In this document: piece after piece, positions 1-64,000 of the stretch
How positions within the stretch are numbered: the first letter of the stretch is position 1
Layout of the letters: each line of letters starts with the position of its first letter
Source: Burkholderiaceae bacterium
GTDB taxonomy: Bacteria; Pseudomonadota; Gammaproteobacteria; Burkholderiales; Burkholderiaceae_D
Reading direction: 5' to 3'
NCBI GenBank assembly: GCA_019745005.1
Contig: JAIETO010000169.1
Location: forward strand, 1-64,000
DNA length: 64,000 bases
Made by a program: the position numbers and the translations under genes
Notes under the pieces: model-generated
What the model saw: only the letters and a program-made list of their open reading frames with translations
The model's database searches: none
Told to the model about the DNA's origin: nothing

Positions 1-999
1 GATCATAGGATACGTTCGACCGCTGCCATGATCTTTCCTGTCATGATGGAATCGGGCATGAAAGAAGCGAGCGACGCGGGCAGTGGCATCGCGCAAATTC
101 TCAAGGTGCGCTTAATTCACGCCACAATTCGTCATTTAATTTTACGAGGCAACCCAGAAGCTGCAATTCAATCTTTTAATGCGCAAGGGGCGTTGAAAAG
201 CGCTGGCGTCATCCCGCAAGGCGTTGCTGAAAATCCGCTAGATATGAAACAAGCTTTGTTCGCCAACGGTTGGCGCATTGGTGAAGACGGTCTCCCCTGC
301 AATCAAGAGGAGTTGATCTACACACTGCTTACCTTTGGCTACGTCTTTTTGCGCAGCATGCGCCGACTTGGCATCGGGCTACCAGCAGCGGATGAAGAAG
401 CTTACCTTCACCTTTGGAACGTGGTTGGTTTTGTTTTAGGAATACGCGAAGAACTGATGCCTCACAGCATGGACGAAGCCAAGCAGATTTTTGAGCAAAT
501 CCAAGCACGCGCGCACGCGCATCAAGTCGAACCCGATCCTCGGCCACATTTAGGTAACGCGCTGATGGTGTCCATGGAAAAAGCGATTCCAGTCAGCTTG
601 TTTAAACATTTTCCTGTACTCATGACGCGTTATCTATGCGGCAGCCGCCAAGCAGATAAAATTGGCGTAGCCAATCGTGCCCCTTGGTGGTCTCGCGCTT
701 TTTTCTGGGGTTTGATTTCGATTTGTAGAGTCATCGATGGCGCCATGCGCCTAATTGACCCGCACTTCGCACTCTCACGACTATTTGTGCGTACCTTAGG
801 CTACCACCTGATGAGCAAATTGTTGCTGGACCAAACACGGCCGCTCAATTTGCCTGAGCATTTAAACGAGCATGTCAACAATACTGTACGAACATGGGGG
901 CACGATGTTAAAGCGTCAACGCGCATGAATCAGCTAGAAGATCGATTCACCACCAAGAACCACTGGATGAACGCGCAGCGGGGCATGGAAGAGCGCTAA
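1..999 (+). CDS. Oxygenase MpaB/rubber-oxygenase-like (DUF2236) family protein, 5' truncated by window edge
   Basis: Frame is open upstream of the ATG at 28 to the window start; motifs EELIYTLLTFGYVFLRSMRRLG and LHLWNVVGFVLGIREELMP resemble this family. Confidence 0.6.
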   Translation, partial: DHRIRSTAAMIFPVMMESGMKEASDAGSGIAQILKVRLIHATIRHLILRGNPEAAIQSFNAQGALKSAGVIPQGVAENPLDMKQALFANGWRIGEDGLPCNQEELIYTLLTFGYVFLRSMRRLGIGLPAADEEAYLHLWNVVGFVLGIREELMPHSMDEAKQIFEQIQARAHAHQVEPDPRPHLGNALMVSMEKAIPVSLFKHFPVLMTRYLCGSRQADKIGVANRAPWWSRAFFWGLISICRVIDGAMRLIDPHFALSRLFVRTLGYHLMSKLLLDQTRPLNLPEHLNEHVNNTVRTWGHDVKASTRMNQLEDRFTTKNHWMNAQRGMEER

Positions 1000-1087
1000 G
1001 GGGAGCGCTTTTAGTGGCGATGATCGTTAATCTTTGTCATTTTTCGCAAAGAATTTCGCCTATTTAGTCGCGCCACTGCGATAATTC

Positions 1088-1287
1088 AACCCAGATACTC
1101 CATGAGGATTTGCGACGATGGTGGATGCACTTTTCGAGACACTCTTCGAGGCGCTCTTCGAGGCAGTTTCGTTGCGAATGAGGCGCCAATAGCGAGCTAT
1201 TGGCAACGAAGAGAAGCGAAAATGACCGAAAATGCGCCGCCAGCTCGCCAATAGCAATGTAAGCGCGCCTAATGGAAAATCTGGGTT
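1088..1287. mobile_element. Family-3 non-autonomous element, copy 1 (200 bp)
   Basis: Terminal inverted repeats AACCCAGATACTCCATGAGG / CCTAATGGAAAATCTGGGTT; near-identical to 44214..44389 apart from a 24-bp internal expansion. Confidence 0.8.
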
Positions 1288-1369
1288 CAAGTGATCGTAA
1301 CGCCGCACACGTTTCGGTACAAGCTCGCACCTAGCAAGGCTCTAACTTACCCGCTGAAATTTTTATTAC

Positions 1370-1825
1370 ATGGAATCCTTCAACAAACTTAGTACCGCCG
1401 ACAATGATCATGGGCGTTTCCGCGCCCACGGCTTAGTCGAGGTCACTATAAAAGAAAACCTTGCTCACTCAGAAGCTTGGGGGCCGTTTAACGATGAGTT
1501 TGTGCAGGCCTACACCATGGTAAAGAAGCAGGTTGTAAAAGAAATGCATGGTAAAGGACGTTGGGGACATATTGTGACTTTCCATCGTAGTGCGCTCGCC
1601 TCGCAGCCCACACTCGATTTCTATGCCAATTATCTAAAAAACAGCGCAGCACAATCCTATGCGCCCTTTGCAACCGCATTCGTTGTTAGCGCAAGCGTCG
1701 AAGGTGCAACACTCATGCCGCCCTTGTTTGCCAAGTGTTATCAAAATGCGGGGCTTCAATTTAAAGCGTTTACAAACAAAGATGATGCCGAAGTCTGGCT
1801 CACCGCAGCACTGAAATTGTCGTAA
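1370..1825 (+). CDS. Hypothetical protein (151 aa)
   Basis: Intact ORF with ATG between repeats; family not recognised. Confidence 0.6.
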   Translation: MESFNKLSTADNDHGRFRAHGLVEVTIKENLAHSEAWGPFNDEFVQAYTMVKKQVVKEMHGKGRWGHIVTFHRSALASQPTLDFYANYLKNSAAQSYAPFATAFVVSASVEGATLMPPLFAKCYQNAGLQFKAFTNKDDAEVWLTAALKLS

Positions 1826-1996
1826 TTGCCAAACGGCGCAGCGTCTTTTGTCAAGTCAATTCGCCCAAGTTGGATGGATCAAACAGCGCGCAAAAATACA
1901 CTTATCCTGCTCTGCCGCACAATTCCTGCTTGACAGAAAAACCCAAGCAAAATCATACTCGGCCTTGCACGTTTTTTTGCACGCCAAATCTCTCCT

Positions 1997-3805
1997 TTGA
2001 ATCGATTTTCCCGCCCCATGACTAAACAATTTTCATCGTTGTTAGCCACATTGAGCGCCGCATTATTTCGATCTCTGCAATTCATACTTCTCGTTACCAG
2101 TCTGTGTCTCGGTTTGCATGCAATTGCAAACGCAACGAGCGATACCAAAGAAACCCGCATTACGCTTGAAGAAAGCACGCCAAAAGTCATGCCTTGGTCA
2201 GCCATCCGCATCCTGCCAGACGCGTCCAAAAAACTGAATCTGGAGCAAGTCATGGCGACGCCGGAACAATTTATGCGCCCCACCACCGCCGTTGGTACCC
2301 TAGGCCTACGTACCGAAGCGATTTGGATGCATCTGCCTTTAAAGGTAGCGGACGGCGATGGCCTGTGGGTCTTGGATATTGACTACCCGCCACTCAACCG
2401 CATTGAGGTCTATTTGACGCAAAGTGGCCGTGTTGTGCAACAAACGATCCTAGGGAATCTACAAGCCTATGAACAACGCCCCATTTGGGGCCGAAGTCAT
2501 TCATTCGGGCTGAGAACCCAGGCAGGCGCGGAATACGAATTGTATTTACGGGTGGTCAGCAACGGCACATATATTTTGCCCATTACCCTCAGCAAACCAT
2601 CGGTATTCCATGCGAATGCCTTGGCAGAAGAGATGTTGCAAGGCGTACTCGCGGGTCTGGCATTGTGTTTGCTGATCTATAGCTTAGCGCAATGGATCAA
2701 TCTAAAAGAACCCTTATTTCTGAAATACGCGATATTGGTCTTTGGTAGTTTGTTTTTTTCTTTGCATCAATTTGGCGTCGCTTCGCAATACGTCTGGTTT
2801 GGCAATACTTGGTTTGAATTACATGCGGGCGGTCTTTCTGCGCTATGCGCATCGACAGGTTTATTTCTATTTATTGAGCAAGCCTTAGATGGCGCCGATG
2901 GAAATCGCTGGCTTAGCCGTTTGATGAAGTTAGGTGCATGTATCAATGTCCTGATTGGGATTGCCTATTGTTTTGATTTGATACACACCCAAACGGTGGC
3001 CAAAGCGATTAGCACCATAGGCATCATGCCCTCCGTACTAGGCTTGCCAGGGGCTATTGGACGGGCGCGCCGTGGCGACAAAGTGGGAGTTTATTTCTTG
3101 GTTGCTTGGACGCTCTACTTGTTTGCAGCGGCAATTCTTTCAGGTGTTATCAAAGGTTATATACCCGCTAATTTTTGGACTCAACATTCTTACCAGTTCG
3201 GTGCCACCTTCGATATGTTGGTGTTCATGGCCGTCCTTGGGCTGCGTACAAAAGCCATTCAAGATGAAATGCGGCAGGCGCGCAGCGAACGCGATAGCTT
3301 CCATTTCTTAGCGCATTCTGATCCGCTTACTGGCTTACCAAATCGTCGCAGCCTGCACCACTCTATCGACACAAGCGTGAAGCACGCGAGTGCAAGTCAT
3401 ATCTTGGCCGTGTATATGATGGATTTGGATGGGTTTAAGCAAGTCAACGATCAATATGGGCATGATGTGGGCGATGAGTTACTGATTGCAGTCGCCGCAC
3501 GTTTAAGAACCAATCTGCGCACATCCGACGTGATTTCGCGCTTAGGTGGTGATGAATTTGTGGTGATGTCTAAGGACTTAAACAACCCTCAACAAGCGTT
3601 AGAGTTGGGCGAGAAATTGATACGCGCCTTGGACTACCCGTTTATGCTGGCTGAACATACTTGCCGTGTCGGCTTGACTATAGGCTACGCGCTCGCGCCT
3701 ATGGATGGACACGACACCGCAACCTTGTTACGCCGAGCCGATGCCGCCATGTATGCCGGAAAACAAGCTGGCAAGCACTGCATACGGCGTGGCGATGCGA
3801 TGTAA
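1997..3805 (+). CDS. 7TMR-DISM sensor with GGDEF diguanylate cyclase domain
   Basis: N-terminal DISM-like region, multiple TM segments, intact RLGGDEFVVMS; the listed start is TTG and an ATG at 2018 (MTKQFSS) is also possible. Confidence 0.85.
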   Translation: MNRFSRPMTKQFSSLLATLSAALFRSLQFILLVTSLCLGLHAIANATSDTKETRITLEESTPKVMPWSAIRILPDASKKLNLEQVMATPEQFMRPTTAVGTLGLRTEAIWMHLPLKVADGDGLWVLDIDYPPLNRIEVYLTQSGRVVQQTILGNLQAYEQRPIWGRSHSFGLRTQAGAEYELYLRVVSNGTYILPITLSKPSVFHANALAEEMLQGVLAGLALCLLIYSLAQWINLKEPLFLKYAILVFGSLFFSLHQFGVASQYVWFGNTWFELHAGGLSALCASTGLFLFIEQALDGADGNRWLSRLMKLGACINVLIGIAYCFDLIHTQTVAKAISTIGIMPSVLGLPGAIGRARRGDKVGVYFLVAWTLYLFAAAILSGVIKGYIPANFWTQHSYQFGATFDMLVFMAVLGLRTKAIQDEMRQARSERDSFHFLAHSDPLTGLPNRRSLHHSIDTSVKHASASHILAVYMMDLDGFKQVNDQYGHDVGDELLIAVAARLRTNLRTSDVISRLGGDEFVVMSKDLNNPQQALELGEKLIRALDYPFMLAEHTCRVGLTIGYALAPMDGHDTATLLRRADAAMYAGKQAGKHCIRRGDAM

Positions 3806-3848
3806 GAATCAATATCGGCGAACATCATCGCCTGCGTATTGAGGTAAA

Positions 3849-3885
3849 AAAAACCTTGCCGCAGAGGCGCAAAGGGCGCAGAGAA
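3849..3885. repeat. Single arm of a CCGCAGAG-type palindrome
   Basis: cttgccgcagaggcgcaaagggcgcagag resembles the arms inside 35085..35277 but has no matching second arm. Confidence 0.5.
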
Positions 3886-4008
3886 CACCAAATTTTTCTG
3901 CGACGCTGCACTTTTTTGTGATGAGGCTTCAATTCAAACGGCATAGGCAAAGCCATATATTCGACCACAAAACTTCACCAAGCTTTATCAAAATACAGCC
4001 TTAGAACA

Positions 4009-4222
4009 GGCTATGTTCAGATTGAATGTTGATAAAAGTAAAGGTTCGTATTACGAAGAAAAAACAAACCATTCAACACAGAGACACAGAGGCTCAGAGG
4101 AAAAACAATGAGAAAGAGCAGCGGCATTTTGCTTTTCTCAGTGTCTCTGTGTCTCTGTGTTGAGAGGTTTTGATCTTTTTCATTACTATTTAATTTCATC
4201 AACACGCAATCTGAACATAGCG
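4009..4222. mobile_element. Family-4 non-autonomous element, copy A (214 bp, 8-bp duplication)
   Basis: Inverted ends GGCTATGTTCAGATTGAATGTTGAT / ATCAACACGCAATCTGAACATAGCG; flanks TTAGAACA (4001-4008) and TTAAAACA (4223-4230); internal ACACAGAGACACAGAG palindrome. Confidence 0.8.
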
Positions 4223-4232
4223 TTAAAACAGG

Positions 4233-4313
4233 CATACACTAACCTGTATTTTTAGAGATCGCTTTATTAATAAGCGCATATCAATAATAAAATTACAAAA
4301 AAGCAGGAGTATG
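4233..4313. repeat. ATAC-N8-GTAT AT-rich module (a)
   Basis: ATACACTAACCTGTAT at one end, GGAGTATG at the other, central CGCTTTATTAATAAGCG palindrome. Confidence 0.6.
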
Positions 4314-4365
4314 CTTTAAACCTAAGATAACACAGGCTGAAAAATATTCACTTTGGTGCCTAAAC

Positions 4366-5679
4366 TTAACGCCCCTCGTCCAACACTTTCAAGGTTTCCT
4401 CGAAGCTGAAAACTTTTCGAATCTCGACCACATCAAACTTTCCGACCACGTTGGGTGGAAACGCTGCATAAGGTGCATTGACTCGAATGATTCGCCGCAC
4501 CGCTTCATCTAAATCAGCACGTCCACTTGAACGCACGATGGTAATGTCGTCAATGCTGCCATCGCTGCGAATTCCGACTACGACCACAGGGTCACCGCGT
4601 GCCTTGTCTTTTGCCGTCTGCGAATAATTCAGGTTGCCGTTGCGCTCAATTTTGTTACGCCAAGCGTCGACATACAGTTTTAAAGGGACATCTTGATCCG
4701 CGCTGCCAAGAAAAACACGGCGGCGCGAACGGTCCTCAAACTCTGGCCGACGCGGCAGTGGCGGCACGCCGCGCAAAAGATCAAGACCCTTCGCTTGTTC
4801 ACGCGCTCGGCTGACTAAATCGCCACCGAGCAAGCTCTTGGGTAACACGATGTTCGCCGCAGGTGTATCGCCTGCCCCTGCACCAGTGCCGGCCGCTCCT
4901 GACGAGGGCGTCGGTGTGGCCGCGCGCGCTGCCAAAGCGGCAGCATCACGCGCACGCTGTTCAGCGAGTCTTTGTTCTGCTAGTTTTTGTTCTGCTAGTT
5001 TTTGCTCTGCTAGTTTTTGCTCTGCTAGTTTTTGCTCTGCTAGTTTTTGTTCTGCTAGTTTTTGTTCTGCTAGTTTTTGTTCTGCTAGTTTTTGCTCAGC
5101 TAACTTTTGCTCAAATAACTTTTGCTCCGCTAACTTTTGCTCCGCTAATTTTTGCTCCGCTAATTTTTGCTCCGCTAATTTTTGCTCTGCTAGTTTTTGC
5201 TCCGCTAGTTTTTGCTCAGCTAACTTTTGCTCTGCTTGTTTTTGGCGTTCTAATGCTTGCTGCTTTTGCTTTGCCGCCAATTCCTCTACAAGCTTGGCTT
5301 GTTCAAGTAATAGTTGACGCGAACGCGCAGCTTGCTCTTCGACTTTCTTACGCTGTTCAATTTCCGCAATACGCTGTTGTTCTGCACGCTGTTCTACTAG
5401 TTGCTGTTCTGCTTGTCGTTGTCGCTCCTGTCGCTTTCGTTCTTCCGCCAGTTGTTGCAAGTGCTCTTGCTCTTTTTTTCTCGCTTCTTCAAGCGCAAGC
5501 TGCTGTTGCGCTTGTTGTTGCGCTTGTTGTTGCGCTATTTGCAGCGCTTGCTGTTGAGCGAGCTGTCTTTCCCGTTCTTGCTGTTCTTGCTGGCGTTTCT
5601 TTTCTTGTTCCCGCTCCTGCTCACGTTCCCGCGCTAAGGCAAGTGCTTTCGCTTGCCGATTGTTCTCTTCGATTTGCAA
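4366..5679 (-). CDS. TonB/TolA-like energy transducer, C-terminal part (frame displaced from the N-terminal ORF)
   Basis: TonB C-terminal-like region (VVVVGIRSDGSIDDITIVRSSGRADLDEAVRRIIRV...) after a Q/E/K/A-rich region; continues the 5634..6521 ORF in the -1 frame. Confidence 0.7.
   Translation of the reverse strand: MQIEENNRQAKALALAREREQEREQEKKRQQEQQERERQLAQQQALQIAQQQAQQQAQQQLALEEARKKEQEHLQQLAEERKRQERQRQAEQQLVEQRAEQQRIAEIEQRKKVEEQAARSRQLLLEQAKLVEELAAKQKQQALERQKQAEQKLAEQKLAEQKLAEQKLAEQKLAEQKLAEQKLAEQKLFEQKLAEQKLAEQKLAEQKLAEQKLAEQKLAEQKLAEQKLAEQKLAEQRLAEQRARDAAALAARAATPTPSSGAAGTGAGAGDTPAANIVLPKSLLGGDLVSRAREQAKGLDLLRGVPPLPRRPEFEDRSRRRVFLGSADQDVPLKLYVDAWRNKIERNGNLNYSQTAKDKARGDPVVVVGIRSDGSIDDITIVRSSGRADLDEAVRRIIRVNAPYAAFPPNVVGKFDVVEIRKVFSFEETLKVLDEGR
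4966..5238 (-). repeat. 15-bp coding tandem repeat encoding (A/F)EQ(K/R)L, about 18 units
   Basis: Reiterated ctgctagtttttg(c/t)t units with synonymous variants; protein AEQKLAEQKL... Confidence 0.9.
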
Positions 5680-6521
5680 GAGAGCGTCTTCCTCACGTTT
5701 TTTTGTTTCGCCGCTTCCACCTGCGCCAATACAAGCGCTTGCTCAGTCTCCTTCTTCTTTTGCAAAGCCAACGCCTCTTCTCGCTGCTCGAGAAGCAGTC
5801 TTTCAGCGGCAATCGCCTCGCCCTCCTTTGCCGCATCAACAGGCGGATCTGCCGTTGGTGCGGGTGTCGGCGTGGGATTCACAATCTTCTTGTCGACCGC
5901 CGTTTGTGCCACTTCATCTGGATCGGGCGCAGCCACTTTAAAGCTATCGTCGCGCACTTTATCTTGTGCGATCAGCGCAATCGGCGACTCAAGTTGCTGT
6001 TGTAAAGGGTTAAGGATTTGCGCAGGCGCTTGGCTTGGCGCAGGCAAGGCTTTGGAACGCACGATTTTTATTACTGGCGGGCTTTTCTTCGAGGCTGCGG
6101 GCGCCACAAACGCCGGAACTGGCGGCAAGGTCACAAGCTGCAAACCCGTTACTGGTGGTTTTTCTTCGCGCGCAACAGGGCGTTCTGGTGGCGGCTGAGG
6201 CTGCTCCGGTATTGGCGTTGGATTATTCGTTTGTAAGTCCAGTTGAATTGACAATGGAGGCAATGGCGCGTTTTTCTCGCGGTCTGCCCATGGCAATGTC
6301 AATCCACTGACATCAAAACCCTTTACGCCAAATTGCAATGACAGAAACACTGCGTGCAAGAGAAGCGAGCACAGCAAGCCGCCCATCAAACGTCGATTGG
6401 CGCGATCAGAATAGCCGGGCTGCCGCTCGCTGTTTGCTAAATTCATGCTAAAAATGCTTTCAAAATCGTTGCCTAGCATTATCTCATGCCAAGCTTCGTC
6501 CATCGGTTGAATGAAAATCAA
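5634..6521 (-). CDS. TonB/TolA-like energy transducer, N-terminal part
   Basis: Single TM (LMGGLLCSLLLHAVFLSLQF) plus Pro-rich region; reading frame lost after VEAAKQK at the A7 tract (5698-5704). Confidence 0.65.
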   Translation of the reverse strand: MIFIQPMDEAWHEIMLGNDFESIFSMNLANSERQPGYSDRANRRLMGGLLCSLLLHAVFLSLQFGVKGFDVSGLTLPWADREKNAPLPPLSIQLDLQTNNPTPIPEQPQPPPERPVAREEKPPVTGLQLVTLPPVPAFVAPAASKKSPPVIKIVRSKALPAPSQAPAQILNPLQQQLESPIALIAQDKVRDDSFKVAAPDPDEVAQTAVDKKIVNPTPTPAPTADPPVDAAKEGEAIAAERLLLEQREEALALQKKKETEQALVLAQVEAAKQKNVRKTLSCKSKRTIGKRKHLP

Positions 6522-6568
6522 AATACGGTAAACTCGACGACGCCGGTTTTCATCGAAGTTTCGTCTCC

Positions 6569-7594
6569 ATGCTCAACACAAAAAAACGAAAGCACGCCAT
6601 GTCCCTAGAAAAAAATAGCCAGCACATCACGGTCGGCCTTGCGCAAATTGCGCCCGTTTGGCTCGACCGCGCTGCGACCACGAAAAAGATCATTCAGTAC
6701 ATAGAAAAAGCGGCGGCGCAAGGATGTCGTTTGGTGTGTTTTGGTGAAACCTTATTGCCTGGTTATCCTTTTTGGCTTGATTTGACCGACGGTGCAAGTT
6801 TTAACTCACCGCGCCAAAAGGAGATTCACGCCCATTACGTTGATCAGGCGATTCGTATCGATGCGGGTGATTTAGATGACATTTGCCATAACGCCGCGCG
6901 CCTAAAAATTGCAGTGATGCTCGGTTGCGCGGAGCGCCCGATAGAGCGCGGTGGTTACAGCCTGTATTGCTCTTGCGTTTATATTGGCCCTGATGGCGAG
7001 ATCGGTTCCGTGCATCGAAAACTCATGCCGACTTACGAAGAACGCTTAACCTGGTCGCCCGGCGATGGGCATGGCTTACGCACCCACGCTTTGGATGGTT
7101 TTCGCGTCGGCGGCCTGAACTGTTGGGAAAATTGGATGCCACTCTCGCGTGCCGCTCTGTATGCGCAGGGTGAAGATTTACACGTCAGTATTTGGCCTGG
7201 CAACGCCCGCAACACGGAAGACATTACACGCTTTGTCGCAAAAGAAGGAAGGTGCTATAGCATCGCCGTTTCTGGCCTGATGCGGCGCGAAGACTTTCCA
7301 CATAACACGCCGCATTTGGAAGAGATTTTGGTGCACTGCCCTGCAATTTTAGCGAATGGTGGCTCCTGCATTGCCGCGCCGGATGGTAGTTGGATCATTC
7401 CACCAACCATCGACATCGAAACCTTGCTTGTCGCAACGCTAGATCAGAAATTCGTGCGACAAGAAAGACAAAATTTCGATGTCGCCGGTCACTATTCGCG
7501 GCCCGATGTCACACGCCTTGTCGTGAACCGCGAACGTCAATCACTCGCACAGTTCAATGATGGCGCAAACAACAATACAGCCGCCAACAACTAG
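6569..7594 (+). CDS. Nitrilase / carbon-nitrogen hydrolase
   Basis: Catalytic Glu (CFGETLLPGYP), Lys (HRKLMPTYEERLTWSPGDG) and Cys (GGLNCWENWMPL). Confidence 0.9.
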   Translation: MLNTKKRKHAMSLEKNSQHITVGLAQIAPVWLDRAATTKKIIQYIEKAAAQGCRLVCFGETLLPGYPFWLDLTDGASFNSPRQKEIHAHYVDQAIRIDAGDLDDICHNAARLKIAVMLGCAERPIERGGYSLYCSCVYIGPDGEIGSVHRKLMPTYEERLTWSPGDGHGLRTHALDGFRVGGLNCWENWMPLSRAALYAQGEDLHVSIWPGNARNTEDITRFVAKEGRCYSIAVSGLMRREDFPHNTPHLEEILVHCPAILANGGSCIAAPDGSWIIPPTIDIETLLVATLDQKFVRQERQNFDVAGHYSRPDVTRLVVNRERQSLAQFNDGANNNTAANN

Positions 7595-7597
7595 GTC

Positions 7598-8563
7598 ATG
7601 AGCGAACTGCAAAAAATACAGGTAATCGATTCGCATACTGGCGGTGAAGCCACACGTTTAATTGTGGCTGGCGGCCCAGCCCTTGGCGAAGGCAGCTTAC
7701 TGCAACGCTTACAGTTATTTCGCGACGACTTCGATCATTTTCGGAACGCCGTAGTTGGCGAACCGCGAGGCTCTGACGTGATGGTGGGCGCACTTGATTG
7801 CGCGCCAAGCGACCCACGCTGCACTGGCGCAGTTATTTTTTTTAATAACGTAGGTTTTCTTGGCATGTGTGGCCACGGCATGATGGGCTACATTGCAAGC
7901 CTAGCGCATCAAGGAAAAATCACCACAGGTCGACACCATATTGAAACGCCCGTGGGCGTTGTTGCGACTGAATTACATGCAGATGGCGGGGTAACTGTGC
8001 ACAACGTACCAGCATTTCGCTTTCGTCACAAAGTCAAATTGCGCCTTCCCACGTTTGATGATGTGGTTGGCGATGTGGCATGGGGGGGAAACTGGTTTTT
8101 CTTGATAGGCGAACATCAACAAGAAATCGACTTGAAAAACACGGATGCCTTAACTGCATTTTGCTGGCAAGTGCGCGAACAGCTCGCTGCCGATCACATC
8201 ACTGGCCCTGCTGGCGAAGTGATTGATCATATTGAGCTGTTCGCTGCGCCTGTCAATGCAAAAAATCACAGTCGGAATTTTGTATTGTGCCCAGGCAAAG
8301 CCTACGATCGTTCACCATGCGGCACAGGTACGAGTGCAAAACTCGCCTGTCTCGCTAACGATGGTCAACTCAAACCAGGCGATGTCTGGCGACAAGAAAG
8401 CATCTTGGGCAGTGTGTTCGAGGGAAGTTTTGTTTGGGCAGAAGACAGCCCAAATGGCGCACAAGAAAGATCAATCATTCCTAGCATTAAGGGCTTTGCC
8501 TATGTGAACGGCGAGGCAACTTTGCTTCTTAAGCCCGAGGATCCGCTGCGCTGGGGCTTCTAA
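7598..8563 (+). CDS. 4-hydroxyproline epimerase / proline racemase family
   Basis: DSHTGGEATR, NNVGFLGMCGHGMMG and DRSPCGTGTSAKLACL with both catalytic Cys. Confidence 0.88.
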   Translation: MSELQKIQVIDSHTGGEATRLIVAGGPALGEGSLLQRLQLFRDDFDHFRNAVVGEPRGSDVMVGALDCAPSDPRCTGAVIFFNNVGFLGMCGHGMMGYIASLAHQGKITTGRHHIETPVGVVATELHADGGVTVHNVPAFRFRHKVKLRLPTFDDVVGDVAWGGNWFFLIGEHQQEIDLKNTDALTAFCWQVREQLAADHITGPAGEVIDHIELFAAPVNAKNHSRNFVLCPGKAYDRSPCGTGTSAKLACLANDGQLKPGDVWRQESILGSVFEGSFVWAEDSPNGAQERSIIPSIKGFAYVNGEATLLLKPEDPLRWGF

Positions 8564-8569
8564 AATTTT

Positions 8570-9412
8570 CTAAGCACCACGCTTAGCAATTGCTGGCTTT
8601 TGCGAAGCTGCAAGGCGATAAGCCTGTGGTTCCATGCCCACTGTTAGGTTAAATATTTTGATGAAATCAGATTGATCATGATAACCACACGCCACGCCTA
8701 TCGCATCGAGATTTTTTGTGGTGTCAGCGAGCAATGACAAGGCTGCGTCCATACGCAATTTAAGGAGCATTTGACGAATGGTAATCGTGAAAATGCTCTG
8801 AAAACTCGCCTCAACCTGCTGAATTGAGAGGCCAGTCACATGGGCGAGATCCGCCATTTGTATGGTCTTTGTAAAGTGCGAATGCAAATGCCTCACGGCC
8901 GCAACAATGCCGTGATACATGGGATGACGTTGGTCGGGCAAAGGCAAATCGCGCGTTACGCATGCTAAGCCAACGACCTGATGATCGGCGTCAAACAGGG
9001 GGATTTTTTTTGTTACGCACCAGTGATAATCACGCTCGGGATAACAGCGGTACTCGAGACCATCAGTGGACTCCAAACCGCTTTCCAATATTTGGCAATC
9101 TTGTTCCGCGAAAAATGTCGCTTCTGCACTTTTTAAAATGCACAGCTCTGCAGTGGTATGTCCCAGCACCGCTTGCTTGCTTTTAAAACCGTAACGGCGT
9201 AAAAAAGTTTGATTCGCGAGAACGAGACGACCTTGGCGATCTTTGGCGTAAAAAACCACATCAGGCAAGGCATCAAATAGGATTTCGCTGAAGGAATTTT
9301 TCGCAATTTCTTCAGCCAAAGCGGGATTGTCATGCAAATGATGATGGGTTTGGCTTACTTGCGACGGTGTGATGGTAATCAAAGGCATCTTCAAAGCATG
9401 TAATAATTTCAA
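8570..9412 (-). CDS. PAS-domain AraC-type transcriptional regulator
   Basis: PAS-like LPDVVFYAKDRQGRLVLANQTFLRRYG; C-terminal AraC HTH (ACGYHDQSDFIKIFNLTVGMEPQAYR). Confidence 0.85.
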   Translation of the reverse strand: MKLLHALKMPLITITPSQVSQTHHHLHDNPALAEEIAKNSFSEILFDALPDVVFYAKDRQGRLVLANQTFLRRYGFKSKQAVLGHTTAELCILKSAEATFFAEQDCQILESGLESTDGLEYRCYPERDYHWCVTKKIPLFDADHQVVGLACVTRDLPLPDQRHPMYHGIVAAVRHLHSHFTKTIQMADLAHVTGLSIQQVEASFQSIFTITIRQMLLKLRMDAALSLLADTTKNLDAIGVACGYHDQSDFIKIFNLTVGMEPQAYRLAASQKPAIAKRGA

Positions 9413-9721
9413 TTGAGACGGGTTCTTTTATACTTGCTTATTCAAACAAGTTTTGTAAAAAAGTAAGATCAAATGTGGATTAGTTAATTATTTATTCAAG
9501 CTAAAATTTACAATTTCAATTGTATATTATAAAAATAACTAAATAGCCAAATTGTCACAATATTGCAATATTTAACAAAGCTTTTTTACAATACTTGTCG
9601 GCATGAAACTTCTCCATAAAAAGTTCAATCGCCGCGAAGCTTGTACTCGCCAGCGGCGTAAGAACGCAAAATTAAAGCGTTGCCCGTTCTGCTTCAGTAG
9701 CATTCAAAATGAAAGAAGATA

Positions 9722-11146
9722 ATGAAACAACAAGCAAATCTTATTGGCGGCGAATGGAAAGCCAGCGACGTGAGTCGGGCGAATTTGAACCCATCTAACC
9801 CGCAAGAAATCATCGGTGAATTTGCCGACGCTGATGCAAGCCAGGTCGACCTTGCCGTGCAGGCTGCAAGGCAAGCTGCACCAGCTTGGGCGCGCGCGAC
9901 GCCGCAGCAACGCTTCGATGTGCTAGACACTATAGGCAGCGAAATTTTGGCGCGTAAAACGGAGTTAGGCACACTGCTCGCGCGTGAAGAAGGCAAAATC
10001 CTCGCGGAAGCCATCGGCGAAGTCAGTCGGGCCGGTATGATTTTTAAGTACTTTGCGGGAGAAGCGGTGCGCATTGGCGGCCTCGCCATTAGCTCCGTGC
10101 GAGCGCATATGGACGTTGTGGTATCGCGTGAGGCTGTTGGTGTGGTGGGGCTGATTACGCCTTGGAATTTCCCCATTGCTATCCCCGCCTGGAAAATTGC
10201 ACCCGCACTGGCTTGCGGCAATGCGGTTGTGTTCAAACCAGCCGAACTGACGCCTGCCAGCGCCTGGGCCTTGGCGGAAATTATTCATCGCTCGGGCTTG
10301 CCAGCGGGAGTGTTTAATCTGGTGATGGGCGATGGCATCGCAGGCAGGGCCTTGGTTGAACACCCATCGGTTGATGCGATTAGTTTTACCGGGTCAGCCG
10401 CAACCGGCAAACTAATCGCCCAGCACTGCGCGACACACATGAAAAAATTTCAGCTAGAAATGGGCGGCAAAAACCCCCTGCTCGTCCTCGATGATGCAGA
10501 TTTGCAGGTTGCCCTTGATTGCACTGTCAATGGGGCGTTTTACTCGACGGGTCAGCGTTGCACGGCATCGAGCCGAACCATCGTAACGGAAGGCATTTAC
10601 GCGCAATTTCGCGAAGCATTGATTGCCCGTACAGCGGCACTACAAGTCGGCGCCGCCTTAGACCCCAAAACGCAAATCGGTCCTGTGGTTGACGAACGTC
10701 AACTGTGCAAAAACCTTGACTACATCAACATCGGCACGACGGAAGGTGGTTCGCTGTTAGCGGGAGGAAAACGCTTAAGTGGTGACGGTTATTTTTTCAG
10801 CCCTGCGATCGTTGAAAACCACGATCCCTCGGCACGTTTAAACCAAGAAGAAATTTTCGGACCCATCACGACCTTGATTAAAGTCAAAGACTTTGAACAA
10901 GGCATGGTAGTTGCGAACTCGACTCCATTTGGCTTATCAGGCGGCATATGCACTACCTCGTTAAAGCATGCAAGCCAGTTCCGACGTGAAATGCAAGCGG
11001 GAATGGTCATGGTCAATGCCCCTACTGCGGGGGTTGATTATCATGTTCCCTTTGGTGGGAGCAAGGCTTCAAGCTTCGGCCCACGAGAGCAAGGCGGTAT
11101 GGCGATGGAGTTTTACACCAAAGTCAAAACGCACTATCTTGCTTAA
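9722..11146 (+). CDS. Aldehyde dehydrogenase, alpha-ketoglutarate-semialdehyde-dehydrogenase-like
   Basis: TPWNFPIAIPAWKIAPALACGN, SFTGSAATGKLI, ELGGKNP-like EMGGKNPLLVLDDAD, GQRCTA. Confidence 0.88.
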   Translation: MKQQANLIGGEWKASDVSRANLNPSNPQEIIGEFADADASQVDLAVQAARQAAPAWARATPQQRFDVLDTIGSEILARKTELGTLLAREEGKILAEAIGEVSRAGMIFKYFAGEAVRIGGLAISSVRAHMDVVVSREAVGVVGLITPWNFPIAIPAWKIAPALACGNAVVFKPAELTPASAWALAEIIHRSGLPAGVFNLVMGDGIAGRALVEHPSVDAISFTGSAATGKLIAQHCATHMKKFQLEMGGKNPLLVLDDADLQVALDCTVNGAFYSTGQRCTASSRTIVTEGIYAQFREALIARTAALQVGAALDPKTQIGPVVDERQLCKNLDYINIGTTEGGSLLAGGKRLSGDGYFFSPAIVENHDPSARLNQEEIFGPITTLIKVKDFEQGMVVANSTPFGLSGGICTTSLKHASQFRREMQAGMVMVNAPTAGVDYHVPFGGSKASSFGPREQGGMAMEFYTKVKTHYLA

Positions 11147-11259
11147 CTTCTCAAACAAAGGCCGAGTGCATTAGACAAGCGCGAAACATCATTTCTAACG
11201 CACCAATTACTGCATGGATTACGCTACAAAAATGATGTTTTTCTCGATCCGCAAACTAA

Positions 11260-11359
11260 TTCCATTTCCAAATCAATTGTGTCTAGGAGACGAGCCGCAG
11301 ACAGTGCTGTAGCACGGCAAGGCGAAGGAAACAACGACACGATTGATTTAGAAATGAAA
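11260..11359 (+). mobile_element. Correia-like 100-bp element (family 1), copy 1
   Basis: 24-bp inverted ends TTCCATTTCCAAATCAATTGTGTC / GACACGATTGATTTAGAAATGAAA; flanks TAA 11257-11259 and TAA 11360-11362. Confidence 0.85.
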
Positions 11360-11386
11360 TAACTCGCGATGTCATTGTTGCTTAGC

Positions 11387-13027
11387 TCATCGTTTAATGA
11401 GGCCGAATGCCTGTCCTTTTCCCCAAGTAGGCATTTCGCGCGTGTTCGCAATCTCCCAACCCAAATTGAGTGTAAATTGCGCCTGTTGCAGCATGCCTTT
11501 GAGATTCCAATTCGGGTCATAACGGTCGCGTACCGTGTGGTAATCGTTTTTGAATGCGCGCATTTGCTGCGCTGATTTTTTTTCCGTGCTGGCTTCATCC
11601 TCGACGTACTCAAAATGCCCATCGCCAGAAAAAACGGCAGAGCCAACATTAAAGGCTGGTACGCCAGCGCGGGCAAAATTGAAATGGTCGGCACGAAAGT
11701 ACGCACCACCTAAGTCTGGCACAGTAGGTGCAATCTTCAGCCCCATTTGCTTCGCTACTCGTTTTGCTGATGCCAACAAACTGCTGCGTTCGCTGCCCGC
11801 GACGCCCATATCACGCGTCTCGCCAACAAAATTCATGCTGTCCAAGTTGAGATCGGCAGCAGTCTTTGCTAATGGCCAAGGAGGGTCGTTCACATAAGCT
11901 TCACTTCCAAGTAGATACTGCTCCTCTGCGCAGGGCCAAAGAAAAATTTGCGTTCGTTTTGCTGGACGAGTAATTGCAGCTTGCGCCATCGCCAATAAAG
12001 CCGCACTGCCGGAAGCATTGTCAACAGCGCCGTTCCAAATTTGCTTCTCAGTTTCCGAGCCTGCACCTTGCATTTCAACTATGCCCAGATGATCCCAATG
12101 CGCGGAGTAAATCACTGCCTCCGTTTTCAATTTTGCATCCGTCCCAGGCACCATGCCAAGCACGTTAAATTGCGCAATTTTGCGCACCTGACTATGCAAT
12201 TCGGCATGCACAGAAATAGGTAACTCGCGCGCCACAAATTCTCGCGACTCGGCCAAGCCGCGCAGTTCGTCTAAGCTAACCCCTGCCGCCCGAAGTAATG
12301 CGCTTGCCTGATCTTCTTGCAGCCAACCTTCAATTGGGTTTCCACCTTTCTCTGAACTAAAACGCTCATGGCTGAAGCTCGTTCTTGGAACATTCCAACC
12401 ATAAGTGGCCGATGCATTTGTGTGAATTAACAAAATACCAGCGGCGCCTTGTCGTATTGCTTCTTCAAACTTGTAAGTCCAGCGTCCGTAATAGGTGAGC
12501 GATTTTCCTGCAAATCGATTTGGCTCCGCGATAGTTGGTTGTGGGTCGTTGACCATTGCAAGCAATATCTTGCCCTTCAAATTCATGCCTTTGAAATCGT
12601 CCCACTTCTCTTCTGGAGCACGTACGCCATAGCCAACGAACACCAAGGGTGCATCCAATACTAAATCAGTAGAGCCTGTGGAATTACCCACGACAATTTG
12701 CTCACCAAGTTGAGGGGAAATCGTTTGTCCCGCCACGGAAAAAGTGATCGTGCTATGCGATAAAAGTTGGCTGCCAACCAGATTTACTTTTTGCCGAAAA
12801 CTATTTCCTTTTACTGTTCGTAGCCCAAGGCTAGCAAGTTGCGACTCAAGGTACGCGACGCTGATGTCACCACCGCGCTGCCCCGTGCCGCGCCCTTCGA
12901 GCAAATCGTCTGCAAGGAAAGCGAGATGGGCGCGAAGGGGCGGCTCAAGAACTTTCGGTGCGGCTGCATTCGCGACGATGTTGGCAAATGCAAGCACTAG
13001 CGCGAGCAAAAATTTGGACATGGACAA
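11387..13027 (-). CDS. M28 family zinc aminopeptidase with PA-like domain
   Basis: Signal peptide; AVIYSAHWDHLG, GAVDNASGSAALLAMAQA, WPCAEEQYLLGSEAY, DLNLDSMNF. Confidence 0.88.
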   Translation of the reverse strand: MSMSKFLLALVLAFANIVANAAAPKVLEPPLRAHLAFLADDLLEGRGTGQRGGDISVAYLESQLASLGLRTVKGNSFRQKVNLVGSQLLSHSTITFSVAGQTISPQLGEQIVVGNSTGSTDLVLDAPLVFVGYGVRAPEEKWDDFKGMNLKGKILLAMVNDPQPTIAEPNRFAGKSLTYYGRWTYKFEEAIRQGAAGILLIHTNASATYGWNVPRTSFSHERFSSEKGGNPIEGWLQEDQASALLRAAGVSLDELRGLAESREFVARELPISVHAELHSQVRKIAQFNVLGMVPGTDAKLKTEAVIYSAHWDHLGIVEMQGAGSETEKQIWNGAVDNASGSAALLAMAQAAITRPAKRTQIFLWPCAEEQYLLGSEAYVNDPPWPLAKTAADLNLDSMNFVGETRDMGVAGSERSSLLASAKRVAKQMGLKIAPTVPDLGGAYFRADHFNFARAGVPAFNVGSAVFSGDGHFEYVEDEASTEKKSAQQMRAFKNDYHTVRDRYDPNWNLKGMLQQAQFTLNLGWEIANTREMPTWGKGQAFGLIKR

Positions 13028-13081
13028 GTTTCTCTCCTCGTATTTTTATCGGGTGATGGTTTTTTCGGCGTGCGCAATTTA

Positions 13082-13181
13082 TTCCATTCCTAAATCAATC
13101 GTGTCGTTGTTGCCTTCACCTTGCCGTGCTACAGCACTGTCTGCGGCTCGTCGCCTAGACACAATTGATTTGGAAAAGGAA
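13082..13181 (-). mobile_element. Correia-like 100-bp element (family 1), copy 3, inverted relative to copy 1
   Basis: Reverse complement about 95% identical to the other copies; flanks TTA 13079-13081 and TTA 13182-13184. Confidence 0.85.
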
Positions 13182-13709
13182 TTACTGAAAATTTGCAGAC
13201 GAACGTGGCAAGCGCTTTACGTTTGGCAGCGCATTGTCGAGTAACCAATTTCTAAATCGTATTGTGCTGTGGCTGGCAAAACGCTGCTCAGTTCTGCGCG
13301 AAAGTACGTGCAACAAACCTGTCTCGCTAATGCCCTTTAATTTATAGCCCGGTATGACTCCACATTCGCCGCCCAGCAAACGAAGTTCTCGCTCACCCAG
13401 TTCCGGCTCGATCACGCGTTTGAGATCATTAATCGGCACCCAAATCGTCTCATCAACCAGAAAAAAACGAAGATGTACACCGTCAAAGGTGTAGTACCGC
13501 CCCTGCCATCGATGAAAAACCGACCAGCTTGCCCAATACTTGATCTTGGGGCCGATCTCATAGAGGTCATTTGCGAATAAAACGCCCCACACCACGGCGC
13601 TAAAGCACAAACCCAATGGGCCGTGATTCGGACTTACCATGGTTCCGACATTCCACGCGACGTACGTAAACCCTAGACTAAAAAAGAGCTTTGCAAAGAA
13701 GATGAGCAT
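13182..13709 (-). CDS. Hypothetical membrane protein
   Basis: ORF to 13856, but MLIFFAKLFFSLGF at 13709 is a more plausible start since the longer version overlaps the neighbouring GTPase gene. Confidence 0.6.
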   Translation of the reverse strand: MLIFFAKLFFSLGFTYVAWNVGTMVSPNHGPLGLCFSAVVWGVLFANDLYEIGPKIKYWASWSVFHRWQGRYYTFDGVHLRFFLVDETIWVPINDLKRVIEPELGERELRLLGGECGVIPGYKLKGISETGLLHVLSRRTEQRFASHSTIRFRNWLLDNALPNVKRLPRSSANFQ

Positions 13710-13728
13710 ACTTATGAAAAATCTAGGC

Positions 13729-14673
13729 TTAGTTTGGATCGGCGCTGTCAGCTTCTTCCTCGTCGCGCATGCCCGTATCGACACTCTTCCCTTGCCCCAA
13801 CAGAACAGGCGGCACGTAAGTGGCAAGTAAATGCTCGCGACTCTGCGGTGTTTCAAGGCTCACGCGCCCCAAGGCCCCACTACGATAATCGAGCAATAAA
13901 GTGTGCGCGGCTTTCTCAAAATCCCACTCGCCGCCTTTCAGTTTATAAGCACGTTTTTTCGCCACACCTTCGATCACACTCACGGCATCAATACCTTCCG
14001 TCAGAATGCCGTAACGGGCGGTTAGAAATTGTGGATACCGCTGTAGCAGCAATTCGGCTAGGAAGGTCGCGACTTCCTCCTCAATGAGTGCATTCACGCC
14101 GATGGCGTGACTGGCCGCTAACATCAAACCGTCCGTTGGGTGCGCGATTTTCGGCCATAACATGCCAGGCGTATCCGTCAGGATCATATTCTTGCCCAAG
14201 TACAGCCGTTGCTGCACCTTGGTTACGGCAGGCTCATCGCCAACATTGGCAACACGCTTTTTCAATAGCGCATTCATCAGCGTTGATTTACCCACGTTGG
14301 GAATGCCCATAATCATCATGCGCAGCGGCTTGGTCGGCACACCGCGGTGCGGTGCCTGCTCTAACGCAAATGCAGGAATTTTGGCGACATCCGCCGGCTT
14401 CTTGCAACTCAAGGCAACGGCCTTGACGTTTTTTTGACTATTATAAAAATCTAACCATGCCTTGGTCGCATGGGGATCGGCCAAATCACTCTTGTTTAAA
14501 ATTTTCAAACACGGACGTTGGCGAAAATTGCGCAATTGCTCAACCATCGGATTACAGCTTGCTTGCGGAATGCGCGCATCTAAAACTTCGATCACCAAGT
14601 CGGTGTTTTCCATGGTTTCTGCCGCTTTTTTGCGGGCAGCGTTCATGTGGCCGGGGAACCATTGTATTGACAT
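13729..14673 (-). CDS. ylqF: Ribosome biogenesis GTPase YlqF/RbgA-like
   Basis: MSIQWFPGHMNAARK, circularly permuted G motifs (NKSDLAD, GIPNVGKSTLMNALL, DTPGMLWP). Confidence 0.92.
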   Translation of the reverse strand: MSIQWFPGHMNAARKKAAETMENTDLVIEVLDARIPQASCNPMVEQLRNFRQRPCLKILNKSDLADPHATKAWLDFYNSQKNVKAVALSCKKPADVAKIPAFALEQAPHRGVPTKPLRMMIMGIPNVGKSTLMNALLKKRVANVGDEPAVTKVQQRLYLGKNMILTDTPGMLWPKIAHPTDGLMLAASHAIGVNALIEEEVATFLAELLLQRYPQFLTARYGILTEGIDAVSVIEGVAKKRAYKLKGGEWDFEKAAHTLLLDYRSGALGRVSLETPQSREHLLATYVPPVLLGQGKSVDTGMRDEEEADSADPN

Positions 14674-14797
14674 GCTTGTTCTTCTTTTATTTCGAAAGGA
14701 GTGGGCTATTTTACGGACTTGTGAAGCTTGTCAGATCATTTGTTTCCAATCGATTTCACAATAAACCACAATTTCTCTTGCCTAAGAAAAAAATAGT

Positions 14798-14869
14798 GGA
14801 GTATATTAAAATTCGCTAGATTTTCCGCTTATGCATATTGCCTCTTATAAAAATACACTAACGGGTATG
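14798..14869. repeat. ATAC-N8-GTAT AT-rich module (e)
   Basis: GGAGTATATTAAAA ... TATAAAAATACACTAACGGGTATG. Confidence 0.55.
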
Positions 14870-15071
14870 TTGCAATTGAGAAAATAATGCAAACCGGAAA
14901 ATTAACTTCACCCGTAATTTTTATCAAAAAAATGAAACTACCCATTCGCGATGCTCGACGTCTGCCTAGGCAGCATTGAAAAGCGCTTCGATTTTTTTGT
15001 TTCGCTAATCAATGCAAGTCCTTTTTGTACGTGTATCGCAACGCGAAAATAAAAATAGATAGAAACATTCA

Positions 15072-15458
15072 ATGAAAATAATCGATATTTTTCGCACATG
15101 GTTAGGCATTCGCAAGCCAAGACAGTTGCTTCCCCCAGGAAAAAAACCCGTCGTGGGCAGCAACATCGTGAGAGAGCAAGCGCGGATACATCTCAAATAT
15201 CCAATCAGCAATGAACAATGGGCGCGCTTTTCGCAGCTAGGTTGGCGCGTAGTGGATATGCGCACCACGCGACGCCATTACAGAAAAGTCGATGACAGTG
15301 CCGTGCGCGCTTTGGTGAACACGCCCAACTTAATCGAATTCGATAAAGTGCACCACGTGATTGTGTCTGGCATTGAGCGGGAAATTCAAATCGAAGAACA
15401 AAGAAAAAAGCGCAAACGTCGCTCTAAACCCCGTTCGAAGCCGCCAGCTTCGCAATAG
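15072..15458 (+). CDS. Hypothetical protein (128 aa, basic C-terminus)
   Basis: Intact ORF in an otherwise noncoding gap. Confidence 0.6.
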   Translation: MKIIDIFRTWLGIRKPRQLLPPGKKPVVGSNIVREQARIHLKYPISNEQWARFSQLGWRVVDMRTTRRHYRKVDDSAVRALVNTPNLIEFDKVHHVIVSGIEREIQIEEQRKKRKRRSKPRSKPPASQ

Positions 15459-15488
15459 CGCAAAGTGAAGGCGGCACACTTAGCAGCT

Positions 15489-16838
15489 TTAGCGCCGCAG
15501 TTCTCGTTCCAGCAGCGAAATTTTCTGTTCAACGAAAGCCACTAATTCAGCGCTCAAGCCTGTCGCCGATTTGGCGTGCACAAATGCATCTAGCGCCTCG
15601 CTGCGGCGGTTTTCTGCTTGCAAAGAAATCCCCATGCCCATCCACCACACGCCATTTTGTGGATTCTTTTTTGTGGCTCGGGCATACATCTCGGCGGCCT
15701 CTGCGTGGCGCGACTCACGCTGCAACAATGCCGCCAAAAATGCCCAATAATCCGGCCTTTCTGCTGCGGCTAGCAAGCTTTTTTGCAGCGTTTCAATTGC
15801 GCTCGTTTGTTGCTTTTTCTCGACTTGCAAACGGGCCAAGACCATCGCTAATCCAGGTTGGCTGATGTCATTTTGCAGCGATCTTTGCAGCCAAACCATT
15901 GCCTCATCATGCCGCTTGCTTTCTAAGAACAAAGCAATCAATAACTGAAATGCGGCCGTGTGTTGTGGGTCAGATTTTAAAGCTTGCTCTAGGCTCTGAA
16001 TCGCTTCCGCGATGCGCCCTTGCTGTTGGAATTGTGTCGCTTGCCTATATTCGCTCTCCGCTTTCTGTTGAGGCGTTGTTTCTTTGATTAATTTGGCTTG
16101 CGCATTGCTAATCAGGCTAGTCTGATTGGATTCACTGGACGTATTTTCCTTGTTTGCTTTACTCGCCTTTGTACCGGCGCTTGTTGTATTTACTTCGCTA
16201 GTCGTGGTCGGACTTGTCGGTGTGCTCGGCGATTTTTCAACTAATGTCGCTGCCTGATTTTTTTCATTTGCAGTTACACGATCAATCCTTGAAGCTTGGT
16301 CTGGCGTATTTTTTGCGCCTCGATCATGCTGTGCGTTTTCGCGCACCAAGCTCGACTCAATTTCTGTCCCAACGCGCTTGCTTTGGTCTTTTTCTGCGGC
16401 ACGCGTCCATCTTTCTGGATCAACAGCCGTCGATAGTTTTAGACCTAGGCTTAATGATTGCGCACTTGGTATTTCAGCTACGTCGATGGCGTTTGCTTCA
16501 CTGCTTTGCGCAACATCGGTTTTTGGCATATTGCTTGTCACGGCGGATGCGGCACTTGGCGCAACGACGGGAACGGGCGCATTTGTCGTTGATGCCGCCA
16601 CGCGCGCGCTATTTTCAGCTTTTTTCAACGTAGATTGATTCAACAAAGTCGAACCATTGCGCTGCTGCCAAAGCAAAATCCCGCCAATCACTAAGGCGAT
16701 TACTATCCCAATCGCGATTAACTTTTGTGAAGCCGAAGTGGTTTTATTTACTTGAATAGCCTGCGCCAAGGTGCCAGCGCTATGCGGCTCAGCACCGCGC
16801 TTATCCAAGTCTTGCAACATTTGATTGATGAGACTCAT
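15489..16838 (-). CDS. mshN: MSHA biogenesis protein MshN-like (TM + TPR)
   Basis: MSLINQMLQDLDKRG start typical of MshN/GspB-like proteins, one TM, TPR repeats, position in msh locus. Confidence 0.85.
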   Translation of the reverse strand: MSLINQMLQDLDKRGAEPHSAGTLAQAIQVNKTTSASQKLIAIGIVIALVIGGILLWQQRNGSTLLNQSTLKKAENSARVAASTTNAPVPVVAPSAASAVTSNMPKTDVAQSSEANAIDVAEIPSAQSLSLGLKLSTAVDPERWTRAAEKDQSKRVGTEIESSLVRENAQHDRGAKNTPDQASRIDRVTANEKNQAATLVEKSPSTPTSPTTTSEVNTTSAGTKASKANKENTSSESNQTSLISNAQAKLIKETTPQQKAESEYRQATQFQQQGRIAEAIQSLEQALKSDPQHTAAFQLLIALFLESKRHDEAMVWLQRSLQNDISQPGLAMVLARLQVEKKQQTSAIETLQKSLLAAAERPDYWAFLAALLQRESRHAEAAEMYARATKKNPQNGVWWMGMGISLQAENRRSEALDAFVHAKSATGLSAELVAFVEQKISLLERELRR

Positions 16839-16874
16839 TCTTATGGCAACCTATGTTTCTTATCCAATGCTCAG

Positions 16875-17765
16875 CTAAATCTGAAAACGCCAAAGAAGTA
16901 GACCAGCCAAAGTCAACGCGATCAAACCACTCGCAAAGTAAAGTAGCCAATCCCAACGTACTGCCAAGGTATCGCGCGCTGCGGCCAGCACGTGTCGCCC
17001 AGTCAGCGTTTTCTTGCCCTGCCCAAAGCCTAACATTAAGGCTTTATGCGCCAAGACATTCAACAATCGTGGGATGCCACCGCTGGTCAAATGCAGTACA
17101 AATAAGGCAGACGGCTGAAAGATGGGCATACCGTTGTAGCCCGCGACGTTCAGCCGATGCGCGATGTAAGTATCAATTTCTTTTGCTGACAAAGGCTGTA
17201 GTTGGTAATGGAAACTGATTCTTTGCGTCAGTTGGCGAATTTCACTTTTTGCTAATTTTCGATCAAGCTCGGGCTGACCAAACAAGACGATCTGCAATAA
17301 CTTGCGCTTCTCCGTCTCCAAATTACTGAGTAAGCGCAAGGCTTCCAGCGTTTCTAAAGGCAGGGCTTGTGCCTCATCGATACACAAAAGAACGCGCTTA
17401 CCTTCTCTTGCCAGCGTTAATAAACGATGATTGATCGTTTTGATGAGCTGATGCTGATCAGCCGTTCTGTCCTGCGCGCAATCAAGTTCGTCAGCCAAGG
17501 CCAACATCAAGGTGCGCGGTTCTAGTGCAGGATTGGGAATGTATGCGGTGGCAAACTCGTCTGACAACATTGCCATAAATTTACGACAAAGCATGGTCTT
17601 GCCCGTACCCACTTCACCCGTAATTTTAATAAAGCCTTCGCCGGTATTCGCCGCAACCAAGAGCGTATTTAACGCTGCTTGGTAACTTGGAAAAGAAAAA
17701 AAATAACTGGTGTCGGGCGTAATGCTAAAGGGAATTTCACGTAAGCCGAAATGCTCTTTGTACAT
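16875..17765 (-). CDS. mshM: MSHA biogenesis AAA ATPase MshM (ExeA-like)
   Basis: MYKEHFGLREIPFSITPDTSYFF, GEVGTGKTMLCRKF, CIDEAQAL. Confidence 0.92.
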   Translation of the reverse strand: MYKEHFGLREIPFSITPDTSYFFSFPSYQAALNTLLVAANTGEGFIKITGEVGTGKTMLCRKFMAMLSDEFATAYIPNPALEPRTLMLALADELDCAQDRTADQHQLIKTINHRLLTLAREGKRVLLCIDEAQALPLETLEALRLLSNLETEKRKLLQIVLFGQPELDRKLAKSEIRQLTQRISFHYQLQPLSAKEIDTYIAHRLNVAGYNGMPIFQPSALFVLHLTSGGIPRLLNVLAHKALMLGFGQGKKTLTGRHVLAAARDTLAVRWDWLLYFASGLIALTLAGLLLWRFQI

Positions 17766-17767
17766 AC

Positions 17768-19597
17768 TTATTGTTTGTCAAAACGATTTCGCGGCGCCAG
17801 ATTTTGAATGCGACGTTGGCTCTCAAGTACGTCTTGCTCCCAATCGCTCTCGCTTTCAACGATGGTCGGCTTAATTAAAATCACCAGCTCGCGTTTTTGT
17901 GAGGTTTGATTCGTATTGCGGAATAAGCCGCCCAAGACTGGAATTTCACCTGCGCCGGGAATTTGCGAACGATCATTTGCATTTGCTTGACGAATCAATC
18001 CACCAATCGCGACAATGCGCCCATTTTGCCCGCGTACGACGCTATCGGTTTCAGAAACCACACTCGACGCAAGGGGCAGACTAATCGACCCTGCCGTACC
18101 CGCGTTCACGACTTTATCAACCGTCGACACGTTACTGACCGATGGGTGCACGTGCAAAATAATATTGCCGCTATCATCAATTTGCGGCGTGACATCTAAA
18201 GCCACGCCAGAAAAGAAAGGCTGCACTTCGATGCTCGCCGTCGGCGCAGTGGTTCCAGACGTGCTGCTGGTACCAGGTGTGGTGCTTAAACGCGTGACAA
18301 AAAACTCGTCCTTACCCACTTTCAAGACGGCTTTTTGGTTATTCAACGTGGCAATGCGCGGGCTAGACAATACGTGCACGCTGCCTTGCAACTCAAGGAA
18401 AGACAGAAGTGCCGCAAAATTCGAGGTTTGAAACGCCAAACCAAACAAGGAACCTGCTGCCGCATTCAAAGCACCAGCCGCGCCACCCACCGCGCCAAGT
18501 GCCGAGCCAGCGGTCGCAGTGATACCAGTATCGGTTGCGGTGATGGCACCTGTGGTCAGATTGGTACCTGGGGAGACAAAGCCAAGCGAGGCGCGGCTAT
18601 TGGGTGCCGCATTCAAAGAGGCAAAGGACGCCCAATTAATACCCGTCTGGTAGCGGTCATTCAGTTCCACCTCAAGAATTTTGGCTTCCAAAATCACTTG
18701 TCGGTCGACAGACAATTGTGTGGCTTTCAAGTACGCAGCGACATTACGAATCTCATCCGACATCGCCCGTACAACCACCACGCCCGATTGCGGGCTAATC
18801 ACAACTTGCCTGCCTTCTTTACCCAAGCCGACCAAGACTTCGATCGATGATTTTAGGTCAGTCCAGAAGTCATTATTTGAAACCGTACTGATCTTGCTAG
18901 AATTAATTTGTGAGTTGTTTCCCTGCCCATTACCATTCCCATTCGCGCCGTTGTTCGAGGAATTTCCACCAAATTGGCTATTACTATTCGAGCTATTTCC
19001 ATTGCCAGAATTATTGGGCGATACAACGTCAGATACCGAACCTGACGTCACACGAATATCTGAAGTGCCGCGTCGCGTCGCCGCTAAATAATTAATTTGG
19101 AAAACGCGCGTCTGCAAGGTCAGTGGCTTGATATAGATACGATTTCCCTCAACTTTGTAATCGTAACCGTACAACTCACGCACGGCGTCCAAGGCTTCAA
19201 ACAAAGTCACATCTTTGAGTGTCGCCGAAATATTGCCCGTTACATCAGGATGCACCAACATGTTGTAGCGCGTACCGGACACGATGCCCATAAAAAACTG
19301 GGGTGCGGGCGCGTTGCTAAAGTTGAGGTTAAAACGTTCTTCTTGTGGTTTGCGCGGTGTTGGGACTTCACTACTCAATGCTGGTAGAAGCGCAGCCGAG
19401 ACCACTTCAGGTTCGGCAGGCTTCACTTTTGGTGTGGCCGCTTTGTCTAACTCGCTCTTGATCAAATCATAGGTTTCTTGCTTCGATGGCGGCAACGCGC
19501 AACTCGCCAACACGGCACAAAGAAAACAACTTGTCATTAATCGCATCATACTTTGACTACCTTTTTGAGCATGTCTCACACATAAACCAAGCATCAT
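17768..19597 (-). CDS. mshL: MSHA outer membrane secretin MshL
   Basis: Lipoprotein-like N-terminus; secretin domain (IGGLIRQ...IPGAGEIPVLGGLFR, ELVILIKPTIV). Confidence 0.92.
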   Translation of the reverse strand: MMLGLCVRHAQKGSQSMMRLMTSCFLCAVLASCALPPSKQETYDLIKSELDKAATPKVKPAEPEVVSAALLPALSSEVPTPRKPQEERFNLNFSNAPAPQFFMGIVSGTRYNMLVHPDVTGNISATLKDVTLFEALDAVRELYGYDYKVEGNRIYIKPLTLQTRVFQINYLAATRRGTSDIRVTSGSVSDVVSPNNSGNGNSSNSNSQFGGNSSNNGANGNGNGQGNNSQINSSKISTVSNNDFWTDLKSSIEVLVGLGKEGRQVVISPQSGVVVVRAMSDEIRNVAAYLKATQLSVDRQVILEAKILEVELNDRYQTGINWASFASLNAAPNSRASLGFVSPGTNLTTGAITATDTGITATAGSALGAVGGAAGALNAAAGSLFGLAFQTSNFAALLSFLELQGSVHVLSSPRIATLNNQKAVLKVGKDEFFVTRLSTTPGTSSTSGTTAPTASIEVQPFFSGVALDVTPQIDDSGNIILHVHPSVSNVSTVDKVVNAGTAGSISLPLASSVVSETDSVVRGQNGRIVAIGGLIRQANANDRSQIPGAGEIPVLGGLFRNTNQTSQKRELVILIKPTIVESESDWEQDVLESQRRIQNLAPRNRFDKQ

Positions 19598-19654
19598 TTG
19601 CTGCCACTTATTCCAACTTTAAATTGCAATACGAAATCTGGAAATTCACTTGGA

Positions 19655-20092
19655 TTATTCTTTTTTAATCGCTTTTTTCTCAAAATTAGGAAACAACTTC
19701 AAGGTTAAGGAAGTTTTACCTCGACTCAACACCGCCTCAGTCTCACTTAACCGAACCAAGACATAATCACCAATTTTCCCATTCAACGCCACACTGCGTC
19801 CGTTAATAATTGCATTGCTGCGCTTTGGTCCAATCAAAATTGACTGCAAAACCAGCGTGCCCTCTGCTTCGCTATCACTACCCGTGCCACTCTGGTTAGA
19901 CGCGACGAGATTCGCAGGGCGCGTTGGATCGTTCAATTTTTCAGCACGCGCAGCACCAGCGGTGACTATGCCCAATAGACAAACAGCAGACTGAAAGAGG
20001 ATCGTAGAAGCAGCAACTGATCTCCAACCATGGACGAAACTTGGCCTCGCAGTCGCTCTTGCTTTCGACATGAATCTCATAGATTGAGCCAT
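19655..20092 (-). CDS. mshK: MSHA biogenesis protein MshK-like
   Basis: Small protein with DPTRP...LQSILIGPKRSNAIINGRSVALNGKIG motif, position in locus. Confidence 0.75.
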   Translation of the reverse strand: MAQSMRFMSKARATARPSFVHGWRSVAASTILFQSAVCLLGIVTAGAARAEKLNDPTRPANLVASNQSGTGSDSEAEGTLVLQSILIGPKRSNAIINGRSVALNGKIGDYVLVRLSETEAVLSRGKTSLTLKLFPNFEKKAIKKE

Positions 20093-20823
20093 TTCTTGTC
20101 CAGACTCAGCGTGAAAACACGCATGCTAAGGCTTGCCGTTGGATATTCAAGCACGGATAAAGTCACACTATGCCAATACACTTGTTCTGGCAAGGCTTCT
20201 AGTTCTTGCAGCGTGGCGAGCATGTCCAAATAGCTGCCTTCCACCACAATCTCAACTTCATGTTTATACAACGCTGCGTCCGCGACGCCTTCAGCGCCTT
20301 GATCATTCGACTTCGCTTTATGCTTGGTGCTTGCGCCAGCGCCTCCATCAGCTCCCCTGCCATTCGCGGAGGAATCAGAAGGCTCTGCAAGGTTCAATAC
20401 CGGCATCGTCTTTAAGGAGACCAGTTGCAGTTTTCGGTTGCGCCTTAAGATGCTTTCTAACAAATCAGCCATCTTCTCAGGCCGCACCAAATTCTTATGT
20501 ACGGCGAGCAAACTTTGATCAAGTTCCTCGATTTGCTTTCTGGTACTGGCGAGCCTGCGTTTCACGTCGGCGTTTGGATCAACTAACACGCCCGCAGCCC
20601 GTTGGCTAATTTCTGCCTGCAAAGCGGCGATTTGCGCTTGCTCCCGCTTGATACCATCTGACAGCAATTTGTGTTTTAAGAGTTGCGGTTCGATGATCAA
20701 ACTATTCGCAATCAACAGCAAACCCACGCTCAATAACGCAAATAAAATGCCGCGCTCACGCAAACTCAAGGCGTTAATTTTTTCAGCGAATTGATCCCAT
20801 TGTTTCATCATGCTTTGCGCCAT
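20077..20823 (-). CDS. mshJ: MSHA biogenesis protein MshJ-like
   Basis: One N-terminal TM plus coiled coil, PilO/GspM-like, position in locus. Confidence 0.75.
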   Translation of the reverse strand: MAQSMMKQWDQFAEKINALSLRERGILFALLSVGLLLIANSLIIEPQLLKHKLLSDGIKREQAQIAALQAEISQRAAGVLVDPNADVKRRLASTRKQIEELDQSLLAVHKNLVRPEKMADLLESILRRNRKLQLVSLKTMPVLNLAEPSDSSANGRGADGGAGASTKHKAKSNDQGAEGVADAALYKHEVEIVVEGSYLDMLATLQELEALPEQVYWHSVTLSVLEYPTASLSMRVFTLSLDKKWLNL

Positions 20824-20866
20824 CCTCGCGCGCTCGCGTCTATGCGCAACGTATTAGCAACTTGCA

Positions 20867-21541
20867 TCATTGATCCTTACTCTTTACTGGATGATTTTTC
20901 TCCGCGAGGTCTGAGGAAAAAAGATCAAATTCTAAGTAAGCGGCGCGTTCCGCACGTGTTTCTTTTTTGGTCTCTTGATTTGTGCTCTGCAATACCGGTT
21001 GGCTCATTTTCAAGGTTGCAAAACTTTTTCCACGCATAATCGCTTCGCGCTTCAATTGGCTCACATATTCAGGTACCAATTCAGGACGTAAAGTTCTCCC
21101 GCTTAGGCTCATATCTTTGCCGTCACCTGAAATGCTCAGCCCCGTTAGCCAAACGCCAGAAGGAATTTGCCGCGCAAATGCCGCCAAATACGCAGAATAA
21201 CCCCGCGTATTGCCAAAATCGCCCGCATTCAAAATATCCGCCACGACGCGCTTTTTTTGCAAGTCATCTTGGAGTTTGCTCAGCGCATCGTCGAGCTCTT
21301 GATTTTTCGTGGGTGCGCCCGCTATGGCCCGCATCTTCGCCGCTTGTTCTTCGGTCATCTTCAACTGCGCACTGACTGCGGTAGCCATTTTTTTTAGTTC
21401 AGCCGTTTGGTAATACCCATACGCACTCACTGCGGCAACACCGAGCAGGGCGACCACCAAAGTTTGTAATAAAGTTGAAGCAGAAAATGGCTGCTTCTTC
21501 TTCATCAAACTCGCATTGAAGAGATTGATTTGTTGGCTCAT
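20867..21541 (-). CDS. PilN-domain MSHA biogenesis protein
   Basis: MSQQINLFN start, one TM, PilN-like region, between mshI and mshJ. Confidence 0.75.
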   Translation of the reverse strand: MSQQINLFNASLMKKKQPFSASTLLQTLVVALLGVAAVSAYGYYQTAELKKMATAVSAQLKMTEEQAAKMRAIAGAPTKNQELDDALSKLQDDLQKKRVVADILNAGDFGNTRGYSAYLAAFARQIPSGVWLTGLSISGDGKDMSLSGRTLRPELVPEYVSQLKREAIMRGKSFATLKMSQPVLQSTNQETKKETRAERAAYLEFDLFSSDLAEKNHPVKSKDQ

Positions 21542-22488
21542 GCTTGCCTCACTTCACGCCTTAAGGCTGCGCCTATGGTCATAAAATGCAATTGCTGACG
21601 CCGCGCATCTTTTAACTCTGGCACCTTACTCAAATCAAGCACATCGCATAAATCAAGCACTTCCACTGGCATATATAAATTCGCAGCCAAGTAGGTTTGC
21701 AACGCCCCAGCAATTTCCCCCAAGGGTGCCAAAACCAGTTTCGCCGTGGTGATGAAATTATGTTGCCGATCAAAATTATCCAGTGATCTTTGTAGTTCTA
21801 AGGTGATGCGCTCAAAAAGCAGCGCGCGTTTTTCAGCATCATCCGTTTCAAGTTGCGACAAGCGTACGTCAAGTCGTCTTGCGAGATACAGTTCGCCCGC
21901 AAAAGTCACCGTCAATAGTCCGCCATTTTCATCAAACGACAACATCGCTACGCCACGACTTTCTGGTTCGACTAAAGCGGAAATATTTCGTTGCGCCATC
22001 TCTGGCACATCAATGATGTGCAAATCACCGCCAGCATCGTCAAACAAAGTTTGACGTTCGCGTAAATGTTGATTGCGAGCGACAATCGCCAAAAGCGACA
22101 ACTGACGCCCGCCAGTCGTCCTATCGCCAACAATATTCACGGCATCGAAACTTGCCTCGTCCACGGGATAATCGAGCAAATCCTTGAGTCGCCACCGCAA
22201 TGCCCCTTTCATCTCTTCGGCGGGAACGTTCAAGGCATCAACCGATACAATTTGGTATTCCCCTGGCGCTAACAGCAGGCTGCGTTGGGATTTCTTTGCG
22301 GGGGATTCTTTCAGTAAGCGATCAAGCAAGTTGGGCCATGCTCGATCAGCTTTTGGATGGAAGGAGCAAAATTCCAATATCGGCAAACCCGCTTTTGTAT
22401 CGTCCACGCAAGCGGAATAAAGCCCTTCGTTAGCAAGGTACATGGCTAACAAACGCTTTGGTTTTAATCGATCTTGAAAAAATCCCAT
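21538..22488 (-). CDS. mshI: MSHA biogenesis protein MshI (PilM-like)
   Basis: PilM-like actin fold features; overlaps start of the PilN-like gene by 4 nt. Confidence 0.78.
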   Translation of the reverse strand: MGFFQDRLKPKRLLAMYLANEGLYSACVDDTKAGLPILEFCSFHPKADRAWPNLLDRLLKESPAKKSQRSLLLAPGEYQIVSVDALNVPAEEMKGALRWRLKDLLDYPVDEASFDAVNIVGDRTTGGRQLSLLAIVARNQHLRERQTLFDDAGGDLHIIDVPEMAQRNISALVEPESRGVAMLSFDENGGLLTVTFAGELYLARRLDVRLSQLETDDAEKRALLFERITLELQRSLDNFDRQHNFITTAKLVLAPLGEIAGALQTYLAANLYMPVEVLDLCDVLDLSKVPELKDARRQQLHFMTIGAALRREVRQA

Positions 22489-22708
22489 CCACCCAACCTT
22501 TACAATATTTGTCGCGACGCTCGCAGACTTTGCTACGTGAAAAAAATATCTTTTGGTATCTTTTCCGTATTCGAATTTATCGGGGCGCTCGTCTCACGTC
22601 CGCACTCCGCACTAGGAATGCTTGACGTTAAGTTAATCTCTTGGGCTTGTCAATCTACGTTCGCTCAAATACCGCATTGCGCGCGCTAATTGGTCAAAAC
22701 TTCTCGTG

Positions 22709-25700
22709 TCAATGAATTTCCCGCAAATAGATAAACTCATTCGCATTTTTATATACACCGAAGTTCGCGCGGACACGAGGGTTCTGAACGCCAGTGCCGA
22801 ACCAATTAAACTGCAACCAAGGAAAATTGGCCGTGGTCGCTGGGGTGTTCGTGGAACTTGGCGCAACACACTGCGTACCGCTTGCGATTGGTCCCAAATT
22901 CAAGGTCAAATCAGTCCAACCATTATTGCTCGCACCCGGCGCACTCAGGCGCAAAGTCTGTCGCGGGGGGCTACCGGCAACGCTGATGGTTGTTTCGCAT
23001 GCGGCTAAGTTGTTGGCCTTTGCGCTGGTACCTGCGGGAAACGCGAAGGCAAACTGCGACGCGGTAAAGCTACTGCACACATCCAAGCTATTCGTGCGCC
23101 AACCAGCGTTGCTGCCTGCCCAATACTCTAAGCGTAAGGGCACGTTCAGAGGTAAAAGTTCACTGCCAAAGGCATTGGACAGATTAACGCGACCAAAGCG
23201 CATGTTTGTTGTGCCGATATTCACCGCAGGGCAATTACCGTTTGATGTGTTTGGTGGGTCAGCAGTGCAAACCGTTGTACTCGCATCCATGTTTCTATTC
23301 TGTAGCAAGACCTGCCCAGCTTCGTCACTCGCGACTAGACCAATTGCCAAACTTTCATACGGGCCATCAGGAGAGCCGAGACGGCTGAAATTATTCGCGA
23401 CAAATGGATAACTACCAGCACTCCAACCAGATGAAGCGCTTCCCAAGCGTGAAACGGCAATAGGTACCCCAGAATTATTATTTTCCAATTGAGGTGTAAT
23501 CGCGGCTTTTGCGAAATTTCCCGAATAATTAGCTGTTCGCGCACCGCTCAAGGCCTGCGCTTCAACCCTTCCGCCGAAGGTAAATCCTTGATCCATGTAA
23601 GTAAACGGGGCAGTGCCCGCGCTGCAGCCGGGACTTGATGTAATCGGCACCCAAGTAAAATGATCCGGAATGAAGCGACCAAAATAGTTTGTTGCGGCTG
23701 GATTTCCGAAAAGACATCCGACCCTGCCATTGACAAGGCTATTTGAGAAGTCATTCGTGCAGTCGCCGTTGGTGGTGTCACTCGAGGCTGCCGCGAAGCT
23801 ATCGTCAAAGACGCCCCGAGCTTGAAATCGAAAATAGCCGACCTCGTCGTAGGTAAAAGCGCTACCGCTCGCGCCGTTACCTGAAGTGCCGATTGCTGGC
23901 ATCGTAAAAATACCGGCGAGCAAACCCACGCCAGGTGCTGCGCGCCCGCCAGCAGGGACACTTAGCCATTCGAGGCGGCTTGCGTCGATTCTAGGCGTAC
24001 CGTCATAGCCTTGCACACCAGTGTTTGCGGTCAAATTAAAAAATCCGCCTGCCTTGATGATTGGTGTATTTGTCGTGCTTACGCCGCCGCTATCCGCCGT
24101 CGCATTGCTTGAAGTGACGCTGGTTATTGCGCTGGGGCGCACAGTAAAAGTATCCGAAGAGCAGCCTGAAACGTTTGGTGTGAGCGAGGTATCGGTTACT
24201 TTGCAGCGTAAGCGGCGTGCCGCTTGGTTAACAGTAATGGCACCCGTGTTTTTACGTCCATTATCAGCCGCTTGAAAATTAATGAGAAAGGTGGCAATCG
24301 CAGGCAGGGCAGGATTAGGACAAGTCGTCGAAAAAGTCGGGTTGTCATCGAACAGCTCAACCCTAACATTGTTGGCGACATAGCTTGATGATTGCACCCC
24401 ACCAGTTTGTAACGCAACCACATCAAAGCTAAAGGGCGTACCCGCAATTTTGGTATACAACGGATTGCGCGCACTCGGTGCGGCCGTTAAATTGTTATAC
24501 GTCAACCCCGATTCGAGACATTCGAAATTCGTCAAACAAGGCGTGTTACTTACGACAATGCTACAACTCGAACTACTTCCATTCCAACAGCGCGTTCCGT
24601 TCAATGGTGGCGTACCGCTGATGCCATTCGCGCTCAGCGTATACGTGCCGCCTGGCGCCGCGCCTTGAAAGCTGATGGTTTGTGCGGAGCCACCTACGCT
24701 GCCGCTACCACCTATCGAAAACGAACTTGGCGTAGGGCTAAACGCAGGTGTCGAAGGTGTTGCGACGATATTGCCTGTGATGGTGCCTGTGGTCACAATA
24801 TTCGCTACCGGGCAAGGCAATATAGTGGAGGTGCATGCCAGCACGGTGACGTTTTCAGGGCATAACGTGGCGCTGCCGTCATGCTGAATTTCGATATGAT
24901 CATAAGCTGGCACTGCGGTAGAACCGATCACAAAATCATAGCTAAACGTGTAGGTGCCACTGGCCGTAAAGTCGTATTGAATCCCTATGCCCGTGTCTTG
25001 AAACGTGGTGACGATGGTATTACTCATTGCCGCCGCTTGGTTCACGGAACAATTCGGGGCGCCGTTGTTAAAGAAGGAGCTCCATACTGCCGTGCAAAAG
25101 TTGGTAAAACTACGCCCACTGCGTTCGCGGAACGACTCGACTATCGTCACGCCAGCAGGAATTGAGGTGCTCGACGGGCAGCTTGTACCCACCGGTGGTG
25201 GATAGGTGCCAACCACCACATGATTGTTGCTATCAACAAAACGCACGCCACAACCTGAATCGCTGCCGCCCAAAAATGTGTCGAACACATGGTAATAACG
25301 CACTGGATTAGCGGCGCTGACGGGGTATCCGGCGGGAATGGTCAAGGTTACTTCAGCCGTTAAAAAATCGAGCGGCGTCGTGTAACGCCAAACCACCGAT
25401 ACTTGTGGCCCGGCATTAATGCCAAAATTTCCCGTGGCGCTTTGTTGCACGCCAGGTGATGCGGGGTTCGCTGGTGTAGTGGCAGAAATCGAAAACGTAT
25501 TGTAATTACCGCCGGTTGGATTAAACGCTGCACCGACGTTATGCGACGGCCCATACACCAAGCCATTGGCACGAATAAAAATGCCGTTATCAAGGCTAGT
25601 GCTTGGCGGTATGGCGGTAGGTAAATACACCTGACCCGTGTTATTGAGCCGTCGCACCTGAATTTTTGTCGTGTCTTCGATGTAGAAATGCAGACCATTC

Positions 25701-25885
25701 GTAGCATTGGTGCCGCCCGTACTATTGAACTCAACCAATGCTGCGTGCCCATTTGTCACTGAAACAAGCACTAAGAAGAACCAAGTAATGGATCGAAACA
25801 AGCATCGTAAACAAGGCAAACCCAGCGCAGCAACAGCGACTGAATGTGAGCGAGTAAAGCGCATAGGTTGACGATGAAAACTCAT
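22709..25885 (-). CDS. mshQ: MshQ-like large MSHA locus protein (DUF6701-type)
   Basis: About 1060 aa, signal peptide, Cys/Ser/Thr-rich exported protein with DUF6701-like C-terminus, next to mshP; listed ORF starts at 25927 but MSFHRQPMRF near 25885 is a more plausible start. Confidence 0.75.
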   Translation of the reverse strand: MSFHRQPMRFTRSHSVAVAALGLPCLRCLFRSITWFFLVLVSVTNGHAALVEFNSTGGTNATNGLHFYIEDTTKIQVRRLNNTGQVYLPTAIPPSTSLDNGIFIRANGLVYGPSHNVGAAFNPTGGNYNTFSISATTPANPASPGVQQSATGNFGINAGPQVSVVWRYTTPLDFLTAEVTLTIPAGYPVSAANPVRYYHVFDTFLGGSDSGCGVRFVDSNNHVVVGTYPPPVGTSCPSSTSIPAGVTIVESFRERSGRSFTNFCTAVWSSFFNNGAPNCSVNQAAAMSNTIVTTFQDTGIGIQYDFTASGTYTFSYDFVIGSTAVPAYDHIEIQHDGSATLCPENVTVLACTSTILPCPVANIVTTGTITGNIVATPSTPAFSPTPSSFSIGGSGSVGGSAQTISFQGAAPGGTYTLSANGISGTPPLNGTRCWNGSSSSCSIVVSNTPCLTNFECLESGLTYNNLTAAPSARNPLYTKIAGTPFSFDVVALQTGGVQSSSYVANNVRVELFDDNPTFSTTCPNPALPAIATFLINFQAADNGRKNTGAITVNQAARRLRCKVTDTSLTPNVSGCSSDTFTVRPSAITSVTSSNATADSGGVSTTNTPIIKAGGFFNLTANTGVQGYDGTPRIDASRLEWLSVPAGGRAAPGVGLLAGIFTMPAIGTSGNGASGSAFTYDEVGYFRFQARGVFDDSFAAASSDTTNGDCTNDFSNSLVNGRVGCLFGNPAATNYFGRFIPDHFTWVPITSSPGCSAGTAPFTYMDQGFTFGGRVEAQALSGARTANYSGNFAKAAITPQLENNNSGVPIAVSRLGSASSGWSAGSYPFVANNFSRLGSPDGPYESLAIGLVASDEAGQVLLQNRNMDASTTVCTADPPNTSNGNCPAVNIGTTNMRFGRVNLSNAFGSELLPLNVPLRLEYWAGSNAGWRTNSLDVCSSFTASQFAFAFPAGTSAKANNLAACETTISVAGSPPRQTLRLSAPGASNNGWTDLTLNLGPIASGTQCVAPSSTNTPATTANFPWLQFNWFGTGVQNPRVRANFGVYKNANEFIYLREIH

Positions 25886-25892
25886 GTTTAAA

Positions 25893-25974
25893 ATATACTG
25901 CCCTATTTCTATAAAAATTAATGCCATTTGCGCACTATTTATAGGCGATCAAAAAATATACTACCAAAAGTATG
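25893..25974. repeat. ATAC-N8-GTAT AT-rich module (f)
   Basis: ATATACTGCCC ... AAAATATACTACCAAAAGTATG between mshP and mshQ. Confidence 0.5.
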
Positions 25975-25980
25975 AGTAAA

Positions 25981-26514
25981 TTAAGAGCATGGTGCGCCAT
26001 TTGGTGTGGCCCGACAAGTGTTAATTGTTGCCGTCAGTTGGCGTGAGACAAAACTTGGACTCGGTGCCACGCCAAAAGTGGCGATAGACGTAATTTGATA
26101 TACGGAAATGGTGTTACCCGCTTCAATAAAATCATTGCGCACACAGTTCACGTTGAGCGTAAAACCCGCTAAAGCGCCTGCTAAACTTGGCGGCGTTAAG
26201 GCGGCACAAACATATTGCGCTGTAAACGGTGCCGTGGTGGGATTGGTATTTTCTGGTGCCAGCACGCGATAAGCCGCCCAATCAATTCCTGCTTTAGCCG
26301 CTTGATAGGCTTTACTGCCTTGTAAATCCTGCGTCGATTCTGTTTGCTGGACACCAGATACGGTCAGCATAATTGCGCCTAAGGCCGTAAAAATCACCAA
26401 CAAAAAAATCGCCGACACCAAGCTAAACCCAGCCTGTTGCTTGTTGTTTCCAAATCGGCGTGAACGTAAAAAAGCCATTTTTCTCGTCATAGTTTGTCGA
26501 TTTTTTTTCGACAA
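25981..26514 (-). CDS. mshP: MSHA biogenesis protein MshP
   Basis: PilX-like N-terminus QAGFSLVSAIFLLVIFTALGAIMLTV; position. Confidence 0.82.
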   Translation of the reverse strand: MSKKNRQTMTRKMAFLRSRRFGNNKQQAGFSLVSAIFLLVIFTALGAIMLTVSGVQQTESTQDLQGSKAYQAAKAGIDWAAYRVLAPENTNPTTAPFTAQYVCAALTPPSLAGALAGFTLNVNCVRNDFIEAGNTISVYQITSIATFGVAPSPSFVSRQLTATINTCRATPNGAPCS

Positions 26515-26520
26515 GGTTTT

Positions 26521-27414
26521 TTAGGGCACATTGTTAATATGAACATCTTGGTACAAATTGGCCGTTTCATTGTTACGGGTAATCCCTAAACGCATCGACA
26601 CCAAACCGCCGCGAGTGGTCACGCCCGCCGCATAAGAGAATTGGCAAGTACTAATATTTTGCGCAAGGATCGCCGCGTTTGTTGGCGGCACTGGACATGT
26701 GCTTGGTTCGGTCGAATTAATCCCGTAGGCATTTATGCGCACTAAAGACCCTGTGCCATTGCCCGCAGCATCAATACCGATGTTGCCACTACACACATAG
26801 AACACCGCTTGCTCAGCACCAGACACAATTTGGAAGCGGTTAGCGGGCGAATTCAGAGGGAACAATTTTGCGACGCTAAAGTTAATCGTGTTTCCTGCCA
26901 CTGAGGAAATGGTGGCGAGATTATCCCGATTGTAAGCATCAGCGCCCACGATGCCCAAGTTGTACACCACCAACAAATCACCTACGACAGGATTGGTACT
27001 TAGCCCGCCAAAAAAATCCAAACTGCTGATAGCTGTCGCCGTATTAAACAAATTCCCGCCTCCACTCGAATCTATCCCTGCCCGATATCTACCGCCTGCA
27101 ATGGTGGGCAGGAACTCTAAACAGTGATCGTCGCTAGGCACGGTACGCACACTATTGGGCAAAGCCAAATGCAAGTCGCGTGAGATGCGCCGCGCCGCAG
27201 TGTCGGCAACGTCGCTCAGCCCACTGCGTCGGTTTAGATCGAGGTAGCCATCAATTGGCTTACGTAAAAATACCGCTACGCCCGCTGCCAACACGGCTGT
27301 AATGGTCATGACCATAATGGCTTCGATCAGGGTGAAGCCGCGTTGCCGTCGACGCAAACCTTGCGCTTGCTGCGGCTTTTTGCGGCATGCTAGTTTCAAG
27401 GCATCCTTATTCAT
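26521..27414 (-). CDS. mshO: MSHA minor pseudopilin MshO
   Basis: RGFTLIEAIMVMTITAVLAAGVAVFLRKPI; position. Confidence 0.85.
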   Translation of the reverse strand: MNKDALKLACRKKPQQAQGLRRRQRGFTLIEAIMVMTITAVLAAGVAVFLRKPIDGYLDLNRRSGLSDVADTAARRISRDLHLALPNSVRTVPSDDHCLEFLPTIAGGRYRAGIDSSGGGNLFNTATAISSLDFFGGLSTNPVVGDLLVVYNLGIVGADAYNRDNLATISSVAGNTINFSVAKLFPLNSPANRFQIVSGAEQAVFYVCSGNIGIDAAGNGTGSLVRINAYGINSTEPSTCPVPPTNAAILAQNISTCQFSYAAGVTTRGGLVSMRLGITRNNETANLYQDVHINNVP

Positions 27415-27415
27415 A

Positions 27416-27970
27416 TTAAGGCACCGCCCTTGGCGCGTAGCGGAAGCGATAACCGCTTATTGTCACATCTGTTGGACCAGAAGTGACGCGCACATCGATA
27501 CGCAAAACTTCGCCAGCGGGCAATGAAAAAATAGCGCCATCTTGCGCCATCGTGACTGTCGCACTGAAATTTTCTAGCCCGCCAATACTGGCATTAAAAA
27601 TGTCACGAATACCTCCTGTCATGGCGAATCCGTGGTAATCACCCACATTATCGAAGCGCGGATTGGTGTAGCGCGTCTCTCCCGCAGTTGGCCCCAAGCC
27701 TTGCGGTGTGGTGCAAGTTGCAGTGGAAGTTGCCACACTGGCGTTCGGGTCATCGGGGTCGCAAAACGTAAACGCTTGGAGTTCGATCTCTTCCAATAAC
27801 GACTCTGCGACCGCAATCGCTTGTTTACGCTGCAGCGGATCGGCACTGGATTTTGAGGTGACATTCATCACAGACAAAATCCCGACGATACCTAAACTCA
27901 CGATCACGATAAACATGACCAATTCCACGAATGAAATACCCTTTTGCTTGCGGTTGAGCTTAGTGCACAT
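27416..27970 (-). CDS. mshD: MSHA minor pseudopilin MshD
   Basis: KGISFVELVMFIVIVSLGIVGILSVMNVTSKSSADPLQRKQAIAVAESLLEEI. Confidence 0.85.
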   Translation of the reverse strand: MCTKLNRKQKGISFVELVMFIVIVSLGIVGILSVMNVTSKSSADPLQRKQAIAVAESLLEEIELQAFTFCDPDDPNASVATSTATCTTPQGLGPTAGETRYTNPRFDNVGDYHGFAMTGGIRDIFNASIGGLENFSATVTMAQDGAIFSLPAGEVLRIDVRVTSGPTDVTISGYRFRYAPRAVP

Positions 27971-28454
27971 AGCCGGTATCCCGTTCCACTATGATCGTCT
28001 GATTGATGCCCGCGCCTGTCATTGCAACGCTGACGGCATTATTGGGGTTCGGGCGCCCCAAGGCCGTGAAAGAAAATGATTGGGCAGCACCAAGCGACGT
28101 GCCGTTCGGGGTTAATTTTCGAAACCACGTGCTTGTCGCAGGATCCAGCACTTGCTCAGCCGTAGCGCTTGAGGTACAGGAAGCATCAGCAACGTAAGTC
28201 AAGCAAATTACCGTTGGATTGATATTAACGAAGACATTGCGCCCTTGGGCGATAGCGGTTTTTTGCGCGTACCGAAGCATGGCGATGCTCTGGTCAAAAA
28301 AACCACGTGTGTCGAAGGTATTGCGCTGAGCGAAGCGGGGGATTGCCGTAAAAGCCAAAATTGCCACTAGTATCATTACCATTACTAGTTCAATTAATGT
28401 GAAGCCGCTTTGTTTATTTGACGCTTGCTTGGACGTCTTTCGCATGATGCGCAC
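27960..28454 (-). CDS. mshC: MSHA minor pseudopilin MshC
   Basis: SGFTLIELVMVMILVAILAFTAIPRF; GspH-like. Confidence 0.82.
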   Translation of the reverse strand: MRIMRKTSKQASNKQSGFTLIELVMVMILVAILAFTAIPRFAQRNTFDTRGFFDQSIAMLRYAQKTAIAQGRNVFVNINPTVICLTYVADASCTSSATAEQVLDPATSTWFRKLTPNGTSLGAAQSFSFTALGRPNPNNAVSVAMTGAGINQTIIVERDTGYVH

Positions 28455-28561
28455 ACCTACTTAGACACCGCAAAAGAAAACGAGAAATTTAAATTCCCAA
28501 ACATATTCAAACGCGCAATCTTGCAATTACGCGTTTGAAAATTTCTGTCACTTTCTAAAGT

Positions 28562-29014
28562 TTACGTCCCAATTGTGGTAAAAGGCAATGCCGTTCCTGT
28601 TGCAGTCCCATTACCATGTACTGCGTTGCAGACACCCGTTACGCCTCGCGCCACAGAGATGTCTGCCGCCAAATAGATAGTGCCTTGCACAGTCGGATTT
28701 GGAATCGCGCCGACCACTATGGTACGGGTGGGCAGCAACAACCCTGCGACACCTGCGCAGTTTGTAATGGTTGAACACTGCCCTGGGGTTGATACAAAAT
28801 TGAGTGCCGCGCAAGACGCATAATTGATCGACGCTGCGGAACTTAAGCCCCCAGCTATTCCCGCAGCAGCGGATGTGTTTGCTGAACCCGACAAATCAAC
28901 AAATCTAGGCAATGCCGTTGCCGCCAAAATACCTAAAATAACAATCACCATGACCAATTCAATCAAGGTGAAACCAGATTGGGTACGTGATACGGAAATG
29001 GATGTGTGTTTCAT
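28562..29014 (-). CDS. MSHA major-pilin-like prepilin (second copy)
   Basis: SGFTLIELVMVIVILGILAATALPRFVDLSGSA. Confidence 0.85.
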   Translation of the reverse strand: MKHTSISVSRTQSGFTLIELVMVIVILGILAATALPRFVDLSGSANTSAAAGIAGGLSSAASINYASCAALNFVSTPGQCSTITNCAGVAGLLLPTRTIVVGAIPNPTVQGTIYLAADISVARGVTGVCNAVHGNGTATGTALPFTTIGT

Positions 29015-29088
29015 GTGCGTCTCCTCAAAAAAACTACAATGTCGCCGCCACCAAGTTGCTGGCGGCGGCGATTAAATCTCATGCAAAC

Positions 29089-29559
29089 TTAGGTGCAATT
29101 TGCCACCGTCACCGCCGCATTGCTGTACGTCGGCGCGCTACCCGCTGCAGGTACGGTGTATGTCACCGCACAAGCTGGGTGGCTGGCATCTGGCGTGACG
29201 GTAAAAACCGTCGCTGTGCTGGCTAATACGTATTCAGGAAACGCCGCGCCGGCAGCCGTTGCAAAACCTGCAGCATGCCCTATCGATACGTTTGTACTTT
29301 GCGGATAACCGTTTGCCATCGTAATGACCGAACCTTCAAGTGCAACAGACGCGTCAGGTGCTAAGTCTTGCGTGAGCTGCACAGAGTGCGCCAACGCAGC
29401 GGCTGCCTTTAACGAGCCCAGAGCCGCGTTCATTTTTGCGATACGCGCATCCGTTTGTAGCGCAGCGAAACGCGGTAAAGCAAAGGCGGACAGAATGCCC
29501 AAAATCGTAATTACAACGATTAATTCAATGAGGGTGAAACCAGATTGATTTTTTTTCAT
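29089..29559 (-). CDS. MSHA major-pilin-like prepilin
   Basis: SGFTLIELIVVITILGILSAFALPRFAALQTDAR; MshA-like C-terminal region. Confidence 0.85.
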   Translation of the reverse strand: MKKNQSGFTLIELIVVITILGILSAFALPRFAALQTDARIAKMNAALGSLKAAAALAHSVQLTQDLAPDASVALEGSVITMANGYPQSTNVSIGHAAGFATAAGAAFPEYVLASTATVFTVTPDASHPACAVTYTVPAAGSAPTYSNAAVTVANCT

Positions 29560-29867
29560 GACAGATCCTTACAAGAGAACAAAACGATGAAGATGAATCG
29601 AAAAAACGAGATCAAAAGAACACGAAGAATCACCCACAGAGGCGAGCTGAAACTACCCTTCAGCCAGATTGTTGCCACTCAGCAAATCATACACCCATTT
29701 TTACAGGTCAAACGCCGCTCCATGTCGCATTAACGCATCAACTAAGCAAAACCTGATATTACGCAACAAAGATTCACAATTGCAGTGTAACACGATCACA
29801 TAGCTTGTCAAAAAAACGTATCAGACAACCCACAAAAACCTACGCCTCTAGCGGCAACGATAGACGA

Positions 29868-31097
29868 TTATCGGCGTAAGGCCACTTTGCCCAAGTCCCA
29901 AATCGGTAAGAATATACCCAATGCCAGCACGAGTACCATGGCGCCCAAAATGACAATTAAAATGGGCTCAATATTTGATGACAAGGTCTTCAGTTCATAT
30001 TCCACCTCATGTTCATACATCAGCGCAATTTCGTCCATCAAATCATCAATGGCACCAGACTCTTCACCCACCGCCACCATTTGCAGCACGACTGGGGTAA
30101 AGACTTTTGCACCCACGGCGCAGCGGTAAATGCTTTCGCCGCGCTCCACCCCATCACGCATGTGCTCAATGCGGCTCGCGATAAAGGTGTTGTCGACCGT
30201 TTGTGCCACCACGTTTAAGGCTTGCACGATAGGCACACCGCTTTTACTCGATAGCGCAAAACTGCGGGCGAAGCGCGCTAATGTCGCTTTCAAAACGATT
30301 CGGCCTACGATTGGTAACTGCAATTTCAGGCGGTCCCAGACAAGCCGACCCGGCGGGCTGGCGATGAAAATTCGCATCGCGACTATGGCGGCAACCAGTA
30401 ATGCTGCCAACACGTACCAGTAATTCACGAAAAAATCAGAAATACCAATCAGTATGCGCGTCATGAATGGTAATTCAGCGTTAAAGCCTTTAAACACTTT
30501 TGCAAACGCGGGTATCACCCAAATATTGATGACCACCATTGCAATGACCATCGTGGCCACCACAAACATCGGGTAACGCAAGGCGGTTTTTACGCGCTCA
30601 CGCATTTCGCGTTCAAATTCTAAATGGCCATACAAGCGCAAAAAGATGTTTTCTAAATTACCCGTCAGTTCACCAACCCGCACCATGCTGATGTAAAACG
30701 CTGAAAACGCATTCGGATAGCGGCGCATAGCCGATGAAAGCTCCCGCCCCGCATCTAAGGATTCACGCAAATCCTGAATCAATTTTGCAAATGCTTTGTT
30801 GATTGCCGACTCTTGCAAACCCGTCAGTCCACGCATGATGGGCACACCTGACTTCAGCAAGGTGTAGAGTTGGCGGCTAAATAACTGCACATCAATTGGC
30901 CGTACTTTATCGGCAAAAATTTGATTCCAGAATCGCTTTGCGCCATCGCCATTTGGATTGCTTGTCGCATTAATTTGGACTGGAGTGATGCCAGTGCTCA
31001 CAAGTTGGTTGGCGACACCACCACTGTCGATGCCTTTCAGCACACCTTCCACCAACTCGCCGCGTGCGTTGCGCGCTTTATAGGCAAAAAATGGCAT
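29868..31097 (-). CDS. mshG: MSHA inner membrane platform protein MshG (PilC/GspF family)
   Basis: MPFFAYKARNARGELVEG; two GspF domains. Confidence 0.92.
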   Translation of the reverse strand: MPFFAYKARNARGELVEGVLKGIDSGGVANQLVSTGITPVQINATSNPNGDGAKRFWNQIFADKVRPIDVQLFSRQLYTLLKSGVPIMRGLTGLQESAINKAFAKLIQDLRESLDAGRELSSAMRRYPNAFSAFYISMVRVGELTGNLENIFLRLYGHLEFEREMRERVKTALRYPMFVVATMVIAMVVINIWVIPAFAKVFKGFNAELPFMTRILIGISDFFVNYWYVLAALLVAAIVAMRIFIASPPGRLVWDRLKLQLPIVGRIVLKATLARFARSFALSSKSGVPIVQALNVVAQTVDNTFIASRIEHMRDGVERGESIYRCAVGAKVFTPVVLQMVAVGEESGAIDDLMDEIALMYEHEVEYELKTLSSNIEPILIVILGAMVLVLALGIFLPIWDLGKVALRR

Positions 31098-31102
31098 CGC
31101 GC

Positions 31103-32806
31103 TTATTCCTCTTGCTCATTGCTAATACGCATCGCTTCACCTACCGTGGTCACGCCAGACAAAACCAACTCCGTCGCATGTTTGCGCAAGGTATGTCCGC
31201 CCATTTGCTGTTTTGCTACCCGCATAAAATGCGCGGCATCTTCGTTGTGCGTGGCAGCCACCACTGGCGAAGTCATTTCCAAAAGTTCATACACCCCAAT
31301 ACGGCCACGATAACCCGTGCCATTGCAGTGCCCACAGCCACGTCCAGCATGGTAGGTGTGCTGATCAACTTGTCCCAATAAATCATGGCTGAGCCATTCC
31401 CGTTCATGCGGCGAAATACTGTGCACTTGGCGGCAACTTTCACAGATCACGCGCACCAAACGCTGTGCCAACACCGCTTGCAAAGAGCTGCCCATCATGT
31501 AACGCGGCACGCCCATATCTAACAAGCGAATCGGCGTACTCACCGCGTCGTTGGTATGCAGCGTGGATAAGACCAAATGCCCCGTCATCGCAGCACGCAT
31601 GCCAATTTGTGCGGTTTCTTGGTCGCGCATTTCACCTAGCAACAGCACATCCGGATCTTGCCGCAAAGACGCACGCAAAACCTTGGCGAAGGTCAGGTCA
31701 ATTTTTTCATTCACTTGCACTTGATTGACGCCAGGCAAACGATATTCCACCGGGTCTTCTACTGTGATTAATTTTTTTTCCTGCGTATTCAATTCAGACA
31801 AGGCGCCGTACAAAGTGGTGGTCTTGCCACTGCCCGTGGGTCCTGTCACCAAAACTAATCCATTTGGCCGCTTAATGATGGAACGAAAGCGCTCTAGCAT
31901 GGCCTTGGGCATGCCCAAGCGATCTAAATTCAACGCGCCACCACCTTGATTGAGCAAACGCATAACGATCGATTCACCAAATTGCGTTGGCATGGTGGAG
32001 ATACGCACATCAATTTGTTGTTGTCGCACTTTAATCACAAAACGTCCGTCTTGCGGCGCACGTTTTTCTGAAATATCCATGTCTGACATCAGCTTCAAAC
32101 GCAGGGCTAAAGAGCCTGCAATTTTCGCGTCGGCTTCGGTCTGTAAATGCAAGACACCATCGATACGGAAACGAATTTGCAAGCGCTTTTCTTGCGGTTC
32201 GATATGCACGTCAGACGCGCGGATTTGGGTGGCGTCGTCAAATACCGACTGCAACAACTTCACTACCGGCGCATCTTCTGAGCCTGGAGCCAAACCGGCC
32301 GAACCGAACTCCACACTGGTTTCACCCAGTTCTTGTTCAAGTTCACGGGCAAAATCGGTGATCTCTTCTGTACGACGATAAACGTTATCGATCGTGGCTA
32401 AGAGCTCAGTTTCATTCACAACAGCAAGAACAATATTGCGTTTTACAAGTCGCGTGATTTCATCGTAGGCAAATAAGTCGGTTGGATCTGCCATACCGAC
32501 AAGCATGGCGGGCTCTTGATCGTCTAAAACAATGGCACGAAAACGGCGTGCTTGAATTTCAGACAGCAAACGCACTGCCGTCGGCTTAATATTGGTTTGC
32601 TTGAGATTGAGATAGGGAATATTTAATTGCCGCGCCAAGGCGCTGGAGATTTGCTCTTCAGTGACAAAACCATTTTCCACGAACAAACGGCCCAGCTTGC
32701 GCCCGGTGCGCTTTTGTTCGGCTAAGGCGAATTGCAACTGCTCTTCCGACATGAGCTTTTGTTGCAAAAGGATTTCGCCTAGTCGAATTTTCTCCGGTCT
32801 TGCCAT
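31103..32806 (-). CDS. mshE: MSHA assembly ATPase MshE (PilB/GspE family)
   Basis: N-terminal MshEN-like domain, Walker A GPTGSGKTTTLYGAL, CESCRQ / GRGCGHCNGTGYRGR zinc motif. Confidence 0.93.
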   Translation of the reverse strand: MARPEKIRLGEILLQQKLMSEEQLQFALAEQKRTGRKLGRLFVENGFVTEEQISSALARQLNIPYLNLKQTNIKPTAVRLLSEIQARRFRAIVLDDQEPAMLVGMADPTDLFAYDEITRLVKRNIVLAVVNETELLATIDNVYRRTEEITDFARELEQELGETSVEFGSAGLAPGSEDAPVVKLLQSVFDDATQIRASDVHIEPQEKRLQIRFRIDGVLHLQTEADAKIAGSLALRLKLMSDMDISEKRAPQDGRFVIKVRQQQIDVRISTMPTQFGESIVMRLLNQGGGALNLDRLGMPKAMLERFRSIIKRPNGLVLVTGPTGSGKTTTLYGALSELNTQEKKLITVEDPVEYRLPGVNQVQVNEKIDLTFAKVLRASLRQDPDVLLLGEMRDQETAQIGMRAAMTGHLVLSTLHTNDAVSTPIRLLDMGVPRYMMGSSLQAVLAQRLVRVICESCRQVHSISPHEREWLSHDLLGQVDQHTYHAGRGCGHCNGTGYRGRIGVYELLEMTSPVVAATHNEDAAHFMRVAKQQMGGHTLRKHATELVLSGVTTVGEAMRISNEQEE

Positions 32807-32847
32807 GCAGCTCTCCTGTGACCTTTTTGTGTCGATGTCGATTCTTA

Positions 32848-32947
32848 TTCCATTTCCAAATCAATTGTGTCTAGGCGACGAGCCGCAGACAGTGCTGTAG
32901 CACGGCAAGGCGAAGGCAACAACGACACGATAGCTTTAGAAATGGAA
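32848..32947 (+). mobile_element. Correia-like 100-bp element (family 1), copy 2
   Basis: TTCCATTTCCAAATCAATTGTGTC ... GAAATGGAA; flanks TTA 32845-32847 and TTA 32948-32950. Confidence 0.87.
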
Positions 32948-32978
32948 TTACGTGAAAATACAGCGATGCAGCAAAACC

Positions 32979-33917
32979 TTAATCCAGATCCGCCATGACT
33001 TTCAAATGCGCAACAACACTGCGCCCTAGCGCGGATAGGTTATACCCGCCTTCCAAGCAACTGACAATTCGCCCATTTGCGTATTGGCTTGCAATGCGCA
33101 TAATTTGTTGCGTCATCCACGCATAATCTGCCTCAACCAAGCCCATTTGCCCCATATCATCTTCGCGGTGCGCATCAAACCCAGCGGAGATAAAAATCAT
33201 TTCAGGCTGATGTAAATGCAGCGCAGGCAACCAGGTATCCAGCACGATCTTACGCACTACGTCCCCGTACGAATGGGCGGGAACGGGCACGTTATACATG
33301 TTCGCCGCTGGCTGCTCGGTGCCAGAATAAGGGTAAAAAGGGTGTTGAAAAAAACTCACCATTAAGACTCGCGGGTCGCCAGCAAAGGCCGCTTCTGTGC
33401 CATTGCCATGATGCACATCGAAATCCACCACGGCGACGCGCTGCAAGCCGCGTTTTTCCAGCGCATATTTCGCGGCAACGGCAACGTTATTGACCAAACA
33501 AAAACCCATTGCCTCAACAGGCGTCGCATGATGGCCCGGCGGGCGAATTGAGCAGAAGGCGTTCGCAACCTCGCCATCAATCACGGCATCCGTCGCTGCA
33601 ATAGCAGCACCCGCCGCACGCAATGCGGCGCGCCACGAATGGGCATTTAAGCAGGTATCGGCATCAAGCGAAAAGTAGGCCTCTTCGCTTGTCGAACTGG
33701 GACTATTTTCGATAATGCGAGCGATCGATGCTGGCGTATGCACGCGTACGATGTCACACATTTGCGCTAAGGGCGCCTCGCGGTGCTCAAGCAAGCTATC
33801 AATGCGACTCGAAATAAGTTGATCTTGTATCGCTTGCAAGCGCTGCGGTGATTCAGGATGCCAGGTTCCCATTTCGTGCCGAGCGCAATCGGCATGGGAA
33901 AAAAATGCGGTCGTCAT
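32979..33917 (-). CDS. Histone deacetylase family protein
   Basis: RPPGHHA, FDVHHGNGTEAAF, SAGFDAHREDDMGQM. Confidence 0.92.
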   Translation of the reverse strand: MTTAFFSHADCARHEMGTWHPESPQRLQAIQDQLISSRIDSLLEHREAPLAQMCDIVRVHTPASIARIIENSPSSTSEEAYFSLDADTCLNAHSWRAALRAAGAAIAATDAVIDGEVANAFCSIRPPGHHATPVEAMGFCLVNNVAVAAKYALEKRGLQRVAVVDFDVHHGNGTEAAFAGDPRVLMVSFFQHPFYPYSGTEQPAANMYNVPVPAHSYGDVVRKIVLDTWLPALHLHQPEMIFISAGFDAHREDDMGQMGLVEADYAWMTQQIMRIASQYANGRIVSCLEGGYNLSALGRSVVAHLKVMADLD

Positions 33918-34127
33918 AAGCTTTATTCTAATATTGGGTTGCTGGGCTTGCCTTATGTCTCATACGGGCTTTGCCCTGAGTTTCAACCTATTTTTTGGTT
34001 TTGGCAAATACATCAAATTTTTCGCAAGAAAATCCGCGCAAAAACACAAAATGCAAGCAATCGGTTTACACTTCCTAGCGCCAACCTGCGCACCATTTAT
34101 TCCAGACCCTCTTTTAAAGGCTAAAAC

Positions 34128-35048
34128 ATGTTTGCGAAAGTTCACGACGTTGCCAAACAAGTCAATCAAGTTATTATCGGAAAAGAGGGGCAAATTAGGC
34201 AAGCATTGGTTTGTCTGCTTGCTGGCGGACACCTACTCATCGAGGATGTGCCCGGCGTGGGCAAGACCACCTTGGCACATGCCTTGGCGATTTCACTTGG
34301 CTTACAATTTAATCGACTGCAATTTACCAGCGATCTTTTGCCAGCCGACGTCATTGGCGTCTCCGTTTTCGCGCGCGAAAAAAGCCAGTTTGTATTCCAT
34401 CCTGGCCCTATCTTTACGCAAGTTTTGTTGGCGGACGAAATCAACCGTGCCACACCGAAAACCCAATCGGCGCTACTGGAGGCGATGGAAGAGCAGCAAG
34501 TCACTGCCGAAGGCCAAACCCGCACCCTACCCCATCCTTTTTTCGTTATTGCAACGCAAAATCCAACCCACCAAGTGGGTACGTTTGCCTTACCTGAATC
34601 CCAACTTGACCGCTTTTTAATGTGCTTATCGCTGGGCTACCCCGATGCAGCGGCGGAACGGGCATTGCTCATGGGTGAGGATAGACGCAGCCTGCTGCGC
34701 AATATGCACGCTGTTATGCGCCCAGAGGAACTAATCGAAGTACAGGGCGCGCTGCGGCAGATTCATACGTCCGCTTCGCTAATTGATTACGTACAGTCGC
34801 TTGCACACGCCACACGATCTGGCGAATTTTTTGCCGAAGGCATGAGCCCGCGCGCAGCAATTGCTTTGGTGCAGGCCGCTCGTGCTTGGGCGGCATTGGA
34901 AGGCCGTGACCATGTGATTCCCGAAGATGTACAAGCCGTTTTGAACCCGGTGATTGCACATCGCTTACGTCCGTTGAAATCAAACAGCGGCAAGATCAGT
35001 GCAAGTAGCGAGTTGCTGACCAAGCTCATGATGAGCGTTGCGGTGTAG
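34128..35048 (+). CDS. MoxR family AAA ATPase
   Basis: EDVPGVGKTTLAHALA, LLADEINRATPKTQSALLEAMEE. Confidence 0.93.
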   Translation: MFAKVHDVAKQVNQVIIGKEGQIRQALVCLLAGGHLLIEDVPGVGKTTLAHALAISLGLQFNRLQFTSDLLPADVIGVSVFAREKSQFVFHPGPIFTQVLLADEINRATPKTQSALLEAMEEQQVTAEGQTRTLPHPFFVIATQNPTHQVGTFALPESQLDRFLMCLSLGYPDAAAERALLMGEDRRSLLRNMHAVMRPEELIEVQGALRQIHTSASLIDYVQSLAHATRSGEFFAEGMSPRAAIALVQAARAWAALEGRDHVIPEDVQAVLNPVIAHRLRPLKSNSGKISASSELLTKLMMSVAV

Positions 35049-35084
35049 TGCGGGAGTAGCGTGCGTTAAAGTGTTATGAAATTC

Positions 35085-35277
35085 GGCTATGTTCAGTTTG
35101 GGTCTTGATGAGATACAAGGAAAGTCAAAAGTCTTACCGCAGAGCCGCAGAGGCCGCAAAGAGTAAAGATTTTCTCTGCGACCTTTGCGACTCTGCGGCG
35201 AGACTTTAATTCATTGGCCACCGACAAAGCATTAGGATTCACTAAAGTCTTAAGCAACATTCAATCTGAACATAGCC
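35085..35277. mobile_element. Family-4 non-autonomous element, copy B (193 bp, 8-bp duplication)
   Basis: GGCTATGTTCAG ... CAACATTCAATCTGAACATAGCC; perfect flanks TGAAATTC 35077-35084 and 35278-35285; internal CCGCAGAG-type palindrome. Confidence 0.85.
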
Positions 35278-35288
35278 TGAAATTCGAT

Positions 35289-35360
35289 ATACTTAGCCGA
35301 GTAAAAATATACAACGCTTGATTAATAAGCGCGATACTAGGTATTTTTTAATATACTCCC
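35289..35360. repeat. ATAC-N8-GTAT AT-rich module (b)
   Basis: ATACTTAGCCGAGTAA ... CGCTTGATTAATAAGCG ... AATATACTCCC. Confidence 0.6.
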
Positions 35361-35410
35361 TATAAATGCGTGAATTGATCAATTTGACTGGCAAGCAAAA
35401 GCAAACTTGA

Positions 35411-36418
35411 ATGAACCCTTTCGCCTACCTTAAAGAGAAAGTAAAAAAAATCGTGCTGCTCGAACAGTATCCCGAATCTGGTGAGGTATTTTTAAAGCAG
35501 CGCCGCGTTTTCACGTTGCCAAATAAACCCGGCCTAATGTTTGTATTGATGTTGGTTGTTTTGTTTGTCGCTGCCACCAATTACTCGCTCAACCTCGGCT
35601 TTGCATTGACCTACGTGTTAGGTGCAGTCGCTTGGGTCAATACCTTTTTTGGATTTCGTAATCTGGCTTACTTACATTTGGCGCCTGGCGCGGCCAATCC
35701 GGTTTTCGCTGGCGAGGAAGTGCTATTCACCGTGCACCTGATCAACCGCCGCAAGAATCATCGTTATGCCTTGCATGTCGGTTTTGCCGACAAAGGTCAT
35801 GTGGCGCAAGCAGTGGATATTGCACCTGAGAGCCGCACATCCCTGCAACTCAGCCACGCCACTACCCAACGGGGGCTGCTGGCGATTCCGCGCATCCGGT
35901 TGGAAACCTGGTTTCCGCTTGGACTACTGCGGGTTTGGAGCACTTGGCTACCCGATATGAAGGCACTGGTTTATCCTCAACCAGAAAGCCACGCGCCTCC
36001 TTTACCGTTTTCTGGCGTTGCGAATCAAGATGGTCAGGGTCATGCCGGTGATGAAGATTTTTCTGGCGTGCGCGCTTACCAAAGCGGCGACGCGTTGAAA
36101 CACTTGGCATGGAAGCACATTGCCAGGGTTGACATCGAGTCGGGTGGCTCGCTGATTACAAAACAATTTTCCGGCGGCTCAGCGAGTGATTTACTTTTAA
36201 ATTTTGCGGACTTGCCTAGCAACCTCGATTTGGAACTGCGCCTATCACGACTCACCAGTTGGGTCTTAGCTGCTGAGGAGACTGGCTTGCCATATGGTTT
36301 TCGCCTGGGCACGACGTATTTCCCGCCCGCCGTAGGCGAATTGCATCGCGCAAATTGTTTGCGGGCGCTTGCGCTGTATGGCATCGACGAACCCCTCGCG
36401 GAGTCTCAACCCTCATGA
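35411..36418 (+). CDS. DUF58 domain protein
   Basis: Two TM helices; GVRAYQSGDALKHLAWKHIARV motif, next to moxR. Confidence 0.9.
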   Translation: MNPFAYLKEKVKKIVLLEQYPESGEVFLKQRRVFTLPNKPGLMFVLMLVVLFVAATNYSLNLGFALTYVLGAVAWVNTFFGFRNLAYLHLAPGAANPVFAGEEVLFTVHLINRRKNHRYALHVGFADKGHVAQAVDIAPESRTSLQLSHATTQRGLLAIPRIRLETWFPLGLLRVWSTWLPDMKALVYPQPESHAPPLPFSGVANQDGQGHAGDEDFSGVRAYQSGDALKHLAWKHIARVDIESGGSLITKQFSGGSASDLLLNFADLPSNLDLELRLSRLTSWVLAAEETGLPYGFRLGTTYFPPAVGELHRANCLRALALYGIDEPLAESQPS

Positions 36419-38463
36419 CCAGCCGTGCCGCCACCAACCCGTTAATCAAGAGCCTGCACAGGAGCTGGAAAAACACGCCTTTATCACGTGACAAAGCCGA
36501 CACGCTCTTGCTGTTATTCGCGTGCATTTTTGTGCTGGGCCCGCATTTTTTTGAAATGGCATGGTGGGTCAGCGTGGGCACCATAGGCTTGATGGGCTGG
36601 CGTGCTTGGATTACCACGACAGGAAGACGCTTACCGCCGAACTGGGTACTAGTGCCCATAGCAAGCATCATGATGGCTGGCGTGTACGCAAGTTTCCACA
36701 CCCTGTTTGGGCGCGATGTTGGCATCACCATGTTGGCCTTACTGCTCTCGTGCAAGCTACTTGAGATGCATGCCAAACGCGATTTGTACGTGGTGATCTT
36801 CCTCAATTTCTTTTTGCTGCTGTCCAGCTTTTTTTATTCGCAAACCATTGTCAGTGCCCTGCTCACAATGTGCGCCGTGGTGCTGCTTCTCACCGCGCAA
36901 ATCTCATTTCAATACACAGGCACCATACCGAGCTTGTGGCAACGGGCAAAATTGGCAGCAAGTATGTTTGGCTTGGCAATTCCCCTGACGATCGTATGCT
37001 TTTTCTTGTTTCCTCGGATTCAAGGCCCATTATGGAGTTTGCCTGGTGACGCGAACAAAGCAAAAAGTGGCTTGTCCGATACCATGGCACCGGGAAATAT
37101 TAGCCAACTGGCTTTGTCCAATGACATCGCCTTTCGCGTCAAATTTGCCAAGGAAGCGCCCCGACGTGACCAACTTTACTGGCGTGGAATCGTCCTGAGT
37201 CAATTTGATGGTCGCACGTGGTCACATGAGGAAGCACCCAATTCGGTTCATTTTCCACGTCTGTTTAGTGTCAGCGGCGACGCCATCGAACAACAAATTA
37301 TTCTCGAACCAAACGGTCAACGTTGGTTATTTGCGCTGGATATTCCCAACCAAGCGCCTGAGATTGAGACGATGAACACGCGCCTGAATACGCAACTCGA
37401 ACTGTACAGTTCCAGCTTGATCAGCGCACGTATTCGCTACAACGTCAGCTCGTTTCCCACGTATGCGCTCGAACCCAATTTGGCGCGACGTGAACTCCGC
37501 GCTGAACTTGAACTGCCGGATAACTTCAATCCACGCGCCGTCGATTATGCAAGGCAACTAGGCGCGAAGTTCGCCAATGAAGATCAGAAAATTGCGAGCG
37601 TACTCAACTGGTTTCGACAGGAGAAATTTATCTACACCTTAGAGCCGCCGCTTTTGGGTGTGAATACTGTGGACGATTTTCTGTTTTCTACTCGCGCTGG
37701 TTTTTGCGAACACTATGCCAGCGCCTTTGTGGTGCTCATGCGGGCAATGAATATTCCTGCTCGTGTCGTCACTGGCTACTTGGGCGGGATATCCAATAGT
37801 GTTGATGGCTTTTTTGAAGTGCGCCAATCCGACGCGCATGCGTGGGCCGAAGTTTGGTTGGAAGGACGCGGTTGGGTCAGAGTTGACCCAACGGCCGCAG
37901 TGGCACCAGAACGAGTGTTCAAAGATCTGTCATCTACGCAACCAAAAACAGGGTTGGCTGGCTTTACAGCAGCCTTGGGTAACAACTCATTCTTGCGGCA
38001 TTTGCGTATGCAATGGGATGCCATCAATAATTCTTGGAACCTCTGGGTACTCAATTACGATCAAGGCCGCCAACTCAATTTTTTACGTAAGCTGGGTTTC
38101 CCTGAAATTGATTGGCCGCAAGTAACGGCACTATTTTTTGCGATCATTGCGTTGGTCACAGCCGTGATTGCGCTGCCCTTATTGCGTGATAAAAAATCCC
38201 TTGCGCCGATTGATAAGGCTTACGCAAAACTTTGTGCAAAGCTCGCCCAAAAGGGGTACAAGAAATTCGCATTTGAAGGGCCAAGTGCCTATCAAGAACG
38301 CTTAAAGCCACACCTCAACGCACAACAATTTGCCGCATTACAGGCGTTTCTAAACTTGTATTCAGCAGCGAAGTACGGCAAACCTAAACTAACCGAAACC
38401 AGTATGTTGCACATCGTGCGTCAACTAAAACAAAGTTATGCGACATTCCTTGCCTCTTTTTAG
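36415..38463 (+). CDS. TgpA-like transglutaminase membrane protein
   Basis: Multiple TM; RAGFCEHYASAFVVLMRAMNIPARVVTGYLGG and DAHAWAEVW; ATG overlaps DUF58 stop (ATGA). Confidence 0.9.
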   Translation: MTSRAATNPLIKSLHRSWKNTPLSRDKADTLLLLFACIFVLGPHFFEMAWWVSVGTIGLMGWRAWITTTGRRLPPNWVLVPIASIMMAGVYASFHTLFGRDVGITMLALLLSCKLLEMHAKRDLYVVIFLNFFLLLSSFFYSQTIVSALLTMCAVVLLLTAQISFQYTGTIPSLWQRAKLAASMFGLAIPLTIVCFFLFPRIQGPLWSLPGDANKAKSGLSDTMAPGNISQLALSNDIAFRVKFAKEAPRRDQLYWRGIVLSQFDGRTWSHEEAPNSVHFPRLFSVSGDAIEQQIILEPNGQRWLFALDIPNQAPEIETMNTRLNTQLELYSSSLISARIRYNVSSFPTYALEPNLARRELRAELELPDNFNPRAVDYARQLGAKFANEDQKIASVLNWFRQEKFIYTLEPPLLGVNTVDDFLFSTRAGFCEHYASAFVVLMRAMNIPARVVTGYLGGISNSVDGFFEVRQSDAHAWAEVWLEGRGWVRVDPTAAVAPERVFKDLSSTQPKTGLAGFTAALGNNSFLRHLRMQWDAINNSWNLWVLNYDQGRQLNFLRKLGFPEIDWPQVTALFFAIIALVTAVIALPLLRDKKSLAPIDKAYAKLCAKLAQKGYKKFAFEGPSAYQERLKPHLNAQQFAALQAFLNLYSAAKYGKPKLTETSMLHIVRQLKQSYATFLASF

Positions 38464-38466
38464 GAC

Positions 38467-39636
38467 TTGAATCTCTTGAATCTTCTCTTCTGTAATCCAG
38501 TAAAAAACCAAGCAAAACACGTCATCAAACATCTTAGTTGGTCGTTACTTGTTTCCGCGCTGGTTCTCATTCCATTCGGCAGTGATGCTGCACCAAGTCC
38601 TGAACCAAAATCGATTAAAAAGGCCAAGGGCGCGAGCCAGAAACCAGCAAAATCAAAAGCGGTTGAAAATGAATCAGCGCATTTTGATCGTTGGTCTGAG
38701 GTGCAACTCTTCGCCGATGAAATGAGCGAACGACACGGCTTTAACAATCAACAAATGTTAAAAGATTTTAAACAGGTGGCTTTACTTAAGTCAGCTATAC
38801 AACTGGTGAAACCTGCGCCGCCTGGAAAACCGAAAAACTGGAAGGCTTATCGCGCACGATTTGTGGAGAACGGGCGCATTGAAGCAGGTGTTGCGTTCTG
38901 GGATAAGTATGCCGATGCACTTGAGATGGCAGAAAAAAAATATGGCGTACCCGCCGAAATTATTGTTGGCTTGATTGGCGTTGAAACAATTTATGGAAAA
39001 AATACGGGCAGTTTTCGCGTAATCGATGCGCTAACCAGCCTCGCATTTTCTTATCCTGATACGCCGAACCGCGCAGCGCGCCAAAGCTTCTTCCGTAGCG
39101 AATTAGAAAATCTATTTTTATTGGCGCGTGAAACCTCGACGGACGTATTTAGCTTTAAAGGTTCCTATGCAGGCGCAATTGGTTGGTCACAATTCATGCC
39201 AAGCAGCGTACGCACGTTCGCGATTGATTTCGACCAAGATGGAAAAATTGATCTCTCTGGATCACCCGTTGATGCGATTGGTAGCGTCGCTAATTACCTT
39301 GCTCTGCACGGTTGGAAAAAAGGTTTGCCAACCGCCTTCCCGGCAACGCTAATCAGCAACGAACTCACGAATGAGCAAATCGATAAATATCTCGGCGCTG
39401 GCCTCAAAGCGAGTTTTAGTTTAGATCAGCTCAAGAGTGTCGTCACGACGGCAAATGCCGATATACCAACGAATTTACAATATGGTTTGGTCGATCTGCA
39501 AAATGGAAATGAGCCGACGGAATATTGGTTGGGCACAGAAAATTTTTTCGCCATAACACAATACAACCGCAGTTTTTTTTATGCCATGTCGGTAATTGAC
39601 CTTGGTAAGGTTATTACTACATCACGTAACAAATAA
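38467..39636 (+). CDS. mltB: Lytic murein transglycosylase B
   Basis: GVETIYGKNTGSFRVIDAL, GSYAGAIGWSQFMPSS; probable TTG start. Confidence 0.88.
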   Translation: MNLLNLLFCNPVKNQAKHVIKHLSWSLLVSALVLIPFGSDAAPSPEPKSIKKAKGASQKPAKSKAVENESAHFDRWSEVQLFADEMSERHGFNNQQMLKDFKQVALLKSAIQLVKPAPPGKPKNWKAYRARFVENGRIEAGVAFWDKYADALEMAEKKYGVPAEIIVGLIGVETIYGKNTGSFRVIDALTSLAFSYPDTPNRAARQSFFRSELENLFLLARETSTDVFSFKGSYAGAIGWSQFMPSSVRTFAIDFDQDGKIDLSGSPVDAIGSVANYLALHGWKKGLPTAFPATLISNELTNEQIDKYLGAGLKASFSLDQLKSVVTTANADIPTNLQYGLVDLQNGNEPTEYWLGTENFFAITQYNRSFFYAMSVIDLGKVITTSRNK

Positions 39637-39921
39637 ACAACGAATTTACCTTAAAAAAATTCCCTGCGTTAACTTATGTCAAATAAACAAACTAATTTTT
39701 CATTAGAAATTGCTAATTAGTATTTTTTAGTCTAGGATAAACTTGTCTAAGAGTACAAATTGCTCGAAGAAAAAAGTAGCTGTCAAGCAATTTGCTAATT
39801 TTTTCCTTTGTTTTCCTTAGAGAATTCGACAATCGAATAATTCCACATTAAAGCTTCACTAATTTTTATTGATGTGACGACTTCGACACGCACACCAATA
39901 AACATCAAATGAGAGGTAACT

Positions 39922-40230
39922 ATGCCAAATCTGACTCAACTCGAATCCGACGAAATTGACTACGACCCAAATAACCTTTTGGACACACTAATCAAACAAC
40001 TGCACCTGAAAAATGATGCAGCCTTGTCGAGAGCGCTTGAAGTCGCCCCCCCAGTCATCAGCAAGATTCGGCATCGTCGACTGCCAGTTGGCGCTTCTCT
40101 CTTGATTCGCATGCACGAAATTAGTGACGTAAGTATTAAAGATTTGCGCGCATTAATGGGCGACCGGCGCGCAAAATTCCGGATTAGTGACAAACAATTC
40201 AAGCCAAAAGAATCTAGCAGCGCAATGTAA
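39922..40230 (+). CDS. Small putative HTH protein
   Basis: LKNDAALSRALEVAPPVISKIRHRRLPVGASLLIRMHEISD resembles a Cro/CI-like HTH; RBS GAGAGG upstream. Confidence 0.65.
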   Translation: MPNLTQLESDEIDYDPNNLLDTLIKQLHLKNDAALSRALEVAPPVISKIRHRRLPVGASLLIRMHEISDVSIKDLRALMGDRRAKFRISDKQFKPKESSSAM

Positions 40231-40250
40231 ATTCAACGCGAAAAAAATAA

Positions 40251-40288
40251 AAAAGGGTGGCGAAAAAATCGACACCCTTTTTATTTTT
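40251..40288 (+). terminator. Intrinsic terminator, possibly bidirectional
   Basis: AAAAGGGTG GCGAAAAAATCG ACACCCTTTTTATTTTT. Confidence 0.8.
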
Positions 40289-40353
40289 AGAAAGAAAACG
40301 ACTCCTTATTGAGACGCAAAAGCAGCAACAAACATCTCCAGTAATGTCGACGA

Positions 40354-41256
40354 TTACGCGGGAAAAACGCCTGTCGATAAATACCTGTCACCGCGATCGC
40401 AAACTATAAAAACGATCGTTGCGTTTTCTACGTTTTCTGCAATACGTAGCGCAACTTCACATGCGCCTGCCGCTGAAATTCCGCAAAAAATACCTTCCTC
40501 TGCAGCCAGTCGTCTTGCCATGCGCTCTGCCGCTGCTTGGCTGACTGACTCAATTCGATCCACCCGCGCTTTGTCGTAGATCTTCGGTAAATAAGCCTCG
40601 GGCCACTTGCGAATGCCGGGAATCTGCGATCCTTCTTCTGGTTGGGCACCGACGATTTGAATCGCGTTATTCTGCTCTTTTAGGTAGGCCGACACACCCA
40701 TAATGGTTCCTGTCGTACCCATCGCGCTCACAAAATGGGTAATCGTGTGATTCGTATCGCGCCAAATTTCGGGTCCAGTGGTTTCGTAATGTGCAAGCGG
40801 ATTATCAGGATTGGCGAATTGATCGAGAATCACGCCTTTGCCATCTTTCTGCATTTGCTGCGCTAAATCACGGGCGTATTCCATTCCTCCCGTCTTCGGC
40901 GTCAGCAATATTTCTGCGCCATACGCGGTCATACTTTGGCGACGCTCGATACTGAGATTTTCCGGCATCAACAATAACATCTTGTAACCACGCATTGCGG
41001 CAGCCATCGCCAATGCGATACCTGTGTTGCCGCTAGTCGCTTCGATAAGCGTGTCGCCGGGCTTAATGCGGCCGCGCTCTTCCGCCCGCTTTATCATCGA
41101 CAATGCGGGACGATCTTTGACTGATCCGGCAGGGTTATTTCCCTCTAACTTTCCTAAAATGACATTATTTTTTTGTTGATTTACCAAGCCAGGTAGGCGC
41201 TGTAACTGTACGAGCGGTGTGTTACCGATCGTATCTTCTATGGTGAGATAAGGCAT
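40354..41256 (-). CDS. cysM: Cysteine synthase B
   Basis: IGNTPLVQLQR, GNNPAGSVKDRPAL, EATSGNTGIALA. Confidence 0.93.
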   Translation of the reverse strand: MPYLTIEDTIGNTPLVQLQRLPGLVNQQKNNVILGKLEGNNPAGSVKDRPALSMIKRAEERGRIKPGDTLIEATSGNTGIALAMAAAMRGYKMLLLMPENLSIERRQSMTAYGAEILLTPKTGGMEYARDLAQQMQKDGKGVILDQFANPDNPLAHYETTGPEIWRDTNHTITHFVSAMGTTGTIMGVSAYLKEQNNAIQIVGAQPEEGSQIPGIRKWPEAYLPKIYDKARVDRIESVSQAAAERMARRLAAEEGIFCGISAAGACEVALRIAENVENATIVFIVCDRGDRYLSTGVFPA

Positions 41257-41358
41257 TATATTTTTGTGTGAGGGAAAACGAAGTACGTATTCTAAACGTT
41301 GAAAATTGATTGCGCATTCACAGGGGCGAATCGAGGTAAGGCGAGTTCTCGATTTGTT

Positions 41359-41740
41359 TTATTTCGAGTTTGGTGTGCCATGCGATTCTGACAAATGCTT
41401 TTTCGTGTTGGATGATGTTGATTTTACATCGCTTGCTTTTGCGTCGAATTCAGTGAACGATTGCCCCTCAATTACCAAACCCGCTTCCGACAATTTCAGC
41501 GCGCTCTTGTGACCTACGCCTTTGACGCGTCTTTCAAAATCAGCCCAGCTTTTGAAGTTACCGTTTTTCTTTCGCTCCGCCAAAATGACTTTTGATTTCG
41601 TTGGTCCGAGACCATTCAGTCCGTCTAAAGCCACTTGGTCCGCCGTGTTGAGTTCGATCGCAGCAAAACTCAAAAGCGGAAAGACCGACATAAACATGCA
41701 AAGAAAGATTTTTGAAAATCGCGCACTTATAACTTGCATA
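41359..41740 (-). CDS. ComEA-like helix-hairpin-helix exported protein
   Basis: Signal peptide then AAIELNTADQVALDGLNGLGPTKSKVILAERKKNGNFKSWADFERRVKGVGHKSALKL; listed ORF start 41853 probably too far upstream. Confidence 0.82.
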
Positions 41741-41773
41741 GTGACATCCGTTTGCGAGGAGATTGACGCTTCC

Positions 41774-42691
41774 TTAATTCGAAAAAAGTTCAGCCATAGT
41801 AACAGTTGCCGCACCAAGTTTTCCCACCACGATACCGCCAGCGCGATTGGCAATCTCGACGGCGTCCTTCATCGCGTAGCCCTGCGATAACATTACGGCC
41901 ATGGTTGCAATGACCGTGTCGCCCGCGCCAGACACGTCGAACACTTCGCGTGCAGTAGCCGCCACGTGGATCGTTTCCTCATCTGAAAACAAGCTCATCC
42001 CCTCTTCCGAACGCGTCAGAAGAATTGCGTCGATATTGAATCGCTTGCGCAAATCTTGCACTCGCGTTGCCAGATCAGACTCGCTATCCCAGTCCCCAAT
42101 AATTTGCCGTAATTCTGATTTATTTGGAGTCAGTAGATGCGCGCCCGCATAACGAGAAAAATCACTTCCCTTAGGATCAACAAGAACTGTCTTTCCCTTT
42201 GCTCGTGCAACTGCAATCATTTCTGCAACATTGACCAAGCTTCCTTTTGCGTAATCAGAAAACACCAATAGATCAACCTCGTCAATTAGGGCATGGAAGC
42301 GGGCTAATTTATCTTGCAAAACGTGGTTTGAAGGCCTCTCCTCGAAGTCGATACGAATAAGCTGCTGCTGGCGACCAATCACGCGGAGTTTGATAATGGT
42401 CGAAATTTCCGCATCTCGTTTCAGATAATTCTGAATCGTTGATTTCTCTAGCAAACCTTCGACAATATCGCCCGCTTCATCGTTACCAATGACACCGAGT
42501 ATCCCGACTGGCGAACCAAGCGCCGCAACGTTGCGCGCCACGTTAGCTGCCCCGCCCAAACGCTCTTCACGTTTTTCGACACGAACAATCGGCACAGGCG
42601 CTTCGGGCGAGATGCGAGCCACCTCGCCGAACCAATAACGATCCAACATCACATCACCCACAATCAGCAATTTTTTCTCTGGTGTTTTCAT
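41774..42691 (-). CDS. rfaE1: D-glycero-beta-D-manno-heptose-7-phosphate kinase
   Basis: PfkB family: [42 protein letters not shown]. Confidence 0.92.
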
Positions 42692-44067
42692 ACTTGGTTT
42701 TGTTTCAATGCTGCACGCCCTATGCAGTGGTAATCGATATCCAATTCTTTCATCAACGACGGTTCATAAAGATTGCGTCCATCGAAGATGACAGGACGCT
42801 TCAAACTTGCTTTAAGTTGATCAAAATCAGGGCTACGGAAGACTTTCCATTCGGTGACGATCACTAAGGCATCGGCATTCTGGAGCGCTTCCATCGCGCT
42901 ATCCGCATAAACGATTTTTTTCAATAACTCTGGTCTATCATTAAAATCGATCGCCAAAACTCGTCGCGATTCTTCCATGGCAACAGGATCGAACAGCGTC
43001 AGCGATGCGCCATGAGAAAGCAAATCATTGATCAGCACACGCGATGACGCCGCGCGCATGTCATCCGTATCTGGCTTGAAGGCTAAGCCCCAAACTGCAA
43101 ATTGTTTACCGCTAAGATCGCTACCAAAATGTTGCAATATTTTTTGACCAAGTACCTTTTTTTGCGCGTCGTTAACCGATTCCACAGCATGAAGAATGTG
43201 TAATTGTTGTCCGTTTTCTTGCGCAGTTTTTTCCAGAGCTTGTACATCTTTCGGGAAGCAAGAACCGCCGTAGCCACATCCAGCATATAAAAAACTAGGA
43301 CCGATGCGTGGATCCGATCCCATGCCTTTACGCACGGCTTCAATATCAACATGCAAGCGGTCGGCCAAATTTGACAACTCGTTCATAAACGAAATTCGCG
43401 TTGCCAGCATCGCGTTGGCTGCGTATTTAGTGAACTCGGCTGACCGCACATCCATCCAGTGCAAGCATTCACGATCCCGACTAAATGTTTCGTACAAGCG
43501 CACCATCAATATGCGTGCTTTCTCACCCAAAGGCGAATGATCGCAACCAACAACGATACGATCGGGGCGCATAAAGTCATCGACCGCTGCGCCCTCTTTT
43601 AAAAATTCTGGGTTAGATACGACTGAGAATTGGCTGGTATTTTGGCGCTGCGCAAGTTCTTCATTGACGACCGCCGCCACTCTTTCTGCTGTGCCAACTG
43701 GCACGGTCGATTTGTCCACAATCACTTTGAATGACTGCATATACTTGCCGATGTTGCGTGCCGCTGCTAAGACGTACTGTAGATCAGCCGAGCCGTCTTC
43801 ATCTGGTGGCGTGCCAACAGCAATAAACTGAATATCACCATGTTCGACGCTGGCAGCAACGTCAGTCGAAAAAACCAAACGCCCTGCTGCACGATTTCGG
43901 CTGACCAAATCAGTCAAGCCTGGTTCATGAATTGGCATACCGCCGTTATTAAGGATGTCAATTTTCTTCTGATCAAGATCGAGACAGAATACTTTATTGC
44001 CAAGTTCTGCAAGACATGCGCCAGTAACCAGCCCTACATAGCCTGTACCTACAATGGTTATTTTCAT
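42688..44067 (-). CDS. ugd: UDP-glucose 6-dehydrogenase
   Basis: [37 protein letters not shown]. Confidence 0.94.
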
Positions 44068-44175
44068 CGTCTAATTTTCATTTGGTTTGATTGATCTTTT
44101 AGCCTTACGCCAATGCTAAACAAGAGGGGCGTTGAAAACAATTCTCCTGAAGCGATTTAGCGACGAATCACTTAA

Positions 44176-44486
44176 CGAAAACTCCGATTAAGTATAGCGA
44201 GCGGCCAAAGTTTAACCCAGATATTCCATTAGGATTTGCGACGATGGTGGATGCACTTTTCGAGCCGGTTTCGTTGCGAATGAGGCACCAATAGCCAGCT
44301 ATTGGCAACGAAGAGCAGCGAAAATGACCGAAAATGCGCCACCAGCTCGCAAATAGCGCCGTAAGCGCGCCTAATGGAAAATCTGGGTTTGAATCGAGAT
44401 GCGCACCTGTACGATTGTGCAGTGGGCGCGGTAGCCGGCGTCGCAGATACAAAATTTGGTCGCGCCGTGACTTAATCAGAGCTTCC
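44176..44486. mobile_element. Family-2 IS5-like MITE interrupted by a family-3 element
   Basis: Ends CGAAAACTCCGATTAAGT / ACTTAATCAGAGCTTCC; flanks TTAA 44172-44175 and 44487-44490; body homologous to 52794..52914. Confidence 0.78.
44214..44389. mobile_element. Family-3 non-autonomous element, copy 2 (176 bp), nested in the MITE
   Basis: AACCCAGATATTCCATTAGG / CCTAATGGAAAATCTGGGTT (1 mismatch over 20 bp). Confidence 0.85.
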
Positions 44487-45662
44487 TTAATTCATCACGT
44501 TCAACTCCTCCGTCCGTCTTGGAGGGTAGGTCTCCCAGCGACTACATCCGGGACATTGCCAGTAAAACTGCCGCGCTTTGAAACCGCAATGAGAACATTG
44601 GTAGCGCGCTAGTTTTTGCGCGTACCCATGCACAAGATTTTTTACCACCGAGAGTTCTGGTCGAATCTCAGGCGGTGCGGCTAATAAACGCGCGTCTAAT
44701 AATTTATCTAAACCGAGTAAGGTTGGCGTACGTCGAAGCTCGGCGATCACTAACTGGTTTGCGGCTTCAACCGAATCAAGCTCAACGGTGGCTTTAAACA
44801 CCACCTCAAGTAAATCGATCGAGGGCGCTTCGGCGAGATAACCTTTTAGCAGATTAAGCCCTTCTTGCGGACGCTCAAGCTTGCGGTACGCATCCATCAA
44901 ACGTTGTGCCACCAAAGAAACGTGCGGCACGCTTTGTTGCTCGACTCGGCGCCATGCAAATATGGCTTTATCAATATCACCTTTTGACAGATGCACGTCG
45001 CCACTTAGTATCGCTGCCCGCACATTATGTCGATCGGTCGCGTCTGCTTTTTCCAACAAAGAAAGGGCGGCTTCGGGGTGTGTGTGCACTAATTCATCCT
45101 GCGCTAACTCGCAGTAAAACTGTGCAATTTCTTTTTGCCTGCCGCCGGCGCCAGACTCTTGCAAGGCATTAGCTGCGTCAATCGCGCGGCTCCACTCCTT
45201 TTCACGCTGATAAATTTCGAGTAAGGCACGACGCGCTTGCATGGCGTAAGGCGAAGCAACGAGCTGATTAAACGTTTCTTCAGCACGATCTAACAGGCCA
45301 GCTTTAAGATAATCTTGGCCTAATTCGAACATTGCTTGGGTTTGCTGCTCACTTGGCAAATCCGGTCTTGAGAGCAAATTTTGATGCACCCGAATTGCGC
45401 GCTCTGTTTCACCGCGACGACGAAACAAATTACCTAAAGCGAAATACAGTTCTACGGCCTCAGGATCAAGCCGCACGATGTCAATAAATGCGTCAATCGC
45501 TTTATCGTGTTGATCATTCAGTAAAAAATTAAGACCTTTGAAATAGCCGTTAGGTAAGCTTCTGGATTCAGATAAAAGCTGACGTATATCCACTCGCGCG
45601 GCTATCCAGCCAAGTGAAAAAAACAGTGGAATACTGAGTAACCACCAAATTTCGAATTCCAT
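44487..45662 (-). CDS. lapB: Lipopolysaccharide assembly protein LapB
   Basis: N-terminal TM, TPRs, C-terminal rubredoxin-like YQCSHCGFKARQFYWQCPGCSRWETYPP. Confidence 0.93.
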   Translation of the reverse strand: MEFEIWWLLSIPLFFSLGWIAARVDIRQLLSESRSLPNGYFKGLNFLLNDQHDKAIDAFIDIVRLDPEAVELYFALGNLFRRRGETERAIRVHQNLLSRPDLPSEQQTQAMFELGQDYLKAGLLDRAEETFNQLVASPYAMQARRALLEIYQREKEWSRAIDAANALQESGAGGRQKEIAQFYCELAQDELVHTHPEAALSLLEKADATDRHNVRAAILSGDVHLSKGDIDKAIFAWRRVEQQSVPHVSLVAQRLMDAYRKLERPQEGLNLLKGYLAEAPSIDLLEVVFKATVELDSVEAANQLVIAELRRTPTLLGLDKLLDARLLAAPPEIRPELSVVKNLVHGYAQKLARYQCSHCGFKARQFYWQCPGCSRWETYPPRRTEELNVMN

Positions 45663-45682
45663 ATTTTCTCGGTTAATTCTTA

Positions 45683-46024
45683 TTAGGTTGCACTGATGTT
45701 GTCAGTTGGTGGTGGTTGTGTTGCTGCTTGTTTGACGGCCATACGTTCCGCTTCAATTTGCGCAATGGTCTTTTTGTGCGCTGAGACAGCTCGTCTTTGC
45801 TTAAACACCATTGGCACCATCGCCAGTACACCCAGAACCGCACCCGCCAAGAAAAAGGCCAACAACATAATGACCAAGGGCGCGGTTTGGGCGTAGCCGA
45901 AGAAATAATACAAGGTGACAATTTGATCGTTCTTTAACGCAAAGCCGAAGAAAGCGATAAACAATAAAAGAGCGAAAATTCTTAAGATGAGTTTCATAAA
46001 TCTTTCGAGCAAATTTTTTTGCAA
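45683..46024 (-). CDS. lapA: LapA family protein
   Basis: Two TM helices, upstream of lapB; start probably at MKLILRIF. Confidence 0.85.
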   Translation of the reverse strand: MQKNLLERFMKLILRIFALLLFIAFFGFALKNDQIVTLYYFFGYAQTAPLVIMLLAFFLAGAVLGVLAMVPMVFKQRRAVSAHKKTIAQIEAERMAVKQAATQPPPTDNISAT

Positions 46025-46061
46025 AGTAGTTTGCGTAAAGGCATGTGCAAATTGTACGTGA

Positions 46062-46099
46062 AAAAAAACGGCATATCGGAAAACCGGTATGCCGTTTTA
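46062..46099 (-). terminator. Intrinsic terminator after ihfB
   Basis: AAAACGGCATACCGG TTTT CCGATATGCCGTTTTTTTT on minus strand. Confidence 0.85.
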
Positions 46100-46134
46100 A
46101 CTCTGTACGAAAATATCCGTCTCAGAAATTGGTT

Positions 46135-46440
46135 TTAATCGTCAATAATGGGTTGCCCCACCATTGCGTCCACTCTTTCGCGCAATTCTTTGCCTGGCTT
46201 GAAATGGGGTACACGCTTTTCTGGCACCATCACTTTATCGCCCGACTTGGGGTTGCGACCAATCCGTGGAGGCCGACTGTTTAGAGAAAAACTTCCAAAG
46301 CCGCGAATCTCAATCCGTTGACCTGTAGCCAACGCATCGGACATCGCATCTAAGATCGTTTTAACCGCGATATCCACATCTTTTGCAACCAGTTGTGGAT
46401 ATCGCTCGGCCAAACGAGCAATCAGCTCAGACTTCGTCAT
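46135..46440 (-). CDS. ihfB: Integration host factor subunit beta
   Basis: [61 protein letters not shown]. Confidence 0.95.
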
Positions 46441-46469
46441 AAATAAAATCTCAATGACTTGGTTTGTGC

Positions 46470-48185
46470 TTAGTTCTTGTTATCAAGCTTAGCTTTTAAC
46501 AATGCGCCCAAACTTGTCGTGCCCGATGCGGCATTCGAGTCAGACGACATTTTTTGCATTGCTTCTGCTGTTTCAGCAGTATCTTTTGCTTTGATCGACA
46601 ACTGAATACCACGTGCTTTACGATCAACATTCAATACCAAGGCTTCAACGGTGTCGCCAACCTTCAAGTGTGTGCCAGCATCTTCCACGCGATCGCGGGA
46701 GATTTCTGAAGCACGCAAATAGCCTTCAACTTCGTCAGCCAATTGAATAACAGCGCCTTTTGCTTCAACGGATTTCACTGTACCAGTGACTGTTGCGCCT
46801 TTGTCATTCATTGCGCAATAGTTATTGAATGGATCGCCTTCTAATTGCTTAACGCCCAAAGAAACGCGCTCGCGCTCAACGTCGATTGCCAACACGATAG
46901 CTTCTAGTTCATCACCTTTCTTGAAGCGACGAACTGCTTCTTCGCCAGTTTCGTTCCAAGACAAATCAGACAAATGTACCAAGCCGTCGATGTTGCCTGT
47001 CAAGCCGATAAACACGCCGAAATCAGTGATCGATTTGATGGCACCACGGACTTTATCGCCCTTCTTAAAGTTAATCGCGAAGTCGTCCCATGGGTTCGCT
47101 TTGCATTGCTTCATGCCGAGGCTGATACGACGACGCTCTTCGTCGATTTCCAAGACCATGACTTCAACTTCGTCGCCCAATTGAACCACTTTGTTTGGTG
47201 CCACGTTCTTGTTAGTCCAATCCATTTCTGAAACGTGAACCAAACCTTCGATACCTTGCTCGACTTCAACGAACGCGCCGTAGTCAGTCAGATTCGTTAC
47301 TTTACCGAACAAACGTGTGTTCGCTGGATAACGACGTGCCAAACCAGTCCAAGGATCATCGCCCAACTGTTTCACGCCGAGTGAAACACGGTTCTTTTCT
47401 TGATCAAACTTGAGGATTTTTGCAGTGATTTCTTGGCCAACCGTCAACACTTCAGACGGATGACGTACACGACGCCATGCCAAATCGGTGATGTGCAACA
47501 AGCCATCGATGCCGCCCAAATCAACGAACGCGCCGTAGTCAGTGATATTTTTAACCAAACCAGTAACGACAGTACCTTCTTTCAGGTTTTCCATCAGTTT
47601 CTGACGCTCTTCGCCCATCGACGCTTCGACGACTGCACGACGTGACAACACAACGTTATTGCGCTTGCGATCGAGCTTGATGACCTTGAATTCCATAGTC
47701 TTGCCTTCGTACGGTGTTGTATCTTTCACCGGACGTGTGTCAACCAAAGAACCTGGCAAGAAAGCGCGAATGCCGTTAGTCAATACGGTCAAGCCGCCTT
47801 TGACTTTGCCATTCACGGTACCAACCACCATTTCGCCGGATTCCAACGCTTTTTCCAACGCCAACCATGAGGCCAAGCGTTTTGCTTTGTCGCGCGACAA
47901 AATCGTATCGCCAAAGCCGTTTTCCAGCGAGTCAATCGCTACGGAAACGAAGTCACCAATATTGACTTCTAATTCGCCTTGGTCGTTTTTAAATTCTTCA
48001 ACAGGGATAAAGGCTTCAGATTTGAGGCCTGCGTTCACGATCACAAAGTTGTGGTCGATACGAACGACTTCAGCAGAAATCACCTCACCGGAACGCATAT
48101 CCTGACGTGACAATGATTCTTCGAATAAAGCTGCGAAGCTATCTGCGCCGGTTGCGAAATCTTGATTCATGAAAACAGTAGACAT
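46470..48185 (-). CDS. rpsA: 30S ribosomal protein S1
   Basis: Repeated S1 domains, typical position. Confidence 0.97.
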
Positions 48186-48331
48186 AGTATTTACGAGTTA
48201 GCCGGCATAGCACAAAGGGACTATGAACCGGGTTAGGTTAAACAACCCCGTTTTGGCTTTGCACCAATTCGGGACCAAAAACAATTTAGATCATTGCTAC
48301 ACACACTCAATAATTTGTGCGGCAGCTCAAT

Positions 48332-49006
48332 TTAAATTGAAAGCTTGCTGGCATTTGCGTACAGATCAAGAATGACTTGCACCGCTTGATCGACGGTCAT
48401 TTCAGACGTATCCAAAATGTATGCCCCGGGTGCAGGGAGTAGTGGAGCGGTTGCTCGCGTTGTATCGCGGAGATCGCGCTCTGCCAAATCCTTTACCAAG
48501 TCTTCCATGTTAGCAGAAAAACCCTTTTCAATCAATTGCTTATAGCGTCTATTTGCACGCGCCTCGACACTTGCCGTTAAATACACTTTCTGCTTCGCAT
48601 CAGGAAAAATGACCGTTCCCATGTCGCGCCCATCTGCAACTAAGCCTGGGGCTTCTCGAAACGACAATTGCAGATTAACCAATGCTTTGCGCAGACTTGG
48701 CAATACGGCAATTTTAGATGCGGCAACACCCACTTCCTCCGCTCTTAAGTCATGACTCACATCTTCGCCATTCAGCAAAATATGCCCGTTTTTAAATTGA
48801 CATTGCAACTGAAGCGCCACGTTGGCGAGTTTGACTTCATCAATAAGCGCAATGTGTTGTCGCTGCGCTGCCAAAGCCGTTAAACGATACAGTGCGCCAG
48901 AGTCCAAATAGTGAAATCCCAAGCGATTCGCCACGCGTTGTGCGACAGTGCCCTTGCCCGATGCGGTCGGGCCATCAATACTAATCACTGGAACAGGTTT
49001 ATTCAT
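48332..49006 (-). CDS. cmk: Cytidylate kinase
   Basis: [34 protein letters not shown]. Confidence 0.95.
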
Positions 49007-49012
49007 TTTTTA

Positions 49013-49085
49013 GGGAGTATGACAAAAAATTGTCTTCTTCCGCATAGCCAATATGCGCATCTGATTTATACAGTTGGTAGTATAT
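49013..49085. repeat. ATAC-N8-GTAT AT-rich module (g)
   Basis: GGGAGTATG ... CGCATAGCCAATATGCG ... ATACAGTTGGTAGTAT. Confidence 0.5.
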
Positions 49086-49119
49086 AAATTTTATATTGTT
49101 TTGACTAAGAGCAGCCATC

Positions 49120-50448
49120 TTAAAATCGTTGGATGCCGGCAAACACACCAAAATAATCTGGAAACGTCTTCGCAACGCAGTGTGGATCTTCGATACGCAC
49201 AAGGGCGCCTTGTCGCAAAGGGCTACTCAAACTGGCCAGCGAAAAACACATCGCCATGCGGTGATCATCATAAGTCGCAATGCTGGCAGCACTAAGCTGG
49301 GTAGGCGGCGTCACGCTCATGTAATCAGCGCCTTCTTCAATGATTGCTCCCAATTTGCGTAACTCCGTTGCCATTGCTGACAAGCGATCAGTTTCCTTGA
49401 CTCGCCAACTTGCGATATTACGCAGCACCGTGGTGCCATTCGCATGCAAGGCTGCCATCGCGATTGTCATGGCGGCATCGGGAATATGGTTGAAATCCAT
49501 GTCGATGGCGTGCAGCGGACCATTCGAGCTTGCTTCTAACCAATTGTCGCCGCGTGTTATCGTTGCGCCCATTTTTTCCAAGGCATCGGCGAAACGCACA
49601 TCACCTTGAATGCTCTGGCTGCCCACACCTTCCACCCGCACTGGTCCACCCGCAATGGCGCCCGCCGCTAAGAAATACGAGGCAGATGAGGCATCGCCCT
49701 CCACGTGTATTTGCTTTGGTGAGACATACGCTTGCCCCGCCCGAATCGTAAAGCGCTGCCATTCATCGCGCTCTACTTGAACACCAAAGCGCTGCATCAG
49801 ATTGAGTGTGATTTCGATGTAGGGCTTTGAAATTAACTCGCCTATCACTTCAATATGGACATCGCCCGTCCGATTCATCAACGGCGCAGCCATCAACAAT
49901 GCAGTTAAAAACTGGCTCGATACGTTACCTTTTACCTGCAGTTTTTTTGCATTCAATGCACCTTGGAGAATGTGCAAAGGGGGAAAGCCTTTATTGCCCG
50001 TGTAGTCGATTTTCGCACCCGCTAGATTTAAGGCGTCAACCAAATCGCCGATCGGCCTTTCATGCATGCGAGGTACGCCATGTACGTTGTAATCGCCGCC
50101 CAACACCGCCAAGGCCGCGACCAAGGGACGAATTGCCGTACCAGCATTACCCATAAAGAGATCTGCCTTGCGGTTGGGGAAAATACCAGCAGCGCCATGC
50201 ACAATAAAATCTTGGCCTTTATCGACTTGCGTCCAGTTCACGCCCAATGCGCGTAAGGCGTTGAGCATTACGTCAGTATCATCCGAGGCGAGCAAATCCT
50301 TAATTTCCGTCACGCCTGAGGCCAAGGCGGCTAGCAACAGTGTGCGGTTGGAGATACTTTTTGAGCCCGGCAAACGCACTACGCCAGCGGCACCCTTTGC
50401 GACAGCCAGATCAATGAATGCGGGATACTTTGAGGATGATAAATTCAT
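49120..50448 (-). CDS. aroA: 3-phosphoshikimate 1-carboxyvinyltransferase
   Basis: [46 protein letters not shown]. Confidence 0.95.
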
Positions 50449-50530
50449 AAAAACTTAAAAATTAATTTGTGTTGCCACAAACGATAAAAAATTGCGGTCG
50501 AAGTTTGTCGCGTGTTGAGCGAAAATCAGC

Positions 50531-51439
50531 TCAATCACCGCCCGTCGTACCCGGCTTCTCAGCACGTTCGATTGCGCTAATCCAGTCGTGTCGTGCATTT
50601 TGCGCTATGCGATAAATTGACTCGATTGCGGGCGCGTTGTCGTCAAGTATACATTGGCGCAATTGACTCAGTTGCGCTGTGTACGAATCTAATTCAATTA
50701 ACAGCGCATCGCGGTTTGCCAAGGTAATATCGCGCCACATTTCAGGTGACGAACCCGCAATGCGCGTGAAATCGCGAAAGCCACTTGCTGCGTACTGAAA
50801 AAGACGCGCTGCATGAGGCTTTTGTGCAATATCTGCGACCAGCGCATACGCTAATAAATGCGGCAAATGGCTGACCGATGCGAACACGCTGTCGTGCTCT
50901 TCGGGCGTTAAAAAGTGGAGTTGCGCACCGCAAGCGCGCCAGGCTGCTTCAACGCAAGCAACGGCCACACTGCTATTTTCTGCGAGCTTGGTGACCACCA
51001 CATTTTTTCCGATAAGCAGTGTGCTTAAAGCGGCATCTGGACCGTTCATCTCACGCCCAGCGATGGGGTGTGCTGGTACAAATTGCGCGCTCTTTGCACC
51101 TAATACTTTTCGCGCCGCGGCCACCACATCGACTTTGGTACTGCCCACATCGGTAATCACTGTCTTTTCATGCAAGTGCGGCAAAATTGAGGTGAAAATT
51201 GCGGCAGTTTGCGCTACCGGCGCAGCCACCACAATGAGGTCGGCGTCACGCACGGCCGCAGCAAAATTGACGGCAATTTCATCAATAATTCCCAACTCAA
51301 GCGCACGCTTTAAGGCTGCTTGCTCTCTATCGACGCCAACAATGTGCCCCGCTGCTGCTTGCTTTTTCATTGCAAGGGCAAAGGAACCACCAATCAGACC
51401 CACACCAATCAGCAGAATTCGAGGAATATATATTTGCAT
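50531..51439 (-). CDS. tyrA: Prephenate dehydrogenase
   Basis: LIGVGLIGGSFALAMKK, VPAHPIAGREMNG. Confidence 0.92.
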   Translation of the reverse strand: MQIYIPRILLIGVGLIGGSFALAMKKQAAAGHIVGVDREQAALKRALELGIIDEIAVNFAAAVRDADLIVVAAPVAQTAAIFTSILPHLHEKTVITDVGSTKVDVVAAARKVLGAKSAQFVPAHPIAGREMNGPDAALSTLLIGKNVVVTKLAENSSVAVACVEAAWRACGAQLHFLTPEEHDSVFASVSHLPHLLAYALVADIAQKPHAARLFQYAASGFRDFTRIAGSSPEMWRDITLANRDALLIELDSYTAQLSQLRQCILDDNAPAIESIYRIAQNARHDWISAIERAEKPGTTGGD

Positions 51440-51468
51440 GAAATGCGCTTTTCTTAATGACGCTCAAC

Positions 51469-52542
51469 TTAGACGGTACACGGATAAGAGCCCAGTATTT
51501 TAAAAAATGCCGCGCTGTCATTGAGTTCCGCCATGGCCGCAGCGACTTTCGGTTCCATGATGTGCCCTTCGACATCCACATAAAAATAGTATTCCCAGTT
51601 ACCTGTGCGTGCTGGGCGTGATTCAAAGCGCGTCATAGAGACACTGTGCGTGGAGAGAGGTGCCAACAAGTCATACAGCGCCCCTGCCTTATTGGGCACC
51701 GCCAATACCAGCGAGGTTTGATCTTTTCCACTGGGGTTGGTGTGCAAGCGCCCAACCACGGCAAAGCGCGTGCGATTATGTGGATCATCTTGGATATGTG
51801 CGCTCACGATACCCAAGGTGTATTGCTGACCGGCGATTTCACTCGCAATGGCGGCGATGCTGTAATCTTGGCTGGCCATGCGCGCCGCTTCGGCATTTGA
51901 GGCGACCGCCTGCCGCTCGACATGCGGAAAATGCTGGTTAAGCCACGCCTGACATTGCGCGAGCGCTTGCGAATGAGCGCAAATGCGCGTCACACCTTCC
52001 ATGTTTCCCGCCTTACTCATCAGGCTGTGCTGCACGGGGATCGCCACTTCACCACTAATCGCCAAACTTGTTTGCAGTAGCAAATCAAGCGTTCGGTTAA
52101 TTGCCCCTTCAGACGAATTTTCAATCGGCACTACGCCAAAATCCGCTGTGCCCGCCTCGGTGGCGCGAAATACTTCGTCTATCGACACGCAGGGCATGGC
52201 TTCAATTGCATGGCCAAACTGCTTGTACACGGCTTGTTCACTAAAGGTGCCGACCGGGCCAAGAAATGCCACCACGACCCGCCGTTCCAGCGCGCGGCAG
52301 GCCGACATCACTTCGCGAAAGATTAATTGCACATTATTGCTATCTAAGGGGCCAGGATTACTTTCGGCCATATTGCGCAACACTTGCGCTTCGCGCTCTG
52401 GACGAAACACCGGCGCATTGGTTTCGGCTTTAACATGCCCAACTTCTTGCGCGACGCGCGCACGCTGATTCAGCAGATCTAAAATTTGCGCGTCTATCTG
52501 GTCAATTTGCTGTCGCAACTGAGCTAATTTTTCGTCGCTCAT
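51469..52542 (-). CDS. pheA: Chorismate mutase/prephenate dehydratase
   Basis: N-terminal chorismate mutase, FLGPVGTFSEQAVYKQFG, FESRPARTGNWEYYFYVDVEGH. Confidence 0.94.
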   Translation of the reverse strand: MSDEKLAQLRQQIDQIDAQILDLLNQRARVAQEVGHVKAETNAPVFRPEREAQVLRNMAESNPGPLDSNNVQLIFREVMSACRALERRVVVAFLGPVGTFSEQAVYKQFGHAIEAMPCVSIDEVFRATEAGTADFGVVPIENSSEGAINRTLDLLLQTSLAISGEVAIPVQHSLMSKAGNMEGVTRICAHSQALAQCQAWLNQHFPHVERQAVASNAEAARMASQDYSIAAIASEIAGQQYTLGIVSAHIQDDPHNRTRFAVVGRLHTNPSGKDQTSLVLAVPNKAGALYDLLAPLSTHSVSMTRFESRPARTGNWEYYFYVDVEGHIMEPKVAAAMAELNDSAAFFKILGSYPCTV

Positions 52543-52793
52543 CGTTTCACCTTCATTTCACTTCAATTCGTTGTCGATTGATCCCGTAAATCGGGGCGTT
52601 CCTTATACGCGCCTCTGTGGCACGAACTTGTTAAAACTTTTTTTGTTGTGATACTGAATCTACCATGAACCAGCGCAGGATTCGAACGATGACGAGCAGA
52701 ATTTTGCGCATCTATGCTTATTCCGCGTCACTTACTCGCTGGTTACACGGCGATAAAATCTCTACATATTGGGACACCAAGCTTTTGGCTTAG

Positions 52794-52914
52794 GGAAGCT
52801 CTGATTAAGTGTAGCGAGCGGTCAAAGTTTGAATCGAGAAGCGCACCTGTACGACTGTACAGCGAGCATCGCAGGTTCAAAATTTGGTCGCGCAGTAACT
52901 TAATCTGAGCTTCC
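52794..52914. mobile_element. Family-2 IS5-like MITE, uninterrupted copy (121 bp)
   Basis: GGAAGCTCTGATTAAGT / ACTTAATCTGAGCTTCC (1 mismatch over 17); flanks TTAG 52790-52793 and 52915-52918. Confidence 0.88.
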
Positions 52915-53031
52915 TTAGTTAGTTAGCGCGCCAGCTTATCATCGTGGGATTGCCACGGGTTTGGGGCTAACAGTTTGAATCGGTGCGCAACTTTACCGCG
53001 CCCGAACAGTGAAACAACCACTACTACATTT

Positions 53032-54138
53032 CTAAGATTGATGCTTGTCCGCAAAAGCGCGCATAAAACTCACCAAGGCTTGTACGCCTTCGATAGGCAT
53101 TGCGTTATAGATGGAGGCACGCATGCCACCAACAGATTTATGACCCTTCACTTGCAGCAAATGATGCGCTTTGGCCTCGGCTAAAAAAGCCGCATTCAAG
53201 CTTTCATTCCTCAAGAAAAAAGGCACATTCATGCGTGAGCGGCAATCATGCGCGACCTTGTTGAGATAAAAATCAGAGCTATCCAAATAGTCGTAAAGCA
53301 AGCGCGATTTGGCGATATTTTTTGTTTCCATGGCCGCCACACCGCCTTGGCGCTTTAACCATTGAAACACCAAGCCCGCAATATAAATCGCATAGGTGGG
53401 CGGCGTGTTGTACATAGAATCGTTCTCGGCAACGATTTTCCAATTGAATGCCGATGGGCAGATCGGTAGCGCATGGCCCAACAGATCTTCTCGCACGATG
53501 ACGATGGTTAAGCCCGCGGGTCCAATGTTTTTTTGCGCACCAGCGAAGATGACGCCATATTTTGAGACATCAATCACGCGCGACAAAATATGGGAAGACA
53601 TGTCCGCAACAATGGGCGCATCGTTGGTTTCCGCTTTCACGTCAGGCGCGAATTGATACTCCACACCATCGATGGTTTCATTGGTGCACAGGTGCACGTA
53701 AGCGGGATTCTGCGACAACTGCCAACTCGCGCGCGCAGGCACTGCGGTGTAGCCATTTTGTTCGGCTGATGCGGCAATGTGCACGTTGCCGTATTTTTGC
53801 GCTTCTTTGATTGATTTCGCCGTCCAAGAGCCGGTGTGTATGAAATCGGCGGTTGCTGGTTGCGGTAAACGGCCCATTAAATTCATCGGCACGATGGCGT
53901 TTTCGCCCAAGCCGCCGCCTTGCAGAAACAGGATTTTATAATTCTCAGGCACAGCCAACAGCTCACGCAAATCTGCCTGCGCGGCCGCAATGATTGACAT
54001 AAACTCTGGCCCTCGATGGCTCATTTCCATCACCGACATGCCACTGCCTTGCCAATCCAGCATTTCCGCAGCGGCTTGTTGCAACACCTCTTTCGGTAAA
54101 ACTGCTGGACCTGCTGAGAAATTATAAATCGTCGTCAT
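53032..54138 (-). CDS. serC: Phosphoserine aminotransferase
   Basis: [22 protein letters not shown], upstream of pheA. Confidence 0.95.
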
Positions 54139-54143
54139 GAAGG

Positions 54144-56807
54144 CTATTCCGCTGAAGGCGCGTCACTTTCCGTACCAGCTTCGTTAGAAACTTCACTAGT
54201 TGCTTCGATATCGGCGCCTGGCTCATCGACATCAGTTTCAACGATACGCTGTAAGCCTGAGAGCTTGGTGCCATCCTCTACCGCGATCAAGGTAACGCCC
54301 TGCGTTGCACGACCCATTTCACGGATCTCTGCAACGCGCGTGCGAATCAACACACCACCCGTGGTGATGAGCATAATCTCGTCTTGCGTATCAACCAAAG
54401 TTGCAGCAACCACTTTGCCATTGCGCTCAGAAGTTTGAATCGCGATCATGCCCTTGGTACCACGGCCATGACGTGTGTACTCGCCAATCGGCGTGCGCTT
54501 ACCGTAGCCATTCTCAGTCGCGGTGAGTACCGATTGTTGTTCGTTTTCGGCGACTAACAAAGCGATCACTTGCTGCGTTTCTTCCAGATTCATACCACGC
54601 ACACCGCGTGCAGTACGGCCCATAGGACGCACGTCATTCTCGTCAAAACGTACCGCCTTGCCTGAGTCGGAGAACAACATCACATCATGCTTACCATCTG
54701 TGAGCGCGGCACCAATTAAGAAATCGCCGTCATCCAAATCAACAGCGATAATGCCTGCTTTACGTGGATTACTAAAATCAGTCAGCGGCGTCTTTTTGAC
54801 TGTGCCCAAGCTAGTTGCCATGAACACGTAATGATCTTCAGGGAAGGTGCGATTGTCGCCAGACAAAGGCAAGACCACGGTAATTTTTTCGCCGTCTTGC
54901 AGCGGGAACATATTTACAATCGGCTTACCACGCGAGTTGCGCGAGCCTTGCGGCACTTCCCACACTTTGAGCCAATACATGCGGCCACGGTTGCTAAAGC
55001 ACAAAATGTAGTCGTGCGTGTTGGCCACGAAAAGCTGCTCAATCCAATCGTCTTCTTTGGTCGCCATCGCTTGTTTGCCACGTCCACCGCGTTTTTGCGC
55101 GCGATACTCAGACACCGGTTGCGATTTCATATAACCCGTGTGCGATAGCGTGACCACCATATCTAATGGCGTGATCAAATCCTCAGTTTCAAGGTCAGTG
55201 GCATTCAAAGTAATTTCGGAACGACGCACATCTTTATTACCCGCACCATACTCGTTCATGCAAGCAGTCAATTCGTCGGTAATGATGACGGTGACGCGTT
55301 CTGGCTTGGACAAAATATCTAATAAGTCGGCAATTTCTGCCATCACATCTTTGTATTCGTTAACGATCTTGTCTTGCTCTAAACCAGTCAAACGTTGCAA
55401 GCGCATTTGCAAAATTTCTTGCGCTTGGTCGTCAGAAAGCTTGTATAAACCATCTTGCTGAATGCCGTAATGCTTAGGCAGATTTTCTGGGCGGAAGGCG
55501 GCGATACCGCCTGGATTATCGGCCGCAGTACGCGTCAACATCTCACGCACCATGGAACTATCCCATGCGCGGGTCATCAACTCTTGCTTCGCGATCGGCG
55601 GCGTCGGTGCTGCTTTGATTATGGCAATGAAGTCGTCAATATTTGCCAACGCTACCGCCAAACCTTCCAACACATGTCCACGTTCGCGCGCCTTGCGCAA
55701 TTCAAACACTGTGCGGCGCGTGACCACTTCGCGGCGGTGTGACAAGAAGCATTCCAACATTTGCTTCAAGTTCAATAGCTTCGGCTGCCCATTTACCAGC
55801 GCAACCATGTTCATACCAAACGTGTCTTGCAATTGCGTTTGCTTGTACAAATTATTTAACACCACTTCAGGTACTTCGCCGCGCTTCAATTCAATCACCA
55901 CGCGCATGCCTGATTTGTCGGATTCATCACGAATATCCGAAATACCATCGAGCTTCTTATCGCGTACGTTTTCAGCAATGCGTTCTAGCAAAGACTTTTT
56001 ATTCACTTGGTAAGGCAACTCATCAACGATGATGGCGGTGCGCCCTTCTTTACCAAACTCTTCAAAATGTGTCTTTGCCCGCATCACCACGCGGCCACGC
56101 CCTGTGCGGTAGCCGTCGCGCACGCCTGACACCCCGTAAATAATGCCGCCGGTTGGGAAATCTGGTGCGGGAACGATTTCGATTAACTCATCAATCGTGC
56201 AATCTTGGTTGCGCAGCACGTGCAAAGCGCCCGTAATGACTTCAGTAATATTGTGTGGCGGAATATTCGTCGCCATACCAACGGCAATCCCTGAAGCACC
56301 GTTGATCAACAGGTTAGGAATGCGGGTCGGCAAGACAGAAGGTTCTTTTTCCTTGCCATCGTAATTGGGCACAAAATCAACGGTCTCTTTTTCAATATCC
56401 GCCAATATTTCGTTCGCGATTTTATCCAAACGACATTCGGTATACCGCATCGCCGCTGCATTATCGCCGTCTACGGAACCGAAGTTACCCTGTCCGTCCA
56501 CCAATGTGTAACGCAAGGAAAAATCCTGCGCCATACGCACCAAGGTGTCGTAAATAGAAGCGTCACCATGTGGGTGATACTTACCCATGGTTTCACCGAC
56601 CACACGCGCGCACTTAACGAACGGGCGGTTATACACGTTGTTCATTTCATGCATAGCGAACAACACACGGCGATGCACGGGCTTCAACCCATCGCGCACA
56701 TCAGGTAAGGCCCGCCCAACAATCACGCTCATCGCGTAATCGAGGTAGCTTTTGCGCATTTCTTCTTCGAGGGAAATCGGGAGTGTTTCTTTAGCGAACT
56801 GATCCAT
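54144..56807 (-). CDS. gyrA: DNA gyrase subunit A
   Basis: [34 protein letters not shown]-terminal beta-pinwheel. Confidence 0.97.
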
Positions 56808-57212
56808 TGGCGGTCTGACAGAGATAAAGCGTGGTTAAAATAATTAATTCCTTAGTTCCGCGGCGTGCTTCACTGTTAAGAAGCACTCCATTACGCTAAG
56901 CAAAATTAAGCGCAAAACTTGTTTTTATTAACACTGGTGAAAGTTGTCACCTTGAGAATATTTTCTTCTGCGCGAAACCTTGGATTCTAGCACGCCAGCA
57001 CCCCCAAATACGAGTTTAGATAACCACAGAGCGGAGAAGATTTCATTGAATTTTTAAGAAGTTGATACCGAACAAAGTTTGGTCACTTTGCTTGATGGCT
57101 TTTCAAATCAAAATGCGCATGATTTCTGACATTTAACTTGAGTAGTAGAAGCTCGTCTCGCATTGTCAAGAAAGCCTCCCGTCGGATGGGGATGGAAGTC
57201 GACCGCTTTACA

Positions 57213-57294
57213 CATACTCCCCATTATTTGTTATTTTTATTGCCAATTGCGCCTGTATTTAAAGCAGATAAAAATAATACTAATTGGAGTATAT
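57213..57294. repeat. ATAC-N8-GTAT AT-rich module (c)
   Basis: CATACTCCCCATTATTTGTTATTTTTAT ... ATAAAAATAATACTAATTGGAGTATA. Confidence 0.55.
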
Positions 57295-57437
57295 AAAAAT
57301 CTTAAACAACAAAAATTTAACCCCAGATTTTGTCAGTTAAACGCATACTTGCTAACTAAACACGTTTAAGCAATCAATGCAACGCTGCCAGCCAGTTTCA
57401 GCCTTTCGCGACCGACACTTTCAACGGAGTAAGCCCA

Positions 57438-58979
57438 ATGGAATTCAAAACGCCCGGCGTGCTCATCCAGGAAATCAATGCTTTTCCGAATTCTGTGGTT
57501 GAAGTCGCAACCGCGATACCCGCTTTTATTGGCTATACGCAAAAGGCTGCACATCAGAACAACTCGCTTTTGAATAAGCCATGGCGCATCACTTCAATGG
57601 GCGAATTCGTCGAATGCTTTGGTGTCACGCCCAAGTTTGAATTTGCCATCAAGAATACGGCCGGTACCTTGAGCGTTGAACAAACGGGTGGACTGTTCTT
57701 GCTGCATCAAAGCATGCGCCTGTTCTTTCAAAATGGCGGTGGTGCATGCTATGTGGTCTCAATTGGTACGTTTGCCGAAGCCCAAATCAATGGCATCTCT
57801 GCCACAAAAATGCAAGCTGGCATTGACACCTTAAAGCGTGAACAAGAACCGACGCTGCTTGTCGTTCCCGATGCCATGCATCTCGATTTCGCAAGTTGCA
57901 TCGTCGTACAACAACACATGCTTGCGCACTGCGGCTATGAAATGAAAAACCGCTTCGCTATTCTGGATATCCATAACGGCTATCGATCCCGCGCAGAGAC
58001 AGCAGGCGATTGTGTGACCGCGTTTCGCAACGCTTTAGGCATCAACTTTCTCAATTTTGGTGCTGCGTACTATCCTTGGGTGAACACAAGCGTGGTGCAG
58101 GACGATGAGCTGGATTACACCGTTTTTACTGATGCCATTTCACAAAGCCTGCTAAAAGCGCTCGTCACTGAAGATGCATGTGCAGACAAAAACGTCGCAG
58201 AAGTTGAAAAAATCGTCAATGCAATTGGCCAAAGTTTTGATGACTTTGCGGCGCAATACAGAGCCACGCCAGGACATGCAACGGCGGACGCTAACTCAGT
58301 GGATCACGCATTTCGCCATCGAATTCATGAAGTACAGCAATCGCTCATGTTGCTGAGTCCCCGCTATGCCACTCTGTTCAAACTCGTCAAACAACAATTA
58401 AATCTGCTCCCGCCTAGCGCCGCCATGGCAGGCGTTTATACGGCCGTTGATCAATCACGCGGCGTTTGGAAGGCGCCCGCCAATGTTAGTTTGAATGCTG
58501 TGGTTTCACCTGCTGTCAATCTCACACAGGAAGAGCAGGAAGACCTCAACGTCGCGACAACGGGCAAATCTGTGAATGCCATTCGCAGTTTCATCGGCGA
58601 AGGCACGCTGGTGTGGGGTGCGCGCACTTTAGATGGCAACAGCCTCGACTGGCGCTACATCAATGTGCGACGAACCATAATCATGATAGAAGAGTCGCTG
58701 CGTCTAGCGTGCAAAGCCTATATTTTTGAGCCCAATGCGGCGAACACTTGGGTCAGCATGAAAAGCATGGTGCACAATTTCTTGCTCGGGATCTGGCGAC
58801 GTGGTGGCTTAGCAGGCAGTCGACCAGACGATGCATTTGCTGTGCAAATTGGATTACATGAAACCATGACCGCCGAAGATCTTCAGGAAGGCTTGCTAAG
58901 AATCACCGTCTTAGTCGCCCTCACACGACCGGCAGAATTCATAGAAATCACTTTCCAACAGCAGCAACAAAAATCCTAG
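57438..58979 (+). CDS. Contractile tail sheath protein (phage / eCIS-like)
   Basis: MEFKTPGVLIQEINAFPNSVVEVATAIPAFIGYT start; C-terminal RYINVRRTIIMIEESLRLACKAYIFEPNAANTW. Confidence 0.9.
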   Translation: MEFKTPGVLIQEINAFPNSVVEVATAIPAFIGYTQKAAHQNNSLLNKPWRITSMGEFVECFGVTPKFEFAIKNTAGTLSVEQTGGLFLLHQSMRLFFQNGGGACYVVSIGTFAEAQINGISATKMQAGIDTLKREQEPTLLVVPDAMHLDFASCIVVQQHMLAHCGYEMKNRFAILDIHNGYRSRAETAGDCVTAFRNALGINFLNFGAAYYPWVNTSVVQDDELDYTVFTDAISQSLLKALVTEDACADKNVAEVEKIVNAIGQSFDDFAAQYRATPGHATADANSVDHAFRHRIHEVQQSLMLLSPRYATLFKLVKQQLNLLPPSAAMAGVYTAVDQSRGVWKAPANVSLNAVVSPAVNLTQEEQEDLNVATTGKSVNAIRSFIGEGTLVWGARTLDGNSLDWRYINVRRTIIMIEESLRLACKAYIFEPNAANTWVSMKSMVHNFLLGIWRRGGLAGSRPDDAFAVQIGLHETMTAEDLQEGLLRITVLVALTRPAEFIEITFQQQQQKS

Positions 58980-59043
58980 TAACGATTTAGGCGTCAAGAA
59001 ATTCACGTGTTGAACAGTTTTTTTTCTTTCCGAATGAAGGTAC

Positions 59044-59505
59044 ATGATGGCCGCCAATAACGCAGAACAAACAAACACAATCTGGCCCTTGCCCAAGTTT
59101 TATTTTGAAGTCAATTGGAATGGCATTCTCATGTCGTTTCAAGAGGTCAGTGGCTTAGACACCGAGACAAAAGTCGTTGAATATCGGCATACAGACAGTC
59201 CCGTATTTTCCACTACTCGTATGCCAGGACTCAGAAAAATCGGCAATGTCACACTGAAACGCGGCATTGCATCAAGCGACGATCATTTATGGGGCTTGAT
59301 TGACGACATTAAAATGAACGAGATAAAACGAGTTCCCATCACCATCAGCTTGTTAGACGAAAAAGGCAAGCCTGCGATGGCGTGGACACTTACTAACGCA
59401 TGGCCCACAAAAATCACTGGTACCGACCTCAAAGCCGACGGCAATGAAGTTGCCATTGAGCAGATTGAAATTGCGTATGAAACGATGACGGTTGCCAATA
59501 CTTAA
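59044..59505 (+). CDS. Tail tube protein (gp19 / eCIS-like)
   Basis: FYFEVNWNGILMSFQEVSGLDTETKVVEYRHTD ... PGLRKIGNVTLKRG. Confidence 0.9.
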   Translation: MMAANNAEQTNTIWPLPKFYFEVNWNGILMSFQEVSGLDTETKVVEYRHTDSPVFSTTRMPGLRKIGNVTLKRGIASSDDHLWGLIDDIKMNEIKRVPITISLLDEKGKPAMAWTLTNAWPTKITGTDLKADGNEVAIEQIEIAYETMTVANT

Positions 59506-59577
59506 GTAAGGTTTGAAGTTTGCGGAGGCACACAGATATTGAGCTTAAACGTTTCGCTTGCTTTAGATGCAAACCAG

Positions 59578-59657
59578 CATACTCCCTAATTTTTTTATTT
59601 TTATCGGCTTTTACCGCCTTAAATATAAGCATTTCATGAAAATACTTGTTAGTGTAT
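59578..59657. repeat. ATAC-N8-GTAT AT-rich module (d)
   Basis: CATACTCCCTAATTTTTTTATTTTTAT ... AAAATACTTGTTAGTGTAT. Confidence 0.55.
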
Positions 59658-59697
59658 ATTTTTTATCAGTATATATTCTGGATTTTCGAATGAAAAA

Positions 59698-60711
59698 TCA
59701 ATTCTGTATATAGCATGAGCCATCAATATCGCCACCGGTCTCTTCTTGATTAGGAACCGCGCTATTTACTTTTCTTGCACTCCATGTCGCAGCAAGTTTT
59801 TCCGCTCTCGATTTTGCCGTAGCCAGTTGTTGCGACGTTAGTACTTGACTGGCCTTACGCAAAGAGCGATTTCCGAAATTTGTCGCTTGTGGGTTTGATC
59901 GTGATATTTGCAAATAAGCATAGGCGTAGAAAGCCGCTTTTTCAAAATCTGGCTTGCCTCCAAAATTCGAAATATTGAGGCGCGGAAGTAGCGATTCGCC
60001 TGAATTTTCCCTGATGATATTCAGCAAAGCGCGCTCATCTCCTTTGTTCGCCGCACTTTCCAAAAATTCGAGCCGATATGTGAGGAAAGCACGAAGCGCA
60101 TCAAGATTGTCATTCAAATCTTCAGGATCCCAAAGTGGAGAAATAGCGAAAACAACCTGAGATTGCGTGTGACCCGCCAATGCTGCTCGAAAAATATACT
60201 GCCATGCTTCGAGATGTTCTTCGTTTTTAAAGCCTTCGCACAGCGCCTCGTTTCGATTTTGTGTCCCCGCTACATTTTCAACGACTTTCTTTACCTCATG
60301 CCATTCCGCACTGCCCTCTGGTAGTTTTTCTAGCTGCACTTTGAGCTTACTTAAATTTTTTCGACCCTCATCTAAAAATTGACAACGCCCAAGTTCGAAA
60401 CCTAGTCGACATGATGCGTAGTAGTTTCCTTCGTCAGCGAGTCGTTTTAACTCACCTACTACATTCACAAGTTTCAGGTTCCGTGGCGGCAAAGAACTTA
60501 GATCGGGTAATTTAGCAGGCGCAACTTCGGGTATTTGAATTGGTTCATTCGAAGATGGAACAACTCTCGCAGCAGGACGATATTGTTGTTGGGGATTCGC
60601 GCTGCTCTGAATAACGGCATTCAATCTCTCCCCAGCGATGTGCCATCGGACTGCAAGTATGCAAAACGCTAAGATGATGAGAGAAATGAAGCAAACAATT
60701 ATTTTTCTCAT
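59698..60711 (-). CDS. Hypothetical membrane-anchored protein
   Basis: N-terminal TM (IIVCFISLIILAFCILAV), intact 337 aa ORF; family not recognised. Confidence 0.6.
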   Translation of the reverse strand: MRKIIVCFISLIILAFCILAVRWHIAGERLNAVIQSSANPQQQYRPAARVVPSSNEPIQIPEVAPAKLPDLSSLPPRNLKLVNVVGELKRLADEGNYYASCRLGFELGRCQFLDEGRKNLSKLKVQLEKLPEGSAEWHEVKKVVENVAGTQNRNEALCEGFKNEEHLEAWQYIFRAALAGHTQSQVVFAISPLWDPEDLNDNLDALRAFLTYRLEFLESAANKGDERALLNIIRENSGESLLPRLNISNFGGKPDFEKAAFYAYAYLQISRSNPQATNFGNRSLRKASQVLTSQQLATAKSRAEKLAATWSARKVNSAVPNQEETGGDIDGSCYIQN

Positions 60712-60775
60712 TTAAGTGTGTCGACAAAATGAATCGACCTCCAAAACTACAAAGATTGAAAAAACGCAGAACAAT

Positions 60776-62893
60776 TTACCGCGCCAAATTATTCAACCAA
60801 TTCTGTAAATTCGCACCAAACAATGGGCGGCTAGAGAGGTAGCCCTGCATTGCATCACAACCTAACGCGCGCATCGTGTCGCGCTCGGCTTCGGTTTCTA
60901 TGCCTTCTGCAATCACGTGCAAACCTAAGCCATGGCCCATTTCTATGATGGTTTTCACGAGTCGTTGTGTGGCGGGTTGGTCGTTGATGTTGATCACGAA
61001 GCTGCGATCAATTTTGAGCTCGTCGACGGGCAAGCGCTGTAAGTACGAGAGTGACGAATGGCCAGTGCCGAAATCATCGATAGACAGGCCGATTCCCGTG
61101 TCGCGAATCGAATGTAAAAGCTTGATGGCGTTGGCTGGATCTTCCATGATGCCGCTTTCGGTGATCTCTAATTTAAGTAGTTTAGGATCAACGGAAAATT
61201 GTTCTAACAAGTGCTTTACGCGCTGCGGGAAATTGGGGTCGCGTAAATCGACGGTGCTTACGTTGACAGCAATGCTTAACTTTGGGTGATCAGTTTTCCA
61301 TGAAGCCAGCATGCTGATGGCGCTTTCCAACATCCATTGGGTAATGATGCCGATGTAGCCAGTGCGCTCCGCAAAAGGAATAAAGTCAGCCGGCGAGATG
61401 AACCCGCGCTCAGGGTGCTGCCAGCGCACCAATGCTTCGAAACCATATGTCGTTTGATCTTGCAAACGTACTTTGGGCTGCAGCCAAAGCTGCAAGGCGG
61501 ATTCGCGCACGGCCAAACGTAGATCTGAGAGCAAACTGAGATGAATGAGGCGGGAGGCTTCTTGTGCATCGGTGTACCAAGCGCTAGTAGCGCCGGTGCG
61601 CTTCGCTGCGTACAAGGCAACCTCCGCGTTCCGCAGCAGCGTAACGAGAGTGGCTGGTTCTTTGCAGGCAATTGCCATGCCATACACCAAGCTAACATCC
61701 ACCGTGTAATGGGTGCAGCGAATTGGCATGGCTAGGGCTTGGTCGATATGATTTCTAATATACTCAACAGCGTCTTTTTCTCTTGCTGCGCATAAGATCA
61801 CAAAGGAGCCACCAGAAAATTTAACGAAAAACGGTGCGACATTTGTGTCCAATGCATGGAGCACGTCAGCAATGCGATTTGCGGTTTCTTTAATAATGGC
61901 GTCACCCGTGTCAAAGCCTAAGGTCTCATTGACGGTTTTGAGTCGCGCTAAATCCATCAGCAGTAAACCGCGATTGATATGCATTTGCTTACCGAAATCG
62001 CGCAGCATCAACGTTCTATTCGGTAAATGAGTTATTGGATCGTAGTAGGCGAGTTGTTCAATTTCTTTTTCGCGTGTGGCAATTGCGCTGGCCATCGTAT
62101 TAATCGCCTGGCCTACACGCTCCACCTCCTCCGTTTTATTCTTCGGCACGACAAAGCCATAGTTTCCTGCTGCAATTTGCAGAGCGCTGGTTTCCAAAAT
62201 CGCCATCGGTCTCGCGACGCTACGAGTGGTCAACCAGGCCAGAATGGCTGCGACAAATACGGCCACCAACGAAATCACCGCAATCGCAAAACTAGTTTGT
62301 TCAAGATCAGCTTGGGCTTCGGCTTGAAGTTTTTGCACGCTCTCGCGCTCCCGCTGCAAGAGGGCATTGGATTCGTTAAGTAAAGCTGACAAGCTCGGTT
62401 GAATATGCAGAATGAAATAGTCCTTCGCGGCTTCCTGACCGGTTTCTTCCAGCACTTCAACCGTTTCGATATAGGCTTTTTGGTAGGCGGTGCGCCGTTC
62501 AATAAGACGTTGCAAAGTCTGTAGTTGTTCCGGGTCTTTTAGCACCAGTTCTAGCGACGATATCAATCGACCGATTTCTCGATTTCTCTCATCAACTTGT
62601 TGGTATTCGGTAATCCGTTGTTGCTTTGGTGCTGTTAGCAACATCAGCAGCGCATTACTGGCAGTTTCGGTTGATAAGCTTATTGCTTGAACAGTGAGCA
62701 AGCGTGGAATGTCGTTGCGGGCAAATCGTTCACTGAGTGAGGTCAATTTGCGAATTTGGCCAGAGGTCAAGACTGCAGAAATAATAAAAAGTATCAGCAG
62801 TACCCCGTAGCTCAAAGCGAGGCGAACACCGATTCTATGAATATGCAAAGCGGCAATGAGTTTGTTCAACAAACGTGTCATAGAATCCCGCAT
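60776..62893 (-). CDS. 4HB-like sensor + HAMP + degenerate GGDEF + EAL protein
   Basis: YGFEALVRWQHPERGFISPADFIPFAE (EAL intact); GGDEF position reads SGGSF. Confidence 0.88.
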   Translation of the reverse strand: MRDSMTRLLNKLIAALHIHRIGVRLALSYGVLLILFIISAVLTSGQIRKLTSLSERFARNDIPRLLTVQAISLSTETASNALLMLLTAPKQQRITEYQQVDERNREIGRLISSLELVLKDPEQLQTLQRLIERRTAYQKAYIETVEVLEETGQEAAKDYFILHIQPSLSALLNESNALLQRERESVQKLQAEAQADLEQTSFAIAVISLVAVFVAAILAWLTTRSVARPMAILETSALQIAAGNYGFVVPKNKTEEVERVGQAINTMASAIATREKEIEQLAYYDPITHLPNRTLMLRDFGKQMHINRGLLLMDLARLKTVNETLGFDTGDAIIKETANRIADVLHALDTNVAPFFVKFSGGSFVILCAAREKDAVEYIRNHIDQALAMPIRCTHYTVDVSLVYGMAIACKEPATLVTLLRNAEVALYAAKRTGATSAWYTDAQEASRLIHLSLLSDLRLAVRESALQLWLQPKVRLQDQTTYGFEALVRWQHPERGFISPADFIPFAERTGYIGIITQWMLESAISMLASWKTDHPKLSIAVNVSTVDLRDPNFPQRVKHLLEQFSVDPKLLKLEITESGIMEDPANAIKLLHSIRDTGIGLSIDDFGTGHSSLSYLQRLPVDELKIDRSFVININDQPATQRLVKTIIEMGHGLGLHVIAEGIETEAERDTMRALGCDAMQGYLSSRPLFGANLQNWLNNLAR

Positions 62894-63032
62894 TCCGAAG
62901 TGTGAATGATTGTGTTTTTTCCTACGTTTGATGAGTCTAGCAAATTTGCTGAAAAAACGCCTAATTGATTTGCATGCGTCTCACGGTAGATGATGCATTT
63001 GTTTTTCCAAAACAGATCGGTCGACAATTCCT

Positions 63033-63074
63033 AAAAAAACAAAGTGCGCCAATTCCGAAGAATGTGGCGCACCT
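63033..63074 (-). terminator. Intrinsic terminator after M13 peptidase gene
   Basis: Minus strand GGTGCGCCACATTCTTCGGAATTGGCGCACTTTGTTTTTTTAG. Confidence 0.8.
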
Positions 63075-63092
63075 TATCGGTCGGTCAAAAAA

Positions 63093-64000
63093 CTACCAAA
63101 TCGTTATGCGCTTTTCAGGCGCAACAAACATCTTGTCGCCTTCTTTCACACCAAACGCTTGGTAGAACTCATTGAGATTCGTTAATGGCGCATTACCTCT
63201 GACTGCTGAGGGTGAATGGGGATCTGTCGCAATCAAACGTATCGCCTCTGCTTCGCGCGCTTTGCCGCGCCAGACTTGTGCCCAGCCCATAAACACGCGT
63301 TGACTCCCGCTGTAACCATCTAAGACCGGCGCAGCCTTTCCCTTGAGAGAAATCTGATATGCCTTGTAAGCAATTGCCAATCCCGAATTATCTGCAATAT
63401 TCTCGCCTAAGGTCAGCGCGCCATTCACGTTATAGCCTGGTACGGGGCTGTAAGCATTGTATTGTTCGACTAAGGCACCGGCTAATTTTTTGAAGTTTTC
63501 CTTATCTTCTTTGGTCCACCAGTCACGCAAGTTTCCATCGCCATCCGACTGGCTACCGGAGTCGTCAAAACCGTGGCTGATTTCATGGCCAATGACGGCA
63601 CCGATACCGCCATAATTCACCGCATCTTCGGCGTTAGGGTTAAAGAAGGGTGGCTGAAGAATAGCTGCAGGGAAAACAATTTCGTTTTGTCTTGAGTTGT
63701 AATAAGCGTTCACTGTCTGCGGGCTCATTCCCCACTCATAGCGATTTACTGGCTGCCCTAATTTTGCTAACTGGCGCTTGAATTCATGATCGCGAGCACG
63801 AATCACATTACCGACTAAATCGTCTTTCAAAATCACCAATTGGCTGTAATCACGCCATTGATCGGGGTAGCCAATTTTGGGGGTGAACTTTGCCAATTTT
63901 GCCAAGGCTTCTTTCTTGGTATCGGCACTCATCCAAGTTAATGTTTCGATGCTTTGCTGGTACGCCACCACTAAATTATTAACAAGGCTTTGCATGCGGG
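63093..64000 (-). CDS. M13 family metallopeptidase (neprilysin/PepO-like), truncated by window edge
   Basis: VIGHEISHGFDDSGSQSDGDGN, GENIADNSGLAIAYKAY; 5' end outside window. Confidence 0.9.
   Translation of the reverse strand, partial: RMQSLVNNLVVAYQQSIETLTWMSADTKKEALAKLAKFTPKIGYPDQWRDYSQLVILKDDLVGNVIRARDHEFKRQLAKLGQPVNRYEWGMSPQTVNAYYNSRQNEIVFPAAILQPPFFNPNAEDAVNYGGIGAVIGHEISHGFDDSGSQSDGDGNLRDWWTKEDKENFKKLAGALVEQYNAYSPVPGYNVNGALTLGENIADNSGLAIAYKAYQISLKGKAAPVLDGYSGSQRVFMGWAQVWRGKAREAEAIRLIATDPHSPSAVRGNAPLTNLNEFYQAFGVKEGDKMFVAPEKRITIW

Follow-up and report, generated by a model that had tools for sequence, protein, structure and literature searches.

The Correia elements (CREE or NEMIS), which affect promoters and the processing of mRNA in gonococci and meningococci, have been studied for more than 35 years as something peculiar to Neisseria. 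CREEs have been called unique to Neisseria (PMC5039591); their inverted repeats are taken here as printed in PMC9778887. NEMIS transcripts are reported to be substrates of RNase III in a review (PMC2229807), and the passages of the CREE reviews that were searched mention no relatives outside Neisseria. Our search of the open-access literature, by sequence and by topic, likewise found no report of the Correia core outside that genus, which is weak evidence of absence. Other comparable systems are the bacterial MITEs, which are short, lack a transposase gene, carry terminal repeats, duplicate their target and are probably mobilised in trans, and the small palindromic repeats such as ERIC, RUP and REP/REPIN, which are likewise small, intergenic and capable of forming hairpins.

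How does the repeat family described here compare with these systems? The window, that is, the whole 64,000-nucleotide stretch of Burkholderiaceae DNA that was analysed, contains three copies of exactly 100 bp. Element 1 lies at 11260..11359, with its core on the + strand, between TAA duplications at 11257-11259 and 11360-11362. Element 2 (13082..13181, core on the − strand) lies between TTA duplications at 13079-13081 and 13182-13184, and element 3 (32848..32947, core on the + strand) between TTA duplications at 32845-32847 and 32948-32950. The first-pass annotation had these coordinates and duplications right; the identity that it put at about 95% also holds, elements 1 and 2 each being 95% identical to element 3. 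The 24-bp inverted ends that it described are present in all three copies, albeit imperfectly, with mismatches. In element 3 the left terminal repeat, or outer arm, is TTCCATTTCCAAATCAATTGTGTC (32848..32871, + strand), of which the last 5 nt are the 5′ strand of the inner helix P1. Its counterpart on the right is GACACGATAGCTTTAGAAATGGAA (32924..32947, + strand), of which the first 5 nt are the 3′ strand of P1.

The draft assembly comprises 3.84 Mb in 321 contigs; its gene content is that of the Burkholderiales, and its genus is probably Undibacterium. When it was searched by BLASTN with the third copy, a check that the first-pass annotation had proposed, 40 matches were returned, none weaker than E=2e-24. 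These copies are 84-100% identical to the query. An exact 3-bp duplication borders 22 of the 38 copies with flanks (TTA 12, TAA 6, TCA 3, TGA 1, hence TNA), and most of the remainder are one duplication letter off or have one damaged end. None of the 38 interrupts a long open reading frame; eight overlap short frames only (82-105 aa), and essentially all are intergenic. Shorter derivatives (45-66 bp) have lost internal sequence, which in the 65-bp forms was deleted between GGCGA direct repeats.

Did the element arrive by insertion? Element 3 lies between pilB and a deacetylase gene. This gap measures about 75 bp in the window genome after subtraction of the element and one duplication, and 53-120 bp in five sister genomes that lack the element; in a sixth the gap, of 332 bp, is unrelated. 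The empty sites anticipated in sister strains were thus found at the level of the gap. The exact junctions could not be aligned, because the intergenic DNA of these sister species has diverged. From the TNA duplications and the element-free gap in five relatives we conclude that this is a mobile element, inserted in this lineage. With its terminal inverted repeats, its target duplication, its 100 bp and its lack of a transposase gene, the family has the features of a MITE. The window repeats are therefore confirmed as a real family of tiny non-coding transposons, related to Correia elements by their core, and not CREEs by their ends.

The window holds other repeats. A tandem array of a 15-bp unit, in about 18 register copies, occupies 4911-5306, and an imperfect inverted repeat of 49 nt, with a 29-nt spacer and rich in ACAGAGACACAGAG, lies at 4055-4181. 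Diverged duplicated stretches, 85-90% identical, pair 1078-1287 with 44204-44389 and 44387-44492 with 52827-52920. In genome G1051, TCATTCCATTTC occurs near base 128 from the ends of contigs C53, C123, C125 and C153, probably inside another collapsed repeat.

What then connects this family with Neisseria? Plasmid records totalling 7.3 Gb were searched blindly by blastn with the 100-mer; the two best matches were Correia cores of N. gonorrhoeae, both records being chromosomes misfiled as plasmids. The match covers query positions 26-73 (48 nt, 87.8% identical, E=1e-5) and recurs at 12-13 places per chromosome. The neisserial locus is a full CREE, with TATAGTGGATTAAATTTAAATC ends flanking GGCGGCGAGCCGCAGACAGTACAGATAGTACGGCAAGGCGAGGCAAC. 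A single covariance model matches both elements, so that the resemblance noticed in the first-pass annotation is real; the Correia core that it quoted is also letter-for-letter correct, being present in genomic copies of CREE type (L079, for example). These results support the conclusion that the central 50 or so letters of the window repeat are the same structured core as that of the gonococcal Correia element. Both share the core sequence and the fold GGCGACGA(A)GCCGCAGACAGT..ACGGCAAGGCGA(A)GGCAAC, and they are alike in their size near 105 bp, terminal repeats, intergenic location and high copy number.

Outside the core the two part company. The window ends are TTCCATTTCCAAATC, where a CREE has the 26-bp Correia inverted repeat starting TATAGTGGATTAA, a difference that the first-pass annotation had also pointed out. 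The target duplication is a 3-bp TNA as against TA. The apical stem is GTGC/GCAC with a 4-nt loop, and the 50-bp IHF insert was not seen. The host belongs to the Burkholderiales, and the core itself is not confined to Neisseria. The description ‘Correia-like’ therefore stands for the core and fails for the element, whose ends and duplication are not those of a CREE. An informal comparison with ERIC, RUP and REP/REPIN recognised no core in common.

The core of element 3, which is also the span of our covariance models, extends over 32867..32928 (+ strand); the models place that of element 1 at 11279..11340 (+) and that of element 2 at 13101..13162 (−). Across families the order is P1 (the inner arms), L1, P2 (8 bp), L2 and P3. 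In element 3, on the + strand, the conserved internal loop L1 has TAGGC (32872..32876) on its 5′ side and AACAAC (32918-32923) on its 3′ side; across families it is TAGGC, AAGGC or CAGGC opposite AACRAC or AACGCM. Helix P2 pairs GACGAGCC (32877..32884) with GGCGAAGGC (32909-32917). Internal loop L2, also conserved, sets GCAGACA (32885..32891) opposite GGCAA (32904-32908). The apical hairpin P3 (32892..32903) reads GTGC-TGTA-GCAC; it is GTAC...GTAC in Neisseria and most other families, and throughout it consists of a GTAC or GTGC stem with a loop of 4-5 nt.

In other genomes P2 varies freely, with compensation (GCTCAGTC/GACTGAGC, GCTTTAGC/GCTAAAGC, GCCGCATC/GATGCGGC), and the loops are fixed across families. 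Some of the loop changes that do occur are coupled, as with GAAGACA opposite GGCGA at three loci (L086, L094, L096). Among 37 distinct sequences the core pairs scored 0.479 for covariation, whereas shuffled partners scored 0.144 and slid partners no more than 0.092; both sides have changed in 12 of the 17 pairs, and 89.3% of cells pair. Some P2 pairs were different in the model that produced the alignment, so that fitting can have favoured the evidence for P2 only weakly. The change from GTAC to GTGC/GCAC with pairing kept, proposed on first inspection, is borne out by the covariation test (A-U 29, G-C 8 at that pair). That inspection thus had the GTGC/GTAC stem right and overlooked the wider P1/P2/P3 fold with its two conserved internal loops, as well as the bias towards one strand described below. 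Rfam 15 gave no match in the window at the gathering cut-off, and none at the core positions of relatives even at lax E-values. By eye the core has some resemblance to attC sites, REP/RAYT, group II intron domain 5 and known ribozymes, none of it convincing.

If the core folds, does it do so on one strand or on both? At the DNA level, every G.T mismatch in one strand of an inverted repeat corresponds to A.C in the complementary strand. In the absence of one-strand selection, the two should therefore be equally frequent. An alignment of the 22-nt arms that flank the modelled core, with G.T and A.C given equal scores, yielded 183 G.T against 53 A.C mismatches on the core strand. When 120 elements were grouped into 52 arm clusters, which is less than a full phylogenetic correction, 38 clusters had a G.T majority, 3 an A.C majority and 11 were tied (sign test p=1e-8). 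The bias is robust to cluster thresholds of 0.55-0.8 and to arm lengths of 15 and 22 nt; it is weaker at 30 nt, a length at which many arms had already ended. It is present separately in the pattern-retrieved set and in the class and phylum set. Predicted stability of the core plus arms favours the core strand in 43 clusters and the opposite strand in 13. The core alone has no extra predicted stability on the core strand (23 clusters versus 33), and the strand bias hence rests on the arms. Folding of one single strand, as RNA or as single-stranded DNA, appears to be under selection. Because copies are short-lived and lineages long-lived, we infer that this selection acts on the spreading lineage.

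How widely is the core distributed? A covariance model, R1, was built from six of the genome's own cores, one CREE, a Cupriavidus core and the second family of the window genome. At E<=1e-4 it matched 101 of 400 Burkholderiales genomes, in 53 of 158 genera. A second model, R2, built from 38 diverse matches, detected the core at E<=1e-5 in 34 of 387 class-wide and 21 of 299 phylum-wide genomes, other classes included. The suggestion that, across Betaproteobacteria, different termini carry one shared core is thereby upheld, yet proves too narrow: the core extends to other Gammaproteobacteria and to other classes of the phylum. Copies detected by the core model number 72 on the N. gonorrhoeae chromosome, 56 in Chitinimonas prasina, 53 in Glaciimonas soli, 47 in Polaromonas sp. 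P2-4, 27 each in Undibacterium pigrum (a genome encountered with another core family than the window's) and Comamonas composti, and 26 in Acidovorax radicis. Lower counts were obtained for the C. metallidurans megaplasmid (15), Ralstonia sp. ASV6 (9), Vogesella fluminis (7), Methylotenera mobilis and Pseudomonas pseudonitroreducens (5 each), Cupriavidus pampae (4) and Methylophilus aquaticus (3). Core diversity is far greater outside Neisseria than within it. A repeat regarded as exclusively neisserial thus seems to belong to a class that is widespread.

The survey brought up several individual cases. Core elements of Methylotenera mobilis (L185) and Methylophilus aquaticus (L198) have in common the right flank ACCAGGTGACTGCGCC(T/C)TCTTCGGC, and this shared sequence suggests an old orthologous insertion. 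Gammaproteobacterial versions (L110:1440-1720, L108:1340-1600, L107, L116) are Y-shaped palindromes of about 260 bp, with terminal repeats of about 35 bp and two core-bearing arms in opposite orientation. In one gammaproteobacterial family three genera have a core hairpin in the pstB-phoU interval (loci L102, L131, L132, L134 and L135 of genomes G570, G1045, G1013, G825 and G829, at about 1501-1562 of each), its core strand antisense to the operon. The flanking genes were read in L102 and L135, and the other three loci share the flank sequence. P2 covaries among these hairpins and the loops are nearly invariant; this is possibly a fixed, domesticated copy. Phage records gave no match; in IMG/VR six viral contigs (L372-L377) carry the core, one of them as a CREE with neisserial ends (L375) and another with TATAGTCGGAG ends (L372).

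The core is carried by at least six terminus types. Type A (TTCCATTTCCAAATC, TNA duplication) is that of the window family and recurs in Acidovorax, Polaromonas and Rhodoferax. Types B (GGACTTACGCAAAA, TA duplication), C (TTCCGGTTTGGATTAGAAA) and D (GAGGCTGTTGCAAAA) occur in the window's genus, which thus has at least four, and the window genome itself has both A and B. Types E (GAGCCGCTAACAAAACC) and F (TACGGATTTGCATTC) are common outside that genus. On the C. metallidurans megaplasmid, GAGGCGCTATCAAAATGA ends of a third element flank the same core. In sister genome G1049 the family-B elements are 178-275 bp long (L290-L294, L297) and have extra hairpin modules beside the core, one of which is duplicated in L294; these modules had no Rfam match.

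Where do the ends come from? Type B has a partner in a 1142-bp insertion sequence (IS) of the IS701 family in sister genome G1065 (L400:1339-2480), with 14-bp ends GGACTTACGCAAAA, a TA duplication and a 345-aa transposase (NF049921, E=1.6e-123). Type E has a partner in an 865-bp IS of the IS5 family on E. ictaluri pEI1 and X. citri plasmid pF (L464, L465), which has GAGCCGCTAACAAAAC ends and the TAA duplication of the family-E MITEs and encodes a transposase. Each IS matches its MITEs in ends and duplication, and neither is the partner of the window family. Neither contains the core, which is therefore not a remnant of these two partners. We conclude that the core has become joined to ends that belong to two or more unrelated transposase families. 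It is here that these elements are unlike MITEs in general: their structured core is independent of the IS partner and common to MITEs with unrelated termini. An IS with the window family's own ends was not found in its own genome, in nine sister genomes or at DDE_Tnp_1 loci. All but a few of the TNATTCCATTTC sites in the own genome lie within short copies, and when plasmids were searched with family A and family F ends, only chance matches appeared.

We think it likely that these elements are three-part MITEs, with IS-dependent ends, pairing arms and a shared folded core homologous to that of Correia. A DDE transposase provided in trans would recognise the terminal repeats, of about 10-18 bp; it would vary between families, and the terminal sequence and the duplication would vary with it. 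The variable arms would pair with one another, and the core of about 50 nt at their tip would fold on one strand as P1-P2-P3 with its two conserved internal loops. The core would be a module common to many MITE families, with an origin outside the IS from which the ends are taken. A common factor would read the folded core, which may help the carrier element to spread or make its insertions tolerable. We give roughly even chances to the broader proposition that the core is an independent module, folding as a single strand, which has passed across Proteobacteria among MITEs whose transposases belong to unrelated families (IS701, IS5, Correia type and others). Selection would then favour the core because some host or element factor, itself widely shared, reads the fold and thereby helps the carrier to spread or to be tolerated.

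Might the window family instead be a true Correia element, acquired horizontally from Neisseria, whose ends have since drifted? The 87.8% identity of the cores over 48 nt and the P2 type GACGA(A)GCC/GGCGA(A)GGC, common to the window genome and Neisseria, would agree with this. It is nevertheless highly improbable, given the TTCCATTTCC ends with TNA as against TATAGTGGATTAA with TA, the recurrence of window-type ends with the core in Acidovorax, Polaromonas and Rhodoferax, and the greater diversity of cores outside Neisseria. We regard as equally remote the idea that an ancestral IS left the core behind as inert DNA, retained solely on account of the youth of its copies. MITEs do usually arise as internal deletions of ISs, and the copies in the own genome are 84-100% identical to the query; but both matched ISs lack an internal core, the stem changes are compensated and the loops fixed across families and classes, and a one-strand G.T bias is unexpected for inert DNA. 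Nor is the core apt to be a double-stranded site, bound for instance by IHF or another bending protein, that aids synapsis of the ends. DNA of 100 bp is stiff, and long CREEs carry an IHF site. Such a site would conserve sequence and not pairing, whereas P2 varies freely with compensation, and it predicts no difference between G.T and A.C; we consider it improbable.

If the folded form is single-stranded, is it RNA or DNA? We lean slightly towards RNA, with the core strand acting as a processed or protein-bound hairpin after the manner of the NEMIS transcripts and RNase III. RNA is favoured because those transcripts are reported RNase III substrates and the partner transposases are DDE enzymes, which act on duplex DNA. 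Against it stands the orientation of the insertions relative to genes. An antisense bias was apparent at 12:25 and 6:11, was gone in the third set (16:16) and was dropped; without a robust bias nothing ties the fold to mRNAs. The antisense core strand between pstB and phoU also counts against RNA. Convergent gene pairs outnumber divergent pairs around insertions in every set (15:10, 7:5, 20:4), as expected from insertions that avoid promoters. Single-stranded DNA, formed in replication, transformation or a strand-specific step of transposition, would fit the unbiased orientation and the pstB-phoU case. It would fit, too, a bias that is a property of long-lived element lineages and so points to mobility over single-copy mRNA context; DNA hairpins also tolerate G.T better than A.C. 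To our knowledge, though, there is no folded single-strand substrate for the DDE-type IS701 and IS5 transposases, and the report on NEMIS transcripts again speaks for RNA. We hold single-stranded DNA to be possible and somewhat unlikely.

What is new here is a core that is shared, structured and selected on one strand; the repeat as a whole is a MITE related to Correia by its core only. If the Correia core exemplifies a module found throughout the phylum, harmless hosts with dozens of copies become available for work on its function, and a comparison of families with different ends could reveal what the core does. The strand bias makes the claim directly testable, namely that something reads the fold in single-stranded form. 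MITEs of this kind would then be seen less as the leftovers of insertion sequences than as carriers of a common structured part.
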